From contig NZ_JAATJK010000001.1 of NCBI RefSeq assembly GCF_011927785.1, positions 5,985,001 to 6,049,000 on the forward strand: a DNA stretch of 64,000 bases. The letters run 5' to 3'. The DNA is from Micromonospora profundi. GTDB taxonomy: Bacteria; Actinomycetota; Actinomycetes; Mycobacteriales; Micromonosporaceae. Numbering within the stretch: the first letter of the stretch is position 1; each line of letters opens with the position of its first letter. Shown in pieces: positions 1 through 64,000 of the stretch. A program made the translations under genes and the position numbers. The notes beneath the pieces are model-generated. The model saw only the letters and a list, made by a program, of their open reading frames with translations. It did not search any database and was not told the origin of the DNA.

Positions 1-269
1 ACCAGACCGGCGGCCGCCGCGCCAGCGATCATTCCTGGTGTACGCGCACCGAGCAGTTCGTTGGCGATGGCCCCGCCGAACCCGAACGCGCCCGCGAAGC
101 CCGCCACCGCCTCGGTCGAGGCCGGTCCATCCACGTGGGCGTGCCCGAAATGCAATAGTTCGGTGCCGAGCAGGGCGAGCACCAGCACCCCGACACCTGC
201 CGCGCCGATGAGGAGAAAGATGAGCGTCCCGGTGGCCACGACCTGCACAGTATCGACGTCCCGCAACAT
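1..269 (-). CDS. Membrane protein, N-terminal part (runs off left edge)
   Basis: On the minus strand an open frame begins at an ATG whose first base is 269 and runs off the window, leaving about 89 residues. A hydrophobic segment (about residues 12-33) is followed by a short polar stretch with HFGHAHVDG and then a Gly/Ala-rich hydrophobic stretch at the edge. Codon third positions are strongly G/C in this frame, unlike the competing plus-strand frame. The layout recalls NfeD/YqiJ-type OB-fold membrane proteins, but the soluble domain would lie outside the window, so the family is a guess. The frame stays open upstream and no good ribosome binding site is visible, so the start is uncertain. 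Confidence 0.5.
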   Translation of the reverse strand, partial: MLRDVDTVQVVATGTLIFLLIGAAGVGVLVLALLGTELLHFGHAHVDGPASTEAVAGFAGAFGFGGAIANELLGARTPGMIAGAAAAGL

Positions 270-410
270 TTCGATGATCCAGTGGACGCGAAGTTGATCT
301 GGCCACGCGAGCCACTGCCGCTGCGGCGATCCGGGCGGCGCAGGAGTGGCGTTCGGCCCGACGCTGGTAGCCGGGCCAACGGGGAAGTCCGCGACAGGGA
401 CAATGGGTGG

Positions 411-896
411 ATGCGCTGGACCGTGCTCGATTCACCGATCGGCGAGTTCTCCGTGGCCACTGACGGCACGAGCGTGTGCGGCACGCACTTCGGTCGTGTC
501 GACGCTGCGGCCGACGAGCCCGCCGACGCGGTGTCCCGGCAGGCTGTCGCCGAGTTGCGGGCGTACTTCGCCGGTGAACTGACAGCATTCACCGTTCCGG
601 TGTCGATTCCGCGCGGCTCGGAGTTCGAGCGGGCGGTGTGGCGGGAGATGACCCGCATTCCGTACGGCGAGACGTCGACGTACGGCGAGGTGGCGAGCGT
701 GGTGGGCGATCTCGGTGCGGCACGGGCGGTGGGGGTGGCCTGTAACCGCAACCCGGTCCCGGTGATCGTGCCGTGTCACCGGATCGTCGGCGCCGGCGGC
801 AAGCTGGTCGGGTTCGGTGGGGGTCTGCCCCGCAAGGTCAAGCTGCTGGAGTTGGAGGCCGGGGTCGCGCTGCGACACACCTGGGCCGTTGGTTGA
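411..896 (+). CDS. ogt: Methylated-DNA--protein-cysteine methyltransferase
   Basis: A suicide repair enzyme that moves the alkyl group from O6-alkylguanine in DNA to its own cysteine. The 161-residue protein carries the active-site motif PCHRIV, with Cys at about residue 122, after the GETSTYGEVA segment of the DNA-binding winged helix. The usual C-terminal Gly-rich turn (VGFGGGLPRK) follows. The frame is open upstream to 282, but homology begins at RWTVLDSPIGEF, so the ATG at 411 is preferred; a GGGTGG stretch sits just ahead. Length fits the Ogt family. It stands alone, facing the terminator shared with ino1. Confidence 0.93.
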   Translation: MRWTVLDSPIGEFSVATDGTSVCGTHFGRVDAAADEPADAVSRQAVAELRAYFAGELTAFTVPVSIPRGSEFERAVWREMTRIPYGETSTYGEVASVVGDLGAARAVGVACNRNPVPVIVPCHRIVGAGGKLVGFGGGLPRKVKLLELEAGVALRHTWAVG

Positions 897-956
897 CGCT
901 CACCGAGCAGGTGCTGAGGCTTTCGCCGTACCTGGAGATGTCGAGCTGAACGCGAC

Positions 957-986
957 GAGGGCCGGGTCCATGCGGACCCGGCCCTC
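957..986. terminator. Hairpin between ogt and ino1
   Basis: A perfect 13-bp inverted repeat (GAGGGCCGGGTCC with its complement) around a 4-base loop lies between two convergent genes. No T-run follows, as is common in high-GC actinobacteria. It can serve both directions. Confidence 0.8.
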
Positions 987-1009
987 GACCGTGCTGGTGT
1001 TTCAGCGGG

Positions 1010-2089
1010 TCAGCGCTCGACCTCGCCGGCGATGAACTCCTCGACGGCCTGGTGGGCGTCGTGGTCGGCGTACTGCACCGGCGGGGACTTCATGAAGTAC
1101 GACGAGGCCGACAGGATCGGACCGCCGATCTTCCGGTCCAGGCCGATCTTCGCGGCGCGGACGGCGTCGATGATGACACCGGCCGAGTTCGGGGAGTCCC
1201 ACACCTCGAGCTTGAGCTCGGCGTTCAGCGGGGTGTCTCCGAAGGAGCGACCCTCCAGGCGGATGTACGCCCACTTGCGGTCGTCCAGCCACGGCACGTG
1301 GTCCGACGGGCCGATGTGCACGTCGCTCTTGCTCATCTCGTGCGGGATCTGCGAGGTGACCGACTGGGTCTTCGAGATCTTCTTCGAGACCAGCCGCTTG
1401 CGCTCCAGCATGTTCATGAAGTCCATGTTGCCGCCGAAGTTGAGCTGGTACGTGCGCAGCAGCTCGACACCGCGGTCCTCGAAGAGCTTCGCGAGCGCGC
1501 GGTGCACGATGGTGGCGCCGACCTGGCTCTTGATGTCGTCACCGACGATCGGGAGGCCGGCGTCGGTGAACTTCTGCGCCCACTCCGGGTCCGAGGCGAT
1601 GAAGACGGGCAGGGCGTTGACGAACGCGCAACCGGCGTCGATCGCCGCCTGGGCGTAGAACTTGGCGGCCTGCTCGGAGCCGACGGGCAGGTAGCAGACG
1701 ACGACGTCGACCTGCGCGTCACGCAACGCCTGAGTCACGTCGACGGCGGTGGCGTCGGACTCCTCGACGATCTCGCGGTAGTACTGGCCCAGACCGTCGA
1801 AGGTCGGACCGCGCTGCACGGACACGCCGGTGGGCGGCACGTCGCAGAGCTTGATGGTGTTGTTCTCGCTGGCGACGATCGCCTCCGCGAGGTCCATGCC
1901 CACCTTCTTGGCGTCGACGTCGAACGCCGCGACAAACTCAACGTCAGAGACGTGGTAGTCGCCGAAGGTGACGTGCATGAGACCCGGGACGCGGTCGTTC
2001 GGGTCGGCGTTGCGGTAGTACTCGACGCCCTGAACCAGGGACGAGGCGCAGTTACCCACACCGACGATGGCGACGCGGACGGAGCCCAT
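1010..2089 (-). CDS. ino1: Inositol-3-phosphate synthase
   Basis: Converts glucose 6-phosphate to 1L-myo-inositol 3-phosphate with NAD, the entry step to phosphatidylinositol, mannosylated phosphoinositides and mycothiol. The 359-residue protein begins with the NAD-binding loop GVGNCASS (residues 10-17) and contains the conserved [20 protein letters not shown] and DSPNSAGV blocks. It is close in length and order to the mycobacterial enzyme. I chose the ATG at 2089 because AAGGAGG lies 8 bases before it; a GTG at 2116 would overlap the upstream padR stop by 4 bases. It follows the PadR gene on the same strand, so the two probably share a transcript and the PadR-type repressor probably controls inositol supply. 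Confidence 0.97.
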
Positions 2090-2112
2090 AGCGTCTGCCT
2101 CCTTCTTCTCTG

Positions 2113-2751
2113 TCACGGCCGCTCTTTCCTGGTATCTCCAGGCGGAGGCGGGCTGTTGTCTTCTCGTCGGCCACCGGCCGTCCCCGCTTGCGGGACCGTC
2201 GGGGCTCGGCCGGAGCGCTCGTTGGCGATGAGCTCCTCCAGCCAGCGGACCTCACGCTCACAGGCGTCAAGGCCGTGGCGCTGCAGTTCCAAGGTGTAAG
2301 CGTCGAGGCGCTCGGCCGCCCGGCCCAGCACGTCGCGAAGCCCTTCGCGACGTTCCTCGATCTTGCGGCGGCGACCCTCCAGAATGCGGAGTCGGGTCGC
2401 CTGGTCGGTCCGGGCGAAGAACGCGAAGTGCACCCCGAAGCCCGTGTCGTCGTACGTCTCGGGCCCCGCCTGTGCGATCAGCTGGGCGAAGCGTTCCTTG
2501 CCCTCCGCAGTGATTTTGTAGACCACCCGACCTCGTCGGCTGGTCAGCGCGGGAACCTCCTCGGCGGTGACGGGTGTCTCAGCGGCTTCGGTGATCCACC
2601 CCGCCGCCTGGAGCCTGCGTAGCGTGGGATAGAGCGAGCCGTAGCTGATCGCCGCGCGGATCGCCCCGAGCTTGGCGGTCAACTCCTTGCGCAGCTCATA
2701 GCCGTGCATCGGAGACTCCTGCAGCAGGCCGAGGATGGCGAGGTCGAGCAT
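2113..2751 (-). CDS. PadR-family transcriptional regulator
   Basis: A 212-residue repressor-type protein. The N-terminal winged helix covers about residues 1-90 ([19 protein letters not shown] at the start, [17 protein letters not shown] for the recognition helix and wing). A C-terminal helical dimerisation part is rich in Arg and Glu (about 110-185), and the tail is Pro-rich and disordered. The start at 2751 is the Met directly before the PadR domain, with GAGGGTGG upstream; the frame also opens at 2814, but that ATG lies inside the palindromic operator. It is the first gene of the padR-ino1 unit and probably represses its own promoter. Confidence 0.93.
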
Positions 2752-2792
2752 GGGCCACCCTCTCTTACCCCTGGCGCCGAGCGGTAACCGCC

Positions 2793-2817
2793 GCGATGTA
2801 TCGGACCGATACATCGC
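2793..2817. promoter_or_regulatory. 25-bp perfect palindrome, putative PadR operator
   Basis: The arms GCGATGTATCGG and CCGATACATCGC are perfectly complementary around one central A. The ATGT...ACAT halves fit the known PadR-type operator pattern. The palindrome sits immediately after the predicted -10 of the padR-ino1 promoter, where binding would block transcription. Confidence 0.85.
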
Positions 2818-2846
2818 ACGTTAGCGGGTCATCGAAGCCAGGGCAA
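2818..2846 (-). promoter_or_regulatory. Promoter of padR-ino1
   Basis: Reading the minus strand, TTGCCC (2841-2846) and TAACGT (2818-2823) are 17 bases apart, a standard spacing. The PadR palindrome covers the expected transcription start. Confidence 0.65.
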
Positions 2847-2867
2847 ACCCTCGTTCCGGGATCCTGC

Positions 2868-2908
2868 CGTCACGGATCGTGACGATGGTCGCCTGGTCCG
2901 GCCGGACC
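2868..2908. promoter_or_regulatory. Two short palindromes upstream of the DUF5318 gene
   Basis: CGTCACG-GAT-CGTGACG (2868-2884) and the 14-bp self-complementary GGTCCGGCCGGACC (2895-2908) lie just ahead of the DUF5318 start. They may be operator sites; no factor is suggested. Confidence 0.4.
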
Positions 2909-2911
2909 GCG

Positions 2912-2917
2912 TACCCT
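2912..2917 (+). promoter_or_regulatory. -10 element, probable leaderless start of DUF5318 gene
   Basis: TACCCT lies 7 bases before the ATG at 2925, a spacing that would start transcription at the initiation codon. Confidence 0.5.
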
Positions 2918-2924
2918 TCTCCGC

Positions 2925-3368
2925 ATGCGTACGCAGCGCCAGGTCGTCGACTACTCGCTTCAGAAGCGAGCAGTGCTGCGTGAGCTTCTGGCCGGCCGGG
3001 TCGGCACGTACGACGTGTGCGACGCCTCGCCGTACCTGAAGAACGCTGCCCGGTTCCACGGGGAGCCGACCGACCTGCGCTGCCCGATCTGTCGCAGCGA
3101 GAATCTGACCCTGGTCCACTACATTTACGGTGACGAACTCAAGCAGTCCGCCGGGCAGGCCCGGACGCTCACCGAGCTGCCCGTGTTGGCGATGACACTG
3201 CGTGAGTTCCAGGTCTTCGTGGTGGAGGTGTGCCTCGGCTGTGACTGGAACCACCTCGTCGAGCAGTACCTGCTCGGCCGGGACGGTCTCAGCGGCGACG
3301 GCGCTGACGAGCAGGACGTGGCCAGCGCCGAGGGCGCAGGTCGACGGAGGCGAGAGGCGCAACGGTGA
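2925..3368 (+). CDS. DUF5318 family protein
   Basis: A conserved actinobacterial protein of unknown function, 147 residues. It opens with QVVDYSLQKRAVLREL and carries two cysteine pairs that look like a zinc ribbon: CPIC near residue 55 and CLGC near 104, the latter in a CLGCDWNHL block. The C-terminal 25 residues are Gly/Glu/Arg-rich and probably disordered. It is transcribed divergently from padR and lies directly upstream of the penicillin-binding protein gene, which hints at cell-envelope expression but does not prove a role. Confidence 0.88.
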   Translation: MRTQRQVVDYSLQKRAVLRELLAGRVGTYDVCDASPYLKNAARFHGEPTDLRCPICRSENLTLVHYIYGDELKQSAGQARTLTELPVLAMTLREFQVFVVEVCLGCDWNHLVEQYLLGRDGLSGDGADEQDVASAEGAGRRRREAQR

Positions 3369-3565
3369 TCTCAGGTGGTTGGACCGGCCCCGGGGCCGTG
3401 GACGTGACCCGGGACGGCCAACCGCTCGTTGGTCCGATTGGCCCTATTGATACAGCAATGGACCCAGCGAACCGGCACCCCCGTGCCGGTGCCCCGGGTG
3501 AAGCAACTCACGGCAACCCGGTGGCGGCGCAGCAGCGCCCCACCGCGACCGGCAGGGTGTGAGGA

Positions 3566-6406
3566 ATGAACTCGTACGGCGATCCCAGTTCTGCGCGCGG
3601 GCGGGCCGAGTACCCCGGCCCGGACGGTGACCCCGGACCGGGCGCGGACGACTCGTACCGTCGACCCGGCGGTGACTCCCGCGCGGGCGGCTGGTCCGCC
3701 CCGGAGCCAGCGGCACCTCCCGGCAGGGCCTCTGTGACACCGCGGGCCGCCGGTGGTCGTGCCTCGGTGGGCGGCTCGGCCTCCGTGCCGCCGCGCGGCG
3801 TCGCCGCCGGATCCGCCTCGGTGGGTCCGGCTACGCCGGGCCGCAGCGGCCGGGCCTCCGTGCCGGTGTCCCCGGCTCCTGGTGTGGCAGCCGGTCGTGC
3901 CGGCGCCGGCCGGGCCTCGGTGCCGGTGTCCCCGGGCGCGCCTTCGGGCCGTGCCGTCGTCGGCGCCGCCTCCGTCGGCGCGGCTTCGGCAGGCCGGGCC
4001 AGGGTCGGTACGGCGTCGGTAGGTGGCCGTGCCGCTGTCGCCCGGGCGAGTGTCTCCCCGGTCTCCGGTGGCCCGGGTGGGCCAGGTGGCCCGGGCGGAC
4101 CGAACGGTCCGGGTCGCGGTGGCCGGGGCGGTCGCGGTTCGGGCGACCCGAGTGGGGCGGCCCGCGCCAAGAAGCGCAAGCGGATGAACCTGCTGATCGC
4201 CGGGTTCGCCGTCTTCATCATGCTCGCGGGCATCGGCGTGGTCGGCTTCACCTACTACTCGACAAACGTGGTCATGCCCAACGAGATGCCGTTGCCGCTG
4301 TCCACCACCGTCTACGCCAAGGACGGCAAGACCCAGCTGGCCAAGCTGGGCAGCGAGAACCGCACCTTTGTCACCATCGACCAGATCCCGGAGCACGTGC
4401 AGCACGCGGTGGCGGCAGCCGAGGACCGGAACTTCTACCGGCACTCCGGCGTCGACTACAAGGGCATCGTCCGGGCTGCGTGGAACAACGTCTCCAACGG
4501 TGACAAGCAGGGTGCCTCGACGATCACCCAGCAGTACGCCCGCAACGCGTTCGAGAACCTCAAGGACGACACGTACGGCCGGAAGGTGAAGGAGGCGATC
4601 CTCGCCTCCAAGCTCAACGACACGTACAGCAAGCCCGAGATCATGCAGCACTACCTGAACGTGATCTATTTCGGGCGGGGTGCGTACGGCATCGAGGCTG
4701 CGGCGCAGACCTACTTCGGCAAGTCGGCCATCAAGCTCACCCCCGCCGAGGGCGCGGTCCTGGCCGCCTTGATCAAGCAACCGGTGGCCACTACCACCCA
4801 CAAGGGCTACGACCCGGCGGTCAACCCGACGGACGCCAAGACCCGGTGGGACTACGTGATCGGTGGCATGAAGAAGGAGGGCTGGCTGGACCCCGCCACC
4901 CAGCTCGAATACCCGAAGGCGCTGCCGCCGAAGAAGGACGGCGTCGGCTTCGGCGTCAAGAGCCCTCGGGGCAACGTCATCAACTACGTCCGCCAGGAGA
5001 TGGACCAGATGGGTCTCTGCTCCGACAGCGGGGCGGAGGGCAAGGCCAGCTGCGTCGACGCCCTACGGGACGGCGGCTACCGGATCACCACCACCATCGA
5101 CCCGAAGTTGCAGTCGGCCGCCGAGAACGTCGCGATGCAGTCGAAGAAGGGCTCCGAGCTCAACGACCAGCCCAAGAACCTCATGGCGGCTGTCGTCTCG
5201 ATCGACCCGAAGAAGGGCCGCGTGCTCGCCTACTACGGTGGCGACAGCGGCGCGGACTTCGACTACGCCGGCAAGAACACCGACAAGAACGGTGACCTGA
5301 CCGGCGGTCACCAGCCGGGTTCTTCGATGAAGGTCTACACACTGGCTGCCGCCATCGAGGCCGGCATCTCGGTCAAGTCGCACTGGGACCCCACGCCGTA
5401 CAAGCCGGAGGGCTCCGCGGTTGCGATCGGCAACGCCGGCCGTACCAACCTCAAGTGCGGCAAGTGGTGCACGCTCGAAGAGTCGACGGTCCAGTCGTAC
5501 AACGTGCCCTTCTACTGGGTCACCGACAAGATCGGTGCCGGGAAGGTCGTCGACATGGCCCGGAAGGCCGGCGTGACCACCATGTGGGGCGTCGACCCGC
5601 CGCAGGCCTTCGACCTGTCGAAGAAGGGGCCGAACCCGTTCGACAACTACACGGGTTTCGGCAAGTACCCGATCACGGTGTTCGACCACGCCAACGCCAT
5701 GGCCACGTTCGCCAACGACGGCAAGTACATCAAGGCGCACTTCATCATCAAGGTGGAGCAGCAGGACAAGGACACCGGCAAGTGGAAGGTGGTCGGCAGC
5801 GAGCGCATCAAGCCGGAGCAGCGGATCGACAAGAAGATCACCGATGAGGTCACCGGTGTCCTGAAGCAGATCCCCGGCCCGAACGGGCTCTCGCTCGAGG
5901 GCGGCCGCGCGGCCGCCGCCAAGACCGGCACCTGGGAGTACGACCGGAAGGACAACGCCCACGCGTGGACGGTCGGCTACACCCCGCAGATCGCCACAGC
6001 GGTCTGGGTAGGCAGCCGTGACCCGAGGAAGCCCCAGATCCGCCTCACCGGCGGCAAGCCCATCGGCGGTTCGACACTGCCTGGTCCGATCTGGGAGAAG
6101 TACATGAACACCGCGCTCAAGGGGCAGGACGAGGTCTCCCTGCCCAGCGTCACTGGCGAGGGCGACGTTGACGCAGGCAACGGCAAGGAGCCGGTGGCTC
6201 CGCCGCCGACCCCCGGTCTGCCTGGCGGACCGGGTGGACCCGGCGGGCCTGGCGGCGGGCAGCCCTGTGACCCGTTGACCAACCCGTTCTGCCCGCGTAC
6301 CGACGGCAACGCCGGCGGCGACACTCCCGGTGGGCCCGGTCGGCCCGGCAATGGCGGCAACGGCGGCGGCCTGTTACCCAGCCTGCCACCTTCCACCCGG
6401 GACTGA
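3566..6406 (+). CDS. Class A penicillin-binding protein (transglycosylase/transpeptidase)
   Basis: A bifunctional peptidoglycan synthase of 946 residues. Residues 1-207 are a cytoplasmic low-complexity region with about nine ASV repeats, five of them RASV, ending in a Gly/Pro stretch. A transmembrane helix spans about 208-232. The GT51 glycosyltransferase domain follows, with catalytic Glu near 286 in AAAEDRNFY. The transpeptidase domain has SSMK (Ser 586), SYN (644-646) and KTGT (786-789). The C-terminal 80 residues are Gly/Pro-rich. All catalytic motifs are intact. The ATG at 3566 follows a GAGGA that is unusually close. The protein matches the ponA-type PBP1 of actinobacteria; a strong hairpin follows it. 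Confidence 0.95.
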   Translation: MNSYGDPSSARGRAEYPGPDGDPGPGADDSYRRPGGDSRAGGWSAPEPAAPPGRASVTPRAAGGRASVGGSASVPPRGVAAGSASVGPATPGRSGRASVPVSPAPGVAAGRAGAGRASVPVSPGAPSGRAVVGAASVGAASAGRARVGTASVGGRAAVARASVSPVSGGPGGPGGPGGPNGPGRGGRGGRGSGDPSGAARAKKRKRMNLLIAGFAVFIMLAGIGVVGFTYYSTNVVMPNEMPLPLSTTVYAKDGKTQLAKLGSENRTFVTIDQIPEHVQHAVAAAEDRNFYRHSGVDYKGIVRAAWNNVSNGDKQGASTITQQYARNAFENLKDDTYGRKVKEAILASKLNDTYSKPEIMQHYLNVIYFGRGAYGIEAAAQTYFGKSAIKLTPAEGAVLAALIKQPVATTTHKGYDPAVNPTDAKTRWDYVIGGMKKEGWLDPATQLEYPKALPPKKDGVGFGVKSPRGNVINYVRQEMDQMGLCSDSGAEGKASCVDALRDGGYRITTTIDPKLQSAAENVAMQSKKGSELNDQPKNLMAAVVSIDPKKGRVLAYYGGDSGADFDYAGKNTDKNGDLTGGHQPGSSMKVYTLAAAIEAGISVKSHWDPTPYKPEGSAVAIGNAGRTNLKCGKWCTLEESTVQSYNVPFYWVTDKIGAGKVVDMARKAGVTTMWGVDPPQAFDLSKKGPNPFDNYTGFGKYPITVFDHANAMATFANDGKYIKAHFIIKVEQQDKDTGKWKVVGSERIKPEQRIDKKITDEVTGVLKQIPGPNGLSLEGGRAAAAKTGTWEYDRKDNAHAWTVGYTPQIATAVWVGSRDPRKPQIRLTGGKPIGGSTLPGPIWEKYMNTALKGQDEVSLPSVTGEGDVDAGNGKEPVAPPPTPGLPGGPGGPGGPGGGQPCDPLTNPFCPRTDGNAGGDTPGGPGRPGNGGNGGGLLPSLPPSTRD

Positions 6407-6422
6407 CCCACCCCGCACGCGA

Positions 6423-6466
6423 CGCCGCCGCCGGCCGGACGACATGTCCGACCGGCGGCGGCGTTT
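6423..6466 (+). terminator. Terminator after the penicillin-binding protein gene
   Basis: Arms 6423-6440 and 6446-6463 pair at 17 of 18 positions around a 5-base loop and are followed by TTT. Confidence 0.8.
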
Positions 6467-6534
6467 GGCGTACCCGGACATCTCCCGCATTGGGGCGGGA
6501 CGCGCACCCCCGTCGTACGGCAGGATGCCTTTTC

Positions 6535-8043
6535 ATGAGCACCCAGTCGACGCCCGGCATCGACGACGCCGGAACCACCGACCACCCGTCCCGGTCCGAT
6601 GGGTTCGTCCGCGGCCTCTCCGGCGCCATCGGCGGGCCGCTCGGCGACCACGCGACGGCACTGGACCAGCCGGCCGGCTCCGAGCGTCGGTTCTGGACCG
6701 CCGCCCGGATCGTGCTGGCGCTGGTCTGCCTCACGCTGGCGCTGCACTGGGTGCAGAAGTCGCCCTGCCAGGACGGCGCCTGGCAGAACAACGTCCAGTA
6801 CAACCGGTTCTGCTACACCGATGTGCTCGCCCTCTACTACGCCGAAGGGCTCAACGAGGGCAAGGTGCCCTACCGCGACCATCCCGTCGAGTACCCGGTG
6901 CTGACCGGCTACTTCATGGGTGCCCTCGGACTGCCGGTGCATGCGATCGGCGACGGCGACCCGACCATCAACCAGGCCCAGTGGTTCTACAACCTCAACG
7001 CCCTCGTGCTCGGCGCGCTCGCGGTCGCCACCGTGGCGGTGATCCTCGCGCTGCGTCGCAGACGACCGTGGGACGCCGCGCTGTTCGCGATCGCCCCGGC
7101 GCTGCTGCTCACCGCCACCGTCAACTGGGACCTACTCGCCATCGGGCTCGCCGCGTTCGGGCTGCTGGCCTGGGCACGGCGACAACCGGCGGTGGCAGGC
7201 GTGCTGCTCGGTCTCGCCGGTGCGGCGAAGCTCTGGCCGCTGTTCCTGCTGGGGCCGATCCTCATCCTGGCGCTGCGAGCCAACCGGCTCCGCGCCGCGC
7301 TCACCGCCATCGGGACCGCGATCGTCGCCGTGGTGCTCGTGAACCTGCAACCTGCGCGGGCGTACCCGGAGAACTGGGGCCGCTTCTTCGAACTGAACAC
7401 CACCCGGCCGATCGACTGGGGCACGCTCTGGTACATCGGGCGCTACCTCGACGGCAAGATCGGCACCGATCCCGGCCGGCTCGGTCCGTTCGAGTGGCTG
7501 AACGCCAACATCCCAACCCTCAACATCGTTTCGTACGCCCTGTTCGGGCTGGCCTGCCTCGGCGTGGCGGTGCTGGCGCTACGGGCACCACGCCGGCCCC
7601 GGCTCGCCCAGCTCGCGTTCCTTGTGGTCGCCGCGTTCCTCATCTTCAGCAAGGTCTGGTCCCAGCAGTTCGTGCTCTGGATGCTGCCGCTGATCGTGCT
7701 GGCCCGGCCGAAGTGGGGCGCCTTCCTGGCCTGGCAAATCGCCGAGGTCTGCTACTTCGTCGCCTTCTACGGTGAGCTGCTCGGCGCGGCGACCAGCCGC
7801 CCGGTCTTCCCCGAAGGGGTGTTCGTGCTGGCCGCGTCGCTGCGGCTGGGCACCGTGGTGGTGCTCTGCGTGCTGGTCATCCGGGAGATCCTGCACCCCG
7901 AGCAGGACGCGGTACGGGCCACCTATGACGACGACCCGGACGGCGGCGTGCTCGACGGCGCGCCGGACGCACCCTGGCTGGACCGCTGGCGCCGCCGGGA
8001 GGGCAATCCCGCGCCGGAGCCCGAGCCGGCAGTCACCACCTGA
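6535..8043 (+). CDS. GT87-type polyprenol-phosphate-mannose mannosyltransferase
   Basis: An integral membrane protein of 502 residues with about ten hydrophobic segments. It belongs to the GT-C fold DUF2029/GT87 group that uses polyprenyl-phosphate mannose on the outer face of the membrane. The first extracytoplasmic loop holds an acidic residue in FCYTDVLALYY (Asp 96), the position of the catalytic Asp in PimE-like enzymes, followed by PYRDHPVEYPVLTGY. The soluble tail is Pro/Glu-rich. The ATG at 6535 has AGGA about 9 bases upstream; an in-frame ATG at 6490 lies before homology begins. The acceptor is not known; a lipomannan or glycoprotein is possible. Confidence 0.85.
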   Translation: MSTQSTPGIDDAGTTDHPSRSDGFVRGLSGAIGGPLGDHATALDQPAGSERRFWTAARIVLALVCLTLALHWVQKSPCQDGAWQNNVQYNRFCYTDVLALYYAEGLNEGKVPYRDHPVEYPVLTGYFMGALGLPVHAIGDGDPTINQAQWFYNLNALVLGALAVATVAVILALRRRRPWDAALFAIAPALLLTATVNWDLLAIGLAAFGLLAWARRQPAVAGVLLGLAGAAKLWPLFLLGPILILALRANRLRAALTAIGTAIVAVVLVNLQPARAYPENWGRFFELNTTRPIDWGTLWYIGRYLDGKIGTDPGRLGPFEWLNANIPTLNIVSYALFGLACLGVAVLALRAPRRPRLAQLAFLVVAAFLIFSKVWSQQFVLWMLPLIVLARPKWGAFLAWQIAEVCYFVAFYGELLGAATSRPVFPEGVFVLAASLRLGTVVVLCVLVIREILHPEQDAVRATYDDDPDGGVLDGAPDAPWLDRWRRREGNPAPEPEPAVTT

Positions 8044-8070
8044 GCCGGGCCCCGGGCGTCGAGAGAGGGT

Positions 8071-10551
8071 TCAGAGCCGGTACACCACAGCGTCACCGAC
8101 GTCCTGCCGGCTGATGCCGAGCGATTCGACAGGCGCGTCGATGGTGATCTCCCATGGCGTACCGACGACCTGGCTGCGGAGCAGCACCACAGTGCGCACG
8201 CCCAACGTCCGCAGGTAGTCGACGCTTGTCTGGTCCGGGAACGACTGGCTCACCCGGCGGACGTCGTCGAGCTGGCGCGGGGTGAAGCCGCTGCCGCCGT
8301 TGACCACATCGGGGAACCCCCTCGTCGACCAGAGCATCACGTGCTGGTCCTGGTTCTGGCTGCTGGGCAGCACCAGCAACGGGCCCTCCGCTGCGCGCAT
8401 CGCTGTCGGTTGGGTCGGCACCACCTGGTGCGGCGTGGCGTTCAGGCCCTCGGCGATGACAAGCAGCAGCGGCAGCAGGGTGGCCAGCCGCAACCACGGC
8501 CCGGGCCAGGACGGGATCCGCTGCGCGGCCAGCTCACGGACACGATCGGTGAGAGCGGTGACCGCGCCCGCCGCGAGCAACGCGAGCAGCAACGTCGTCC
8601 AGAGCATCAACCGCCCCGGTGTACGCAGGGCGTTCCAGCCCGGCGCGTGCTCGAACAGCAGCCCATAGGTGAAACTGCCGCCGAAGAAGCGGGTGCCCAT
8701 CGCGAAGGCCATCGTCACCAGCACCCCGGCGAGCAGCAGCAGCCGGTGCCGCAGCCGCCACACCGAGAAGAGCAGCCCGCCGGCGGCCAGCGCGTACAGC
8801 ACGAACCCCGGCAACAGCGTCATCTCCGGGTGCCACGGCAGAGCACCGCGGGCGCCCTCGTGCAAGCCACCCCAGATTCGCGACTCGGCGGGCGCCGTCA
8901 CGAACCCGGACACCGGCGGCGAATACATGCGGATGTCGTCGATAGACCGTTCGGCGTACGGGTGCAGCTCGGTCACCTTGAAGTACGGGTACGCCATCAG
9001 CAGACCGACACCGGCGAAGAACGCGCCACCGACCAGGTCGGCGACGAACAGCCGGCGACCGAACGGCAGCGCCCGACCCGTCCGGAGCCGCCGCACGACG
9101 AACAGGACCGCGGTGACCACGACCCCGCCGGCCAGGATGTACGCGAACGGCAGGCCGATACCGAAGCCGAGGCTGATCTGCCAGGCAGCCACCAGCCACC
9201 CGGCGTAGACCCAGCCGTCGTGTCGCCGCTCGGGCCGGTAGCCGTACCGCAGCGACCAGCCGTGCCCGCGCGCCAGCATGGCAAGGGCCAGGGGAATGCC
9301 GCCATTGGACAGCACGTGCAGGTGCCCGGCCTGGGCCAGCAGCCACGGCGCGTACGTGTAGGCGACCCCGGCCACGGCCGAGCCGATGCGACCCGCGCCC
9401 AACTGCCGGGCCAGCGCGTACGCCCCGAGCGTGGCGAGCGCGTGCGCCAGCACGAACATGATGTTGTAGCGCAGCACCGCGTCCTCGGGCCCGCTGCCGA
9501 GCATCCCCGCCGGTGCGTAACCGAGCAGCGTGTCGGAGAACGCGAAGCTCCACAGCTCGGGGAAGAAGGTGTTGGACTGCCACAGCCGCGCCGGTTCGGT
9601 CAGCAGGATGTGCCCGGACCAGGCCATCTGCCAGGCCTGGAGGCTCGGGTCCCAGTAGTCCTGCGGGAGCGTGTAGCGCGGGTAACGCATCGTCGGCCAG
9701 GTCATCAGCACGGCCAGCGCCACGGAGGCCAGGCTCGCCAGGGTCCACTCGTGGACCACGAACCGGCCGACCGCCCGGCCGGCCCGGGTCAACCGGCTGG
9801 GCGCCGGCTCCGGCGCGGAGGCGAACGCGTTCCACCGCTCGGCCTCCACGGGCTTCGTCTTGCCGTCGGCCGCGTCCTTCTCGGCGACATCGGCGACCGT
9901 TTCGCCCGCAGCCTTCTCGTCGGCGTTTTTCTCGGTGGCATCGGTCTTGGTCTTGGTCCGGGTCGCGGCGCTGTCGCCCGCGTCCGTTTCGCTTTCGACC
10001 TTGGTGGTGTCGGCGTTGGCCGTGTCGGCGTTGGCCGTGTCGATCTTGGTCGTGTCGGTCTTGGCCTTGTCCGCGTCCGTCACGCTTCCGGCGACGGCCG
10101 TGCCGGCTGCGGACTTGCCTGCGTCCGTTCCGCTACCGGCCTTGGCCGTGCCGACATCGGCCTTGCCTGCGGCGTCGGCGGTCCCGGCTTTCCACCACCC
10201 GGCCTTTCGGCTACCGGTCGAGGTCGCTTTCTCGGCGGCGTCCTTGTCCGTGCTTCCTCCGGCCGCGCCATTCGTGGCGCCGTTGCTCGCCGCGCTGATG
10301 TTCGCGGTGTCGTCCGTGCTCGTGCTCGTGTTGTCTCCCGCCGAGCCGTCCGTGCCGGTGGCGCCGGTGGTCGCCTCTGCGGCGCTGGCTTTGACGCTGC
10401 CAGTGCTTGCCTTGGCGGCGCTGGTACTCGTTTCGGCGGTGCCGGACTGGGCGTTGGCCTTGGCGGTGCCGGGCGGGTTGGTCGGTCGGAGCGGGGCGTC
10501 CCCGCCGACGGAGGGCCGGACGTTGCCCGTCCCGTGCTGTCCGGTCGTCAT
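8071..10551 (-). CDS. Multi-pass GT-C-like membrane protein with long low-complexity N-terminus
   Basis: An 826-residue protein. Residues 1 to about 233 are built almost only of Ala, Thr, Asp, Lys, Ser and Gly, including four 15-bp repeats. A multi-pass membrane domain follows (about 265-715), opening with [20 protein letters not shown] and continuing through a region with several His and Trp residues. A C-terminal domain of about 100 residues contains a mixed beta segment. The architecture fits YfhO-like or GT39/GT-C glycosyltransferases; the donor and acceptor cannot be read. The ATG overlaps the upstream endonuclease gene by 4 bases, so they are translationally coupled. Confidence 0.8.
10007..10066. 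repeat. Four tandem 15-bp units in the low-complexity coding region
   Basis: Four 15-base units starting GTGTCG (10007, 10022, 10037, 10052) run in tandem. The first two are identical; the last two differ by a few bases. On the minus strand they encode five-residue repeats of the DTANA type. Confidence 0.8.
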
Positions 10552-11339
10552 GCTCCCGGGTGCTCCGTCCCGAGCTGCTGACGGAGGAACTCGATGTCCG
10601 CTGCCTGGCCGGCCACGCCGCCCGGGGTTTCGACGATCACCGGCGCACCGGCGGCCCGGATCACCGCCACGACCAACTCCGGGTCGATCGTCCCGCCGTC
10701 CAGGTTGTCGTGCCTGTCCTGGCCGGAGTTGAACCCGCCCTTGGAGTTGTTGGCGTGCACCAGATCGATCCGCCCGGTGATCGCCTTGACCCGGTCGACC
10801 AGCCCGAGCAGTTCCTCACCACCGGCGTACGCGTGGCAGGTGTCCAGGCAGAAGCCGACCTCGTGGTCGCCGATGGCGTCCCAGAGTCGGGCCAGCGCGT
10901 CCAGCCGGCGCGCGCACGCGTTGTCGCCGCCTGCGGTGTTCTCGATCAGAACCGGCACGCCGAATCCGCCGGAGTCGGCCGCGTACGCGAAGGTCTTGCG
11001 CCAGTTGTCGAAGCCGACCGCCAGGTCGTCTCCGGCGTTGACGTGCCCACCGTGGACGATCAGGCCCTTGGCGCCGATCGTGGCGGCGGCGGTCGCGTGC
11101 CCGAGCAGCAGCTTGCGGCTGGGGATCCGGATGCGGTTGTTGAGGGTGGCCACGTTGATGACGTACGGCGCGTGCACGTAGAGGTCGACCTCGGCGGCGC
11201 GCAGCTGCTCGGCGTCCTCCCGCGGCTTGGGGGCTTTCCACCCTTGCGGGTCGGCGAGGAAGAACTGCACGGTGTCGGCGGATCGGGCAGATGCCTCCGC
11301 CAGCGGGTCGGTCGAGTCGACGTGGGCTCCGATACGCAT
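10548..11339 (-). CDS. nfo: Endonuclease IV family deoxyribonuclease
   Basis: A 263-residue TIM-barrel AP endonuclease of the xylose-isomerase-like superfamily, expected to cut DNA at abasic sites using a metal cluster. Family motifs are visible: MRIGAHVD at the start, [39 protein letters not shown] and [19 protein letters not shown]. These supply the His, Asp and Glu zinc ligands. The frame is open upstream to 11609, but the domain begins at the ATG at 11339, which also has a TAGGCT box 7 bases before it. It overlaps the downstream membrane protein gene by 4 bases. Confidence 0.92.
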
Positions 11340-11346
11340 GGGAGCG

Positions 11347-11352
11347 AGCCTA
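11347..11352 (-). promoter_or_regulatory. -10 element, probable leaderless start of nfo
   Basis: On the minus strand TAGGCT ends 7 bases before the ATG at 11339. Confidence 0.5.
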
Positions 11353-11622
11353 CGTCGCCCCTCCGACGGGTGCGGTAACGACCGGTGCGGTGTCGTCACC
11401 GGCCGGACCGACGATCGTTGATGAATTGAACCGGCGACAAGCGTCCGACACCGCTGGTGGCGTGAGCGCCCCGGACGGCAACGGCGGTCGTCGGCTCGAC
11501 AGCGAGGGCACCCCGTCTCGCGGCCCGGCGGGACGGGGGCGCACCCCTCCGACGCACAAGACGTCCACCGATGAAGATTCTCGGAAAATTGCGCCTTTTC
11601 CCCCAACAAGGGACGAGGGCCG

Positions 11623-11650
11623 TTGTATCGTCAGGTAACAACACGATAAA
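11623..11650 (+). promoter_or_regulatory. Candidate promoter of the rpsF operon
   Basis: TTGTAT (11623-11628) and GATAAA (11645-11650) are 16 bases apart. The element sits in the only A/T-rich patch of the intergenic region, and transcription from it would pass through both hairpins downstream. Confidence 0.45.
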
Positions 11651-11653
11651 GCT

Positions 11654-11739
11654 CCGCGGGGCGTCTTCGATCCAACCTCATCGGTGTGGTCGTTCCTCCC
11701 CAGGTCCCACCCAAGGAATGCGGACGGGACGCCCCGCGG
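11654..11739 (+). promoter_or_regulatory. Leader hairpin 1 of the rpsF operon
   Basis: CCGCGGGGCGTC (11654-11665) pairs perfectly with 11728-11739, enclosing about 62 bases. Inside, TTCCT (11693-11697) can pair with AGGAA (11713-11717), giving a C-rich loop. It may be part of an autoregulatory r-protein leader. Confidence 0.6.
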
Positions 11740-11742
11740 CCT

Positions 11743-11798
11743 CGTTGACGGGGGCTCGTCACCGACCAGTGCTGGTCGGACGGCGGCCCCCGTCAACG
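11743..11798 (+). promoter_or_regulatory. Leader hairpin 2 of the rpsF operon (nested stems)
   Basis: An outer 13-bp perfect stem (CGTTGACGGGGGC with 11786-11798) encloses an inner perfect stem CCGACCA-GTGC-TGGTCGG (7 bp, 11762-11779). Together with hairpin 1 it forms a compact structured leader; no T-run follows it. Confidence 0.65.
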
Positions 11799-11963
11799 CG
11801 TGCCGACGGCTGCCCCGCCCGCCCCGGGCATGATCGTCCGGACCGGCTATCCTGGTCAGGTTGTCCGCGTCCGGCCGGGACCCCCCGGCGCGTGCGGCAA
11901 CGACGCACGACCTCCTGCCACGGAAGGACCGTGGCCGCTTAGCCCACAGGAGGTGAGAACGTC

Positions 11964-12254
11964 TTGCGTCATTACGAGATCATGGTGATCCTCGATCCCA
12001 GCCTCGAGGAACGCACCGTTGCCCCGTCTCTCGACACGTACCTGAACGTGATCCGGACCGCGGGTGGCTCGGTTGAGAAGACGGACGTGTGGGGCCGCAG
12101 GCGCCTCGCGTACGAGATCAACAAAAAGGCAGAGGGCATCTACGCCGTCGTCGACCTGCAGGCCACGCCTGCCGCTGTCGCCGAGCTGGACCGTCAGCTG
12201 CGACTCAACGAGTCCGTGCTGCGCACCAAGGTCATCCGACCGGAAATGCGCTAA
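11964..12254 (+). CDS. rpsF: Ribosomal protein S6
   Basis: A 96-residue 30S subunit protein that binds 16S rRNA as a partner of S18. It starts [16 protein letters not shown] and contains the conserved [19 protein letters not shown] strand-loop. It ends [12 protein letters not shown]. It uses a TTG start at 11964 with AGGAGGTGA 7 bases ahead, a near-ideal ribosome binding site. It is first in the rpsF-ssb-rpsR-rplI operon, behind a structured leader that may give S6:S18 feedback control. Confidence 0.98.
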
Positions 12255-12352
12255 GCCTTCAAACCCCGGTTCGTCCGGATCAGCCTCCGCGACTCTGTCG
12301 GAGGGCTCTGAGAGCCTGTACGACGAGACGCTGAGTGCGCGAGGAGATGGTC

Positions 12353-12868
12353 ATGGCAGGAGACACCACCATCACGGTCATCGGCAATCTGACCGATGAC
12401 CCCGAGTTGCGGTTCACCCCCTCCGGGGCCGCGGTCGCCAAGTTCCGAGTCGCTTCGACGCCCCGCTTCATGGACAAGGCGTCGGGCGAGTGGAAGGACG
12501 GCGAGCCGCTGTTCCTCGCTTGCACCGTCTGGCGGCAGGCCGCCGAGCACGTCGCCGAGTCGCTGCAGCGCGGCGCCCGGGTGATCGTGTCGGGTCGGCT
12601 GCGTCAGCGGTCCTACGAGACCCGCGAGGGTGAGAAGCGCACTGTCATCGAGCTTGAGGTCGACGAGATCGGCCCGTCGCTGCGCTACGCCACGGCAAAG
12701 GTGCAGAAGATGTCCCGCTCCGGCGGCGGTGGCGGCGGCTTCGGTGGCGGTGGTGGTGGCAACCAGGGCGGCGGCGGAGGCAACTTCGACGACCCCTGGG
12801 CTTCGGCCGCTCCTTCTCCCGCGCGTGCCGGTTCGGGCGCCAATTTTGACGAGGAGCCACCGTTCTAA
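12353..12868 (+). CDS. ssb: Single-stranded DNA-binding protein
   Basis: A 171-residue protein that coats single-stranded DNA in replication and repair. The OB-fold fills about residues 1-115 ([30 protein letters not shown]). A Gly-rich flexible linker follows (about 118-145), and the acidic tip DEEPPF, the docking site for partner proteins, ends the chain. I chose the ATG at 12353 because GAGGAG precedes it; the frame opens 18 bases earlier. It sits between rpsF and rpsR, as usual, and its TAA overlaps the rpsR ATG by one base. Confidence 0.98.
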
Positions 12869-13149
12869 TGGCGCCTAGCGCTCGCGATCGCAAACCAGGA
12901 GCACGTGCAACGGCCAAGGCTGCGGCACTGCGCAAGCCGAAGAAGAAGGTGAACCCGCTCGACAAGGACGGGATCGCCTACATCGATTACAAGGACACCG
13001 CGCTGCTGCGCAAGTTCATCTCCGACCGCGGCAAGATCCGCGCTCGTCGGGTGACCGGCGTGACCTCGCAGCAGCAGCGTCAGATCGCCCGTGCGGTCAA
13101 GAACGCCCGTGAGATGGCGCTCCTGCCGTACACGGCCACCACCCGCTGA
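12868..13149 (+). CDS. rpsR: Ribosomal protein S18, cysteine-free form
   Basis: A 93-residue 30S protein. The core [27 protein letters not shown] and the ending [13 protein letters not shown] are typical of S18. The zinc-binding cysteines of the common form are absent: the [19 protein letters not shown] region contains no Cys, and neither does the [13 protein letters not shown] region where another normally lies. This is the zinc-independent (C-minus) version, located in the primary operon. The N-terminus is long and Lys/Ala-rich. The start overlaps the ssb stop by one base. Confidence 0.97.
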
Positions 13150-13163
13150 GAGGAGGCACCGAT

Positions 13164-13610
13164 ATGAAGATCATCCTGACTCAGGAAGTGTCCGGCCTCG
13201 GTGCCCCGGGCGACATCGTCGAGGTCAAGGACGGCTTCGGCCGTAACTACCTGCTGCCGCAGGGCTTCGCGATCGCCTGGACCAAGGGCGCGGAAAAGCA
13301 GGTCACGGTCATCAAGCGGGCCCGTTCGGCCCGCGAGATCCGCGACCTCGACCACGCGAACGAGGTCAAGGGTCAGCTCGAGGGTCTCAAGGTCAACCTG
13401 AAGGCCCGCGCCGGCGACGGCGGGCGGCTCTTCGGCTCGGTCACCTCGGCCGAGATCGTCGACGCCGTCAAGGGCGCCGGCGGTCCGGTCCTCGACCGGC
13501 GCCGGCTGGAGGTTCCCGGTCACATCAAGTCGACCGGCACCTACCCGGTGAAGATCAAGCTGCACCCCGACGTGACCGCGTCGTTCAACCTGAACGTCGT
13601 TCAGGGCTGA
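13164..13610 (+). CDS. rplI: Ribosomal protein L9
   Basis: A 148-residue 50S protein. The N-terminal domain (1-50) has MKIILTQEVSGLGAPGDIVEVKDGFGRNYLLP, the L9 signature. A long connecting helix (about 45-75) and a C-terminal domain with GGRLFGSVTSAEI and YPVKIKLHPDV follow. Start at 13164 with GAGAGGAGG upstream. Last gene of the operon, followed by a strong terminator. Confidence 0.98.
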   Translation: MKIILTQEVSGLGAPGDIVEVKDGFGRNYLLPQGFAIAWTKGAEKQVTVIKRARSAREIRDLDHANEVKGQLEGLKVNLKARAGDGGRLFGSVTSAEIVDAVKGAGGPVLDRRRLEVPGHIKSTGTYPVKIKLHPDVTASFNLNVVQG

Positions 13611-13627
13611 CGGCCAGCAACACCACC

Positions 13628-13670
13628 ACGAGGGCCCGCACCGATCGCTCGGTGCGGGCCCTCGTGTGTT
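13628..13670. terminator. Terminator after rplI
   Basis: Perfect 17-bp arms (13628-13644 and 13649-13665) with the loop TCGC, followed by GTGTT. It closes the rpsF-rplI operon. Confidence 0.9.
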
Positions 13671-13694
13671 CATGCGGTGCTGCGACGCGGCACG

Positions 13695-13718
13695 GCGGTG
13701 CAGCGGTGCAGCGGTGCA
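13695..13718. repeat. Three tandem copies of GCGGTGCA
   Basis: Three exact 8-base units lie in the short gap after the rplI terminator. Slipped-strand expansion is likely; no function is apparent. Confidence 0.8.
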
Positions 13719-13788
13719 GCACAGTGCGGCGACGCGCGACGTGACGATGCCGCGATGCGGCGGTGAGGCGCGGCGGTGGGCGGTGCCG

Positions 13789-15354
13789 TCAGCCGATCGG
13801 CTGACCGGTCACCGCACTGATCATCACGGTGGAGAGGCCACCGCCGACAACCGCGGCGGCGAGCGCGATTGTGGCCGACCGCCACGTCGTGCCGACCCGC
13901 CGCAGCAGCGCCGCCACCACCAGACTGCTCAGCAACGCCAGCCCGAAGCGCGGCGAGCCGGCGAGCAGCGACTCCAACGCCCGCGACCGGGCCGAGTCAC
14001 ACCCGCCCCCGCTGATGTCCGTGACACAGCCCGCCGGCGCCTGGGCGTCCAACGTCAACAACCAGACGAAGATCAATACCGCAGGCACCAGGTAACAGGC
14101 CGCGGTGTAGAGCAGCGGTCGGAAGGACCCACCGGGATCCGGGTCGAGCAGGTCGTCCTCCAGGCGCCGCGCCCAGCCGCCCGTCGCCACCGACTCGGCC
14201 CGTCGACGTACCGACGCCGTACCGACCGGCGACTGGCTCGCCCGGCGTCGCGGCACACCCTGAGGGGGTACGGGCGCGCTGCGCGGTCGCGGAGCGGTGT
14301 AACCCACGACCGGTGAGCGGGGCGCCGACGTCGACGTGTCCATCCAGCGTGGGTCGTCCCCGGACAACCGTGTGCCGGACCAGAACCCACTGTCACGACT
14401 CGGCCATCCCTCTGCCGAGGAGCGGTCGGAGCGAGGCGCCAGCGTCCGGTCCCACTGGTCGTCCTCGACCGCCGACCGCTCCCACTGGCCGGTCTGGTCC
14501 GACCGCTCCCAGCCACCGATGCTCTCCGCCTGCGACCACTGCTCGCTCAGGTCCGTGCCGTCAGCACCAGTCGGCGGCCACGCGTGCACGCCCGAGGCGT
14601 CCCACGGGTCCACCGCGGGGGCGTACGTCGGGTCGGGCTCCACCGCCCGCTCCGAGCCGCGTTCCCATGGATCGACCGCCGGCCGCGTCCACGAATCCTC
14701 CGCTGCCCGCCTGCTGCGCCGGGTGGGCCGGCTCACCTCCGGGCGGGACGTCGGCTCCGACGGGGCGTCATCCAGGTCGCCACCGGACCAGATCACCTGG
14801 GGGCGGCCGGCGGGCGCACGCCGGGGGCGACGGTCCGGAACCGCGCCGGAAACCGGGTCTTCCTCCGCCGAGTTGGCACGCCGTCGGCCCGCGTACCCCT
14901 GCTCCTGTGGACGGTCGAGCGTCCACTCCCGGGTGTGGTCCGAGTCGGGAGCCGCACCGATCGCGGGCTGCTCCCGCCAGGTGGTTTCGCCGGCCCACCG
15001 TCGGGTGGCGGTCGGCTCAGGGCTTCGCCAGCCGGCACCGGAACCCGGCTGCTCGGGGCGTTGCCAGCCTGCCCCCGAGCCCGGCCGCTCGACCTCGGCG
15101 TCGTCGTCGGGGGCGGCATGCCGGCCACCGCCGTCGGCGTGTCGAACACCCGATTCCAGCGCCCACCGGGGCAGGTACGCGTCGACCGGCTCGTCCTGCC
15201 CCCGCTCCAGAGCGCGACGCCGACTGGAGGTGCGATAGCGCGCATCCTCGTCGTACGGGTCGACCGGGGAGAGGGGCATGGGATCACCCCACGAGGCGGT
15301 CGGCTGGCGCTCGCGCGGGCTGCCCTCCCCGCGCTCCCAGTCCCGGTAACTCAC
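13789..15354 (-). CDS. Membrane protein with long Trp-rich disordered N-terminus
   Basis: A 521-residue protein of unknown function. About residues 1-405 are hydrophilic, predicted disordered and rich in Arg, Asp, Ser, Pro and Trp, with recurring pieces such as PGSGAGW, VDPWE/VDPWD and GGWERS/GQWERS. The C-terminal part has three or four hydrophobic helices (about 408-430, 462-485, 492-515), with a small extracellular loop bearing a Cys pair (GCVTD, GCDSA). GTG start at 15354 with a CACACT box 6 bases before it. It lies between rplI and dnaB on the opposite strand. Confidence 0.75.
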   Translation of the reverse strand: MSYRDWERGEGSPRERQPTASWGDPMPLSPVDPYDEDARYRTSSRRRALERGQDEPVDAYLPRWALESGVRHADGGGRHAAPDDDAEVERPGSGAGWQRPEQPGSGAGWRSPEPTATRRWAGETTWREQPAIGAAPDSDHTREWTLDRPQEQGYAGRRRANSAEEDPVSGAVPDRRPRRAPAGRPQVIWSGGDLDDAPSEPTSRPEVSRPTRRSRRAAEDSWTRPAVDPWERGSERAVEPDPTYAPAVDPWDASGVHAWPPTGADGTDLSEQWSQAESIGGWERSDQTGQWERSAVEDDQWDRTLAPRSDRSSAEGWPSRDSGFWSGTRLSGDDPRWMDTSTSAPRSPVVGYTAPRPRSAPVPPQGVPRRRASQSPVGTASVRRRAESVATGGWARRLEDDLLDPDPGGSFRPLLYTAACYLVPAVLIFVWLLTLDAQAPAGCVTDISGGGCDSARSRALESLLAGSPRFGLALLSSLVVAALLRRVGTTWRSATIALAAAVVGGGLSTVMISAVTGQPIG

Positions 15355-15752
15355 GGCCGGAGTGTGACCCTTCTGAACCGAAAGCGTAATCCGCTGTCCA
15401 GGTGTAGCCGTTCGCTGGAGATAGTACGGGACGATCGTGGCGAATACCCGACCGAAATATTCCCCTCCACAGGCTGGGGACTACGTATCAGCAGGTCAGG
15501 GGGTTGCAGCCAGGAATTCCCCAACGGTTATCCACAGGCTGTGCACACGCTGCGCACATGCTCGTCCACCGGCGTCCACAGGTTGTCCCGAGGCTTGTCC
15601 ACCGGCCTTGTTGAGTCGCTGACCTCGGGGTCCGTATGGTTGGCCCTCGACCGCCGGCGCGATGGCCCCCGATCGACCGGCCTGGTCGGAGGAGAAGTGT
15701 CGTACCCCGGCGATAGAGCTGGGACCGGATCCGACGCAGTGGAGGGGGACCC
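15355..15752. other. Non-coding interval between membrane protein gene and dnaB
   Basis: About 400 bases separate two divergent genes. The middle holds a run of DnaA-box-like sequences, annotated separately. The flanking parts are relatively A/T-rich (around 15365-15475) and probably carry the promoters. No small gene is convincing. Confidence 0.6.
15528..15603 (+). promoter_or_regulatory. Cluster of DnaA-box-like sequences upstream of dnaB
   Basis: A perfect TTATCCACA (15528-15536) is followed on the same strand by CTGTGCACA (15539), TCGTCCACC (15562), GCGTCCACA (15572) and TTGTCCACC (15595). The last matches the actinobacterial consensus TTGTCCACA at 8 of 9 positions. Another CCTCCACA lies near 15464. 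The cluster is about 150 bases before the dnaB start. Confidence 0.65.
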
Positions 15753-17156
15753 GTGTCGGTCACCGACGACATGCGGGCGGAGTCGCGCTCCGGCGGCGGC
15801 CAGCCGCCCGCGCAGCGGGACGGCCAGTTCGACAAGACCCCACCCCAGGATGTCGCCGCCGAGCAGTGCGTGCTCGGCGGCATGCTGCTGTCCAAGGACG
15901 CGATCGCCGACGTCGTCGAGATCCTCAAGACCAACGACTTCTACCGGCCGGTCCACGCCACGATCTTCGACACCATCCTCGACATCTACGGTCGGGGCGA
16001 GCCGGCCGACCCGATCACCGTGGCCGCCGCCCTTACCGACTCGGGCGACCTGGCCCGCATCGGCGGGGCTCCCTACCTGCACACCCTCATCGCCAGCGTG
16101 CCCACCGCCGCGAATGCCTCCTACTACGCGCGGATCGTCAGTGAGCGGGCGGTGCTGCGCCGACTGGTCGAGGCCGGCACCAAGATCGTGCAGCTGGGCT
16201 ACGGCACCGCGAACGGCGGCAGTCGAGACGTCGACGACATCGTGGACCTCGCCCAGCAGGCCGTCTACGACGTCACCGAACGGCGGGTCAGCGAGGACTT
16301 CGCGATCCTGGCCGACATGTTGCAGCCGACGCTGGACGAGATCGAGGCGGTGGGCGCGCAGGGCGGGATGATGACCGGCGTGCCGACCGGCTTCACCGAC
16401 CTGGACCGGCTGCTCAACGGCCTCCACGCTGGGCAATTGATCATCGTGGCGGGCCGGCCTGGTTTGGGCAAATCAACCGCAAGTATGGACTTTGCCCGAA
16501 ATGCTGCTATTCGCGCCAACCAGGCGGCCGCCATCTTCTCGCTCGAAATGAGCAAGGTCGAGATCGTCATGCGGCTGCTCTCGGCCGAGGCGCGGGTGCC
16601 GTTGCACGTGCTGCGCAGCGGGCAGCTCTCCGACGACGACTGGACCAAGCTGGCCCGGTGCATGGGCGAGATCAGCGAAGCTCCGCTCTTCGTCGACGAC
16701 ACCCCGAGCATGAACCTCATGGAGATTCGGGCCAAGGCCCGCCGGCTCAAGCAGCGACACGACCTGAAGATGATCGTGGTCGACTATCTCCAGCTGATGA
16801 CCTCACCGAAGCGCACCGAGAGTCGTCAGCAGGAGGTCGCCGACCTCTCCCGTGGCCTCAAGCTCCTAGCCAAGGAGGTCGAGTGCCCGGTCATCGCTGT
16901 CAGTCAGCTCAACCGTGGTCCCGAGCAGCGCACCGACAAGCGGCCCCAATTGTCGGATTTGCGGGAATCTGGCTCGATCGAGCAGGATGCCGACGTTGTC
17001 ATACTTCTGCACCGCGACGATTACTACGACAAGGAGTCGCCGCGCGCGGGCGAGGCGGATTTCATTGTTGCCAAGCATCGGAATGGCCCGACCGACACGG
17101 TGACAGTGGCGGCGCAGTTGCACCTGTCCCGGTTCGTGGACATGGCAATCGGATGA
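15753..17156 (+). CDS. dnaB: Replicative DNA helicase DnaB
   Basis: A hexameric 5'-3' helicase of the replisome, 467 residues. The N-terminal domain (about 30-150) has PPQDVAAEQCVLGGMLLS. The RecA-like C-terminal domain has Walker A GRPGLGKST (234-242), Walker B in MIVVDYLQLM, the QLNRGPEQR sensor loop and the DLRESGSIEQDADVV arginine-finger region. No intein interrupts it, unlike some actinobacterial dnaB genes. GTG start at 15753 with AGGGGG upstream. Downstream of the DnaA-box-like cluster. Confidence 0.98.
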   Translation: MSVTDDMRAESRSGGGQPPAQRDGQFDKTPPQDVAAEQCVLGGMLLSKDAIADVVEILKTNDFYRPVHATIFDTILDIYGRGEPADPITVAAALTDSGDLARIGGAPYLHTLIASVPTAANASYYARIVSERAVLRRLVEAGTKIVQLGYGTANGGSRDVDDIVDLAQQAVYDVTERRVSEDFAILADMLQPTLDEIEAVGAQGGMMTGVPTGFTDLDRLLNGLHAGQLIIVAGRPGLGKSTASMDFARNAAIRANQAAAIFSLEMSKVEIVMRLLSAEARVPLHVLRSGQLSDDDWTKLARCMGEISEAPLFVDDTPSMNLMEIRAKARRLKQRHDLKMIVVDYLQLMTSPKRTESRQQEVADLSRGLKLLAKEVECPVIAVSQLNRGPEQRTDKRPQLSDLRESGSIEQDADVVILLHRDDYYDKESPRAGEADFIVAKHRNGPTDTVTVAAQLHLSRFVDMAIG

Positions 17157-17168
17157 CAGGTCCGACTG

Positions 17169-17846
17169 TCAACCGAGCAGCGGAAACCAACCTGCCGACT
17201 CGCCCAGCTCCAGCCGGTCCCGGTCGGTGAGCGGAAGTCGCCCGGTCGCCTTCAGCAGGAAATCGTGATCGTCCCAGGCGGTCGGGCGGACCGTGTCGTC
17301 GCTGAGCAGGCCGTCCATGGTGGCCACGGCGACGCGTACGGCCAGTGGACCGGGCGGCGGGGCGTCGGGCAGGTCGGGTGTCAGGTCGAGGTGGTGGACG
17401 ACTGCCTCGGTGGTGAGGGTGGCGAGGAAATCCGGCACGCGCAGCACGTGGCCCTGGGTGCTCACGTACCCCTCGGGGTCGGTTGACGCGGCGGCGCGGA
17501 CGGCCGCCGGTGCGGTCTCGGTCCAGAGCCTGACGATTCCGGTAGGACGGTCGAACGCGGCAGCTGATCGTCGGACCCACCAGGCGTGCTGGGCCGCGTC
17601 AGCACCGTCGGCGGGAAAGTCACGCCAGTAGCTCACGTCGTCGCTGTCGGCGGGGCCGGAGGTGGGGCTGGCCAGTGTGACCAGGGCCCGCTGGGCGTCA
17701 CCGAGGACGTGCAGCAGCAGGTCCGCGACGAGCCAACCCCGGCAGCGGGTGGGCCGTTGCAGGCCCGCGTCGTCCAGGCCGTCGACCACGGCGGTGATGC
17801 CGTCGTACGCCTGGGCCAGCGCCTCGGCCTGCGGAATCGCGGTCAT
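17169..17846 (-). CDS. Maleylpyruvate isomerase-like (DinB superfamily) protein
   Basis: A 225-residue protein of the mycothiol-dependent maleylpyruvate isomerase / DinB four-helix group. The N-terminal bundle has TRCRGWLVADLLLHVLGD, where the His of HVLGD is a likely metal ligand. A second His pair lies in TTEAVVHHLDLTPDLP near residue 155. Such proteins bind a divalent metal and use mycothiol as thiol donor; the substrate here is unknown. The start at 17846 (MTAIPQAEAL) was preferred over an upstream Met because it fits the family and a GAGGCT box lies 7 bases ahead. Converges on dnaB with a 12-base gap. Confidence 0.82.
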   Translation of the reverse strand: MTAIPQAEALAQAYDGITAVVDGLDDAGLQRPTRCRGWLVADLLLHVLGDAQRALVTLASPTSGPADSDDVSYWRDFPADGADAAQHAWWVRRSAAAFDRPTGIVRLWTETAPAAVRAAASTDPEGYVSTQGHVLRVPDFLATLTTEAVVHHLDLTPDLPDAPPPGPLAVRVAVATMDGLLSDDTVRPTAWDDHDFLLKATGRLPLTDRDRLELGESAGWFPLLG

Positions 17847-17948
17847 GCGATGCAGCCTCGCACGTGCCGCACCACCCGCCAACCATCGACGGGGTCAGGT
17901 GCCCGGGCCGACGCGTGGATCGGCCCGGGCAGGAGGTGTCGGTCGGGC

Positions 17949-18323
17949 TCAGCCGAACATCTCGTCGAGGAAGCCCTTGCGCTTCTTGCGCTTGTAGTGC
18001 CCGTGGTAGCCGTGGTGCTGCTGACCGTAGACCGGCGCCTGCGGGTAGCCGGGCGGGGGCGGCGGCGGAGGCACGGAGCCGTACCCGGGCTGGTGCTGCG
18101 CTGGGGCGTGCGGCGGTGGGTAGCCGCCGGGCTGCTGGGCGGGAGGCGGCGGCGGTGGGCCACCGGCCTGCTGGCGGCTCCAGTTGGCCTCCGCCTCGAA
18201 CAGCTTCTCCAACTCGCCGCGGTCGAGGAAGATGCCCCGGCACTCCCCGCACTGGTCGATGACGACACCGCTGCGCTCGTACTGACGCATTTCTCCGCGA
18301 CACTTGGGACAGGTGAGGCTCAT
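17949..18323 (-). CDS. zf-TFIIB domain protein with Pro/His-rich tail
   Basis: A 124-residue protein. The first 45 residues form a zinc ribbon of the zf-TFIIB type: CPKC followed by CGEC, then GIFLDRGELEKLFEAEANW, a family signature. The remainder is Pro/Gly/Tyr/His-rich and disordered and ends in a basic cluster KRKKRKGFLDEMFG. Such small proteins are common and uncharacterised. The ATG at 18323 follows TACCGT by 6 bases; a GTG two codons earlier is less likely. Confidence 0.85.
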   Translation of the reverse strand: MSLTCPKCRGEMRQYERSGVVIDQCGECRGIFLDRGELEKLFEAEANWSRQQAGGPPPPPPAQQPGGYPPPHAPAQHQPGYGSVPPPPPPPGYPQAPVYGQQHHGYHGHYKRKKRKGFLDEMFG

Positions 18324-18329
18324 CGCCAC

Positions 18330-18335
18330 ACGGTA
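18330..18335 (-). promoter_or_regulatory. -10 element, probable leaderless start of zf-TFIIB gene
   Basis: On the minus strand TACCGT ends 6 bases before the ATG at 18323. Confidence 0.5.
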
Positions 18336-18345
18336 CCCGGTGCAG

Positions 18346-18978
18346 CTATGCGGTTGCTGTGAGCGCCTCGGTGACCTCGTCGTCGGAAACCTCGTGGAAG
18401 TCGTCGTAGTAGACGCTCACCGCTCCGAACTCCGGCGGGCGCTGGGCGCAGATGACCTGGTCGGCTTCGGCGGCCAGCAACTCGTACGCCTCCTGCGCGC
18501 CGACCGGGACGGCGACCACTACCCGGCGGGCGCCGAGCCGGCGGACGACCTCGACGGCGGCCCGCGCGGTCGCGCCGGTGGCCAGCCCGTCGTCGACGAT
18601 CACGGCGGTCCGGTCGGTGAGGTCCAACGGTGGGCGGTTGCCCCGGTAGAGCCGTTCCCGACGTTCCAACTCGGCCAGTTCGCGGTGGTTGACCTCGGCG
18701 ATGTCGTCGCTGCTGAGCCGGCTCGCCACCACGTCGTTGAGCACCTGCACGCCACCCGGGCCGACCGCGCCGAAGGCGACCTCCCGTGCCCAGGGCATGC
18801 CGAGCTTGCGAACGACGAGTACGTCAAGGGGCGCGCCGAGCCGCTCGGCGACGACCCGGGCCACCGGCACGCCGCCCCGGACCAGGCCGAGGACGACGAC
18901 GTCCGGGTCGCCGACGAGTGCGGTAAGGCGGTCGGCGAGCACCTGGCCCGCGTCGTCGCGGTCGCGGTACGTGGTCAT
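18346..18978 (-). CDS. Phosphoribosyltransferase family protein
   Basis: A 210-residue type I phosphoribosyltransferase fold. The PRPP-binding loop is clear: TAVIVDDGLATGATARAAV near residues 124-142. An N-terminal GLVRGGVPVARVVAERL segment and a central DVLVVRKLGMP segment match the stand-alone predicted phosphoribosyltransferases of actinobacteria. The nucleobase substrate cannot be predicted from sequence. ATG start at 18978. It lies head-to-tail with the zf-TFIIB gene, 22 bases apart. Confidence 0.88.
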   Translation of the reverse strand: MTTYRDRDDAGQVLADRLTALVGDPDVVVLGLVRGGVPVARVVAERLGAPLDVLVVRKLGMPWAREVAFGAVGPGGVQVLNDVVASRLSSDDIAEVNHRELAELERRERLYRGNRPPLDLTDRTAVIVDDGLATGATARAAVEVVRRLGARRVVVAVPVGAQEAYELLAAEADQVICAQRPPEFGAVSVYYDDFHEVSDDEVTEALTATA

Positions 18979-19019
18979 GCCTTCAGGTCTACGCCCTGCG
19001 GCGTCGTTCCGCCCGCCAG

Positions 19020-20348
19020 TTACACCGATGTGGCCCGACCGGAAACGCGCTCAGGTGCCGGTGCGGTCGGTTCGGTGGTTGCCGGGCGGTGCAGTGCGGG
19101 TGCCCAGGTGAGCAGGGCCAGCGGGTACAGGAGGTAGCCGAACCGGGTGGACGGCATCAGGGCGATCGCGGCGAGCAACCCGTACCCGCAGATCAGCGCG
19201 GTGGCGACGGCAGTGCGGGGCGGGCGGCGGACGAGCCGGACGGCGATTGCCACACCGGCCGCGACGAGCAGTGCGGAGGCGACAAACCTGCCAGCGGGCA
19301 GTGCGGAGGCGATCAGGTAGCCGGGGAACGGGGACTGGGCAGGGCTGGTGACCAGGCCGTGGCCGAGGGGGAAGCGCAGCACGTTCTCGATGAGCGCGTC
19401 GCGGTCTACCAGCAGGGCCGGGAGCAGGGCGGCGACGGGCAGTCCGACAGCGCCTGCGGCGACCCGGCCGCCGGCACGCCGGGTCAGGCCCCAGATGATC
19501 AGGACGAGGGCGATCGGCCAGGCGAACAGCTTCAGTGCGCCGGCAAGGCCGACAGCGATTCCGGCCCGGCCGGGCCGGTCGGCGGCGGCGAACGCGAGGG
19601 CAAGGAGGCAGAGTGCGAGTACGGGGAGGTCGTCGCCGCCGGTGGCGAGGGTGAGTGCGCAGATCGGCAGGACGGTGGCGGCCTGTACGCCCCGCAGCAG
19701 CGCGGCGCCTCGCGGGTGATCTCCGGCGGTGGGCGTCGGGGTGCGCAGGGCGTTCACGGCCAGGGCGAGTGCCAGCGCGGTGCCGACCGCGAACCACACC
19801 CGGGAGTCGGTCCAGGGGCTGTCCAGCAGCGCCCGGGGCAGGCCGAAGATCGCCATGCCCGGCTGGTACGGGGTGTAGCCGAGGAGTTGCTCGCCCGGCG
19901 GCAGGGCGGCGATCGCGTCGCGCCCCAGGTACGGGGTGCCGTGGTCGAGCAGCCGGATGCCTGCCTGTTCCACGACCAGCACCTCTTCCTGCGCCCGGTC
20001 GGTGCGTCCGGTGGCCCGCTCGAAGCTCTGCCAGATGACGGGCAGCAGTGCGGTGCTGGCCCAGGTGAGTCCGGTGACCGCCCAGCGGGCCGGCAGGCCG
20101 ACCAGCCGGGATGTCGGGATGCGTCGACGCAGGAGGAGTTGGGCGACCACCGCAAGGGCCGCGACCAGGTATCCCACGGCGGCGACCGCACCCCAGGCCC
20201 GATGCGGCAGCAGGGTCGAGGTGACCGCTGTGATCGCTGCGAAGAGGGCCGAAGCGGCGTACAGGCCGAGGTCGAGGGCGAGCCCGCCAGCGGCGTTGTC
20301 GAGCGTTCGCCAGCGACGGTGGCGGGCGGTCGGGGCTTCGGCGATCAC
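19020..20348 (-). CDS. GT87/DUF2029-like multi-pass membrane glycosyltransferase
   Basis: A 442-residue protein with about ten to twelve hydrophobic helices and little soluble sequence. The segment EVLVVEQAGIRLLDHGTPYLG in the first large loop, followed by YTPYQPGMAIFGLP, corresponds to the acceptor-side loop of GT-C mannosyltransferases. The conserved GLAGALKLFAWPIALVLIIWGL helix resembles the AKLWP motif in the 6535-8043 protein. It probably transfers mannose or another sugar from a polyprenyl-phosphate donor. GTG start at 20348. The exact substrate is unknown. Confidence 0.78.
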   Translation of the reverse strand: MIAEAPTARHRRWRTLDNAAGGLALDLGLYAASALFAAITAVTSTLLPHRAWGAVAAVGYLVAALAVVAQLLLRRRIPTSRLVGLPARWAVTGLTWASTALLPVIWQSFERATGRTDRAQEEVLVVEQAGIRLLDHGTPYLGRDAIAALPPGEQLLGYTPYQPGMAIFGLPRALLDSPWTDSRVWFAVGTALALALAVNALRTPTPTAGDHPRGAALLRGVQAATVLPICALTLATGGDDLPVLALCLLALAFAAADRPGRAGIAVGLAGALKLFAWPIALVLIIWGLTRRAGGRVAAGAVGLPVAALLPALLVDRDALIENVLRFPLGHGLVTSPAQSPFPGYLIASALPAGRFVASALLVAAGVAIAVRLVRRPPRTAVATALICGYGLLAAIALMPSTRFGYLLYPLALLTWAPALHRPATTEPTAPAPERVSGRATSV

Positions 20349-20428
20349 GGGCGTCAGTCTGGCAGACCTCGCTGCTCACCCGGTTGTCCGCGTCGCCGCG
20401 GGATCGTCCGGCGGGTGGTGCGCGACCG

Positions 20429-22954
20429 TCAGGCCGGCAGGTGGGGAAGCTGGTCAGGGCGGGATCGGCCGCCCGGACGGCGGGACTGCGTCAGCCGGAT
20501 CACCGCGCCGGTGTCGTGCAGCGGCGGTGCCAGAGCGCCGGGCCGGCCACCCGAACCCCGCTGCAAGGTGGCGAGCAGCGTGCCGGCGGGCATCGGCCGG
20601 GCGAACAGATGGCCCTGGCCGGCGACGCAACCGAGCTCCCAGAGGGCGCGTCGCTGCGGCTCGCTCTCCACACCTTCGGCGACCACGTCCAGGTTGAGGC
20701 TCCGGCCCAGGTCGACGGTGGAGCGGATGACGGCAGCTGCCTCCGCCGAACTTTCCATCGTCGTCACGAAACTGCGGTCGATCTTCAACTCGTGCACCGG
20801 GATGCGGGAGAGCAGGGAGAGCGAGGAGTAGCCGGTGCCGAAGTCGTCAAGCGCAAGCCGGACGCCCTCGTCGCGTAGCCGGCTCAACACCCGGTCCACC
20901 ACGTCGAGCTGACTGAGCGTCAACGTCTCGGTCAACTCCAGCACCAGCCGGTCCGGTGGCAGGTCGTGGGTGCGCAGGCGGGCCAGCACCGAGCCCGGGA
21001 AGCGCGCGTCCAGCAGGCTGCGCGGAGACACGTTCACCGCGACCGGTATGTCGAAGCCGGCGTCACGCCAGTTGGTCGCGGCGATCAGCGCCTGGTCGAG
21101 GATCGCCTCGGCGAAGGCCGGCAGCAGGCCGGAGCGCTCCACCGCCTCCAGGAAACGCAGCGGATCGATCAGCCCGTGCGTGGGGTGGTGCCAGCGGGCC
21201 AACGCCTCCGCGCTCGTCACCTCGCCGGTGCCCAGGTCGACGATGGGTTGGAAGTTGACGATGAACTCGTGGTCCGCGACGGCCCGTGGCAGTTCGCCGC
21301 CGAGGGTGAGACGGCCCAGGTCGGCGGTGTCCCGGGTCGGGGCGTACGTGGAGATGCGCTGCCCGGCCCGCTTGGCCTGGTACATCGCCACGTCTGCGCG
21401 GCGCAGCAACTCGGCCATGCCGCCGCTGGCCGGGGCGACGGATATCCCGCCGCTGGCCTCGACGCTGATCCGCATGCCGTCCAGCCCGAACGGCTCGTGC
21501 AACGCCGCGAGCAGCGTTTCCGCCCGGTGCGCGGCGATCGCGGGGGCCGGCAGCCCACGCAGGAGTACGGCGAACTCGTCGCCGCCGAGACGCGCCACCA
21601 GGTCACTGCCCTGGGCGGCGTTGCGCAGCCGGTCCGCGACCTGCACCAGCACCTGGTCCCCGGCGGCGTGACCGAGCGTGTCGTTGACCTCCTTGAAGTG
21701 GTTGAGGTCGATCAACACCAGCGCGGTCACGCCGTCGGCGTGCCGGGTGCTCAACTGTTCGGTGCCTTGATCGAGCAGGTGCCGACGGTTGGCCAGGCCG
21801 GTCAGCGCGTCGTGCGCGGCCGCGTACGCGTGTTCGTCGGCCACCCGGGCCAGTTCGGCGTACGCCTGGGCGTTTCGGACGGCTGTGCAGAGGGCGGACG
21901 CGAAGGTACGCAGCGTGTACCGCTCCCGCTCGGAGAGCTGCACCGGGCCCCGGAAACGCAGCCGCAGCATGCCGACGTCGACGGAACGGTCATGACCTTC
22001 CAGCGGCGCGGGGACGACGGTGCCGTCCACTTCGGTGGGCGTACCGGTCGCGGCGTCGAAGGTGATGCCGCCGGTGCCGCCCCGGACGGTACGAGCGCCC
22101 TCGCGCAGCTCGATCTCGACCTCGTCGGCGGAGAACAACTCGGCCGCCTGGGTAACTGCGGTGGTGAGGACCTTGTCGAGGTCGACGACGTTGAGGGCGT
22201 CGGTGGTGCGGGCGAGGCGCTGCCACGCCTGCTGCTCGGTGCGGCCCCGGATGCGCGCGGAGTAGGCCAGGTGCAAGCTCAGGACCAGAGGTGGGACGGC
22301 AAGCAGTAGACGAGGGTCTATGCGCAGGACGAGCAGCGTACAGGCCGCGACAATGAAACGCACGGCGAAGCCGCCGAGCCGGAGGTCGAGATTGCTCCGA
22401 AACTGCTTCACGACCTTGGTCCCGGAAGCCAGCGCGATGACCGGGATGGCGAGCAGATCGTCCAGTAGGGCGGCGACCATGTAGGCGAGGGCCAACGGCA
22501 CGATGAGGGACGCGGTGCCCGCGGGGGGCCAGGTCCACGTCGTCATTGCCAGTGCCGTGCCGGCACCCCAGGCCACGATCACGTTCTTTCCGATGCCGAA
22601 GGCCAGCTTCATCGGCGCGAGGCGAATCGAAGCGAGAGCAATCCCGACCGCAGTGCAGAGCACCACGACCGAAGTCGGAGCAATGGCTGCGCCGACGATG
22701 ATCGCCGTATCGTTCCAACTGATCGACTGGGTCGTCGACCGGATCCGCACCCGGGCCTTGACCAGGGTGCCCAGCGCGATCACGAGGGTGATCATGACGA
22801 GCTTCGCCGCGTCGTTCACCGTCGCAGGCTTTGCTGAACTCAGTGCGGCTGGTAGCGATGTGACGACGATGGTTCCGGCCACAACGACGATGAGACCGAC
22901 GAGCAGCAACAGCCGCCGATCGGTCTCGATCTCTCGTCGCTGAGGAAGGGTCAC
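20429..22954 (-). CDS. Membrane-bound GGDEF-EAL c-di-GMP turnover protein
   Basis: An 841-residue signalling protein. Hydrophobic helices fill about residues 18-245, a GAF-like linker (250-400) follows, then GGDEF and EAL domains. The cyclase motif GGDEF is intact (457-461), and the EAL motif (583-585) is intact within SAEALARWHHP. Downstream phosphodiesterase residues are also present (LVLELTETL, LDDFGTGYSSLSLL, KIDRSF, VAEGVES). Both activities are therefore possible; one may dominate. The C-terminal 45 residues are basic and Pro-rich. GTG start at 22954. Related to the tandem GGDEF-EAL proteins that act in streptomycete development. Confidence 0.95.
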   Translation of the reverse strand: MTLPQRREIETDRRLLLLVGLIVVVAGTIVVTSLPAALSSAKPATVNDAAKLVMITLVIALGTLVKARVRIRSTTQSISWNDTAIIVGAAIAPTSVVVLCTAVGIALASIRLAPMKLAFGIGKNVIVAWGAGTALAMTTWTWPPAGTASLIVPLALAYMVAALLDDLLAIPVIALASGTKVVKQFRSNLDLRLGGFAVRFIVAACTLLVLRIDPRLLLAVPPLVLSLHLAYSARIRGRTEQQAWQRLARTTDALNVVDLDKVLTTAVTQAAELFSADEVEIELREGARTVRGGTGGITFDAATGTPTEVDGTVVPAPLEGHDRSVDVGMLRLRFRGPVQLSERERYTLRTFASALCTAVRNAQAYAELARVADEHAYAAAHDALTGLANRRHLLDQGTEQLSTRHADGVTALVLIDLNHFKEVNDTLGHAAGDQVLVQVADRLRNAAQGSDLVARLGGDEFAVLLRGLPAPAIAAHRAETLLAALHEPFGLDGMRISVEASGGISVAPASGGMAELLRRADVAMYQAKRAGQRISTYAPTRDTADLGRLTLGGELPRAVADHEFIVNFQPIVDLGTGEVTSAEALARWHHPTHGLIDPLRFLEAVERSGLLPAFAEAILDQALIAATNWRDAGFDIPVAVNVSPRSLLDARFPGSVLARLRTHDLPPDRLVLELTETLTLSQLDVVDRVLSRLRDEGVRLALDDFGTGYSSLSLLSRIPVHELKIDRSFVTTMESSAEAAAVIRSTVDLGRSLNLDVVAEGVESEPQRRALWELGCVAGQGHLFARPMPAGTLLATLQRGSGGRPGALAPPLHDTGAVIRLTQSRRPGGRSRPDQLPHLPA

Positions 22955-23589
22955 GCCCGCTCCCGAAGGACTGCTTCCACCGTGTTCGCAGCCTACCCCT
23001 CGGGCCTCAGAAGTCCCGGGCCGAGTTTTCAGTTCCAGTCGGTGCCACGCATCGGGATGCCCCTCTCTTCAGCCGTGCCGTTGGATGACCTACCCCCAGG
23101 GGGTCTTCCTACGAAAGGCAGCTTAAGAGGAGTAAGGGCAGCTTAGAAGTAATAAATGTCGGTATGCGCAACATTAGCCAAGCTGAGGCTCATTTATCAC
23201 GTTCTGTCCATCGCCGCTAAACGGAGTGCGGTCGGTCTGTCGGTGCTGGATCCGGGGCCAGGCGACAACAGCGGACGCTATCCGTTCAAGTTATGGACGT
23301 GTTATTCCCCTGAGTCTGGGGGAGTTACGGCAGATCCCTCATCCGAAGTTTGGCTGAGCGTAAGGGCGGGTTGGGCAAAGTTGGCACAGTCGGGGCGTCC
23401 TGCTGGGACAGGCGATGCAACTTGCTGCTGACATGCTGCCGTAATGGGTGGGCAATCGGCGTCTCCTCGGTAGATCCTGAGGTCGACGACCCGTGGCTCC
23501 GCGCGCGAGTGGCGAGGCGTCCAAGGCGCAAGTCGTCAACTTCGTTGCGTGATTGACTGAATACCGGCGATGGCTGGAGCGGGGACGGG
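22955..23589. other. A/T-richer non-coding interval before the AfsR-type gene
   Basis: This 635-base gap separates two divergent regulators. It is clearly less GC-rich than the genes around it. It holds a palindrome ACCCCC-A-GGGGGT (23092-23104), two GGCAGCTTA direct repeats followed by TAATAA, and a weaker CCCC/GGGG inverted repeat near 23307-23320. A plus-strand frame at 23156-23431 has no recognisable features. Confidence 0.6.
23117..23155 (+). promoter_or_regulatory. Direct repeats and -10-like element upstream of AfsR-type gene
   Basis: GGCAGCTTA occurs at 23117-23125 and 23137-23145, exactly 20 bases apart, on the same face of the helix. TAATAA (23150-23155) follows at 4 bases. SARP proteins bind direct repeats close to the -10, so this could be an autoregulatory site. 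Confidence 0.4.
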
Positions 23590-26500
23590 GTGGAGATTCA
23601 GGTTCTGGGCGGCCTTTCGGTGCAAGTCCCTACCCGCACGTTGCGCCTTGGTACGCCGAAACAGCAAGCGATCTTCGCGATGCTCGCAGTTCAGCCGGGC
23701 CAGCTGGTGACAGTGTCCGAGCTCGTCGATGAGTTATGGAGCGATTGCCCACCGCGATCAGCGGTCGCGAATGTTCTCAGCTATGCCGCGAATCTGCGCC
23801 GGGCTTTCGAGGCCTGCCCGTCGGGCCGAGGGATCATCGTGCGGCAGCGGAACGGCTATCGGCTCGACGTACCGCCGGAGCTGATAGACATCTTTTGCTT
23901 CGAGGCGGAGCGAAGCGCTGGTCGGGAAGCCCTGACCGCCGGCCACCTGGACGAGGCTCGGGTGCTGCTAGGCAGCGCCGTGACGCGGTGGCAGGGCCCG
24001 ATGCTGGCAGGCATCCCGCTCGGGCCGGTCCTGACCGCCCGAACAGTGGCTGCCGAGGAAGAGCGCCTGTTGGCCACGGAACTCCTGGCGGATGTCCAAC
24101 TCCGCTGCGGCCGGGATGACCTGGCGATTCCGCTGTTGCGGGAGGTGGTGGCCCGCCATCCGCTCCGCGAACCGGCCTACGCCCTCCTGATGCGGGCGCT
24201 GCATGAGAGCGGCGATCATGCTGGAGCGCTCGTCGCGTACGACGAGATCCGGACACGGCTGAGCGCGGAGCTGGGGGTGGTCCCAGGGGCCGATATCGAA
24301 GAACTGCACCGCAGGATCGCCACCCCAGTCCCGACGCCGGTCGTGGTCGCCCAACCAGAACGCTCCGAGTCGATAGTGCGCGACGGGGAGAGTGCAGCGG
24401 TATCTGAACAGACGCGCCAGCTCAAGCCGGTGGATCATCTGCCCCGGGCGGTCGCCGACTTCGTCGGGCGGGAAGACGTGCTGGCGCGGTTGCTGGCGGA
24501 GACGCGGCGCGTCGAGGAACGAGTGCCCGCCGTGCACATCATCGACGGGATGGCTGGCAGCGGGAAGACGACCCTCGCCGTCCACCTGGCCCGTCGGTTG
24601 TCCGCCCGGTATCCGGATGCCGTGCTGTTCATCGACCTGTGCGGGCATGGCGAGAAGAATCAGGTGGAGCCAGCGAGCGCCCTGGTCACCCTGCTTCGTC
24701 AACTTGAGGTGCCGGCCGAGCAGGTTCCGGTCGAGTTCGAGGCCAAGGTGGAGTTGTGGCGACGAGAACTGGCTCGCCGGAGGTCTGTGATCGTCCTCGA
24801 CAACGCCGCGAGCAGCGAGCAGATCCTGCCACTCCTGCCGACCGAGCCGACCGCCGTTGTGCTTGTGTCGTCACGGCGGCGACTCTCCCACCCGGACGTC
24901 GCCCCTTCGCAGACGCTGCCGGTCATGAACCCCGAAGAGAGCGTCGACCTCCTTGCGCTGACTGTTGGCCGGGCTCGGGTCAGCGCCGAGCCGGAGGCGG
25001 CTGCCGAGGTGGTCCGGCGATGCGGTCACCTTCCCCTGGCGATCCGACTCGCCGGCGCGAGGCTGGCCCACCGGCGCAACTGGCGGTTGGCGGATCTCGC
25101 CGAGCAGATGGCCGCTGGCGGGCCTGCGCTGCACCATCTGGCGCAGGAGGAGAGCGCTGTCGCCAAAGCCTTCGCCGCCTCGTACGAACCTTTGCCGGAG
25201 GCGACCAGGCGAGTCTTCCGGTTCTTCGGTCTGTACCCCGGTAAGCGGCTCAGCCCGTCGGCCGTCGCCGCCCTGACCGGCCTGACGGTGACGGAAGCCC
25301 GCGCGGCGCTCGACGAGCTCGTCGATCGGAACCTGGCGGAGGACCTGGACTCCGCGCGGTACGGGCTGCACGACCTCATGCGCGAGTACTCCATCGAGCT
25401 GTGCGTTCGCACCGACTCCCCGAGCGACCGGAGCCTCGGGCTTGGCCGGCTGTTCGACTTCATGCTGGAGGCGGCCCTCAGGGTCGCCGATCTACTGGAG
25501 CCCGGTGTCGTCAGATCCCAGGTCACCCACCTCTGGTCCGGCCGTTCTGAACTGTTCGAGGCGCTCGGAGAGCCGCACGCTGAATGGTTGGAGTCCGAGC
25601 GGGCGGAGCTGCTGACGATGGTGTTGGCAGCACATGAGGCAGGCTTCTATCGGCACTCCTGGCAACTGGCCCGCGCCCTCTGGCGGTTCTGCTACATCCG
25701 CGGATATTTCGAAGACATCATCCTGACCCACCGTGATGCGCTGGAGGCGGCGGAGGCGGCGGGAGACACCGATGCGATGGCGTTGATGAACAACTACCTG
25801 GCTTCGGCCTATGTCCGAACCGGTGACAACCGCAAGGCGCTGGACCATCTCACCCGTTCCGTCGCCCTCTCCCGCGACTCCCGGGACGTGTTGAGGACGG
25901 CGCGCTACCGCGCCAACCTTGCCGCTGTCTACTGGTGGAGCGGCCAGCTCAACGAGTCTGTGACGCTGGGCTTCGAGTGCATGCGTGACAAGGCCTATGG
26001 CGAAGTAGGCGGGCCGATATTGCTGCCGAACCTTGGGTTGGCGCTCTCGGCGTTGGGACGCCATAAGGAGGCGTTGCGGCTACACCGTCTCCACCTGGCG
26101 TGGGCGCGAATGCACTCCGACGATTTCCATGTGCTCAACGCTCTCAGCCACATCGGCGGCGTGCGAGCCCGCATGGGCGATCTTCCCCAGGCGATCCGGA
26201 TCCTCCTAGCCTCGTTGGCCCTGCGTGAGCGAACCGGCCATCGGTATGCCGAGGCTGAGGTGCGCAACGACCTCGGAATCGCCTATCGCGGTCTTGGCCG
26301 ACTGGTCGAGGCCCAGCAGGAACACGAGGTCGCCCGGAAGCTGTCGATCGCCTCAGGGGAACGGCACGTCGAGGCGGCGGCGTTGAACGACCTCGGGCGC
26401 ACCCTGCGGGCGCAGGGGCGGGACGTCGAGGCGGCCGAGATGCACGAGGCGGCCCTGCGGTTGGCGACCCGGATCGCGCATCCGTACGAGCAGGGCCGGG

Positions 26501-26661
26501 CTCTGGCCGGGCTGGCCGAACATTTCGCCGGCATCGACCCGGCCGAGGCCCGGCGGCACTGGGAGCGCGCGCTGGCGATCTTCCGGCGGATGGGTGTACC
26601 GGAGCGCTTCGACGCCGAGCGCCGCCTTGCCGAGACGGAAACCACCGAAGCAGGGCACTGA
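23590..26661 (+). CDS. AfsR/SARP-family regulator (BTAD, NB-ARC, TPR)
   Basis: A 1023-residue multidomain activator. An OmpR-like winged helix (about 1-95) and a BTAD domain (about 96-245, EARVLLGSAVTRW, LREPAYALLMRALHESGDHAGAL) form the SARP part. A STAND ATPase follows with Walker A GMAGSGKTT (Lys 326), VIVLDNAAS for Walker B and a GHLPLAIRLAGARL motif. The C-terminal half is made of TPR-like helices. It uses a rare TTA leucine codon at 23734-23736 (residue 49), so translation may depend on the bldA-type tRNA. Codon use in the first 150 codons is less GC-rich than its neighbours. GTG start. No biosynthetic cluster adjoins. Confidence 0.93.
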   Translation: MEIQVLGGLSVQVPTRTLRLGTPKQQAIFAMLAVQPGQLVTVSELVDELWSDCPPRSAVANVLSYAANLRRAFEACPSGRGIIVRQRNGYRLDVPPELIDIFCFEAERSAGREALTAGHLDEARVLLGSAVTRWQGPMLAGIPLGPVLTARTVAAEEERLLATELLADVQLRCGRDDLAIPLLREVVARHPLREPAYALLMRALHESGDHAGALVAYDEIRTRLSAELGVVPGADIEELHRRIATPVPTPVVVAQPERSESIVRDGESAAVSEQTRQLKPVDHLPRAVADFVGREDVLARLLAETRRVEERVPAVHIIDGMAGSGKTTLAVHLARRLSARYPDAVLFIDLCGHGEKNQVEPASALVTLLRQLEVPAEQVPVEFEAKVELWRRELARRRSVIVLDNAASSEQILPLLPTEPTAVVLVSSRRRLSHPDVAPSQTLPVMNPEESVDLLALTVGRARVSAEPEAAAEVVRRCGHLPLAIRLAGARLAHRRNWRLADLAEQMAAGGPALHHLAQEESAVAKAFAASYEPLPEATRRVFRFFGLYPGKRLSPSAVAALTGLTVTEARAALDELVDRNLAEDLDSARYGLHDLMREYSIELCVRTDSPSDRSLGLGRLFDFMLEAALRVADLLEPGVVRSQVTHLWSGRSELFEALGEPHAEWLESERAELLTMVLAAHEAGFYRHSWQLARALWRFCYIRGYFEDIILTHRDALEAAEAAGDTDAMALMNNYLASAYVRTGDNRKALDHLTRSVALSRDSRDVLRTARYRANLAAVYWWSGQLNESVTLGFECMRDKAYGEVGGPILLPNLGLALSALGRHKEALRLHRLHLAWARMHSDDFHVLNALSHIGGVRARMGDLPQAIRILLASLALRERTGHRYAEAEVRNDLGIAYRGLGRLVEAQQEHEVARKLSIASGERHVEAAALNDLGRTLRAQGRDVEAAEMHEAALRLATRIAHPYEQGRALAGLAEHFAGIDPAEARRHWERALAIFRRMGVPERFDAERRLAETETTEAGH

Positions 26662-26734
26662 CCTGCGCGGACAGCGCTTATCGATTTCTTATCGCCGGAC
26701 CCGCTAGCTTTGCGCCGTGACGACGCACGGGGGA

Positions 26735-26756
26735 GGTTCTGCCTCTGGGCAGAACC
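26735..26756. terminator. Hairpin after the AfsR-type gene / before moaC
   Basis: GGTTCTGCC pairs with GGCAGAACC (9 bp) around the loop TCTG. GACGA and TCGTC flank it and could close an outer stem. It could terminate the regulator transcript or be part of a structured RNA. Confidence 0.5.
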
Positions 26757-26909
26757 AAATCGTCGACACGGCACCTGCTGCCAGGTTCCCCAGTGACCTC
26801 GGTGGCGGGTTGGTGGGAAGGGGCGGCGGTCCCGCGAGCGCGCTGATGCACCCGGCGACGTGACCGGGCTGCCGCTCCTTCCGAGCACCTTCACGTCGTA
26901 CCTCACCGA

Positions 26910-26915
26910 TAGGCT
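26910..26915 (+). promoter_or_regulatory. -10 element, probable leaderless start of moaC
   Basis: TAGGCT ends 6 bases before the GTG at 26922; no ribosome binding site is present. Confidence 0.55.
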
Positions 26916-26921
26916 CACGCC

Positions 26922-27413
26922 GTGACCGAACCCGCGCAGCTCAGCCACGTCGATCGCGCCGGCGCGGCCCGCATGGTCGACGTCTCCGCCAAACCGGTGA
27001 CCGGCCGGTTGGCCGTCGCGGCGGGCCGCCTGCGGACGACGCCCGAGGTCATCGACCTGCTGCACCGTGACGGGTTGCCCAAGGGCGACGCGCTGGCGGT
27101 CGGGCGGTTGGCCGGGATCATGGGCGCCAAGCGCACTCCGGAGCTGATCCCGCTCTGCCATCCGATCGCCCTGCACGGTGTCACCGTCGACCTGCGGCTG
27201 ACCGCCGACACGGTGGAGATCACCGCCACCGCCCGTACGGCGGACCGGACGGGCGTCGAGATGGAGGCGCTCACCGCGGTGGCCGTCGCTGGTCTCGCCC
27301 TTGTCGACATGGTCAAGGCTGTCGATCCGGCGGCCTCGGTGGAGGCGGTCCGGGTGCTGCGCAAGGAGGGCGGCAAGACCGGCGAGTGGGTCCGACCGGA
27401 GGACCGGCCGTGA
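26922..27413 (+). CDS. moaC: Cyclic pyranopterin monophosphate synthase MoaC
   Basis: Completes the first stage of molybdenum-cofactor synthesis by turning the MoaA product into cyclic pyranopterin monophosphate. The 163-residue protein shows LSHVDRAGAARMVDVS at the start, KGDALAVGRLAGIMGAKRTPELIPLCHP (catalytic Lys/His region) in the middle and GVEMEALTAVAVAGLALVDM. GTG start at 26922 without a Shine-Dalgarno but with a TAGGCT -10 box 6 bases ahead. Its TGA overlaps the mog GTG by 4 bases. Opens the moaC-mog-moeA-moaE cluster. Confidence 0.97.
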   Translation: MTEPAQLSHVDRAGAARMVDVSAKPVTGRLAVAAGRLRTTPEVIDLLHRDGLPKGDALAVGRLAGIMGAKRTPELIPLCHPIALHGVTVDLRLTADTVEITATARTADRTGVEMEALTAVAVAGLALVDMVKAVDPAASVEAVRVLRKEGGKTGEWVRPEDRP

Positions 27414-27880
27414 TCCGGGCCCGGGTGATCGTCGCGTCCAACCGGGCGGCGGCCGGCGTGTACGCCGACACCAGTGGCCCGCTGCTCGTCGCCGGCCTGC
27501 GCGAGTTGGGCTGTCAGGTCGACGACCCGGTGGTGGTGCCCGACGGTGAGCCGGTCGGCAGAGCTCTGGAGGATGCTCTCGACGACGGCGTCGACGTGGT
27601 GCTGACCAGCGGCGGCACCGGCGTCACCCCGTCGGATCGCACGCCGGACGTGACCCGCGGCCTGCTGGATTACGAGATCCCCGGCATCGCAGAGGCCATC
27701 CGCGCGCACAGCCGTGACCGCGTCCCCACCTCGGTGTTGTCCCGCGGGTTGGCGGGGGTGGCCGGCCGGATGCTGGTGGTCAACCTGCCGGGCTCGACAG
27801 GTGGCGCCCGCGACGGGCTGGCCGTGCTCGGGCCGATCCTCGGGCACACAGTCGACCAACTTCGCGGCGGCGACCATTGA
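27410..27880 (+). CDS. mog: Molybdopterin adenylyltransferase-type protein (MogA/MoaB)
   Basis: Expected to adenylate molybdopterin before metal insertion. The 156-residue protein has the MoCF-domain motif TSGGTGVTPSDRTPDVT (about 66-82) and VVNLPGSTGGARDGL near 120. The GTG at 27410 overlaps the moaC stop (GTGA), giving translational coupling; an in-frame ATG at 27386 is inside moaC and less likely. Sequence alone does not separate MogA from MoaB; the actinobacterial neighbour order favours the cofactor role either way. Confidence 0.94.
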   Translation: MIRARVIVASNRAAAGVYADTSGPLLVAGLRELGCQVDDPVVVPDGEPVGRALEDALDDGVDVVLTSGGTGVTPSDRTPDVTRGLLDYEIPGIAEAIRAHSRDRVPTSVLSRGLAGVAGRMLVVNLPGSTGGARDGLAVLGPILGHTVDQLRGGDH

Positions 27881-27929
27881 CCGGGCGGGCGGGGTGCGGG
27901 CACCGAGGGTGTGGTGCCGTCCGCCCCGC

Positions 27930-27935
27930 TAGGCT
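27930..27935 (+). promoter_or_regulatory. -10 element, probable leaderless start of moeA
   Basis: TAGGCT ends 6 bases before the GTG at 27942, the same box and spacing as at moaC. Confidence 0.55.
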
Positions 27936-27941
27936 CGACCG

Positions 27942-29198
27942 GTGAGCACGGAAACCGCACCAACCGCGGACCGGGTCGTCGCGCCCCCGCCGGCCGGGTG
28001 GGAGGAGGCGCGGTCCCGGGTGTACGCGGTCGGCCTGTCCGCAGCGCTCCCCGCCGTCGCCCGGCCACTTGTCGACACCGACGGTCTGACCCTGGCCGAG
28101 CCGTTGACCACCCGCACCGACCTGCCGGCCTTTCCCACCTCCAGCGTGGACGGCTGGGCCGTGCGGGGCGATGGGCCGTGGCGCGTCGTCGGCCGGGTGC
28201 TGGCCGGCAACACTCCCGCCCCGCTCGCTGACGACGGCACGACAGTCGAGATCGCGACCGGGGCCATGGTGCCCGAGGGCGCCACGGCCGTGCTGCGCGT
28301 CGAGGAGTCCACGGTCACGAATGGCCTGGTCAGCGGCACTCCCCGGCAGACACCGGAGTGGCGGCAGCCGGGCGAGGAGGCGTACGCCGATGAGGAACTT
28401 CTGCCGGTCGGCACGCCTGTCGACCCGGCGGTGATCGGCCTGGCCGCCTCCTGCGGACACGACACGCTGCGGGTCCGGCGGGCGCCGCGGGCCGCGCTGC
28501 TGGTCTTCGGCGACGAGTTGCTCACCGCGGGCCCGCCCTCGGCGGGTCGGGTGCGCGACGCCCTGGGGCCGGCGGTCCCGGCCTGGCTGCGACGGTACGG
28601 CTGCCAGGTCCGCCCATCCGACGTGGTGGGGCCCGTGGCCGACACGTTGCCCGCGCACGTGGCGGCGTTGCGATCGGCGCTGGCAAACGCCGACCTGGTC
28701 TGCACGACCGGCGGCACGATGCACGGCCCGGTCGACCACCTGCACCCGGCCCTGGAGGCGCTGGGCGCCGACTACGTGGTCAACACCGTGGCGGTCCGGC
28801 CGGGATTCCCGATGCTGCTGGCCCGGCTCGCCGGCCACGACGGTCGGGTCCGGTTCGTCGCCGGTCTGCCCGGCAACCCCCAGTCGGCGATCGTCGCGTT
28901 GGTGTCGCTCGTCGCCCCGCTGCTCGCCGGGCTCCAGGGCCGCTCGATGCCGGTGTTGCCGCAGGCCACATTGGCCGAGGCGGTGCCCGGCCGGGGCAAT
29001 CACACACATCTGGCGCTGGTCCGGTTGGACCGGGCCGCAGGCACCGCCCATCCGGTGCGGCACGTCGGTTCGGCGATGCTGCGCGGGCTTGCCGGCGCCG
29101 ACGGGTTCGCTGTCATCCGGCCCGACACCAGCGGCGAGCCGGGCGACCGGGTGCCGATCGTGCCGCTGCCGCTACTGCCTGGGGAGTGGGCGTCGTGA
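27942..29198 (+). CDS. moeA: Molybdopterin molybdenumtransferase MoeA
   Basis: Inserts molybdate into adenylated molybdopterin. The 418-residue protein shows MoeA domain order: FPTSSVDGWAVRGD (residues 64-77, active-site Asp loop), EIATGAMVPEGATAVLRVEE, the MoCF-like domain with LVCTTGGTMHGPVDH, and FVAGLPGNPQSAIVAL. TTGG replaces the usual TSGG. The C-terminal beta domain ends near PGEWAS. The segment between about 130 and 160 is longer and more polar than in E. coli MoeA. GTG start at 27942; its stop overlaps moaE by 4 bases. Confidence 0.95.
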   Translation: MSTETAPTADRVVAPPPAGWEEARSRVYAVGLSAALPAVARPLVDTDGLTLAEPLTTRTDLPAFPTSSVDGWAVRGDGPWRVVGRVLAGNTPAPLADDGTTVEIATGAMVPEGATAVLRVEESTVTNGLVSGTPRQTPEWRQPGEEAYADEELLPVGTPVDPAVIGLAASCGHDTLRVRRAPRAALLVFGDELLTAGPPSAGRVRDALGPAVPAWLRRYGCQVRPSDVVGPVADTLPAHVAALRSALANADLVCTTGGTMHGPVDHLHPALEALGADYVVNTVAVRPGFPMLLARLAGHDGRVRFVAGLPGNPQSAIVALVSLVAPLLAGLQGRSMPVLPQATLAEAVPGRGNHTHLALVRLDRAAGTAHPVRHVGSAMLRGLAGADGFAVIRPDTSGEPGDRVPIVPLPLLPGEWAS

Positions 29199-29623
29199 CC
29201 ACGCCGGTGATCACGTTCGGTGAGGTCACCGACCAGCCGCTCGACCTCGCCGCGCACGAGGTTGCGGTCGCCGACCGGCGGGCCGGGGCGGTCGTCTCCT
29301 TCCAGGGCGTGGTCCGCGATCACGACCACGGACGCCCGGTGGTGAGCCTGGAATACGAGGGGCACCCGAGCGCCGCCCAGGTGTTGCGCGACGTGGCCGC
29401 CGAGATCGCCGCCGATCCCGACGTGTACGCGGTGGCGGTCTCGCACCGGGTCGGCCCGCTGGCGATCGGTGACGTGGCGTTGGTCGCCGCGGTGAGCACC
29501 GCGCACCGCGCGGCCGCCTTCGCGGCCTGCGCCCGGCTCGTCGACGAGGCCAAGGCCCGGTTGCCGATCTGGAAGCGTCAGGTCTTCGCCGACGGCACCG
29601 AGGAATGGGTCAACTGCCCCTGA
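29195..29623 (+). CDS. moaE: Molybdopterin synthase catalytic subunit MoaE
   Basis: Adds two sulfurs to cyclic pyranopterin monophosphate using thiocarboxylated MoaD. The 142-residue protein shows VVSFQGVVRDHDHGRPVVSLEYEGHPSAA, HRVGPLAIGDVALVAAVS and the C-terminal signature KARLPIWKRQVFADGTEEWV with the catalytic Lys pair. GTG at 29195 overlaps the moeA TGA (GTGA). Its small partner MoaD is not here but at 41907-42161. It converges on the PimE-like gene with a 4-base gap and no terminator. Confidence 0.96.
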   Translation: MTTPVITFGEVTDQPLDLAAHEVAVADRRAGAVVSFQGVVRDHDHGRPVVSLEYEGHPSAAQVLRDVAAEIAADPDVYAVAVSHRVGPLAIGDVALVAAVSTAHRAAAFAACARLVDEAKARLPIWKRQVFADGTEEWVNCP

Positions 29624-29627
29624 CGGT

Positions 29628-31073
29628 TCAGCGGCGACCGTTGACGAGCGCGGCGCGGTTGAGGCGTTCCCCGTAGAACGCCGGCTCGGCGCCCGGCCGC
29701 CACGGCAGCGCGGCGACAAGCACGATCAGCGCGAGAGCCAACGAGTTCTCCATGAGCGCACCGAACAGGCCGTCCTGGTAGTGCGACTCCTCCGGCAGTT
29801 GGTGCTCGTACGGCCAGATCGGGGAGACCAGGAAGAGCAGGTACAGCCCGACCGCGGCGACGCCGTGCCGCAGCCCGGTCAGGGTGGGGTACCAGATCGG
29901 TGGGCGGAGGCTGTTGAGACCGGTCAGCCCGCCGAACGCCGGACCCTGGCTGCTGCGCTGCGCCACGCTCCGACTCGCCTCCCGGCGACGGACCGCCGCG
30001 TCGGCCAGCACGATGATCGCCGGGATCACCCAGACCAGGTGGTGCGTCCAGGAGATCGGGCTGATCACATTCGCGGTGAGGCCGACCAGAGTGAACGCGG
30101 TCAACTCGTCACCGTCGGCGCGGGAACTGGCCGCCCGTGACAGGCCGAGCGCCAGGATCAGCACCGAGAAGGCGAACCAGAGCAGCCCCGGAGTCTCGAT
30201 CGAGTCGTACAACCGGGCCAGCAGGCCGGCGAGCGACTGGTTGGGCGTCATGTCGGCCGCGCCGACCCGTTCGGTCTGCCACAACACGCTGCCGAAGTAC
30301 GCCCGCGACTCGTCGCCGACGATGCCGAAGCTCGCCACTGTGACGCCGATGGTGGTGCCGATCGCGGTGGCCGCCACCCGCCACTGACGGGTGATCAGCA
30401 GGTAGGCGATGAACAGCGCCGGAGTGAGCTTGACGGCGGTGGCCAGGCCGATGCCGGCACCGGCCCAGGCGCCGCTGTAGATGAAGCGCAGCAGGGGGCC
30501 GTCGGTCGCGTCGTAGTGGGTGCCCCGGCGTGAGCGCCACCGAAGCCCGATCAGGTCGGCCATGATCAGGGCGAACAGCAGGATGTTGACCTGGCCGTAG
30601 CCGAGGGTTTCCCGGCCCGGCTCGATGGCGACCGCGAGTGGCACCGCCACCGCCACTGTGAACCAGAGGGGCCAGCCCAGCCGGTCCACTATGGGTCGGA
30701 GCAGCCCGGCCAGGATCAGCGCCAACGCGGCGATGCTGGCGAGCGCGTTGACCATGCCGGCGCCGGCGATCGGAAGCTGCGCCATCGGCAGCATGACGAG
30801 CCCGGCGAACGGTGGGTAGGTGAAGCCGAGCGTGGTGCCGGGCGCGATGAACTCGTAGAGCTCGTGACCGCTCGCCCACCACACCACCGCGCCGTGGTAG
30901 ATCTTCATGTCGAAGAAGTTGTACGGTCGCCCGAACTCGCCGATGGCAAGCCATGCGGCATAGGCGACGGCGGCCACGATGGCACCCCGTACGACGTTCC
31001 TGCGATCGATCCCACGCATCACGCGTTGAACTGGGGCGAGGCGGTCCGCCCGTCTACCGACAATCGTCGGCAT
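29628..31073 (-). CDS. PimE-like GT87 alpha-mannosyltransferase
   Basis: A 481-residue integral membrane protein with about eleven hydrophobic helices. The first periplasmic loop has NFFDMKIYHGAVVWWASGHELYEF with an Asp at residue 55, matching the position of the catalytic Asp of mycobacterial PimE, which adds alpha-1,2-mannose to PIM from polyprenyl-phosphate mannose. FTYPPFAGLVMLPMAQL, GYGQVNILLFALIMADL, TAVKLTPALFIAYLL and ISWTHHLVWVIPA are GT87 landmarks. I chose the ATG at 31073; the frame is open to 31220 without homology. Likely acts with PI made from Ino1 inositol phosphate. Confidence 0.87.
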   Translation of the reverse strand: MPTIVGRRADRLAPVQRVMRGIDRRNVVRGAIVAAVAYAAWLAIGEFGRPYNFFDMKIYHGAVVWWASGHELYEFIAPGTTLGFTYPPFAGLVMLPMAQLPIAGAGMVNALASIAALALILAGLLRPIVDRLGWPLWFTVAVAVPLAVAIEPGRETLGYGQVNILLFALIMADLIGLRWRSRRGTHYDATDGPLLRFIYSGAWAGAGIGLATAVKLTPALFIAYLLITRQWRVAATAIGTTIGVTVASFGIVGDESRAYFGSVLWQTERVGAADMTPNQSLAGLLARLYDSIETPGLLWFAFSVLILALGLSRAASSRADGDELTAFTLVGLTANVISPISWTHHLVWVIPAIIVLADAAVRRREASRSVAQRSSQGPAFGGLTGLNSLRPPIWYPTLTGLRHGVAAVGLYLLFLVSPIWPYEHQLPEESHYQDGLFGALMENSLALALIVLVAALPWRPGAEPAFYGERLNRAALVNGRR

Positions 31074-31288
31074 GGCGTGGCCACCCCCGTACCAAGGTCG
31101 TCCTACCCGTCCAGGTCCTGCACGGAGCCTAGAACGGCGCCTCACGTCAGTGCCTCCCGCGTTATGCGACCGTGTCCGATCCCACACATGTTTTTGACAT
31201 TTCCACCGCGTTAACGCCAAGCGGGTGGTTCAGGTAATTCGCGGCCTTAGCGGGGGTGGGAGGCAGCGGAGAGGGAGATCGACGCAGG

Positions 31289-31837
31289 TCAGCCGGGCAG
31301 GCGTCGGGCGGTCGCGGCGGACCGGACGGCGATCCGGGCCTCCCGCTTGGCCGTACGGACGGCACGCTGCACGGAACGTCGAGAGTGACCGATGCGGTGG
31401 CCGGTGCGCCACCGTAGACCCGGCTTGCCCTCGGTGTCGGCCGCGGCGAGCAGTAGACCGCCGAGGAGACCGAGGTTCTTCAGGAAGTGAACCTTGTTCG
31501 TGTCACGCAAGGCTGGTTCGTCGTCCTGGTTCCAGAAAGGATGCCCGGCGACGGTCGTCGGCACGAGTGTGCCGGCGAGGACCAGCGCGGCGGGCCGGGT
31601 GAGTCGTCCGGTGGCGAGCATCAGCCCGGCGCCGAGCTGCACCGCCGCGTTGATGCGGATCAGTTGCTCGGTCTCGGTGGGGAAGTTGGGGTGCACCTTC
31701 TTCAGCAGCGGCGTCGCCCGCTCGGTCACCGGCGCGGCCTTCTGGGCGAGCCGTTCCGGGGCACGGAGGTTGCGGTATCCGCTGACGACGAAGATGCCGC
31801 TCAACATGGCACGGGAGAGGGAGCGTACGGGCGTCAT
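31289..31837 (-). CDS. DoxX family membrane protein
   Basis: A 182-residue small membrane protein. Four hydrophobic helices are visible (about 10-22 within AMLSGIFVVSGYRNLRAP, 62-80, 84-100, 120-135). The HPFWNQDD and TNKVHFLKNLGLLGGLLL motifs are typical of DoxX-like proteins, which associate with thiol stress responses in mycobacteria. The C-terminal 45 residues are very basic and probably cytoplasmic. Start at the ATG 31837. Divergent from the GNAT gene. Confidence 0.88.
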   Translation of the reverse strand: MTPVRSLSRAMLSGIFVVSGYRNLRAPERLAQKAAPVTERATPLLKKVHPNFPTETEQLIRINAAVQLGAGLMLATGRLTRPAALVLAGTLVPTTVAGHPFWNQDDEPALRDTNKVHFLKNLGLLGGLLLAAADTEGKPGLRWRTGHRIGHSRRSVQRAVRTAKREARIAVRSAATARRLPG

Positions 31838-31959
31838 GGATCAGTCATACCCCGTCGCGGCGTTCGTTACCCTGCCAACCGCCGGATCCGGATCGGTGGA
31901 CGTGCACGCCGCGCCACGCCGATTCGAGCGACAGTCGCTGATGGACCGGCCTCGACGGG

Positions 31960-31965
31960 TAACGT
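31960..31965 (+). promoter_or_regulatory. -10 element, probable leaderless start of GNAT gene
   Basis: TAACGT ends 7 bases before the GTG at 31973. Confidence 0.5.
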
Positions 31966-31972
31966 CGCGCGG

Positions 31973-32521
31973 GTGACGACGCTGCGCCTCCGACCCGAGG
32001 GTCCGGCCGACACCGGGTCGGTGCGTCGGGTGCTGGCAGGCGCGTTCGCCCGACCGGACGTGTCGACACCGCCGGAGGTCGTCCTGGTCGACGAGCTGCG
32101 GGGCACCGAGGCGTGGCTGCCGGAGCTCGCCATGGTCGTCGAGCACGGCGGTGAGGTCGTCGGGTACGCGCTGCTGACCCGCGTACGGGTGCGCCCCGAC
32201 CGGGGCGGCGACGCTCCCGCCCTGGCACTGGGGCCGGTGGGCGTCGCACCCCACCGCCAGCGGGTGGGGCATGGCACGGCGGTGGTGCAGGCCGCGCTGG
32301 ACGCGGCCACCGAGTTGGGTGAGCAGACGGTAGTGGTGCTCGGCGCCCCGGCCTTCTACCGGCGGTTCGGCTTCGGGCCGGCCGTCGACCTGGGCCTGAC
32401 AAGCCCGTGGTCCGGGCTCGGCGAACCGTGGCAGGCGTTGGTCCTGCCGCCGTCGACAAGCGGCGAGGCACCGCCGCCGCGAGGTGAGGTGCTCTTTCCC
32501 GCGCCCTGGTCCAAGGTCTGA
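31973..32521 (+). CDS. GNAT family N-acetyltransferase
   Basis: A 182-residue acetyl-CoA-dependent acyltransferase of the YhbS type. The core is ALALGPVGVAPHRQRVGHGTAVVQAALD (about residues 82-110), with the acetyl-CoA loop replaced by QRVGHGTA, followed by VVVLGAPAFYRRFGFGPA near 122-140. The substrate is unknown. The frame continues upstream to 31487, but homology starts at the GTG 31973, which has a TAACGT box 7 bases before it. Confidence 0.88.
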   Translation: MTTLRLRPEGPADTGSVRRVLAGAFARPDVSTPPEVVLVDELRGTEAWLPELAMVVEHGGEVVGYALLTRVRVRPDRGGDAPALALGPVGVAPHRQRVGHGTAVVQAALDAATELGEQTVVVLGAPAFYRRFGFGPAVDLGLTSPWSGLGEPWQALVLPPSTSGEAPPPRGEVLFPAPWSKV

Positions 32522-32543
32522 CGCCGCAGACGACCGTGCGCTG

Positions 32544-33785
32544 TCAGGCCGGCTGGGTACGCAGGTACCGGCCGAAGTGCGGGACGGTGAAGGCCACCGT
32601 GCCGCGCTCCCCGGAGTAGATAAGCCCCTTCTTGATCAGCGCGTCCCGGGCCGGTGAGAGGCTGGCCGGCTTGCGGCCGAGCGCTCGGGCGATCTCCGCT
32701 GTGGGCACCGCGGCGTCCATGTCGTCGCGCGTGACACCACTGGACTCGCCGTCCACGAGGGACAGCGTGGCCATCGCCCGCATGTACTCGCGTTCGGCCG
32801 GGGTGGCCCGCTCGAACCGGGAGCCGAAGAAGCCGACTGCCAGTTCGGCCTCCGCTTCCGGGGCGGCGACCCGCACGTCGGCGGCCGTGATCGGGGAGCG
32901 CGGCGCGTGATCCCAGGTCGCCTTCCCGTACGCCTGCACGAAGTAGGGGTATCCGCCGGACTTCTCGTAGAGCAGATCGAGCGCCTTCTGCTCGTACTCC
33001 ACTTCCTCACGCTCGGCCGGCGCGCAGAGCGCCTGGTCGGCGGCGATCCGGTCGAGGCGGTCGATGCGCTGGTAGCGGAAGAGCCGCTCGGAGTACGACT
33101 TCGCGGCGCTGAGTACGGCCGGCAGGTGCGGAAGGCCGGCGCCAACGACGATCAGTGGCGCGCCGATCTGGGACAGCTCATGGCAGGCGGCGCAGAGCGC
33201 CGACACGTCCTCCGGCCCGAGGTCCTGCATTTCGTCGATGAAGATGGCGATGCCGGTGCCCACGTCGCTGGCCACGGCGGCGGCGTCGCTGAGTAGCTCG
33301 ACCAGGTCGATCTCGATGTCGCCCGAGTCGGCGCGGCCGCTGGCGGCGGGAACGTCGATTCCGGGCTGCCACCGGTCGCGCAGCTTCGGGGACGCCCCAG
33401 CGCGCCCAGCCGGTGCGGACCGCTGGGCGAACGCCTTGAGGACGCCGAGGAAGGCGTCGATCCGGTCGGGCGCGCGGTGCCGGGGCGCGAGTTCGCGGAC
33501 CGCCATGTGCAGCGCGGCGGCGACGGGGCGGCGCAGTGACTGGTCCGGACGTGCCTCGATCTTGCCGCTGCCCCAGAGGTGGTTGATCGCCTGCGACCGC
33601 AGGGTGTTGAGCAGGACGGTCTTGCCGACTCCGCGAAGCCCCGTGAGCATCAGGCTGCGCTCGGGGCGGCCCCGGGCGATGCGCTCCAGCACGATGTCGA
33701 AGACGTCGAGCTCCCGCCCCCGTCCGGCTAGTTCGGGCGGGCGCTGACCTGCGCCCGGGGCGTAGGGGTTGCGGACCGGATCCAC
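32544..33785 (-). CDS. AAA ATPase with C-terminal winged helix
   Basis: A 413-residue STAND/AAA_16-type ATPase. Walker A is GLRGVGKT (residues 49-56), and Walker B is IAIFIDEMQDL with DE at 184-185. A sensor region LIVVGAGLPHLPAVL follows. The C-terminal part (about 335-410) resembles a winged helix: IARALGRKPASLSPARDALIKKGLI. The overall form recalls the orC1/Cdc6-like and archaeal-type ATPases found as single genes in actinobacteria; no partner gene is adjacent. GTG start at 33785, apparently leaderless. The function is unknown; a role in DNA-linked signalling is only a guess. Confidence 0.85.
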   Translation of the reverse strand: MDPVRNPYAPGAGQRPPELAGRGRELDVFDIVLERIARGRPERSLMLTGLRGVGKTVLLNTLRSQAINHLWGSGKIEARPDQSLRRPVAAALHMAVRELAPRHRAPDRIDAFLGVLKAFAQRSAPAGRAGASPKLRDRWQPGIDVPAASGRADSGDIEIDLVELLSDAAAVASDVGTGIAIFIDEMQDLGPEDVSALCAACHELSQIGAPLIVVGAGLPHLPAVLSAAKSYSERLFRYQRIDRLDRIAADQALCAPAEREEVEYEQKALDLLYEKSGGYPYFVQAYGKATWDHAPRSPITAADVRVAAPEAEAELAVGFFGSRFERATPAEREYMRAMATLSLVDGESSGVTRDDMDAAVPTAEIARALGRKPASLSPARDALIKKGLIYSGERGTVAFTVPHFGRYLRTQPA

Positions 33786-33793
33786 GCATCGCA

Positions 33794-33823
33794 GAGTATC
33801 GGCCCATCTAGCTGCCAGGCTAG
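33794..33823 (-). promoter_or_regulatory. Promoter of the AAA ATPase gene with inverted repeat
   Basis: On the minus strand GATACT (33794-33799) lies 8 bases before the GTG. Just upstream CTAGC-N6-GCTAG (33808-33823) is an inverted repeat placed between the expected -35 and -10, where a repressor would sit. Confidence 0.5.
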
Positions 33824-33885
33824 AAATGGATAGACGGAGCTACCGGCGTGTCGGCTGTCGCCAGCAAGTCGGGGCCGTCGACAAG

Positions 33886-33927
33886 AAACTAGGGCTGTCT
33901 AGCGTCCACGCTAGACAGCCCTAGTTT
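33886..33927. terminator. 20-bp perfect inverted repeat, bidirectional terminator-like
   Basis: Arms 33886-33905 (starting AAACTAGGGC) and 33908-33927 are perfectly complementary with only two bases between. Runs of A and T at the outer ends suit termination in either direction. It ends the LppU-like gene pair. Confidence 0.85.
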
Positions 33928-33937
33928 TGTCAATCGC

Positions 33938-34753
33938 CTAGCGCTTCTTCAGGCAGAGCACGTAGTCGAACAGGTCGACAGTGTTGTCGTGCACGTAGTT
34001 CGCAGTGGCCTGCGGCGCCAGCGTCTTGCACCGGTCCCCGTCGGTCGTCGCCGGAATCCGCAGCAGCACCTGGTAGGTGCCCGGCCCACACGGCACCTTG
34101 CGCAGATCCGCGTCGGCCTCGGTGCCGTCGTTGACCACGCAGTCACCCCTGGCGAACTCCTCCCTGTCCGGCGACGGCTCGGCTGGCGACGGCTCGGCCG
34201 GGCTCGGAGCGTCGCTGGGCAGCGCAGGCGGAACGACAGAAACGCTCGCCGACGGCATTGGCCTGGCCTCCTCACCTTCGTCGGTGACCTTCCAGACCGC
34301 CCAGCCGGCCAGACCCAGACAGGGGCAGAGCACGAGCAGCACCACAAGCGCCACGATCAGAGCGACCTTCCGGCCGGTCCTGTTCGTCGGCGGGGCCGGC
34401 GGCATCCCGTACCCACCAGGCGCCGACAGCCCCCACGGCGCGTCTCCCGGGCCCGGCCCGGCGGGCGGGAACGGACCCGCCTGGCCCGGAGGAGGGCCGG
34501 CCGGTGGGAACTGGCCCGGAGGCGGGAAGTGCCCCGGCGTCGGGCCGGCGGGCGGGAACGGGCCGGGCGGCGGCTGGCCGGCACCGGACGGAGGACCCGC
34601 GTCCGAGGTGGGCGCAGGGCCCCACGCGGCGGGCGGCGGCTCCGCACCGGGCGGGGGATCCCACCTGGGTACGGTCGGTGGCTCGCCGCCGGACGGCGGG
34701 CCCCACTGCTGTCGGGTCGGGTCCTCGTCGGGCGGTGGGCCGTAGGTCGTCAT
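33938..34753 (-). CDS. LppU/SCO3897-like secreted-domain protein (copy 1)
   Basis: A 271-residue type II membrane protein. Residues 1-125 are Pro/Gly-rich and disordered, a transmembrane helix spans about 130-152, and an Ala/Ser/Pro linker leads to an outside domain of about 85 residues. That domain has Cys in GDCVVND, RKVPCGPGTY, RCKTLA and the terminal YVLCLKKR, which can form two disulfides. It is a paralogue of the next gene, 22 bases upstream, with the same domain order. The ATG at 34753 has GGGGG upstream; the frame opens further to 34903 but lacks homology. Function unknown. Confidence 0.85.
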   Translation of the reverse strand: MTTYGPPPDEDPTRQQWGPPSGGEPPTVPRWDPPPGAEPPPAAWGPAPTSDAGPPSGAGQPPPGPFPPAGPTPGHFPPPGQFPPAGPPPGQAGPFPPAGPGPGDAPWGLSAPGGYGMPPAPPTNRTGRKVALIVALVVLLVLCPCLGLAGWAVWKVTDEGEEARPMPSASVSVVPPALPSDAPSPAEPSPAEPSPDREEFARGDCVVNDGTEADADLRKVPCGPGTYQVLLRIPATTDGDRCKTLAPQATANYVHDNTVDLFDYVLCLKKR

Positions 34754-34775
34754 GTCATCCCCCGGAATGGTGGGT

Positions 34776-35603
34776 TCAGCGCTGCTTGAGGCAGAGGACG
34801 AAGTCGAGGGTGTCCAACTCGCTGTCGAAGAAGTACCAGTTGGTGTAGCCCTCGACCTTGGCGCACTTGGCCTCGGCGTCGCGCTCACCGCTTGTCGCGC
34901 CATCGATGCGGCGCAGCACCTCGTACGACTTCGGCGCGCAGTCGCTGATCAGCAGCTTCGGTTTGCCGCCCGCCGGACCCTCGTTGCGTACGCACTGGCC
35001 GACCTTGGCGAATCGCGGGTCGGCGGACGACTCCGGTGCTGCGGCGCTCGGCGTTGGATCGGTCGGCGCGGGCACGTCCGCGTCGGGCTCCCCGGCGGCG
35101 GCCGAAGCGGTCGGGGTGGCAACAGTGGCCGGGTCGTCCGATCCGCGCAGGAACCAGTAGGCGCCACCGCCCGCCACGAGCAGCAGCACGACGCCCAGAA
35201 CCGCGATCAGCGGCCCCCGGCCACGCTTACTCGGCGCGGGCGAGGGATCTCCGCCGTACGGATCACCGGCGGGCTGGTACGGCTCCCCGCCGTACGCCGG
35301 GCTCGCCTCGGCGGGCCGGTACGCGCCGCCGTAGGGCGTGCCCGACTCGTAGGGCGCCGGGTTGCCGCCTCCGTACGCCGTCCCGCCGTCCTCGCCGCCG
35401 TAGGGCACCCCTGGACCGCCGCCGTAGGGGCCGTTGCCGTACGAACTGTCGCCGTAGGACCTCGGCGGTCCCTGCGGCACTGGTGGGTAGGACTCGGCCG
35501 CAGGTGGGTAGGGCTGCCGAGCCCGCTGTTCGGGCGTGTCGTCGGGTCGCTGCCCACGCCACGGGCCCCCGACGCCGCCACCCGGTGGTCCGTAGTTCGT
35601 CAT
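34776..35603 (-). CDS. LppU/SCO3897-like secreted-domain protein (copy 2)
   Basis: A 275-residue paralogue of the downstream protein. The N-terminal 135 residues are Gly/Tyr/Pro-rich with YGG and PYGG repeats. A transmembrane helix (GPLIAVLGVVLLLVAGGGAYWF) is followed by an Ala/Pro linker and an outer domain with Cys in GQCVRNE, ISDCAPK, AKCAKV and VLCLKQR. The last block LDTLDFVLCLKQR mirrors VDLFDYVLCLKKR in the sister protein. ATG at 35603 with GGAGGGCGG ahead. Divergent from the EamA gene. Confidence 0.86.
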   Translation of the reverse strand: MTNYGPPGGGVGGPWRGQRPDDTPEQRARQPYPPAAESYPPVPQGPPRSYGDSSYGNGPYGGGPGVPYGGEDGGTAYGGGNPAPYESGTPYGGAYRPAEASPAYGGEPYQPAGDPYGGDPSPAPSKRGRGPLIAVLGVVLLLVAGGGAYWFLRGSDDPATVATPTASAAAGEPDADVPAPTDPTPSAAAPESSADPRFAKVGQCVRNEGPAGGKPKLLISDCAPKSYEVLRRIDGATSGERDAEAKCAKVEGYTNWYFFDSELDTLDFVLCLKQR

Positions 35604-35680
35604 TCCGCCCTCCAGGCTGGTGAGAGGCCGGCCACCAATGGACGACGCCGACTTCGAAGTCACCGTAGCGTGGTCCACCG

Positions 35681-36679
35681 ATGACCTCATCCCCACCGAG
35701 TGCCGCACCAGGCCGCCGCGCCGACGCCGCACCGGCAATGATCTGGACCGCGTTGATCGTGGTCTACCTGCTCTGGGGCTCGACCTACCTGGCCATCCGG
35801 GTCACCGTGGAGACGCTTCCTCCGCTGCTCTCGGCCGCCTGGCGATTTGCCGCCGCCGCTCTGGTGCTGGCGGTGGTGCTGCGGCTACGCCGAGGGCCCG
35901 GTGCCCTGCGGGTGGACCGGCGGCAACTCGGCTCCGCCGCGCTTATCGGAGTCCTCCTGCTCACCGGCGGCAACGGCCTGGTGGTGCTAGCCGAATCCGG
36001 GCCGCCCGGGGTGGCGGTGCCCTCCGGGATCGCCGCGCTGCTTGTGGCGACAGTGCCACTGCTCGTCGTGCTGCTGCGCTCCGCGACCGGGGACCGGCCA
36101 CCGCTCTGGACGTTCGCCGGGGTCACGGTGGGCTTCGCAGGTCTGGTCCTGCTGGTGCTGCCCAGCGGCGGCGGGGGCGCGGTGCCTCTGGTCGGGGCGC
36201 TGACAGTGGTGGCTGCGGCCACCGCCTGGTCGATCGGGTCGTTCCTGTCGGGACGGATCCGGATGCCCACCGACCCGTTCGTGGCCACCGTGTACGAGAT
36301 GGTGGCCGGCGCGTTGGCACTGGCCGTCGTCGCTGCCCTCCGGGGCGAGCTGCGCGACTTCCATCCGGCGTCGGTAAGCACCCGCTCGTGGGCGGCACTC
36401 GTCTACCTCATGGTGGCCGGCTCGCTGGTGGCCTTCACGGCGTACGTGTGGCTGCTGCACAACGCACCCATCTCGCTCGTCTCGACGTACGCCTATGTGA
36501 ACCCGGCGGTCGCGGTGGCGCTGGGTGCGCTGCTGGTGGCCGAGCCGATCACCACGCAGGTGCTGCTCGGCGGTGCCGTCCTCGTCGCCGGGGTGGCTCT
36601 GGTGGTGAGCACCGAACGGCCCCGGCGCAAGAGCGCGGTTACACGATCGGGGGCCGCGCCAGCGGGCGACCGGCAGTAG
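35681..36679 (+). CDS. EamA-family (DMT) transporter
   Basis: A 332-residue efflux-type carrier of the drug/metabolite transporter superfamily with ten predicted membrane helices in two EamA halves. Landmarks are VVYLLWGSTYLAIRVTVETLPP in the first helix, SAAWRFAAAALVLA, and in the second half AYVWLLHNAPISLVSTYAYVNPAVAVALGALLVAEPI. It is close to the YedA/RhaT type, whose substrates are mostly unknown. ATG at 35681 with a TAGCGT box 9 bases upstream. Followed after 10 bases by the prepilin peptidase gene. Confidence 0.92.
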   Translation: MTSSPPSAAPGRRADAAPAMIWTALIVVYLLWGSTYLAIRVTVETLPPLLSAAWRFAAAALVLAVVLRLRRGPGALRVDRRQLGSAALIGVLLLTGGNGLVVLAESGPPGVAVPSGIAALLVATVPLLVVLLRSATGDRPPLWTFAGVTVGFAGLVLLVLPSGGGGAVPLVGALTVVAAATAWSIGSFLSGRIRMPTDPFVATVYEMVAGALALAVVAALRGELRDFHPASVSTRSWAALVYLMVAGSLVAFTAYVWLLHNAPISLVSTYAYVNPAVAVALGALLVAEPITTQVLLGGAVLVAGVALVVSTERPRRKSAVTRSGAAPAGDRQ

Positions 36680-36682
36680 CTT
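36677..36682 (+). promoter_or_regulatory. -10 element, probable leaderless start of prepilin peptidase gene
   Basis: TAGCTT overlaps the end of the EamA gene and ends 7 bases before the ATG at 36690. Confidence 0.45.
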
Positions 36683-36689
36683 CCGGTCC

Positions 36690-37319
36690 ATGTCTGCCGC
36701 CACGCTGGTGCCTGTCGCGTTGCTGGGCGCACTGGTCGGTGTCGTCGTACCCCTGGTTGCCCGGCGCTTTACGACAGTGCCGTCCCCTCGGCGCGTCTCG
36801 GGCTGGCTCAGTCCGCCGCTCGCGGCGGCCGTGTTCGTCGGGCTCGCCGCAGCGCTCGGTGACGACCCGGCACTGCCGGTCTTCCTCGCGGTGGCGGCGG
36901 TGGGGCTGGTGCTGGCCCTTGTCGACCTGGCCTGCCTGCGGCTGCCCGACGCACTGGTCCTCACCGCTGGCGCGTTGGCCCTTGGTGGCCTGACCAGCGC
37001 GGCGTTGCTGACCGACACCTCCGGGCGGCTGGTCGGTGCGTTGGCAGGCGCGGCGGTCGCCGGCGCGGCGCACGTGCTGCTGGCGGTGCTGCCCGGCTCC
37101 CGGCTGGGCTTCGGGGACGTGAAGCTCGCGGGCGTTCTCGGCCTACCGCTCGGCTGGCTCGGCCGGGACGCCCTGCTGGCCGGGCTGTTCCTGCCACACC
37201 TGCTGCACGGAGCCGTGGTGCTCGGCCTGCTCGCCGCGCGGCGGGTCCGCCGGGGCACGCTACTGCCATTCGGCCCGGCCCTGCTCGCGGGCGCCTGGCT
37301 CGCCACGGTGGTGCGCTGA
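36690..37319 (+). CDS. Prepilin peptidase (A24 family), peptidase-only form
   Basis: A 209-residue aspartic membrane protease that trims type IV prepilins or Flp/Tad pilins. Two catalytic Asp positions are visible: LALVDLACLRLPD (about residues 72-84) and the hallmark FGDVKLAG (about 146-153). The N-terminal methyltransferase domain with its zinc cysteines is missing, as in many actinobacterial TadV-like enzymes. No tad or pil genes lie in this window, so its substrates are encoded elsewhere. Confidence 0.9.
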   Translation: MSAATLVPVALLGALVGVVVPLVARRFTTVPSPRRVSGWLSPPLAAAVFVGLAAALGDDPALPVFLAVAAVGLVLALVDLACLRLPDALVLTAGALALGGLTSAALLTDTSGRLVGALAGAAVAGAAHVLLAVLPGSRLGFGDVKLAGVLGLPLGWLGRDALLAGLFLPHLLHGAVVLGLLAARRVRRGTLLPFGPALLAGAWLATVVR

Positions 37320-37389
37320 CGCTGCCGCTCCGGCGGCCCACCGCCCGACCCCTGGCCGAGCGGCCCGCGCCCCCCCGCGCACCGGACCG

Positions 37390-40300
37390 TCAGATCAGGC
37401 GGAGCTGGCGGTCCTTCGGGCGGCGCGGCTCGGTCTCGCCGAACCGCTCGAACAGGCCCGGGTCGATGGCACCGAGGAACGGTGACGGCGAGCAGTCGCG
37501 CTCCACACCGTGCCGGGTGCGGCGGGCGGCATGGCTGACGTACAGGCGGTCCTGGGCGCGGGTCAGGCCGACGAAGAAGAGTCGACGTTCCTCGGCGACC
37601 GCGTCCTCGTCGGATGTCGAGCCGGGCCAGCGCAGCGGCAGTAGCCCATCCTCGGCACCGACCAGGAACACCACAGGGAACTCCAGACCCTTGGCGGCGT
37701 GCAGGGTCAGCAGCGTGACCGCCTCGGCGCGCGGGTCGAGGGCGTCCACCTCGGCGCCGGTGGCCAACTGCGACAGGAACATCTCCAGGTCGTCGCCGCA
37801 ACGTCGGGCAAGTGGGGTCAGCAGGTCCACGGCCGAGCGGACGTCCTCGGGGCGTACCGTGCTGGCGGCGCCGTCGAGGGTGGGCACCGCGAACCGTTCC
37901 GCGACGACCTGGCCGGCCAGGCGCACCCGGGCGGCCAGCGAACCGGCCAACCCGTCGGCGTGCCGCAACTCGCGGGCGATGGCTGCCACCCCGGGTCGGT
38001 CCCGCAGCCGGTCGTGCGAGCGCTTCTGCACCGGGATGTTGGCCCGGGCCAGTGCGTCCACGATCGGGGCGGCTTGCGCGTCGGTGCGGTACAGCACGGC
38101 GATGTCGGAGAACGACAGGGTGGTGACCCGGCCGTCGATCCGGCCCGAGTCCAGCGAGCGGTGGGACAGCCCGCCGACCAGTTCGTCGACGGTACGGACC
38201 ACGAAGTCGGCCTCCTCGGCGACCGACGCCGCCGGGTAGCGGCCGACGAGCGGCGCCTCCGGGTCGAGTCGGGCCGGGTCCAGTCGCCGGCCACGCACCA
38301 GCGAAGACGGCGCGATGGCCTGCACGGCGGCGGCCAGGATCGGTGCCGACGAGCGGTAGTTGCGGTTGAGCCGGACCAGCCGGGCGTCCGTGAAGTCCTG
38401 GGAGAAGCGCAGGAAGTAGCCGACGTCGGCACCCCGGAACGAGTAGATCGCCTGGTCCGGGTCGCCGATCGCGCAGAGGTTGCCGTCGGCGGGGCTGAGT
38501 AGCCGAAGCAGCTCGTACTGCACCGCGTCGACGTCCTGGTACTCGTCGACGAAGATCCACCGCCAGCGGTCCCGGTACCGCTCGACAAGCTTCCGGTCGG
38601 CCCGCAGCAACTCCACCGGCAGGCTCACCAGCTCGTCCAGGTCGACCAGATCCTGCTTGCGCAGCAGCGCCACATAGCTGGTGAGGTCGTCGCCGGCCTC
38701 CGACCGGGCCGCCGCGCGCTCGCCGTCGTCGGCGATCCGGAAGTCGGCCGGCAGGCCCGCAGCCTCGGCGTTCTCCCGCAGGATCGTCAGCCCCAGCGCG
38801 TGGAACGTACCCACCGTGACGTCCTCGGCGACCGGGCCGAGCAGGCTGTCGAGACGGTGCCGCAGCTCCTCGGCCGCCCGCCTGGTGAAGGTGATGGCCA
38901 GGCAGTGCTCGGGAAAGACGTTCAGCTCCGCACAGAGGTACGCGATCCGGTGGGTGAGCGTCCGGGTCTTCCCGGTGCCCGGACCGGCCACGATGAGCAG
39001 CGGGCCGCCGGGCGCGGACGCCGCAACCCGCTGCATCGCGTCCAGCCGGTCCAGCAGACCGGTGCCGACCTCCTCCATCCCCGCGAGCATCGGTTCGAAC
39101 GGCTCGTGCGGCGACGGCGGCGACGCGATCGGCGGAGCAGGAGGCGGCGCCGGAGCCTTCCGCTTCGGCTCCGCCTTCGCCGCCGCCGGGCGCTTGGCCG
39201 TGGAGCGGGCCGCCGGCTCGGTGGGCCGCCGCTGCGCCGGCACAGGTACGTCGAACAGCGTCTCCTGTGCCGTACCGGCACCGGCTCCCAGCTCCGCCGG
39301 ATCGAAGAGGGTGATGACGCCGTACTCGCCGTCGTAGCCGGGCACCCGGCGTACGTCGCCGCGCCGCAGTCGACCGATGCCCTCCGCGAGCAACTCGCCC
39401 CCGGCCTGGGCGATGTCCGGCAACGGTGTCGTGGTGAGGATCTCCAGCTCGGGGCCGAGCGCGGCGAGCAACTCGTTGAGCCGCCCCTCCACCTTCTTCG
39501 AACGCGCGCCCACCTTGTTGATCTCACCGAGGATCTCGGCGAGCGGCACCAGGTGGGTGACGTCGCGGGCGTGTGCCGGTCGGTGCCCGTCCGGGCGGTC
39601 GGCCAACTCCTCGATGCGGCTGAGGACGCCCACTGTGAGCGGCTTGCCGCACTCGGGGCAGCGCCCGTCGGCAGCCCGGGTGCGCTCCGGGGACCAGTTC
39701 ACCCCGCACAGCCGGTGCCCGTCCGCGTGGTACTTGCCCTCCTCGGGGAAGAACTCGATGGTGCCGGCGAGACCGTCGCCGGTCCGCAGCGCCTCCCGGA
39801 TGGCGAAGTAGTCCCGTTCGGCCGCCAGCACAGTGGCCTCGCGGCCCAGCGCCGGTGGGGAGTGCGCGTCGGAGTTGGAGACCAGTTGATAGCCGTCCAG
39901 ACTGCCGACCCGCCAGTTCATCGCCGGGTCGGAGGAGAGCCCGGTCTCCACGGCGAAGATGTGCTCGGCCAGGTCGGCGTAGCAGTCGGCGATCGCGTCG
40001 AAGCCGGACTTCGAGCCCAGCGCCGAGAACCACGGCGTCCAGATGTGCGCCGGGACGAGGTAGCCATCCGGGCTCGCCTCCAGGGTGATCTCCAGCAGGT
40101 CCCGGGAGTCCAGACCGAGGATCGGCCGGCCGTCCGAGCCGAGGTTGCCGATCCGCCCCAGCGCTGTGTTGAACCGGGCCACCGCATCCAGGTCCGGCAG
40201 ATAGATCAGGTGGTGCACCTTGCGGGTGCGGTCGTCCCGCTTGTAGATGGTGGAGATCTCCACGCTCAGCATGAACCGCACCGCGTCCGCGTCGGTCGTG

Positions 40301-40617
40301 CCGGCGAGGCGCGGCGGCAGCCGACGGGCGATGTCGCGTTCCGCCTCCGGGTCCAGGCGGTAGAGCCCCGGCTCGGCCGGGCGCAGCGTCTCCCGCAGGT
40401 GGTCGTACCAGGCGGGATGGGTGAAATCACCGGTGCCGAGCAGGGCGATGCCCTTGCGCCGGGCCCACCACGCCAGGTTCGGCAGCGTGAGATCGCGGCT
40501 GCACGCGCGCGAATATTTCGAGTGGATGTGCAGGTCCGCGACGAAAGGCGGGAAGCCACCGGGGGGTACGGCGCTGAACGGGGGCACGCCGCATCCTGTC
40601 ACGTGCGCCATGCCCAC
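37390..40617 (-). CDS. EndoQ-like PHP nuclease fused to a UvrD-type helicase
   Basis: A 1075-residue fusion. Residues about 25-430 resemble endonuclease Q: PHP metal-binding residues DLHIH (His 30, 32), GTGDFTHP, SVEIST, HHLIYLPD and SDAH (249-252), then a zinc-ribbon-like part with Cys 304 and CPEC (320-323). A disordered Ala/Pro/Lys linker (about 445-510) follows. From about 520 a superfamily 1A helicase has Walker A AGPGTGKT (544-551), VDEYQDVD (Asp 691), GDPDQAIYSFRGAD, LNRNYRSS, TLHAAKGLEFPVVFL and FFVGLTRAQDRLYVS. All motifs are intact. GTG at 40617 or ATG at 40611 could start it. Probably cleaves DNA at deaminated bases and unwinds it. Confidence 0.9.
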   Translation of the reverse strand: MGMAHVTGCGVPPFSAVPPGGFPPFVADLHIHSKYSRACSRDLTLPNLAWWARRKGIALLGTGDFTHPAWYDHLRETLRPAEPGLYRLDPEAERDIARRLPPRLAGTTDADAVRFMLSVEISTIYKRDDRTRKVHHLIYLPDLDAVARFNTALGRIGNLGSDGRPILGLDSRDLLEITLEASPDGYLVPAHIWTPWFSALGSKSGFDAIADCYADLAEHIFAVETGLSSDPAMNWRVGSLDGYQLVSNSDAHSPPALGREATVLAAERDYFAIREALRTGDGLAGTIEFFPEEGKYHADGHRLCGVNWSPERTRAADGRCPECGKPLTVGVLSRIEELADRPDGHRPAHARDVTHLVPLAEILGEINKVGARSKKVEGRLNELLAALGPELEILTTTPLPDIAQAGGELLAEGIGRLRRGDVRRVPGYDGEYGVITLFDPAELGAGAGTAQETLFDVPVPAQRRPTEPAARSTAKRPAAAKAEPKRKAPAPPPAPPIASPPSPHEPFEPMLAGMEEVGTGLLDRLDAMQRVAASAPGGPLLIVAGPGTGKTRTLTHRIAYLCAELNVFPEHCLAITFTRRAAEELRHRLDSLLGPVAEDVTVGTFHALGLTILRENAEAAGLPADFRIADDGERAAARSEAGDDLTSYVALLRKQDLVDLDELVSLPVELLRADRKLVERYRDRWRWIFVDEYQDVDAVQYELLRLLSPADGNLCAIGDPDQAIYSFRGADVGYFLRFSQDFTDARLVRLNRNYRSSAPILAAAVQAIAPSSLVRGRRLDPARLDPEAPLVGRYPAASVAEEADFVVRTVDELVGGLSHRSLDSGRIDGRVTTLSFSDIAVLYRTDAQAAPIVDALARANIPVQKRSHDRLRDRPGVAAIARELRHADGLAGSLAARVRLAGQVVAERFAVPTLDGAASTVRPEDVRSAVDLLTPLARRCGDDLEMFLSQLATGAEVDALDPRAEAVTLLTLHAAKGLEFPVVFLVGAEDGLLPLRWPGSTSDEDAVAEERRLFFVGLTRAQDRLYVSHAARRTRHGVERDCSPSPFLGAIDPGLFERFGETEPRRPKDRQLRLI

Positions 40618-40648
40618 CGCCTACCGCCACGCGCGGACGTGACGTCCG

Positions 40649-41893
40649 CTATGACGAGCGCAACTCCACGAGGGTGATCTGCGGTTCGGCGCCGACCCTC
40701 ACCGGCGGACCCCAGAAACCGGCGCCGTTCGTCACGTAGACCTTGGTGCCGTCGACCTCACCGAGGCCACTGACCACCGGCTGTTCCAGGCGGACGGCGA
40801 GGTTGAACGGCACCATCTGCCCGCCGTGGGTGTGCCCGGAGAGTTGCAGGTCGACGCCGTACCGGGCCGCTTCCTTCGCCGCCACGGGCTGATGCGCGAG
40901 CAGCACCACCGGGCGGCTCGGATCGCGATCACCGAGGGCGGCGGCGAAGTCCGGGCCAGCGGCGAGGCCGGTGCCCGTGCCGGACAGGTCGTTCACACCG
41001 GCCAGGTCGAGCACGCCACCCCGGGCCTGGATCTCCTGCCGCTTGTTCTGCAGCACCCGCAGGCCGAGCCGGTCCACCTCCTGGACCCACTCCTCCACCC
41101 CCGAGTAGTACTCGTGGTTGCCGGTGACGAAGAAGCTGCCGTATCTCGAACGCAGGTCACGCAGTGGCGCGGCGGCCGAGCCCAACTCGGCGACGGAACC
41201 GTCGACCAGGTCACCGACGACGGCCACCAGATCGGCGTCGAGACGGTTGATCGCGGCGACGATCCGCTCGGTGTGCGCACGACCACGCAGCGGGCCGATG
41301 TGGATGTCGGAGACGGTGGCGATGCGGAGGCCGTCCATGCTGCGCGGGAGCTTCGCGAGCGGGATCTGCACCCTGTCGAGTTGTGGTGGGCCGAGGGCCG
41401 TGCGGATGCCGTACCCCGTGATGCCGGTGGCGGTGAGGCCGGCGAAGATGGCCGCCCCGCGGGCCAGCAGCAGCCGGCGGGCCGGGTCGTGGTCCGGTGT
41501 CCGCACGGCGGCGGCGGCCGGAGGCTCGGTGGGCCCGGCGGCGCCGACGAGCACCGGCTCGGGTGCCGCGGTGGTCGGCTCGGCGGCGGTCACGCGGCGG
41601 CGGAGCACCAGCCGGGCCACGAGCATCGGCACTTCGAGCACGACGAGGACGACCAGCAGGTAGAACATCAGCGCGAGCCAGAGGTAGCCCGGCCAGGCGA
41701 GCCAGTAGAGACCGGCCTGCGTGCCGGCCATGGTGGCCGGCACGAGCAGCGCCAGCACCAGGGCGGCGATCCCACCGACCCGTCGCCGGCGGCCCGGCGC
41801 TGTGGTGTCGCGGATCAGCCGCTTCCACAGGTAGAGGTGGATGAGGCCGGTGACCAAAGCCAGCACGGTCACGAACCCGAGTACCGCCAACAT
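40649..41893 (-). CDS. Membrane-anchored calcineurin-like metallophosphoesterase
   Basis: A 414-residue protein with four N-terminal hydrophobic helices (about 1-110), a short linker and a phosphoesterase domain (about 165-410). Metal-binding motifs are in order: VSDIHIG, VVGDLVDG, VTGNHEYY, LLAHQP and LSGHTHGGQ. The active site should face outside if the helix topology is conventional; the YaeI/YkuE-type relatives act on phospholipid or UDP-sugar intermediates. The ATG at 41893 has GGAGG upstream; the frame extends to 42118 inside moaD without homology. Confidence 0.92.
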   Translation of the reverse strand: MLAVLGFVTVLALVTGLIHLYLWKRLIRDTTAPGRRRRVGGIAALVLALLVPATMAGTQAGLYWLAWPGYLWLALMFYLLVVLVVLEVPMLVARLVLRRRVTAAEPTTAAPEPVLVGAAGPTEPPAAAAVRTPDHDPARRLLLARGAAIFAGLTATGITGYGIRTALGPPQLDRVQIPLAKLPRSMDGLRIATVSDIHIGPLRGRAHTERIVAAINRLDADLVAVVGDLVDGSVAELGSAAAPLRDLRSRYGSFFVTGNHEYYSGVEEWVQEVDRLGLRVLQNKRQEIQARGGVLDLAGVNDLSGTGTGLAAGPDFAAALGDRDPSRPVVLLAHQPVAAKEAARYGVDLQLSGHTHGGQMVPFNLAVRLEQPVVSGLGEVDGTKVYVTNGAGFWGPPVRVGAEPQITLVELRSS

Positions 41894-41906
41894 CCGTGCG
41901 CCTCCC

Positions 41907-42161
41907 TCAGCCGCCCGCGAACGGGGGCAGGACATCGATCGTGGCCCCGCCGGGCAGGGGTGCCTGCCGATCATGACAGGTGACGCCGTCCACGAGGAAA
42001 CTGGCGACCCGCAGCACGGTGGCGAGCCGATCACCGTGCCGCTGGGCCAGGTCGGCGGTGAGGTCGTCGAGCGACCGGCCGGCGGGCGCCGTCTCCTCGG
42101 AGCGCCCGGCCGCGGCACGCGCGCCCGCGAAGTAGCGGACGGTCAGCTGGTCCTGGGTCAC
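41907..42161 (-). CDS. moaD: Molybdopterin synthase sulfur carrier subunit MoaD
   Basis: An 84-residue ubiquitin-like sulfur carrier. It contains VRYFAGARAAAG, a beta-grasp pattern, and ends PPFAGG; the C-terminal Gly-Gly is the thiocarboxylation site. GTG start at 42161, three bases after the moaA stop, so moaA-moaD are co-transcribed and probably coupled. Its catalytic partner MoaE lies 12 kb away at 29195. The activating adenylyltransferase (MoeB/MoeZ) is not in the window. Confidence 0.95.
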   Translation of the reverse strand: MTQDQLTVRYFAGARAAAGRSEETAPAGRSLDDLTADLAQRHGDRLATVLRVASFLVDGVTCHDRQAPLPGGATIDVLPPFAGG

Positions 42162-42164
42162 GCC

Positions 42165-43178
42165 TCAGCCTCCGATCGCGGACATCGGCCGGGTTGGCTG
42201 GAGGAAGGCCGGGTCGTCGATGCCGTGCCCGGCGCGCTTGCCCCACATCGCGGTGCGCCACCGCTGGGCCAACTCGTCGTCGGTCGCGCCACTGCGCAGG
42301 GCCGCCCGCAGGTCGGATTCCTCCGTGGCGAACAGGCAGGCGCGGACCTGGCCGTCGGCGGTCAGCCGGGTGCGGTCACAGTCGCCGCAGAAAGGGCGGG
42401 TGACGCTGGCGATCACGCCGACCCGGGCTGGGCCGCCGTCTACCAACCAGGTCTCCGCCGGGGCCGCGCCGCGCTCGGCCGGGTCGGGGCTCAGATCGAA
42501 CCGGGTACGCAGAGAGGCCAGGATCTCCTCGGCGGTCACCATCGTGGTGCGGTCCCAGCCGTGCTGCGCGTCCAGCGGCATCTGTTCGATGATCCGCAAC
42601 TGGTAGCCGTTGTCGACGGCGAAGCGGAGCAGTGCCGGCGCCTCGTCCTCGTTGACGCCGCGCATCAACACCGAATTGATCTTCACCGGGTTGAGGCCGG
42701 CGGCAGCCGCTCCGGCGAGACCGGCGAGCACCGCGTCCAGGCGGGGACGGCGGGTCAGCTGCGTGAACCGGGCCGCGTCGAGGGTGTCCAGCGAGACGTT
42801 CACCCGATCCAGGCCGGCCGTGGCCAGCGCGGGAGCCAGCCGGTCGAGGCCGATGCCGTTCGTGGTGAGCGAGATGCGAGGGCGGGGCATGAGCGCGGCG
42901 ACCGAGGCCACGATGCCGACCAGCCCGGGTCGGATCAGTGGCTCACCGCCGGTGAACCGCACCTCTGTCACGCCGAGCCGCTCGACGGCCACCCGGACCA
43001 GCCGGACGATCTCGTCGTCGGTCAGCAGTTGCGGACCCGCGAGCCAGGGCAGCCCTTCGGCCGGCATGCAGTAGGTGCACCGCAGGTTGCACTTGTCGGT
43101 GAGGGACACGCGAAGGTCCCGCGCGACGCGGCCGTACCGGTCGACGAGGACGCCGTCGGTCGGCGGGGCGACGCTCAC
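42165..43178 (-). CDS. moaA: GTP 3',8-cyclase MoaA (radical SAM)
   Basis: Catalyses the first step of molybdenum-cofactor synthesis from GTP. The 337-residue protein has the radical-SAM cluster motif CNLRCTYC (about residues 27-34), [10 protein letters not shown], a second 4Fe-4S site in [22 protein letters not shown], and the C-terminal Gly-Gly tail (SAIGG) needed for activity. GTG at 43178 was chosen over an open upstream frame because [18 protein letters not shown] follows and TACGGT lies 6 bases before it. The first bases overlap the end of the upstream kinase gene by 4. Confidence 0.97.
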
Positions 43179-44089
43179 CTGTCGACCGTAGCGCGCTCGA
43201 GCCCGCTCAGAGCGGCACCGGCGGTCTGGACGACCGCATCCCGGTAGCTGGCACCGAAGAGCGCTGTGTGCACGAGCAGCAGATGCAGTTGATGCAGAGG
43301 CACCCGGGCACGCCATCCGTCCGGCAGCGGCCAGGTCTCCCGGTAGGCCGCCAGGACCCGATCCAGGTGGGGGATGCCGCCGAAGAGCGCCAACTGGGCG
43401 AGATCTGTCTCCCGATGCCCGCCGTGCGCCGCCGGGTCGACAAGCCAGACCCGCCCCTCGGCACCCCACAGCACATTGCCCGGCCACAGGTCACCGTGGA
43501 TGCGGGCGGGCGGCTCGTCCCCGCCGAACTCGCCGATCCTGCCGATGACCTGCTCGACCACCGCCGCGTCGGCACCTTCCAACGCGCCACCGTCGACCGA
43601 TCGACGCAGGTAGGGAACGAGTCGACGCTCGGCGAACCACGTCGACCACTGCCGGTCGTCGACGGTGTTGTCCTGCGGGAGCGCCCCGATGAAGCCGGGC
43701 CAGGTCGCGCCGAAGGCCGGCGGACCGGCCCGGTGCAGGCCGGCCAACTCCCGACCGAACCGCTCGGCCGCCGTGGGCGTCGGCTCGCCGGGCTCCAGCC
43801 AGTCGAGCGCCAACAGGTCGGGCAGCGCCACGATCACCTCGGGTACGCCCACAGCGTCGGCCTCCCGCAGCCAGCGCAGCCCGGCGGCCTCGCTGGCGAA
43901 GAAGCCCTCCGGCGCCGGTTGGTCGGCCCGCTCCGGCCAGGACTTGGTGAAGATCGAGTGGCCGTCGTCGAGGGTGAGCCGAGCTGCGGCGCAGATGTCC
44001 CCACCGGCGACCGGCGTCTCCCGGATCCGCTGATGGGTCAGGAACGTCGGCAGGTGTGCCGGGTGCGCGCGCAGGTACGCCAGGTCCAT
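43175..44089 (-). CDS. Fructosamine kinase family protein
   Basis: A 304-residue kinase-fold protein of the fructosamine/ketosamine kinase family, predicted to phosphorylate glycated amines and so promote deglycation. It has the catalytic loop [13 protein letters not shown] (about residues 195-207) and the metal-binding [17 protein letters not shown] (about 214-230). The N-terminal ATP site is [12 protein letters not shown] with the Lys in IFTKSW. The ATG at 44089 fits the family length and has TACCGT 6 bases ahead. Its stop overlaps the moaA GTG by 4 bases, an unusual pairing. Confidence 0.88.
43185..43190 (-). promoter_or_regulatory. -10 element before moaA
   Basis: On the minus strand TACGGT ends 6 bases before the GTG at 43178, inside the end of the upstream kinase gene. 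It may give moaA its own leaderless transcript. Confidence 0.45.
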
Positions 44090-44095
44090 CAGCGC

Positions 44096-44101
44096 ACGGT
44101 A
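44096..44101 (-). promoter_or_regulatory. -10 element, probable leaderless start of fructosamine kinase gene
   Basis: On the minus strand TACCGT ends 6 bases before the ATG at 44089. Confidence 0.5.
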
Positions 44102-44184
44102 GCCGCTGCCCGTGACACCCGGGTGTACGCGACCACATCGAGGCATGCGTGATCGGCGATTACCAGGCCGAATACGCTGCGTAG

Positions 44185-44212
44185 CTGTGGATAAGCCGCG
44201 TGTCATCCACAG
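44185..44212. promoter_or_regulatory. CTGTGGAT-N12-ATCCACAG inverted repeat (paired DnaA boxes)
   Basis: The left half contains TGTGGATAA (44186-44194), the exact complement of the DnaA box TTATCCACA. The right half holds TCATCCACA. The element ends 39 bases before the DUF4192 start. Confidence 0.6.
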
Positions 44213-44251
44213 GGGCGGCGCAGCCGGAGGGCCGCCCCGCAGGCTGCCGAC

Positions 44252-45298
44252 ATGACCTCGACCGAACGCCCGCAGCTCGCCGTCCGCTCACCTGCCGACC
44301 TGCTCGCCGCCGTGCCGTACCTGCTCGGCTTCCATCCCGCCGACAGTGTGGTCGCTGTGGCGCTGCTCGGCCGGCAGATCATCTTCGCCGCCCGCGCCGA
44401 CCTGCCCGACCCGTCCACCGATCCGGTCGACCAGGCCCGGCACCTCGCCGGAGTGATCCACCGGCAGGGCGCGGAGGCCGCCACCGTCGTAGGTTACGGG
44501 CCGCCCGACCGGGTCACCCCGAGCGTGGACGCCGTCCGCATCGCCCTGACAGGAGCCGGCCTGGACGTGCTCGACGCGCTGCGGGTGACCGACGGTCGAT
44601 GGTGGTCCTACCTCTGCACCGAGGCCGACTGCTGCCCACCCGAGGGTCGGCCCTACGACCCGGCGGCCAATCCCGTCACCGCGTCGGCCGTCTTCGCCGG
44701 CCAGGTTGCGTTGCCTGACCGGGCGGCCCTCGTGGCGCAGGTCGCGCCAGTGCAGGGCTCCGCCCGGGACGCGCTGCGCGCCGCCACCGTCCGAGCCGAT
44801 CGGCGGCTGGCCGACCTGATCGAGCACGCCTCCGCCAGTGACCTGCTCGGCGGCCGGGCGGTGCGCTCCGCAGGCGCGGCTGCGATCCGGGAGGCGCAGC
44901 GCCGCCAGCGTTGCGACGAGTTGCTCGACGACGACGAGGTCGCCTGGCTGTGCCTGCTGCTGACTCACCTGCCGGTCCGCGACCACGCCTGGGAACGCAC
45001 CGACGGCCGTGACCGGGACATCGCCCTCTGGACCGACGTGCTGCGCCGGGCCGAGCCGGAGTTCACCGCCGCGCCCGGTGCGTTGCTGGCGTTCGCCGCC
45101 TGGCGAGCTGGGCAGGGTGCGCTGGCGGCGGTGGCGCTGGAGCGCACGCTCGGCCTGCACCCGGACTATTCGCTCGCCCTCCTCCTGGACGACCTGCTGC
45201 GGCGGGGCGTGCCTCCGTCCGAGCTGGACGGCTGGCCCTCGGTCGGAATGCCGGGCGTGGTCCGCCCCCGCAGGAGGCGCCGGCGTGGCCGCAGCTGA
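44252..45298 (+). CDS. DUF4192 family protein
   Basis: A 348-residue conserved actinobacterial protein of unknown function. The N-terminal half has the family hallmark LAVRSPADLLAAVPYLLGFHPADSVVAVALLG, then WWSYLCTEADCCPPEGRPYDP with four cysteines near residues 125-138. The C-terminal half is helical (VAWLCLLLTHLPVRDHAWERT, AWRAGQGALAAVALERTLGLHPDYSLALLLDDLL) and ends in a run of Arg. The ATG is at 44252, behind an inverted DnaA-box pair. The role is not known. Confidence 0.88.
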   Translation: MTSTERPQLAVRSPADLLAAVPYLLGFHPADSVVAVALLGRQIIFAARADLPDPSTDPVDQARHLAGVIHRQGAEAATVVGYGPPDRVTPSVDAVRIALTGAGLDVLDALRVTDGRWWSYLCTEADCCPPEGRPYDPAANPVTASAVFAGQVALPDRAALVAQVAPVQGSARDALRAATVRADRRLADLIEHASASDLLGGRAVRSAGAAAIREAQRRQRCDELLDDDEVAWLCLLLTHLPVRDHAWERTDGRDRDIALWTDVLRRAEPEFTAAPGALLAFAAWRAGQGALAAVALERTLGLHPDYSLALLLDDLLRRGVPPSELDGWPSVGMPGVVRPRRRRRRGRS

Positions 45299-45357
45299 CC
45301 GGCTCCGATGCGTGGCCACCAGGGGCGCGGTGTCTGCTGCGTCACCCCAGCCCGGCT

Positions 45358-45379
45358 GCCTACCTACCGATAGGTAGGC
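45358..45379. promoter_or_regulatory. TetR-type operator, perfect palindrome
   Basis: GCCTACCTA-CCGA-TAGGTAGGC, with 9-bp perfect arms, lies 8 bases before the ATG of the decayed ABC gene. The intact TetR regulator is encoded just downstream, so it is a likely autoregulatory operator. Confidence 0.8.
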
Positions 45380-45387
45380 TGGGTTCC

Positions 45388-45720
45388 ATGACCGCCACCT
45401 CTACGATCTCCGTCAGCGACCTGACGAAGTCCTACGGCACCCGGAACGCATTGGATCGCTGCACGAGGCCGACGTCCTCGCCACCGACGTCGTGGTGCTC
45501 CGCGACGGCGCGGTCACCGCACAGGGGCTCCCCGGAGTCGTTGAAACGGTGGGTCGGGGAACGCACCCTGACCCTCGGGCTGACTGACGAACCCACCACG
45601 CGGACGTTCCTGACCACCTCGCCTGCGTCGTTCCGCGCCGAGACCGACGAACCCCGGACGGTCGTCGCTGGAGTCGCCGCCTGCGTCCTGGCCGTCAACC
45701 ACGCTCGGAGGAACCGATGA
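45388..45720 (+). pseudogene. Remnant of a DrrA-like ABC transporter ATP-binding protein
   Basis: The first 23 codons read as a normal ABC ATPase start (ISVSDLTKSYGTRNALD). From 45459 the matching frame shifts and reads LHEADVLATDVVVLRDG, the C-terminal H-loop and D-loop region of the same family. The original frame resumes near ESLKRWVGERTLTLGL. Walker A, the signature motif and Walker B, roughly 150 codons, are deleted. The remaining 110-codon open frame cannot make an ATPase. It still carries the operator and overlaps the TetR start by 4 bases, so it may survive as a leader for the regulator. Confidence 0.8.
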
Positions 45721-46298
45721 CCGCCACAGCAGACACCCGGTCGCAGATCCTGGACGCCTTCGGCGAGCAGTTGGCAGCCGTGGGCTATCAGGGCGTGTCC
45801 CTGGTCGGAGTTGCGCGGACGGTGGGCATCCAGAAGCCGTCCATCTACCACCACTTTCCCGGTGGCAAGGAGGAGCTCTACGCGGCCGTCGCGCTGAGGT
45901 TCGTCGAGGATCTCCGTACCCGCCTCGCGGCGGCGCTGGCAACCGAAGGGACGCTTGAGGAGAAGCTGCGGGCGCTCGCAGTGGTGTCGGCGGAGCACTC
46001 CCCCCGGGCCATCTCCTTCGAGCAGCGTGTCTACGACGCGCTCGACCTCGTCTCCGAGGAGACACGCACCGACGTGTCACAGCGGTACGTCGACGGCGTT
46101 CTCAACCCGGTCGCCGAGCTCTTTCGCGGAGCAGTCGAGGCCGGAGACGTCGCAGGTGATCCCTGGTTCCTCATGAACGCGTTCCTCCACCTCGTACGCG
46201 CGACCGACCTCACGAAGGAACCCGACGGCAGCGCTCAGCTCGTCGCGCTCTTCCTCGACGGTGCTCGGGCACCGGGAGCTGTCCGTCGAAGGATGTAG
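45717..46298 (+). CDS. TetR-family transcriptional regulator
   Basis: A 193-residue repressor. The N-terminal HTH is SQILDAFGEQLAAVGYQGVSLVGVARTVGIQKPSIYHHFPGGKEELY (about 9-55). The C-terminal helical domain (about 60-190) has FEQRVYDALDLVSEE, FLMNAFLHLVRATDL. The ligand is unknown. The ATG is embedded in ATGA with the pseudogene stop, and AGGA lies upstream. The palindrome at 45358-45379 is its probable target. Since the transporter it once controlled is broken, its targets may now lie elsewhere. Confidence 0.9.
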   Translation: MTATADTRSQILDAFGEQLAAVGYQGVSLVGVARTVGIQKPSIYHHFPGGKEELYAAVALRFVEDLRTRLAAALATEGTLEEKLRALAVVSAEHSPRAISFEQRVYDALDLVSEETRTDVSQRYVDGVLNPVAELFRGAVEAGDVAGDPWFLMNAFLHLVRATDLTKEPDGSAQLVALFLDGARAPGAVRRRM

Positions 46299-46372
46299 CC
46301 GACGTTCGTTCCATGGGTCGAGTTGTCCGGCGGTGCGTCGCCGCAGAATGATCAGGTGCCTCTCCGAAGCGA

Positions 46373-47095
46373 ATGCCCCACGTGAGCGTCGCACTGCTGC
46401 TGACGCTCGCCGGTCTGGCCCTGGTCGACAGCACCAGCATCGGCACCCTCTTCATCCCCGTCTGGTTGCTGCTCGCGCCAGGAACGGTCAACGCCCGGCG
46501 GATTCTCGTCTACCTGGGCACGATCACCCTGTTCTACTTCGCGGTCGGGCTGTTGCTCGCAGTGGGCGGCAGCCGACTGGCCGACGTCCTCGGCGGGGCG
46601 TTCGACAACCGGCCGGTGCTCTGGGCACAGCTCGTCCTCGGGGTGGGGCTGTTCGCGCTCAGCTTCCGCTACGACGGCAAGCGACGCCCGCGCGGTGGCG
46701 GTGTGCTGCGGTGGCGGGACCGTGCGACGGCCGGTGACTCCTCGACGCGCTGGCTGGTGGGGTTGGCGCTGCTCGCCGCGCTGGCGGAGGTGGCGACGAT
46801 GCTGCCGTACCTCGGAGCGATAGGTCTGCTGACCACCTCCGGGGTCGGCACGGCGCAGATGGTGGGATTGCTCGCCGGATACTGCCTGGTCATGGTGCTG
46901 CCGGCGGTCCTGCTGCTCGCGGCAAGGCTGGCGTGGCCGAGGCTCGTCGAGCCGGTGCTGGTCCGGCTCAACGCGTGGATCGTGCGGCACTCCGGCGGCA
47001 TGCTCGGCTGGATCCTCGGCATCGCCGGTTTCCTGCTGGCCCGCGACGCCGTGATCCGGCTGGGGCTGCTCGACGAGCTGGTGATCAGACTGTGA
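46373..47095 (+). CDS. GAP family membrane protein
   Basis: A 240-residue integral membrane protein with about six helices and the opening [30 protein letters not shown], typical of the GAP/Sap family. Mycobacterial members help move glycolipids such as glycopeptidolipid or sulfolipid to the cell surface. The central loop is basic. Either the ATG 46373 or the GTG 46382 could be the start. Its stop runs 11 bases into the convergent fdhD gene. Confidence 0.85.
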
Positions 47096-47939
47096 CCCGC
47101 TCGGGGCGGGCGTAGACGTTCATCGTGTTTCCGCGCAGGAAACCGACAAGCGTCATCCCCGCCTCCTCGGCCAGCTCGGCGGCGAGGGTGCTCGGGGCGG
47201 AGACGGCGGCCAGCAGCGGCAGGCCCGCCATCCACGCCTTCTGGGTCAGTTCGAAGCTGGCCCGGCCGGAGACAAGCAGCAGGTGCCCGGCCAGCGGCAG
47301 TCGGCGTTCCCGCACCGCCCAGCCGATCACCTTGTCCACCGCGTTGTGCCTGCCCACGTCCTCCCGCAGCACCACCAGGTCACCTGCGGGGGTGAAGAGC
47401 CCGGCCGCGTGCAGCCCGCCGGTCCGGTCGAAGCCCCGCTGGGCAGCGCGCAGACGGTCGGGCAACTCGGCGAGGACGGCTGCCGCAACGGTGAGCTGGT
47501 CCGCCTCGACCGGGAACAGTGACCGGGTACGGACCGCGTCGATGCTGGCCTTGCCGCAGACCCCGCAGGAACTGGTCGTGTAGAAGTTCCGGGACGGGTC
47601 GGTGGTCGGTTCCGGCACGCCGGGGGCGAGCACCACGTCCACCACGTTGTACGTGTTCGGCGTCTCCGCGCCTGCGCAGAGCTGGGCCGTAAGCACGTCG
47701 TCGGTCGACCGGATCAGCCCTTCGGTCAACAGGAACCCGATGGCCAGGTCCAGGTCGTCGCCGGGCGTGCGCATCGTGACGGCGAGGGGTTTGCGCCGCC
47801 CGGGCCCGGCAGCGCCCACCCGGATCTCCAGCGGTTCCTCCACCGCCAGGTTGTCCGGCCGGCGCACGGAACGGCGGCCGTCGGCCGCCGCGCCCAGGTC
47901 GATCCGGAGTACGCCCCGTCGGTCAGTTGCCCGTCCCAT
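47085..47939 (-). CDS. fdhD: Formate dehydrogenase accessory sulfurtransferase FdhD
   Basis: A 284-residue sulfurtransferase that sulfurates the molybdenum cofactor for insertion into formate dehydrogenase. The persulfide motif [14 protein letters not shown] is present (about residues 125-138), along with [47 protein letters not shown] and [16 protein letters not shown]. The ATG at 47939 starts the family homology; upstream codons to 48026 do not. It is divergent from mobA, forming a cofactor-maturation locus. Confidence 0.96.
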
Positions 47940-48082
47940 CCCGCCATCCTGCACCCCGCGCCGGTACGCCCGCACGAGTGCCGGGCATCGGGCACCCGCA
48001 GTGACCGGCCGCCAGGGCTCCGACACGACGCCCCCCGGGATCGGGCCACCCGGCAGGCACCGCCGTTCGGCGTCGATCCGGC

Positions 48083-48088
48083 TACCGT
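48083..48088 (+). promoter_or_regulatory. -10 element, probable leaderless start of mobA
   Basis: TACCGT ends 6 bases before the GTG at 48095. Confidence 0.5.
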
Positions 48089-48094
48089 GACCGG

Positions 48095-48790
48095 GTGGGG
48101 ACGTACGCCGCTGTGGTGCTCGCCGGTGGGGCTGCCCGCCGGATGGGCGGGGTGGACAAGACCGCGCTTCCGGTCGGTGGCCTGCCGATGCGCGACCGGG
48201 TGCTGGCGGCTGTCGCCGATGCCGTGCCGCTGGTGCTCGTCGGTCCGGCCGATGTGGTCCCTGCCGGAGTGCGGGTCACCCGGGAGGATCCGCCTGGCGG
48301 GGGGCCGGTCGCCGCGACGGCGGCGGGGCTGGCGTTGCTCGACCAGGACACGGCAGTGGTCGCGCTGCTCGCGGCAGACCTGCCGCTGCTCACGAGGGCC
48401 GCGCTCGGCGTGCTGCTGAACCACCTCGACGGCCCCGGAACCGCCCCGCCGGGCGACGGCACTCCGCCAGAGCGCACCGGCGCAGGCGGCGGCATTCCGC
48501 CGGAGCGCACCGGCGCAGTCGACGGCGAGCAGCGGCCGGACGGGGTGTGCTTCGTCGACGCGTCCGGCCGGCGGCAGTCGCTGTGCGGGGTGTGGCGGGT
48601 CGCCGCGTTGCGGGCCGCGCTGGCGCGGCTGACTGTCGAGCGGGACGGCGACCTGGCCGGTGCGTCCGTCCGGGCTCTGCTGGCCGGCCTTGTCGTGCGG
48701 GAGGTGCCATGGTCCGTCGACGGCCCGCCGCCCTGGTTCGACTGCGACACTGACGATGACGTCCGCCGGGCGAAGGAGTGGGTGCGATGA
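48095..48790 (+). CDS. mobA: MobA-like molybdenum cofactor guanylyltransferase
   Basis: A 231-residue nucleotidyltransferase that would add GMP or CMP to the molybdenum cofactor. The N-terminal [21 protein letters not shown] (about 9-29) is the nucleotide loop, [10 protein letters not shown] (about 92-101) holds the metal-binding Asp, and [12 protein letters not shown] closes the fold. Two 11-residue repeats, [11 protein letters not shown] and [11 protein letters not shown] (residues 120-141), sit in a loop and are absent from standard MobA. GTG at 48095; its stop overlaps the DUF6457 gene by ATGA. Confidence 0.93.
48452..48517. repeat. Two tandem 33-bp repeats inside mobA
   Basis: Units at 48452-48484 and 48485-48517 differ at only three or four positions, and both keep the reading frame. 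They encode an 11-residue PPERTG repeat. Confidence 0.85.
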
Positions 48791-49080
48791 CGGTGCTCGA
48801 CGACTGGGTCACGGCGGCGTGCGCCGAGGTGGATCTGGACCCTACCCAGGTGCCGGTTCCGGCGGTTCTGGATCTTGCCCGCGACGTCGCCCACCAGGTG
48901 CTTCGACCGGGCGCGCCCGTCACCGCGTACCTGCTGGGGTTGGCGGTTGGTCGGGGCGCCGACCCGGCGGACGCCGCGGCCCGGCTCAGTGCGCTCGCGG
49001 CCAACTGGCCGGTCGCGCTGGGCGGCGCCCCGGCCGACCCCATCGACCCCACCGCCCCGGCCGATCCCACAGTCTCCTGA
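48787..49080 (+). CDS. DUF6457 family protein
   Basis: A 97-residue protein often found next to mobA or moaA genes in actinobacteria. It starts [17 protein letters not shown] and contains VLDLARDVAHQVLRPGAPVTAYLLGLAVGRG, an all-helical pattern; the tail is Pro/Ala-rich. The ATG is fused to the mobA stop (ATGA), which implies co-translation and a role linked to molybdenum cofactor use, though none is demonstrated by the sequence. Confidence 0.85.
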   Translation: MTVLDDWVTAACAEVDLDPTQVPVPAVLDLARDVAHQVLRPGAPVTAYLLGLAVGRGADPADAAARLSALAANWPVALGGAPADPIDPTAPADPTVS

Positions 49081-49161
49081 CCGCCGTTGTCCGATGCCGG
49101 TCCGGGTGGATTCGGCCTCCGGAGGGCGTGGGTAGGGTGTTCGGAACGGACGGAGGCGATC

Positions 49162-50268
49162 ATGACGGCTGACCACCCCTCGGCGCCGGACGGTGAGCTG
49201 CCCAGCGGTACGACCGAGCACGGGGAGTCGATTCTGCTCGACGAACCCAGCACCACCGACCTGCGGGCCAAGGTGACCGAGGCGTGGCAGGAGTTTGCCC
49301 GGATGCTCGCCCTGCGGCTGCGGGAACTCCCCGTCGGCGCGCACCTGGAGTTGACTCTGGACCCCACGGCCTCCGGCACGGGTGACGCCGTCTACTCGAT
49401 CAGCGTCGATGTGGCTGGCGGTGGCGGGCTCTCGGCTCGGGCGGTCGGCAACGCGGCACTGCCGCAGGGCTACCGGTTGGACCGCGCCGCCGTGGCCGAC
49501 ATGGTGGCGCTGGGCTGGTCGCCACCCGGGGTGGTGCCCGGGTCCGGCGGCTCGTTCGGGCTGGACGGCACGACGGCGGAGGCGGCCCGGATCGCCCCGC
49601 TGCTGTCCCGGACGCTGCGCGACGTCTACGGCGCTCCGCACCCGGCCTTCCTCGTCTACCTGGTGCACGACGCCGAGGGCGAGCCGTTGACAGTGGGGCC
49701 GCTGGGCACCGCGCGCAGCGAGTTCGGCCCGGACGCGGACGTCGAGGGCGACCTGGAAGAGGCGTTGGCCGAGGCGGCCGCCGCGCAGGTGGAGCGGGAC
49801 GACGTGCTCGACCTGGCCGAGCGCGTACGCACAGTGGTGTCCACGATGCTGAAGTCCGAGCCCGACCGGTTGCAGATCGACTCGGACGGCGACATCAACA
49901 TCCGTGCCGGTTCGGCGATGGTCTTCGTGCGGGTGCGCGACAACCCGCCGCTGGTGGACGTCTTCTCCCCGGTGCTCACCGAGGTCGAGCCCACCGAGCG
50001 GCTCTACGTGAAGCTGTCCGAGCTGACCAACCGGATGCCGATCGGTCGTCTCTACTGCGCCGATGACACGGTCTGGGCGTCCATCCCGGTGTTCGGCCGC
50101 AACTTCCAGGCCACCCACCTGATGCTGGCGGTGCAGGTGATGACAGGTCTCGCCGACGAGTTGGACGACCGGTTGCACGGCGAGTTCGGCGGCAAGCGGT
50201 TCTTCAGCGAGGGCGACAAGCCGGTGCGACGCGAGGACTCCGAGCACCGCACCGGCATGTACCTCTGA
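49162..50268 (+). CDS. YbjN-domain (T3SS chaperone-like) protein
   Basis: A 368-residue cytosolic protein with an N-terminal domain of uncertain fold (about 20-165, including a DPTASGTGDAVYSISVDV segment) and a C-terminal YbjN domain (about 230-360) with VRTVVSTMLKSEPDRLQIDSDGD and RVRDNPPLVDVFSPVL. YbjN proteins resemble type III secretion chaperones and are common in actinobacteria with no secretion system. The ATG at 49162 has GGAGG upstream; an earlier ATG at 49087 lacks homology. Confidence 0.88.
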   Translation: MTADHPSAPDGELPSGTTEHGESILLDEPSTTDLRAKVTEAWQEFARMLALRLRELPVGAHLELTLDPTASGTGDAVYSISVDVAGGGGLSARAVGNAALPQGYRLDRAAVADMVALGWSPPGVVPGSGGSFGLDGTTAEAARIAPLLSRTLRDVYGAPHPAFLVYLVHDAEGEPLTVGPLGTARSEFGPDADVEGDLEEALAEAAAAQVERDDVLDLAERVRTVVSTMLKSEPDRLQIDSDGDINIRAGSAMVFVRVRDNPPLVDVFSPVLTEVEPTERLYVKLSELTNRMPIGRLYCADDTVWASIPVFGRNFQATHLMLAVQVMTGLADELDDRLHGEFGGKRFFSEGDKPVRREDSEHRTGMYL

Positions 50269-50273
50269 GCGGG

Positions 50274-51230
50274 TCAGGCCACGTCCAGCAGGGTCTTGCC
50301 GACTGTCGCGCGCGCCTCGATGGCGGCGTGCGCGTCAGCGGCGCGTTCCAGGGGAAAGCGCTGGCCGATGAGCGGCCGTAGCTGGCCGGCCGCCGCGCCC
50401 GCCAGCGCCTGATCGGTGTACGCCCGCATCCGTGCGGGCGGCGCGTCGTATCGGACCAGCATGATCTGCCAGGCTGCGGCGTCCTCCGCCGACACCGGCG
50501 ACCACTCGCCGCTGGCCAACCCGAAACTGGCCATCCGGCCACCCGGGTCCAGCAGCTCGAACGCCGTCCGGGCGGTCGGCCCGCCGACGCCGTCGAACAC
50601 CACGTCGACTCCACCCACGGAGTGCCGGACCTGGTCGGCCCAGCCGGGCAGGCGGTAGTCAACCGCCAGGTCGGCACCGAGGCCGGGCAACAGGTCGACC
50701 TTGCGTGCGCCACCGGCCACACCGATCACCTGTGCGCCGGCGCTGGCCGCGAGCTGCACGAGCAGGCTGCCAACACCGCCCGCCGCCGCCTCCACAAGCA
50801 CCCGGTCGCCGGGGCGGACGCCGGCAGCCTCGACCAGCAGGGTGGCGGTCCGTCCGTCGGCCAGCAGGGCAACCGCGTCGTCCAGCGCCAGCCCGGCCGG
50901 CACCTCGAAGGGCGCTGCCGCGTCCACCACCGCCCGTTCCGCGTACCCGCCGGAGCCGCCGGTGGCGCTGACGACCCGGCGCCCGGTCAGCGCCGGGTCG
51001 ACGTCCGGCCCGACTGCGGCGATCACCCCGCCGACGCCGTTGCCGGGGATGAGCGGTGGGGTGACCTGGAACGGCCCGGGTCGACCGGAGCGTAGCTGCG
51101 TCTCGATGAAGGTGATGTTCGCGTGCGCGACGTCGATCAGCACCTGACCGGGGCCGGGCGTCGGGTCGGGTGCCGGGCCGGGCACCAGCACGTCGGGGCC
51201 GCCGAACTCACGTAACCAGATTGCCCGCAT
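50274..51230 (-). CDS. NADPH:quinone reductase-type zinc-free dehydrogenase
   Basis: A 318-residue medium-chain dehydrogenase/reductase of the quinone oxidoreductase branch, using NADPH. Features are LREFGGPDVLVPGPAPDP at the start, NITFIETQLRSGRPGPF, the PGNGVGGVI turn, the nucleotide loop VLVEAAAGGVGSLLVQLA (about 140-158) and GGVDVVFDGVGGP. The catalytic zinc cysteines are absent, as expected for this branch. The ATG at 51230 has AGGGGATCT upstream. The electron acceptor is not known. Confidence 0.93.
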   Translation of the reverse strand: MRAIWLREFGGPDVLVPGPAPDPTPGPGQVLIDVAHANITFIETQLRSGRPGPFQVTPPLIPGNGVGGVIAAVGPDVDPALTGRRVVSATGGSGGYAERAVVDAAAPFEVPAGLALDDAVALLADGRTATLLVEAAGVRPGDRVLVEAAAGGVGSLLVQLAASAGAQVIGVAGGARKVDLLPGLGADLAVDYRLPGWADQVRHSVGGVDVVFDGVGGPTARTAFELLDPGGRMASFGLASGEWSPVSAEDAAAWQIMLVRYDAPPARMRAYTDQALAGAAAGQLRPLIGQRFPLERAADAHAAIEARATVGKTLLDVA

Positions 51231-51309
51231 GAGATCCCCTCGATCGTTCCGCGCGTCGCCGCCCACTCGAAGGGGCAGTCCAGCACTTCAACGCGGGTTG
51301 AGGTCAATG

Positions 51310-51768
51310 TCAGCGGGTGGACGGGCCAACGCCGGGGGACTCGGCGAGTCGGGACAGCACGATGGTGCTGCGGGTGGACGTCACGAACGACTCGGCGCGG
51401 AGCCGTTCCAGAGCCGCCTCCAGGTGGGCGATGTCGGCGGCGCGCAGGTGCACGAGCGCGTCCGCCTCGCCGGAGACGGTGTAGGCGCCGACCACCTCCG
51501 GGTGTCGGCGTGCGGCGACGCCGATCTGCGCGGGGGTGGTCCGGCCGGCGCAGAACAGCTCGACGAAAGCCTCGGTGGTCCAGCCGACGGCAGCCGGGTC
51601 CACGACGGCGGTGAACCCTCTGATCACGCCGGTCGCGCGCAGCCGGTCCACCCGACGCTTGACCGCTGGGGCGGAGAGTGACACCCGGGTGCCGATGTCG
51701 GCGTACGACGCACGAGCGTCGGCAACGAGCAACGCAATGATCCGCTGGTCTACGGCGTCTATCTGCAA
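51310..51768 (-). CDS. Lrp/AsnC-family transcriptional regulator
   Basis: A 152-residue regulator. The N-terminal helix-turn-helix is DQRIIALLVADARASYADIGTRVSLSAPAVKRRVDRLRATGVI (about 5-48), and the C-terminal ligand-binding RAM domain fills about 60-140. The TTG at 51768 was chosen because GAGGCGG lies 8 bases before it; another TTG at 51789 overlaps the divergent promoter region. It faces ddaH, so it probably controls methylarginine or amino-acid use in answer to an amino acid. Confidence 0.93.
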   Translation of the reverse strand: MQIDAVDQRIIALLVADARASYADIGTRVSLSAPAVKRRVDRLRATGVIRGFTAVVDPAAVGWTTEAFVELFCAGRTTPAQIGVAARRHPEVVGAYTVSGEADALVHLRAADIAHLEAALERLRAESFVTSTRSTIVLSRLAESPGVGPSTR

Positions 51769-51802
51769 CGTTCCGCCTCTGGGAAGCAATGGTTGTGGCT
51801 GT

Positions 51803-51822
51803 TACCAAAGTTCTACGGTACC
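51803..51822. promoter_or_regulatory. Inverted repeat in the Lrp-ddaH divergent promoter
   Basis: TACC-N10-GGTA (51803-51820), extendable to GTTACC and GGTACC on either side, lies between the two divergent starts. AsnC/Lrp sites often have this form. A TACTCT box (51823-51828) follows on the ddaH side. Confidence 0.5.
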
Positions 51823-51836
51823 TACTCTTGGTGACC

Positions 51837-52661
51837 GTGGACCAGCAGCGATTCCCGCGAAAGCGGACATATCTCATGTGCTCGCCGGAGCATTTCGCGG
51901 TCGAGTACGCGATCAATCCGTGGATGGACGTGACCGCCCCTGTCGACCGGGACCTGGCCGTCAAGCAGTGGGACCGGCTGCGCGAGACGCTCATCGGCCT
52001 CGGTCACGAGGTGCACGTGCTGACGGCCGAACCGGGCCTGCCCGACATGGTGTACGCCGCCAACGGCGCCTTCATGGTGGACGGCAGCGTCTACGGCGCG
52101 CGGTTCAAGCACGAGCAGCGGGCCGCCGAGGCCGCCGCCCACCACGCCTTCTACGAGTCGCAGGGCTGCCGGTTCATCGCGCCGAGCGAGACCAACGAGG
52201 GCGAGGGTGACTTCGCGTACGTGCCGGAGGCGCATGGCGGGCTCATCCTGGCCGGGCACGGCTTCCGGACCGAGATCGCGGCGCACGCGGAGGCGCAGGA
52301 GGCGCTGGGCCGCCCTGTGGTGTCGCTGCGGTTGATCGACCCTCGCTTTTATCACCTGGACGTGGCGCTCGCCGCCATCGACGACTCGAACGTCGTGTAC
52401 TTCCCCGGCGCGTTCTCGGCGGCCAGCCAGCGGGTCCTCACCCAGCTCTTCCCGGACGCGGTGGTCGCTGACGGCGAGGATGCGCTGGCCTTCGGGCTGA
52501 ACCTGGTGAGCGACGGCGCGAATGTCGTCCTCAACAGCGAAGCCACCCGGCTGGCCGGCAAGCTCAAGGCCGCCGGCTACACACCGGTCCCGGTCGAGTT
52601 GGCCGAGTTGAAGAAGGGCGGCGGCAGCGTGAAGTGCTGCATCGCCGAACTGCGGCACTGA
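51837..52661 (+). CDS. ddaH: Dimethylarginine dimethylaminohydrolase
   Basis: A 274-residue pentein-fold hydrolase that turns N-methylated arginines into citrulline and a methylamine. It has RTYLMCSPEHFAVEYAINPWMD, GEGDFAYVP, YHLDVALAAID with the catalytic His, and a C-terminal SVKCCIAEL with the nucleophilic Cys. GTG at 51837 is 8 bases after a TACTCT box; GTG 51831 is also possible. Divergent from the Lrp-type regulator that probably controls it. An ornithine-aminotransferase gene, a frequent partner, is absent. Confidence 0.93.
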   Translation: MDQQRFPRKRTYLMCSPEHFAVEYAINPWMDVTAPVDRDLAVKQWDRLRETLIGLGHEVHVLTAEPGLPDMVYAANGAFMVDGSVYGARFKHEQRAAEAAAHHAFYESQGCRFIAPSETNEGEGDFAYVPEAHGGLILAGHGFRTEIAAHAEAQEALGRPVVSLRLIDPRFYHLDVALAAIDDSNVVYFPGAFSAASQRVLTQLFPDAVVADGEDALAFGLNLVSDGANVVLNSEATRLAGKLKAAGYTPVPVELAELKKGGGSVKCCIAELRH

Positions 52662-52681
52662 CCGTTCACCGCCGCGTACGG

Positions 52682-52717
52682 CAGGGGCCGGCCTCCCGTG
52701 CGGGAGGCCGGCCCCTG
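52682..52717. terminator. Bidirectional terminator between ddaH and ABC binding protein gene
   Basis: Perfect 17-bp arms (52682-52698 and 52701-52717) with a 2-base gap lie between two convergent genes. Confidence 0.85.
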
Positions 52718-52736
52718 ATCGTGCTCCGACGGGCGT

Positions 52737-53924
52737 TCAGCCCAGGGTGGCCAGCTCGTTGATCAGCACGTTCGAGGTGGCTTGACCGTCGCGCTGCACC
52801 TCCCGCAGGTACCACTTCTGCTGGGGGGTGCGTGGCTGGTTGAACTGCCAGATCCCGCGCGGGCTGTCGATCTGACCGATACGACCCAGGGCCAGGTTGA
52901 CCTGCTGAGGTGACGGTGACCCGCCGTTCAGCTGGATGGCCTGGTCGAGCACCTGCGCCGCGTCGTACGACGCCATGGCGTAGGTGGTGGGCGTGAGCTG
53001 GTGCTTCTTCCGGTAGGCCGAGGCGAAGACCCGGTTCGACGTGTTGTTGAGGTCGGCCGAGTAGTTCAGGGCGGTCTGGATGCCCAGGGCGTCCTGGCCT
53101 AGGCTCTCCAGCACGTTGCCCTCGGTGAGGAAGCCTGGCGCGTAGACGGGCCCGGAGAACTGGTCGCGCAGTTGCTTGATGAACTCCACGGCGGCCGCGC
53201 CCGAGAAGAAGCAGAAGACCGCCGTCGGCTTCTTGGCCAACGCCTTCTCGATGTCCGCCACGTAGGTGGTCTTGTTGGGGCTGGTGGTGGGGTTGGTGTT
53301 TGTCACCGGGTCGGCGATGCGCCCGTCGGTGGCGCCGAACTCCTGCCGGAAGCCGCGCACCACGTCGGGGCTGCCCACGTTCTCCGGGACGATGATCGCC
53401 AACCGGCCGTTCGCCGGCAGTTGGTCGCGCAGGTAGCGGCCCAGGGCCCGGCCGGCCTCGTCAAGCACGTACGACGTGCGCCAGATGTAGACGACGCTCT
53501 GGAGGCTGCTCGGCGAGGCGTTCGAGCCGATGAGCGGGACGCGGGCCTCCTCCACTGTGTCGCGGATGCCGACCATCACCGACGAGCTGACCACCCCGGT
53601 GAGCGCCAGCACGTTCTGCTTGAGAAGTTGGTCGACGGCGGCCTTGCCGCTTTTGGCGGTCTCACCTTCGTCGGCGATCAGCAACTCCACCGGGTGCCCG
53701 CCCAGACGTTGGTCGTGCAGGTCGAGGAAGAGCTGGAAGCCGTTGGTGATGTCGTCGCCGATGGACTTGACGCCGCCGGACTTGGGTACGATCAGACCGA
53801 TCTTGATCGGGCTTCGGTTGGTGGTCGGCTGGCTGTCGGTGTCGGAGCCGCACCCGGCGGCGAATCCGGTGGTACCGAGCGCGGCCAACAGTTGGAGCGC
53901 CCGCCTGCGATTCATCTGCGACAC
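52737..53924 (-). CDS. ABC transporter substrate-binding lipoprotein (amino acid/amide type)
   Basis: A 395-residue lipoprotein of the type I periplasmic binding fold, LivJ-like. The signal has an RRR n-region, a hydrophobic core (LQLLAALGTTGFAAG) and the lipobox Cys at about residue 25. The mature domain has KIGLIVPKSGGVKSIGDD and VAVPLIG-like segments, and a typical cleft pattern GVVSSSVMVGIRD. No permease or ATPase gene lies nearby, so it is an orphan. GTG 53924 has GGAAGGAA upstream and is preferred over ATG 53915, which is too far from it. Confidence 0.92.
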   Translation of the reverse strand: MSQMNRRRALQLLAALGTTGFAAGCGSDTDSQPTTNRSPIKIGLIVPKSGGVKSIGDDITNGFQLFLDLHDQRLGGHPVELLIADEGETAKSGKAAVDQLLKQNVLALTGVVSSSVMVGIRDTVEEARVPLIGSNASPSSLQSVVYIWRTSYVLDEAGRALGRYLRDQLPANGRLAIIVPENVGSPDVVRGFRQEFGATDGRIADPVTNTNPTTSPNKTTYVADIEKALAKKPTAVFCFFSGAAAVEFIKQLRDQFSGPVYAPGFLTEGNVLESLGQDALGIQTALNYSADLNNTSNRVFASAYRKKHQLTPTTYAMASYDAAQVLDQAIQLNGGSPSPQQVNLALGRIGQIDSPRGIWQFNQPRTPQQKWYLREVQRDGQATSNVLINELATLG

Positions 53925-54003
53925 CGAGTTCCTTCCAAGGAGCGTTTCAGGGCAGAACACGCCCCTCCGGCGTTCTACCTGCTCAACGACGCTGCGTCAA
54001 TGG

Positions 54004-54801
54004 TTAATGATCATCGTGCAGTGAGCGCAATGCATCGAGGACCCGGGACCAAGCCGCAGACTCCGGGTCGATCAGCCCGAAATGCTCGCATCCGGGCAGC
54101 TCAATAAGGGAAATATCGGACCCTGCGGCACGTGCCGCTGTGACAAAGTCCCGGCTCATCGCCACCGGAACCTGAAGATCCACAGACCCATGTATCACTA
54201 CTGTGCGTGTTCGCGTGGGCACCAGCAATCGCGGGTCAGTCGCCGCGTACCGGTCCGGAACCTCCGCCGGACCGCCGCCCAGCAGCGCGGTCACCGCACC
54301 CGAATCCAGATCCCACCGATACGCCTCGACCAGGTCGGCCACCGGGGCCAGCGCGAGCACCGCGCGCACCGTCGACGGCGCGGTCGCTGCCGCGTACAGC
54401 GCCAGGTGACCACCGGCGGAATGACCGACCACGATCGGGGCGCCAGCGTCCACACGGCCGGGCAGCGCCTCGGCGGCCAACTCCGGCAGCGCCGCGATCC
54501 CGGTCAGCGCGTCGGACAGCGTCCCCGGCCAACCGCCGCCCGGCTGACCGGTGCGCCGGTACTCCAGTTGGGCGACCGGATATCCGTCGGCGGCGAGCGC
54601 GGCGGCGAGCGGACCGGTGTGCCCCCTGTCGTACTCGGCCCGCCAGAAGCCGCCGTGCACCACGACGACCAGCGGCCGGGCCGGGCCATCCCCAGCCGGA
54701 AAGCGCAGGTCGGCCACCTGGTCCGGGTGATCGCCGTAGGCCACCGTCCGGTCCGGCGCGGGCGCGGGCCGGGTCAGCACGTCGCGTGGGTCGGCAGGCA
54801 T
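54004..54801 (-). CDS. Alpha/beta hydrolase
   Basis: A 265-residue esterase/lipase of the BD-FAE/kynurenine formamidase-like group. It has the oxyanion motif HGGFW (about 49-53), the nucleophile elbow GHSAGGH (about 127-133), an acidic residue in HGSVDLQVP and the catalytic His in GCEHFGLI. The substrate is unknown. The ATG at 54801 has TACCGT 6 bases ahead; an earlier in-frame start at 54822 is less likely. It is convergent with nothing and stands alone. Confidence 0.9.
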   Translation of the reverse strand: MPADPRDVLTRPAPAPDRTVAYGDHPDQVADLRFPAGDGPARPLVVVVHGGFWRAEYDRGHTGPLAAALAADGYPVAQLEYRRTGQPGGGWPGTLSDALTGIAALPELAAEALPGRVDAGAPIVVGHSAGGHLALYAAATAPSTVRAVLALAPVADLVEAYRWDLDSGAVTALLGGGPAEVPDRYAATDPRLLVPTRTRTVVIHGSVDLQVPVAMSRDFVTAARAAGSDISLIELPGCEHFGLIDPESAAWSRVLDALRSLHDDH

Positions 54802-54807
54802 GGCGCG

Positions 54808-54813
54808 ACGGTA
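54808..54813 (-). promoter_or_regulatory. -10 element, probable leaderless start of hydrolase gene
   Basis: On the minus strand TACCGT ends 6 bases before the ATG at 54801. Confidence 0.5.
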
Positions 54814-54880
54814 GCGCGTCATGCCCGGGTGGCGTGGCCCCGGGAGTTGGTCCCGGGCGGCATGGCTCGCGCGGGCTGGG

Positions 54881-54887
54881 TAAAGAT
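54881..54887 (+). promoter_or_regulatory. -10-like element before bpa
   Basis: TAAAGAT ends 6 bases before the ATG at 54894, giving a probable leaderless transcript. Confidence 0.45.
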
Positions 54888-54893
54888 GGACCC

Positions 54894-55496
54894 ATGACCG
54901 AAGCGCACTCCGCTGGACAGAACGATGAGCCCGGCTCCGACGACTCCGGCCACTCCGGCACCGTGGTGGTGGTCGGCGCGGACGGGCGGCCGATCGGCAC
55001 GGTGCAGACCGAGGAGGGGCAGGGTGAGGACCCGACCCGCCTGGTCGAACAGCCGGCCAAGGTGATGCGGATCGGCAGCATGATCAAGCAGTTGCTGGAG
55101 GAGGTCAAGGCGGCTCCCCTTGACGACGCCAGCAGGCACCGCATGCGGGAGATCCACGAGCGCTCGATCGTCGAGCTCAAGGAGGGCCTTGCCCCCGAGC
55201 TGCGCGACGAGCTGGAGCGGATCTCGCTGCCCTTCACGGAGGACAAGGCACCGAGCGAGGGCGAGCTGCGGATCGCGCACGCCCAGCTCGTCGGCTGGCT
55301 GGAGGGCCTGTTCCACGGCATCCAGGCGGCCCTTGTCGCCCAGCAGATGGCCGCCCGGGTGCAGCTGGAGCAGATGCGCGGCGGCCGGCAGGCGCTGCCC
55401 AGCGGCCCTGGCGGAGCCGGCGGGATGGTGCCCGGGATGCCAGGCATCGGTCAGCCGGCCGGCGGCGAGGGGCACAGCACCGGCCAGTACCTCTGA
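54894..55496 (+). CDS. bpa: Bacterial proteasome activator Bpa
   Basis: An ATP-independent ring activator that opens the actinobacterial 20S proteasome for unfolded proteins. The 200-residue protein has the conserved helical core LVEQPAKVMRIGSMIKQLLEE, RMREIHERSIVELKEGLAPELRDELERI, and LRIAHAQLVGWLEGLFHGIQAAL. The last four residues are GQYL, the C-terminal motif that docks into the proteasome alpha ring. The N-terminal 50 residues are acidic and disordered. ATG at 54894 with a TAAAGAT box ahead. Proteasome genes themselves are not in this window. Confidence 0.95.
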   Translation: MTEAHSAGQNDEPGSDDSGHSGTVVVVGADGRPIGTVQTEEGQGEDPTRLVEQPAKVMRIGSMIKQLLEEVKAAPLDDASRHRMREIHERSIVELKEGLAPELRDELERISLPFTEDKAPSEGELRIAHAQLVGWLEGLFHGIQAALVAQQMAARVQLEQMRGGRQALPSGPGGAGGMVPGMPGIGQPAGGEGHSTGQYL

Positions 55497-55503
55497 TCGG
55501 CGC

Positions 55504-56316
55504 TCAGCCCACCCCGAAAATCTTCTCCAGGTACGCCGCCACGCCGTCCTCGGAGTTCGCCGACGTCACCTCGTCGGCGACCGCCAGGACGGCGCGGTGC
55601 GCGTTTGCCACCGCCACGCCGCGCCCGGCCCAGGTCAACATGGGTACGTCGTTGGGCATGTCACCGAAGGCAACGACGTCCGCCGCGGCAATGCCGAGCC
55701 GGTCGCAGTACCAGTCGAGCCCTGCCGCCTTTGTCACTCCGGCCGCGGAGATCTCCACCAGCCCGGACGACGACGAGTGCGTCGCCTCGGCGAGCCCCGC
55801 CACCGCCGTGGCGATCAGCGCGGCGAACGCGTCCGGGTCCTGCTCGCCGGCCCGGGCAAGCAGCTTCACCGCCGGCAGGGAGAGCAGCTCTTCCGGCGTC
55901 GCGATCGGCCGGATGCCGTCGACGTCGGCATCCCAGCGCAGCGGGTAGTGCGTCTCGTGACGCATCTCCCGGCTGTCCAGGATCTCCACGGCGAAGCTGA
56001 TGCCGGGCACCTCGGCGCGTAGCCGTTCGGCCACCTCGGCGAGGTGCTGCGGAGCGAGCGGGTCGGCCCGCAGCACCTCGTCGCGTACCGGGTCGTAGAC
56101 CACGGCGCCGTTTGCGCACACCGCCGGCAGCGGCTCGGCCAGCTGCTCGTACACCATTTTGAGCCAGCGGACCGGACGGCCGGTGACCAGAACGACCGGC
56201 GTGCCCTGCGCGACGAGCCGGGCGAGCACGCCAGCGGTGCGGGCGCTGACCGTGTGGTCGTCGCGGATCAGCGTGCCGTCAATGTCGGTGGCGACGAGTC
56301 GAGGGGTCTCTCCCAT
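55504..56316 (-). CDS. HAD-superfamily Cof-type phosphatase (second of tandem pair)
   Basis: A 270-residue sugar-phosphatase-like enzyme. The nucleophile loop is VATDIDGTLIRDD (residues about 9-21), a Cof-type cap domain occupies about 85-190, and the catalytic acidic pair is GDMPNDVPML (about 214-223). GTP or phosphosugar substrates are possible. Its ATG at 56316 overlaps the stop of the upstream gene (TGATG), so the two paralogues are co-translated. Confidence 0.93.
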   Translation of the reverse strand: MGETPRLVATDIDGTLIRDDHTVSARTAGVLARLVAQGTPVVLVTGRPVRWLKMVYEQLAEPLPAVCANGAVVYDPVRDEVLRADPLAPQHLAEVAERLRAEVPGISFAVEILDSREMRHETHYPLRWDADVDGIRPIATPEELLSLPAVKLLARAGEQDPDAFAALIATAVAGLAEATHSSSSGLVEISAAGVTKAAGLDWYCDRLGIAAADVVAFGDMPNDVPMLTWAGRGVAVANAHRAVLAVADEVTSANSEDGVAAYLEKIFGVG

Positions 56317-57137
56317 CACCGGGACAGTAGTCGGTCCAGGTAGACGGCCACCCCGTCGTCGTCGTTGCGCAGGGTCACCTCGTCGGCTATGGCGCGCACC
56401 ATCGGGTGCGCGTTGGCAACGGCCACCCGGGACCAGCCGGCCCACTCGAACATCGGCAGGTCGTTGGGCATGTCACCGAAGACCAGCACGTCACCCGGGT
56501 CGACACCGAGGGTCTGTGCGACAGCCGTCAGCCCGGACGCCTTGTCCACGCCGGGCGGGCAGATCTCGATGAAGCCGAGCCCGGCCTGGGTGAGCGTGGC
56601 GATGTGCGGCGGGATGACCTGGCGGGCCACCGCCAGCAGCTCATCCACGTGGTGGTCGGCGGTGCGCGCGAACGCCTTGATCACGTCACCGGAGAGGCAC
56701 TCCGCACGGCTGCGCGCCTCGAACCGGTCCTGGTAGGGCCAGCTCGCGTGGTAGTCACCCCACAGCGGGGCGTCGTGCTCATCGGACGCCTCGACCATGA
56801 CGGTCAGCGGGCCGGCCGCCGCCTCCAGGTCGGCGAGCAACTGGGCGAGCACCTCGCCGGCCAGCCGCTCGTCGCGGAGCACCACCGGGCCGGTCGGGTC
56901 GCTCTGGTCGACGACCCGACCGCCACCGGCCATCACCAGGAAGTCGGCGGCCCGGATGTCGTTGCGGGTCAGTTCGGTCAATCGGGGGCCGCGTCCGGTG
57001 GCGGCCACTACCGGAATTCCGGCGGCCCGCACCCGGTCCAGCACCCCATGGGTGTACGCGGAGACGGTCTCGTCGCTGCGTACCAGCGTTCCGTCGAGGT
57101 CGGTGGCGATCAGCTTGGGTAGTCCCGGGCGGGTCAT
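56316..57137 (-). CDS. HAD-superfamily Cof-type phosphatase (first of tandem pair)
   Basis: A 273-residue paralogue of the next gene with the same motifs: LIATDLDGTLVRSDE (nucleophile Asp at about residue 13), VVAATGRG, KASGLTAVAQ with the catalytic Lys, and GDMPNDLPMFEWAG. The cap domain differs more than the core, which suggests separate substrates. The ATG at 57137 has AAGGAGG 5 bases ahead. The final bases overlap the partner start. Confidence 0.94.
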   Translation of the reverse strand: MTRPGLPKLIATDLDGTLVRSDETVSAYTHGVLDRVRAAGIPVVAATGRGPRLTELTRNDIRAADFLVMAGGGRVVDQSDPTGPVVLRDERLAGEVLAQLLADLEAAAGPLTVMVEASDEHDAPLWGDYHASWPYQDRFEARSRAECLSGDVIKAFARTADHHVDELLAVARQVIPPHIATLTQAGLGFIEICPPGVDKASGLTAVAQTLGVDPGDVLVFGDMPNDLPMFEWAGWSRVAVANAHPMVRAIADEVTLRNDDDGVAVYLDRLLSR

Positions 57138-57349
57138 GGTTCCTCCTTCGCCCGCCGCCGTCGCAGCCTGCCGTGCGGTCCCGGATCGAACCCGGCGTGA
57201 CGGCGGGCAGCAACCGTACCTCGCGTGAGCGGTCGCAACCACGGCTTCCAGGCGAATCGGTAACCAACGGGCGGCCTACCGTCGGTGTCGCCGAAACGGC
57301 AGGTCAGGCGGGTGCGCTCACTGACCCGTCGGGGCCAGGGGCGCGCAGC

Positions 57350-58096
57350 TCAGGCCGGAGGTTGGGGATGCGTGAACGGTGCCGCCGACGTGACGGTCAG
57401 GTCGGCCGGCGCGGGCAGGCCGTCCTCCGGGGTCGAGGTCCGGTCCCGGCGGCGGCGCCAACCGCGCTCCGGTGCCCCGTCGTCGGGGTGGTGGTCGGCA
57501 GTCGGCCCCGCCTGCACCTGCTCGGGGGCGCTCGGGGCCAGCCGCAGGGCCGCCCCGAGCAGCACGCAGGCGACGAACGCCATCACCAGACCGCGGCCGT
57601 ACTCGACCCGGAAACCGTCCTGCGGTGCGTAGAAGTAGGTCCGCTGACCGCTGTCGTTCAGCGTCGCCGTCGCGGCGATCAGCAGCGCCAGCAGGGATCC
57701 GGCGAGGGCGAGCCCCATCAGCCGGGCGTTCTGCCGGACGGACGCAGTGCCCCGCAGCGCCAACGCGACGGTGCAGACCAGGCCGAGAAGACCCACCAGG
57801 TAGCCGACCCCGAAACCGCCAATGTCGGACACACCGGCCGGAACGTCGATGGTGCTGGTCCCGACCGGCCCGCTGTTGGGCAGGGTCATCACCAGCCACT
57901 CGCCGATCAGCGAAGCGACCCCGGCGACCCCGCCGAGCCCGGCGAGCAACAGGGGCAGCCGGGGATCGCGGGTGAAGCCGGTGAGCGACAAGCCGAAGCG
58001 TCGACGCTCGTTGGGCTCGTCGTCGCCACCCCACTCGATCACGCTCGGTCCGTCGGACGGGTCGCCCTGGCGGGGGATCGGCAGCTCATCGGACAT
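57350..58096 (-). CDS. Conserved membrane protein of unknown function
   Basis: A 248-residue protein with a polar N-terminus (about 1-45), four hydrophobic helices (about 48-70, 92-112, 125-145, 165-185) and a Pro/Arg-rich cytoplasmic tail. A small extracytoplasmic loop holds SGPVGTSTIDVPAGVSD, and another DSGQRTYFYAPQDGF. No enzyme motif was recognised. ATG at 58096. It lies alone between the HAD pair and OsmC. Confidence 0.75.
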   Translation of the reverse strand: MSDELPIPRQGDPSDGPSVIEWGGDDEPNERRRFGLSLTGFTRDPRLPLLLAGLGGVAGVASLIGEWLVMTLPNSGPVGTSTIDVPAGVSDIGGFGVGYLVGLLGLVCTVALALRGTASVRQNARLMGLALAGSLLALLIAATATLNDSGQRTYFYAPQDGFRVEYGRGLVMAFVACVLLGAALRLAPSAPEQVQAGPTADHHPDDGAPERGWRRRRDRTSTPEDGLPAPADLTVTSAAPFTHPQPPA

Positions 58097-58255
58097 CGGC
58101 CATCCTTCCGCCGGTCACGGGCCTGCGTCGAATCATGGCACAGAGCGAGTGGCTGGTCGCGTTGGCGAAGTCGCCCACGCCGAACCGCGATCAGGTGACA
58201 GGGATCGCAGGGCGGGCGTCGGTGCCGGTCGGTCGCTCGGCGGTCACCTTTCCGC

Positions 58256-58261
58256 TAGCGT
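58256..58261 (+). promoter_or_regulatory. -10 element, probable leaderless start of OsmC-family gene
   Basis: TAGCGT ends 7 bases before the ATG at 58269. Confidence 0.5.
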
Positions 58262-58268
58262 TCTCCTC

Positions 58269-58700
58269 ATGCCAATCCGTACCGCTTCCGCACAATGGCA
58301 GGGCAATCTCACCGAGGGTTCCGGCACGGTCCGCACCGGTAAGGGCGGCCTGTCCGGCAACTACTCCTTCAAGTCACGCTTCGAGGAGGGCGAGGGCACC
58401 AACCCCGAGGAGTTGATCGCCGCGGCGCACGCTGGCTGCTTCTCGATGGCGTTCTCGAAGGGCCTCGCCGACGCCGGCTCGACGCCCACCTCCGTCGAGA
58501 CCACCGCCAAGGTCCACCTGGACAAGACCGACGCCGGGATGACCGTGACCCGGATCGACCTGGAGACCGTCGGCCAGGTGCCCGGGATCGACGAGGCGGA
58601 GTTCCAGAAGCTCGCCGAGGCCGCCAAGGCGAACTGCCCGATCTCCCGCCTGCTCTCGCCGGGTGCCGAGATCACCCTCACCGCTCGCCTGGCCTCCTGA
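58269..58700 (+). CDS. OsmC-family peroxiredoxin
   Basis: A 143-residue thiol peroxidase that detoxifies organic hydroperoxides. The catalytic cysteines are in AAHAGCFSMAFS (about residue 58) and KANCPISRLL (about 121). The opening RTASAQWQGNLTEGSGTVRTG and the DLETVGQVPGID strand match the OsmC rather than the Ohr subtype. ATG at 58269 with a TAGCGT box 7 bases ahead. A strong terminator follows. Confidence 0.95.
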   Translation: MPIRTASAQWQGNLTEGSGTVRTGKGGLSGNYSFKSRFEEGEGTNPEELIAAAHAGCFSMAFSKGLADAGSTPTSVETTAKVHLDKTDAGMTVTRIDLETVGQVPGIDEAEFQKLAEAAKANCPISRLLSPGAEITLTARLAS

Positions 58701-58728
58701 GGCGACGGACCCCTACCCCGTACGTTCA

Positions 58729-58768
58729 CGGAGGGAGCGGCCGCCCGACCGGGCGGCCGCTCCCTCCG
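58729..58768 (+). terminator. Terminator after OsmC gene
   Basis: Perfect 19-bp arms (58729-58747 and 58750-58768) around 2 bases; very GC-rich, without a T-run. Confidence 0.8.
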
Positions 58769-58850
58769 CGAGCGCGCGGGCATCGCGCCTTCTCCGCCGG
58801 CCCTCGATCAGGTCCTGCGGCGTGACCGGGCCGATCGGCCGGACGTCGGG

Positions 58851-58856
58851 CACAAT
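58851..58856 (+). promoter_or_regulatory. -10 element, probable leaderless start of zincin gene
   Basis: CACAAT ends 6 bases before the GTG at 58863. Confidence 0.4.
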
Positions 58857-58862
58857 GGTGGC

Positions 58863-59216
58863 GTGCCGGTGGAGATGACCCGCGAGCGTTTCGAAGAGTT
58901 GGTCGGTGACGCCCTCGACGATGTGCCCGGGGAACTGCTCGGCCTCATGAACAACGTCGTGATCCTGGTCGAGGACGACCCGCCGCCCACCGAGCCCGAC
59001 CTGCTCGGCCTCTACGAAGGGCACGCGCTCACCGACCGGGGCTGGGACTACGCCGGCGTGCTGCCGGACCGGATCTTCATCTACCGCCGCCCGATCCTGC
59101 GGATCTGCGACAGCGACGAGGACGTCGTCGACGAGGTGGCCGTCACGGTGGTCCACGAGATCGCCCACCACTTCGGCATCGACGACGCACGACTGCACGC
59201 GCTGGGCTGGGGCTGA
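58863..59216 (+). CDS. Small metallopeptidase family protein (zincin)
   Basis: A 117-residue putative zinc-dependent protease of the short MtfA-related / DUF1025 group. The HEIAHHFG motif near residues 99-106 supplies two His ligands and the catalytic Glu, and the third ligand may be Asp in DDARLH. LGLYEGHALTDRGWDY and PDRIFIYRRPILR are family landmarks. GTG at 58863. It stands as a single small gene and probably acts in the cytosol. Confidence 0.9.
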   Translation: MPVEMTRERFEELVGDALDDVPGELLGLMNNVVILVEDDPPPTEPDLLGLYEGHALTDRGWDYAGVLPDRIFIYRRPILRICDSDEDVVDEVAVTVVHEIAHHFGIDDARLHALGWG

Positions 59217-59323
59217 CCCCGCCCCACCTCCCGGCAGCGGCACGCCGCTCGGCTGATGGTCCGTGCTTGCTGGAGTCGCCTACCGTCGGTGCAGCAACCG
59301 CGACCTTTCAGGAGGCACCTTTC

Positions 59324-60046
59324 ATGCGCAGCGAGCTGTTCTCCGCCGAGAACCTCGAGAAGGAGTCCGCGCAGCCCGGCATGCGGCTGCAGAACTCCAA
59401 GATGTTGAAGATCGAGCTCAACGGTGAGGCGATGGCCCGGGTCGGGTCCATGGTCGCCTACCAGGGAAACGTGCAGTTCCAGGCGTTGGGCTCGGGCGGG
59501 CTCGGCAAGTTCCTCAAGCAGAAGCTCACCGGCGAGGGCGTACCGCTGATGAAGGTCACCGGCCAGGGTGACGTCTTCCTTGCCGAGTTGGCCAAGGACG
59601 TGCACATCATCGACCTGGAGCCGGGCGACGCGCTCTCCATCAACGGCTCCAGCGTGCTCGCCTTCGACTCGACCCTCCAGTACGACATCAGGATGGTCGG
59701 TGGCGCCGGCATGACCTCCTCGTCGGGCCTGTTCAACTGCGTCTTCAGCGGCTACGGCCGGATCGCCATCACCACCAAGGGCACCCCTGTGGTGCTCAAC
59801 GTGGACGCCCCGACGTACGTCGACCCGCAGGCCGCGGTCTGCTGGTCGGCTAACCTCCAGACCGGCTACCACCGCGCCGAGCAGCTCGGTCTCGGCACAC
59901 TGCTGGGCCGGCGCACCGGTGAGGCGTACACGATGAGCTTCGCCGGGCACGGCTTCGTCGTGGTGCAGCCGTCCGAGGAACCGCCGGTCAGGGGCAGCGG
60001 CGAGCAGCAGCAGGAGGGCGGCCTGCTCGGCGGCCTGCTGAGCTGA
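59324..60046 (+). CDS. AIM24/TIGR00266-family protein
   Basis: A 240-residue beta-rich protein of the AIM24 family. It has QPGMRLQNSKMLKIEL, GQGDVFLAELAKDVHIIDLEPGDALSINGSSVLAFD and GLGTLLGRRTGEAYTMSFAGHGFVVVQPSE. Members are small trimeric-fold proteins of unknown role; the yeast version is mitochondrial. The Gly-rich tail ends GGLLGGLLS. The ATG at 59324 has AGGAGG upstream; an earlier ATG at 59267 lacks homology. Confidence 0.92.
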   Translation: MRSELFSAENLEKESAQPGMRLQNSKMLKIELNGEAMARVGSMVAYQGNVQFQALGSGGLGKFLKQKLTGEGVPLMKVTGQGDVFLAELAKDVHIIDLEPGDALSINGSSVLAFDSTLQYDIRMVGGAGMTSSSGLFNCVFSGYGRIAITTKGTPVVLNVDAPTYVDPQAAVCWSANLQTGYHRAEQLGLGTLLGRRTGEAYTMSFAGHGFVVVQPSEEPPVRGSGEQQQEGGLLGGLLS

Positions 60047-60057
60047 CCCGTTCGGTT

Positions 60058-60096
60058 GGCTGGGCGGGCGCGTCAGTCGTGCGGGGTCGCCCAGCC
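60058..60096. terminator. Hairpin between AIM24 and pheA genes
   Basis: GGCTGGGCG pairs with CGCCCAGCC (9 bp) across a 21-base loop, between convergent genes. Confidence 0.55.
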
Positions 60097-60122
60097 CGGC
60101 CCACCAGCCGGCCCAGCCGGGG

Positions 60123-61079
60123 TCAGGTCAGCTCTCCGGTGCGCAGTCGGGCCAGCCAGGCCGCCGCGTCGGCGTAGTCGACGTCGGAGAGACCGGCCGG
60201 CGCCGGTACGGGTCGTTCGCCGGCTGTCTCGGCCCAGCGGTGCCGGGGATAGGAGCCAAGGAAGCGGACGTCGGCGCAGACCCGGTGCAGCCCCTGCAAC
60301 GCCTCGCCCAGCCGTACGTCGGCCACGTGCCCTGTGCAGTCCAGGAAGAAGACGTACCGGCCCAGGGCCTCGCCGGTCGGCCGGGACTCGATGCGGGTCA
60401 TGTTGACCCCACGGACGGCCAACTCCATCAGCACGATCAGCAGCGCACCGACCCGGTCGTGGGCGATGTAGACCGCGAGCGAGGTGAGGTCGTCACCGGT
60501 CGGCGGCGGGGGTGGGCCTGGGCGGGAGGCCAGCACGAACCGGGTCACCGCGTCGGGGTGGTCGGCGATCTTGTCGGCGAGCAGCGCGAGCCGATGCCGG
60601 GCCGCCCCGATCGGCGCGCAGATCGCCGCGTCGAACTCACCCGAGCCGGCGCCTGCGGCGGCCGCGCCGTTGGAGAGCACGTCGACCACCACCGCGTCGG
60701 GCAGGTGGTCGCGCAGCCAGCCCCGACACTGGGTGGACGCCTGCGGGTGCGCCGCGATCGTGCGGATCGACGGCAGCGACGTCCCCGCCCGTGCGGCGAG
60801 CACGAACTCCACAGGCAGGATCACCTCGCGTGTGATCACCAGCGGGTCGCCCTCGATCATCTCGTCGAAGGTGATGCCGACCGCCCCGCCAATCGAATTC
60901 TCCAGCGGCACCAGCGCGGCATCGGCGTCCCCCGCCCGGACGCTGTCCAGCGCCTCCCCGACACTGCGGGCGGGCGTACGGCTGCCGTGTTCGGCGGCGG
61001 GAATCGTGCGCAGGGCCTGTTCGGCGAAGGTGCCCTCCGGGCCGAGGTAGACGAAGCGCGTGGGCGGTGTTCCGGGCAT
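60123..61079 (-). CDS. pheA: Prephenate dehydratase
   Basis: Converts prephenate to phenylpyruvate in phenylalanine synthesis, 318 residues. The catalytic domain (about 1-190) has VYLGPEGTFAEQAL, VPLENSIGGAVG and a Ser/Thr-rich active-site loop. The C-terminal ACT domain has the allosteric ESRP motif within TRIESRPTG (about 240), which binds phenylalanine. No chorismate mutase domain is fused. The ATG at 61079 has TAGGCT 7 bases before it. Confidence 0.96.
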   Translation of the reverse strand: MPGTPPTRFVYLGPEGTFAEQALRTIPAAEHGSRTPARSVGEALDSVRAGDADAALVPLENSIGGAVGITFDEMIEGDPLVITREVILPVEFVLAARAGTSLPSIRTIAAHPQASTQCRGWLRDHLPDAVVVDVLSNGAAAAGAGSGEFDAAICAPIGAARHRLALLADKIADHPDAVTRFVLASRPGPPPPPTGDDLTSLAVYIAHDRVGALLIVLMELAVRGVNMTRIESRPTGEALGRYVFFLDCTGHVADVRLGEALQGLHRVCADVRFLGSYPRHRWAETAGERPVPAPAGLSDVDYADAAAWLARLRTGELT

Positions 61080-61086
61080 GCCGACC

Positions 61087-61092
61087 AGCCTA
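61087..61092 (-). promoter_or_regulatory. -10 element, probable leaderless start of pheA
   Basis: On the minus strand TAGGCT ends 7 bases before the ATG at 61079. It sits in the end of the short gap after the lipoprotein gene. Confidence 0.45.
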
Positions 61093-61674
61093 CGCACCCG
61101 ATCCGGGCGGTGTGCCGGCGTCGCAGGCGAGGGTGCGGATCCCGACCGGCCCGGTGGCCCGGACCTCGGCGGTGCACACGTCGGTGCCGGCGGTGACCAG
61201 CTCGGGGGCGGTGGGTCGGCCCCGGGTGACGACCTGGAGCTCCTCGTGCCCGGTCACGGTGACCACGGTGTACTGCCAGTCGGCGGCGCAGAGCGGCCCG
61301 CTGCGGACCTTTACCTGCACGTTGTTCGGGAGGACTCCCGTCCGGCCGCGCAGCAGCCGGAGAACCTGGTGACCGGTGGGCCCGTTCCGGCAGGCGATGG
61401 CGACCAGGCCGGCATCGGGCGTGGCCGACGGGGTGCCGACCGGAGGAGCAGTGGGCACGGCGGTGGGCGATGCCGTCGGGCTGCCGGTAGGCCCTGGCGC
61501 GGTGGGCGTGCCGGTGACCGTGGGCACGCTGGATGGCTGCCGCAGTTCAGGTGGGGCTCCGCAGCCGGTCAGCGCCACGATCGTGAAGAGCGCCAGCAGG
61601 ATCCGGGTCGTGGGCAGCGTACGGACCGTCGCCTGCGGTGGGGGAGACGGGCGGCGCAACGGGGTGAACGGCAC
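61090..61674 (-). CDS. Secreted lipoprotein with Pro/Thr-rich linker
   Basis: A 194-residue protein. An N-terminal signal (LLALFTIVALTGC) has a lipobox ending at a Cys near residue 38. A Pro/Thr/Ser-rich spacer (about 45-90) is followed by a small domain with Cys in AIACRNG, PLCAADW, DVCTAEV and LACDAG, which can form two disulfides. GTG at 61674 has GAGGA upstream. Function unknown. Its last bases overlap the proposed pheA promoter. Confidence 0.75.
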   Translation of the reverse strand: MPFTPLRRPSPPPQATVRTLPTTRILLALFTIVALTGCGAPPELRQPSSVPTVTGTPTAPGPTGSPTASPTAVPTAPPVGTPSATPDAGLVAIACRNGPTGHQVLRLLRGRTGVLPNNVQVKVRSGPLCAADWQYTVVTVTGHEELQVVTRGRPTAPELVTAGTDVCTAEVRATGPVGIRTLACDAGTPPGSGA

Positions 61675-61753
61675 AGGCCGATCCTCGGGGAAGGTCGTGG
61701 CGGCCGGGGGGTGGCCGAGCCCATCGTAGGGCGAGCGGCCGGCCTGGTGAAGC

Positions 61754-62143
61754 TCAGCCGAGTACGCGGTGCCCGGCGCGCTCCAGGGCCGCCGTGCCTT
61801 CGGCCAGGCGGACGATCGGCACCAGCAGGTAGTCGGTGTCAAAGGTGGAGAAGGTGACCACGTTGACCCGGGCGTCGGTGAGCGGCGCGACGAGAGCCGC
61901 AAGCGTTCCCGTGGCGGCCACGCCGTCCGGGCCGGCGACCTTGAGGCAGCGCCAGGAGGTCTCCATCACGGCCTGTGCCGGGGCTCGGGTGGTCGGGCAG
62001 ATCACCGATATCCCGTCGGTGGTCCAGCTCACAGTTACCACCTCGGCGGGGTCCAGTTCGCTCGACAGCGCGTACGGCAGGGCGGCGCCGGGGGCCAACC
62101 GGCACACGGCGTACTCCCCCGGCAGCAGAGCGATATCGAGCAT
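61754..62143 (-). CDS. ACT-domain protein (CASTOR-like)
   Basis: A 129-residue protein with a MLDIALLPGEYAVCRL opening and two ACT-like halves (about 1-60 and 62-128), the second with AATGTLAALVAPLTDARVNVVTFSTFDTDYLLVP. Such proteins bind amino acids and act as stand-alone sensors. ATG at 62143. It is two genes away from pheA, but a role in aromatic amino-acid sensing is speculative. Confidence 0.85.
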   Translation of the reverse strand: MLDIALLPGEYAVCRLAPGAALPYALSSELDPAEVVTVSWTTDGISVICPTTRAPAQAVMETSWRCLKVAGPDGVAATGTLAALVAPLTDARVNVVTFSTFDTDYLLVPIVRLAEGTAALERAGHRVLG

Positions 62144-62217
62144 GAAGGCACCTTACGGTGTCGGTGTGGGCCGCCGCCGGCATCGCCGCGTGCGGTGAAC
62201 GCCACATCCGCCGCAGG

Positions 62218-62676
62218 TCAGACCTCGGAGAAGAAGGTGAGGGAGCCTGCCACTGTGCCGTCGGCGTGCACCGGGGTGGAGATCGCATCGACGGTCGCGT
62301 CGGAGCTGCCCGCCGCCGCGCCCTGCACCCGCAGCAGACCTCGGGCGAGGCGGCCGGAGGAGAGTGCCAGCAGAGGCGGGATCTTGTCGATCTCGGCCTC
62401 GGTCAGCTCGCCCCGGTTGGCGGTGAAGTCCAGCAGGCGTAGCCCGCCGTCGAGCAGTGGCCGCCCGATCAGGCCGGCCGGCTCGCCCAGGCAGAGCAGC
62501 TCGCAGCCGGCCGTGGAGATGGCGACCACCCGGGTGTCGGCGTCGATCAGCAGGCACGGCTCGTCGGCCCGGCAGACCGTCGAGGACCACTGGCCGAAGT
62601 TGTCGGACTCCGGCTCTGTGGAGGCTCGCGCCGCCGGCACGAACACTTCCGAGAGCGAAAGTTCGACGTGGGCCAC
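62218..62676 (-). CDS. PAS-like sensor protein
   Basis: A 152-residue single-domain protein. The section about 30-125 has a PAS-like pattern: DEPCLLIDADTRVVAISTAGCELL followed by LIGRPLLDGGLRLLDF. The final third, DATVDAISTPVHADGTVAGSLTFFSEV, resembles the last PAS strands. It has no output domain, so it would act by protein contact. GTG at 62676 with GGAGG 4 bases ahead; an earlier frame to 62751 is less supported. Confidence 0.65.
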   Translation of the reverse strand: MAHVELSLSEVFVPAARASTEPESDNFGQWSSTVCRADEPCLLIDADTRVVAISTAGCELLCLGEPAGLIGRPLLDGGLRLLDFTANRGELTEAEIDKIPPLLALSSGRLARGLLRVQGAAAGSSDATVDAISTPVHADGTVAGSLTFFSEV

Positions 62677-62839
62677 CGAGCCTCCTATGTACACCGACGG
62701 ACTGTCCACGCTAGCCGGTCTCCGACGGGACCACCGAGCGCACCGGGTCACCGGACCGCACGGTCGGAACCGGGCGGTCGGTGACGGCGCGGGAACCGGT
62801 GGGGGTGGGAACCGGGGCCGCGTGGCGTCGTCGGTGACG

Positions 62840-63580
62840 TTACCGGTGGTGGGCCGGCTTGTCAGCGGCCGTTCGGCCCTCGTCGTACCACCGGTAGTCG
62901 GCCGCTGGACGGTACGTGCCCTTCAGCCAGGTGCTCGGATGCTGCGCCACCCGGGACAGCTTCTCGGCAGTGGCGGGGCTGATCCGGCTGCCACCTGCCA
63001 CGAGGAGCCGGTCGAGCTCCCGGTGGGTCGCCATCAGACAGTCCTTCGGCAGGCCGTAGACGCTGATCACGCCGGAGCCCACGAAGGTCAGCACCGGCGA
63101 CACCGGAATCGTCAGCCCCACAGCGTCGCTGAGGGCCTTGCTGGCCCGCTTGGCGTCCCGACGGGCCTCGGCCACGTACGGCGGCCGCTTGCCGTTGATC
63201 TGCACCACGTCACCGGCGACGAGCACCCGGGCGCGACCGTGGTCGGCGATTGTCACCGCGAACAGGCCGCTCGGCCCGATGGCAAGGAACCCGGCGCGGT
63301 CGTCCTGAGCGCGGTCGAGCAGGGCGTCCGCCACATCCGTGCGGGGCCACTCGATGACGTGCCAGGCCGGCCCGAGATGGTCGAGCTGACCGAGTGCCCG
63401 TGCTCCGGCCGCCTCCAGCCGACGGGCGCCCCGCTCGGCACGCCGGCGGCGCGCCCATTCGAGAGGTGTCGGACGGATCGGCTCGAGAACCCCCGGCGAC
63501 TCGACGCGGGGGTGGGGCACCGCGGCGGGCGGCAGTGCCCGGCCAGTCGGTACGGCTCGTCGTGCGGGAAAGACAGTCAT
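62840..63580 (-). CDS. NERD-like nuclease-related domain protein
   Basis: A 246-residue protein with a Pro-rich start, then ARRRRAERGARRLEAAGARALGQLDHLGPAWHVIEWPRTDVAD, DRAGFLAIGPSGLFAVTIAD and VQINGKRPPYVAEAR, matching the NERD fold (a restriction-endonuclease-like domain). The catalytic acidic residue before the GxxF motif is not obvious, so nuclease activity is uncertain. The ATG at 63580 has GGAGG upstream. Divergent from arcA. Confidence 0.8.
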   Translation of the reverse strand: MTVFPARRAVPTGRALPPAAVPHPRVESPGVLEPIRPTPLEWARRRRAERGARRLEAAGARALGQLDHLGPAWHVIEWPRTDVADALLDRAQDDRAGFLAIGPSGLFAVTIADHGRARVLVAGDVVQINGKRPPYVAEARRDAKRASKALSDAVGLTIPVSPVLTFVGSGVISVYGLPKDCLMATHRELDRLLVAGGSRISPATAEKLSRVAQHPSTWLKGTYRPAADYRWYDEGRTAADKPAHHR

Positions 63581-63670
63581 CGCGACCTCCGGCAAAAGGT
63601 CCCTCGAAGTTATGTCCTCACTACCCTACGTTGCCACTCCCGGTGTTCGGCAAGCCGGAACGCCGGAGTG

Positions 63671-63701
63671 ACTGTGGATGAATGCCATATTCATCCACAG
63701 T
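63671..63701. promoter_or_regulatory. 13-bp-arm palindrome upstream of arcA
   Basis: ACTGTGGATGAAT-GCCAT-ATTCATCCACAGT, perfectly symmetrical, ends 42 bases before the arcA GTG. It contains TGAAT-N5-ATTCA (an ARG-box-like core) and also two inverted ATCCACAG halves resembling DnaA boxes. Confidence 0.7.
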
Positions 63702-63731
63702 TCTTTTGTCGGATGCCGCTAAACCCTGCCC

Positions 63732-63737
63732 TACGCT
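63732..63737 (+). promoter_or_regulatory. -10 element, probable leaderless start of arcA
   Basis: TACGCT ends 6 bases before the GTG at 63744. Confidence 0.5.
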
Positions 63738-63743
63738 GCGGGG

Positions 63744-64000
63744 GTGACCCACTACGTCGACAGCGAAGTCGGCCGGCTCGGCACCGTGCTCCTGCACCGG
63801 CCCGGCCCGGAACTGGCCCGGCTCACCCCCCGCAACAACGACTCCCTCCTGTTCGACGCGATCCCCTGGGTGGGCCGCGCCCAGGAGGAGCACGACGCGT
63901 TCGCCGCCGCGCTGCGCGAGCGCGGTGTCGAGGTGCTCTACCTGGCAACCCTGCTGGCCGAGACGCTCGCCGTCGCCGACGCCCGGGCCGAACTCACCGA
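63744..64000 (+). CDS. arcA: Arginine deiminase, N-terminal part (runs off right edge)
   Basis: The first 85 residues of an arginine deiminase, which hydrolyses arginine to citrulline and ammonia. [48 protein letters not shown] is the conserved opening of the family, including the [13 protein letters not shown] block. The remainder lies past the window edge. GTG at 63744 has no ribosome binding site but a TACGCT box 6 bases earlier. With ddaH at 51837 it gives two pentein-fold enzymes for guanidino compounds in the window. Confidence 0.93.

What the first reader, a model, noticed from the sequence alone, without database searches (positions are those of the whole stretch)
37390..40617. Natural fusion of an EndoQ-like PHP nuclease with a UvrD-type helicase
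One 1075-residue chain joins an N-terminal domain with PHP motifs (DLHIH, SVEIST, SDAH) and an EndoQ-type zinc-ribbon-like part to a complete SF1A helicase. EndoQ is known as a nuclease that cuts beside deaminated bases. Physical linkage to a helicase in a high-GC genome, where cytosine deamination is a constant threat, suggests a nick-and-unwind repair enzyme. The linker is disordered, as expected for two independently acting modules. I infer the repair role; the fusion itself is read directly.
Basis: partly seen in the sequence, partly recalled or inferred. Interest (0 to 1): 0.85.

Follow-up and report, generated by a model that had tools for sequence, protein, structure and literature searches.

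The report
Clamp-motif EndoQ–helicase fusion protein
One bacterial protein joins a nuclease domain of the kind that nicks DNA beside deaminated bases to a DNA-unwinding motor, and carries short tags that look like hooks for the ring that slides along DNA, so it may be a self-contained, ring-guided repair machine that has not yet been tested.

Summary

The variable, disordered parts hold two conserved short motifs. The C-terminus is QxxL-hydrophobic (QLRLI here; 72 of 73 complete fusions), close to the bacterial sliding-clamp-binding consensus. An LF motif (QETLF here) follows the EndoQ domain in 70 of 71. Helicase-less relatives often end exactly at that LF. Archaeal EndoQ binds PCNA with its C-terminus.

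Best reading: a clamp-tethered enzyme that nicks 5' of a deaminated base and unwinds the damaged strand. Anatomy and motifs are shown; activity, clamp binding and coupling are inferred. Each half is a known kind; no paper that I saw describes the fusion.

The parts
37390..40617 (-). whole fusion gene, 1075 aa (likely start codon GTG at 40587, residue 11)
   Evidence: homologues
39307..40539 (-). EndoQ-like PHP nuclease domain, residues 27-437
39649..39717 (-). zinc-ribbon site H301, C304, C320, C323 (HxxC..CPxC; CxxC..CPxC in PfuEndoQ)
   Evidence: alignment; invariant in 46 rows; metal binding itself inferred
39253..39267 (-). internal putative clamp-binding motif QETLF, residues 451-455
   Evidence: LF within 35 aa of the EndoQ end in 70 of 71 fusions, shuffle mean 3.4; ends many helicase-less EndoQ proteins; position checked
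39064..39285 (-). variable Pro/Ala-rich disordered linker, residues about 445-518
   Evidence: pLDDT under 50 at 447-489 and 491-517; variable in alignments
37435..39063 (-). SF1A UvrD/PcrA-type helicase, residues 519-1061, motor motifs kept
37747..38010 (-). reduced 2B-like subdomain, residues about 870-957, no GIG motif
   Evidence: (GIG in 1 of 67 parsed segments of 80 loci)
37393..37407 (-). C-terminal putative beta-clamp-binding motif QLRLI, residues 1071-1075
   Evidence: Q..L[FLIVMW] at the end in 72 of 73 fusions, shuffle mean 0.45; Q1071 and L1074 invariant in 46 rows; position checked
40649..42118 (-). upstream neighbour on the same strand, calcineurin-like phosphoesterase; 31 bases apart, possible co-transcription; no functional link shown

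Best explanation
A conserved bacterial repair enzyme in one chain. The EndoQ-like domain would flip out a deaminated base (uracil, hypoxanthine, xanthine) or meet an abasic site, and nick the strand just 5' of it, leaving a 3'-OH. The linked 3'-to-5' SF1A motor would then move on the undamaged strand and peel off the damaged 5' end, so that a polymerase can fill in and a flap nuclease and ligase can finish. Both ends of the work would be hooked to the beta sliding clamp: by QETLF after the nuclease and by QLRLI at the C-terminus, perhaps one in each pocket of the dimeric ring. Shown here: the fusion, its folds, the kept catalytic residues, the motifs and their conservation. Inferred: the activities, clamp binding, the coupling of nicking to unwinding, the strand choice, and release from 2B auto-inhibition.
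For: Fold and sequence match to PfuEndoQ and UvrD. Catalytic and base-excluding residues identical (residues from PMC8307549, passages). Bacillus pumilus EndoQ is reported active on U, Hx and AP sites (PMC8438529, PMC6202378, passages). A review already postulates a DNA helicase acting after the EndoQ nick (PMC8438529). Archaeal EndoQ binds PCNA by a C-terminal box, K_D 55 nM, which stimulates it; the same paper notes beta-clamp-type motifs in bacterial EndoQ C-termini (PMC4858679, passages). C-terminal motif in 72 of 73 fusions, and 17 of 17 after thinning to under 72% EndoQ identity (shuffle mean 0.12); internal LF in 70 of 71, thinned 16 of 16. Residues before the tail motif are less conserved than its Q and L. 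Published consensus QLxLF and Q-phi-x-[L/M]-[F/L] (PMC4549789, PMC13254535, passages); actinobacterial NucS carries a C-terminal [E/K][L/Y][T/R]LF, and its C-terminus is needed for clamp binding (PMC8228993, passages). Of the 83 short-tailed EndoQ-like proteins among 120 listed, 39 end exactly in LF (shuffle mean 0.48). EndoQ and helicase distances correlate (Spearman 0.83 over 71).
Against: No biochemistry of any fusion was found. TIGR00375 scores are under the curated cut-off. The window's last motif residue is Ile, not F or L; the strict form QLxL[FL] at the end holds in only 40 of 73. The internal motif has no fixed Gln (Q in 17 of 79 loci). It is missing in L051 and reads SFDLG in L131. 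L093, dropped before the counts, has an unrelated C-terminus. UDG-family genes coexist with the EndoQ gene in 14 of 15 genomes, so there is no simple need for it. The distance correlation is what vertical inheritance alone would give. Helicase-less relatives show that the nuclease can do without the fused motor, and 65 of 120 listed relatives of the helicase part carry no EndoQ sequence; most begin inside the linker or motor and look like fragments, but a few lie on long contigs and could be stand-alone helicases or split genes.
Confidence: 0.57

Rival explanations
1. Two repair enzymes merely tied together for co-expression. The nuclease and the motor act on different substrates, and the clamp motifs recruit each to replication forks separately.
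For: Long, variable, disordered linker. The nuclease exists alone in Glycomyces, Streptosporangium and Pseudochelatococcus, and no similar helicase was found in the fetched flanks of L085, L108, L039 and L040. 65 of 120 listed relatives of the helicase part show no EndoQ sequence; a few of them lie on contigs of 100 kb or more, and their upstream DNA was not checked.
Against: Most of those 65 begin inside the linker or the motor and many come from contigs of about 2-3 kb or are named partial, as fragments of fusions would. The fusion persists across deep branches. Both modules carry their own clamp-type motif and yet stay fused.
Confidence: 0.23
2. An anti-phage enzyme: it nicks and unwinds uracil-containing or otherwise modified invading DNA, comparable to Gabija (nuclease plus UvrD-type helicase).
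For: PADLOC GajB profiles match the helicase, best E 3e-70. A review suggests an antiviral role for bacterial EndoQ (PMC8307549, passage).
Against: The match is to the shared motor: the PcrA profile scores better (E 9e-111). Present in 105 of 121 genomes of the family, with neighbours kept in about 20 of 80 loci, and no defence-type Pfam match in the eight adjacent ORFs scanned, three of which match nothing.
Confidence: 0.08
3. Replication-linked removal of dUMP or dIMP misinserted in the new strand, with the clamp marking that strand, rather than repair of deamination.
For: Clamps are left on nascent DNA (general knowledge). PCNA stimulates archaeal EndoQ (PMC4858679). Clamp-type motifs on both modules.
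Against: Nothing here separates this from repair of deaminated bases; the same enzyme could do both.
Confidence: 0.12

Closest known systems
Endonuclease Q (PfuEndoQ, TkoEndoQ, Bacillus pumilus EndoQ)
   Same: PHP fold plus zinc ribbon and C-terminal part; catalytic and base-excluding residues; clamp-type motif after the domain
   Different: Fused to a helicase; HxxC instead of CxxC in the zinc site; below the TIGR00375 cut-off; motif internal, not C-terminal; activity untested
UvrD / PcrA / Rep SF1A helicases
   Different: N-terminal nuclease; reduced 2B subdomain without the GIG motif; C-terminal QLxL-hydrophobic tail, not seen in the two UvrD-type proteins of this genome with a readable end
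NucS/EndoMS of Actinobacteria
   Same: Mismatch-specific nuclease with a short C-terminal xxxLF clamp motif (PMC8228993, passages)
   Different: Unrelated nuclease fold (recalled), no helicase
RecBCD, AddAB, AdnAB
   Same: Helicase-nuclease machines; RecB binds the beta clamp (PMC13254535, passages)
   Different: Act at double-strand ends with another nuclease fold (recalled); here a PHP nuclease for single-base damage
Gabija GajA-GajB
   Same: Nuclease with a UvrD-type helicase
   Different: Two genes, different nuclease, defence role (recalled)

Membership tests
Endonuclease Q | PHP motifs and metal ligands | tested here: met
   DLHIH, E120, H135/H136, H191, D250/H252 align with PfuEndoQ and are invariant or nearly so in 46 rows
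Endonuclease Q | EndoQ fold including the zinc-binding and C-terminal parts | tested here: met
Endonuclease Q | Four zinc-ribbon ligands | tested here: met
   H301, C304, C320, C323 invariant in 46 rows; first ligand His instead of Cys; metal not shown
Endonuclease Q | Curated TIGR00375 score (326.6 bits) | tested here: not met
   156.5 bits; 0 of 121 genomes of the window's family reach it, so I file the domain as EndoQ-like, not as a TIGR00375 equivalog
Endonuclease Q | Nicks 5' of U, Hx, Xan, AP | not testable with these tools
   only the residues can be checked; they are kept
UvrD/PcrA SF1A helicase | Motor motifs I, Ia, II, III, IV, V, VI | tested here: met
UvrD/PcrA SF1A helicase | Full-size 2B regulatory subdomain with GIG motif | tested here: not met
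   IVa-V span 126 in the window, median 122.5 in 62 parsed fusions; GIG in 1 of 67. A reduced 2B is still there: 519 residues align with D. radiodurans UvrD at rmsd 4.0
UvrD or PcrA equivalog | NCBIfam cut-off of TIGR01073 / TIGR01075 | tested here: not met
   371 of 911 and 303 of 1144 bits
beta-clamp client | Q-phi-x-[L/M]-[F/L] or a close form in a disordered region | tested here: inconclusive
   Q and L in all 72 aligned tails; strict QLxL[FL] in 40 of 73 and Q[LM]xL[FLI] in 61 of 73; the window ends in I, outside the quoted consensus
beta-clamp client | Physical binding to DnaN | not testable with these tools
   needs peptide binding or co-purification
Gabija defence system | GajA partner gene next to GajB | tested here: not met
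   no nuclease of that kind among the Pfam matches of the eight adjacent ORFs scanned

The most novel reading that the evidence does not exclude
A bacterial excision-repair route carried by one polypeptide: it binds both pockets of the sliding clamp with two motifs, incises beside a deaminated base without a glycosylase, and unwinds the damaged strand itself with a motor whose 2B brake is reduced. Relatives in several phyla would run a pathway parallel to base excision repair.
Probability: 0.43. Interest if true: 0.8.

Novelty: new variant of a known kind. Interest (0 to 1): 0.62.

Why it matters
EndoQ research has lacked the downstream step and a well-defined bacterial context; a review only postulates 'a DNA helicase' after the nick (PMC8438529, passages). 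The clamp-type motifs turn a loose idea (a two-headed enzyme) into specific point-mutation tests. If right, bacteria run a glycosylase-free excision route alongside UDG, and the fusion offers a natural SF1A motor with a reduced 2B subdomain, of interest for the 2B auto-inhibition question. Databases already name the parts (TIGR00375, UvrD-helicase domain-containing). None of the titles or passages that I saw describes the fusion or its motifs; listings seen: 20 of 984 papers, 40 of 94, 2 of 2, 20 of 35, 2 of 2, 10 of 522.

Tried and rejected
Sequencing or assembly artefact: rejected. Regulation by LexA: a recalled actinobacterial SOS-box pattern with up to one mismatch gave 4 matches in the window against 3.4 expected; none lies upstream of the gene, one lies inside it. 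UDG replacement: rejected, UDG-family genes are present in 14 of 15 genomes with the EndoQ gene and 4 times in the window's genome. Conserved operon partner: phosphoesterase, MoaA and fructosamine kinase relatives lie nearby in 20, 20 and 19 of 80 loci, all with Micromonosporaceae titles, so this looks like shared chromosome order rather than a functional module. Other UvrD-family proteins of the same genome as controls: the two with a visible C-terminus (L121, L122) lack a QxxL-hydrophobic end; L123 ran off its stretch, L124 was not recovered by the script, and the frames read for L127 and L128 were more distant helicases. First AlphaFold job with 12 sequences modelled the EndoQ part poorly; the 46-sequence model replaced it. 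A tree of 153 EndoQ domains (midpoint root, quick search) needs 17 changes between fused and helicase-less, at least 10 forced by starred branches; several helicase-less rows are named 'partial' or come from short contigs, so the number is too high. The firm cases are Glycomyces, Streptosporangium and Pseudochelatococcus.

Checking did not bear this out: 55 of 120 listed proteins carry EndoQ sequence and 65 do not; most of the 65 look like fragments, some may not be. I lowered the coupling estimate from 0.55 to 0.5, the overall confidence from 0.6 to 0.57 and the novel case from 0.45 to 0.43, and raised the tied-together rival from 0.2 to 0.23, for that reason. I also moved the clamp-motif membership row from met to inconclusive, because the window's last residue is Ile.

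Rows dropped before the counts: of 80 loci, L045, L053, L097 (cut by contig ends), L104 (frame ends early, 903 aa), L093 (no recognisable motif V and an unrelated C-terminus; a frameshift or a true exception), L085 and L108 (no helicase); 73 remain. The one miss, L048, has QLSLL 12 residues before its end. For the linker count L057 and L076 were not parsed (71 of 73). could parse 71 fusions for distances and 62 for spans; one search parsed 67 of 80 segments.

Papers: only passages were seen of those cited. The crystal-structure paper (10.1093/nar/gky261) and PMC6941527 are not held. The Bacillus pumilus EndoQ paper and the 2021 PNAS structure paper were seen only as references, so a mention of the fusion there cannot be excluded.
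Full report

Is the nuclease intact? In PfuEndoQ, E76, H84 and H139 coordinate the active-site zinc and abolish cutting when changed to alanine; H139, G169 and S171 keep out T and A (PMC8307549, passages). Counting along the alignment they correspond to E120, H135, H191, G226 and S228 of the window protein, all invariant in the 46-row alignment. The zinc ribbon of PfuEndoQ (CxxC, CPxC) becomes H301xxC304, C320PxC323, also invariant.

Is the helicase intact? All motor motifs are present. The 2B subdomain, which represses UvrD-family monomers and whose deletion activates Rep (PMC13238157, passages), is reduced. From motif IVa to V the window has 126 residues and 62 parsed fusions have a median of 122.5, against 203 in PcrA as I count on the alignment. 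The GIG motif that touches duplex DNA in UvrD is present in 1 of 67 parsed segments. Something of 2B remains: the model has helices there and aligns over 519 residues with Deinococcus UvrD at rmsd 4.0. That the reduction frees the motor from auto-inhibition is inference.

How common is it? In a sample of the phylum 9 of 396 genomes match TIGR00375, two of them only weakly; 5 of the 9 show a frame over 1000 aa. In the window's family 105 of 121 genomes match and, by my count of the table, 98 of those have a frame of at least 950 aa; of the other seven, two are true helicase-less genes (L039, L040) and several lie on fragmented assemblies. In the class sampled around L102 (Chelativorans) 7 of 240 match, four with frames over 1000 aa and one of 937, and in the class sampled around L115 (Pirellulaceae) 2 of 148, both over 1000. 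Named isolates with the fusion belong to Actinomycetota, Myxococcota (Sorangium, Polyangium) and Pseudomonadota (Chelativorans). MAGs labelled Acidobacteriota, Planctomycetota, Binatota, Poribacteria and Melainabacteria add more, with the usual doubt about MAG labels.

The overlooked part. The linker and the tail are low-confidence and vary freely, yet each holds one conserved short motif. The very C-terminus is Q-x-x-L-hydrophobic in 72 of 73 complete fusions (mean 0.45 in shuffled tails), and in 17 of 17 after thinning to under 72% EndoQ identity (0.12). Q[LM]xL[FLI] holds in 61 of 73 and the strict QLxL[FL] in 40 of 73. In the 72 tails Q and the second L never vary. About 13 residues after the end of the EndoQ domain (median of 79 loci, range 9-23) an LF follows in 70 of 71 fusions (shuffle mean 3.4), thinned 16 of 16. 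In the 120 listed close homologues the internal motif is QETLFD 84, AETLFD 18, QDTLFD 13 and others 5, and the tail QLRLI 109, QLRLL 9, QLRLM 2. Related sequences share history, so shuffles overstate significance; the thinned counts and the variable surroundings are the better argument. Exceptions are L051, which lacks the LF, the fusion in L131, which reads SFDLG there, and L093, whose C-terminus is unrelated.

What the motifs are likely to be. The bacterial clamp-binding consensus is QLxLF, often at the C-terminus (PMC4549789, passages), or Q-phi-x-[L/M]-[F/L] (PMC13254535, passages); the window's final Ile is a departure. Actinobacterial NucS carries a C-terminal [E/K][L/Y][T/R]LF, and its C-terminus is needed for binding DnaN, which strongly raises its activity (PMC8228993, passages); the internal motif resembles it. 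TkoEndoQ binds PCNA through its C-terminus (K_D 55 nM) and is stimulated, and the authors noted beta-clamp-type motifs in bacterial EndoQ C-termini (PMC4858679, passages). The internal motif therefore sits where EndoQ keeps its clamp hook. Nature also supplies a test: of the 120 listed relatives of a helicase-less EndoQ, 83 have short tails; 65 of these have an LF-type match after the domain, 48 have LF within the last 14 residues and 39 as the last two residues (shuffle mean 0.48). Some carry names marked partial or lie on short contigs. On the EndoQ tree the helicase-less Glycomyces group is sister to fused Glycomyces (support 98), and helicase-less Pseudochelatococcus falls inside the fused Alphaproteobacteria, so the helicase has probably been lost more than once while the LF was kept; the root is a midpoint, so direction is inferred. 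In the window's genome the two other UvrD-type proteins with readable ends do not end in such a motif.

How it most likely works. EndoQ cuts 5' of the damaged base and leaves a 3'-OH and a 5'-phosphate (PMC4357722, passages). A review already proposes that a DNA helicase with flap endonuclease, polymerase and ligase finishes EndoQ repair (PMC8438529, passages). A 3'-to-5' motor moving on the undamaged strand from that nick would displace the damaged 5' end; this geometry follows from SF1A polarity and is my inference. Two clamp motifs could occupy both pockets of the dimeric ring, or hand over to the polymerase. Coupling remains unproven. EndoQ and helicase distances correlate (Spearman 0.83, 71 fusions), but vertical descent alone would do that. 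Whether the motor also exists alone is open: of 120 listed relatives of the helicase part 55 carry EndoQ sequence and 65 do not; most of the latter start inside the linker or motor, as fragments or mis-called starts would, but a few sit on contigs of 100 kb or more. The C-terminal motif is present in 113 of these 120.

What it is not. It does not replace uracil glycosylase: UDG-family proteins occur in 14 of 15 genomes with the EndoQ gene (13 fused, two helicase-less) and four times in this genome. It is not evidently a defence gene: GajB profiles match the shared motor less well than PcrA does, no defence-type family was recognised in the eight adjacent ORFs scanned, three of which match nothing, and neighbours are shared within the family.

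Verdict. Novelty: a new variant of a known kind, widespread, named in databases by its parts. I put EndoQ-type activity at about 0.8, clamp binding at about 0.8 and true nick-unwind coupling at about 0.5.

Noticed in passing
window 40649-44206: Upstream on the same strand lie a calcineurin-like phosphoesterase, a MoaA-type radical SAM protein and a fructosamine kinase; relatives of these lie near the fusion in 20, 20 and 19 of 80 loci, all Micromonosporaceae by title.
   Followed up: partly
L039, L040 (with L034), L064, L066: Within Glycomyces the gene occurs fused (L064, L066) and as nuclease alone ending ..ELFD (L039) or ..TLFE (L040); five other sampled genomes of the group g246 show no match.
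   Followed up: partly
L020, L027, L032, L033, L035, L036, L082 linkers: Some linkers, for example of Plantactinospora endophytica (L082), carry a tandem motif (ETLFADALFDVP and similar), as if the internal LF motif had been doubled.
   Followed up: no
L093 and L104: Sorangium cellulosum (L093) lacks the usual motif V and tail, and Micromonospora parastrephiae (L104) has a frame ending early at 903 aa; frameshifts or decay are possible.
   Followed up: no
P0245, P0252, P0253, P0312, P0320: Helicase-only database entries of this type, some on long contigs (P0245 from Micromonospora olivasterospora on 6.9 Mb begins at the end of the EndoQ part); split genes, start-codon calls or real stand-alone helicases.
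   Followed up: partly
window protein residues about 630-655: The 1B region of the window helicase lacks a stretch of some tens of residues that the distant fusions have.
   Followed up: no
   Followed up: no
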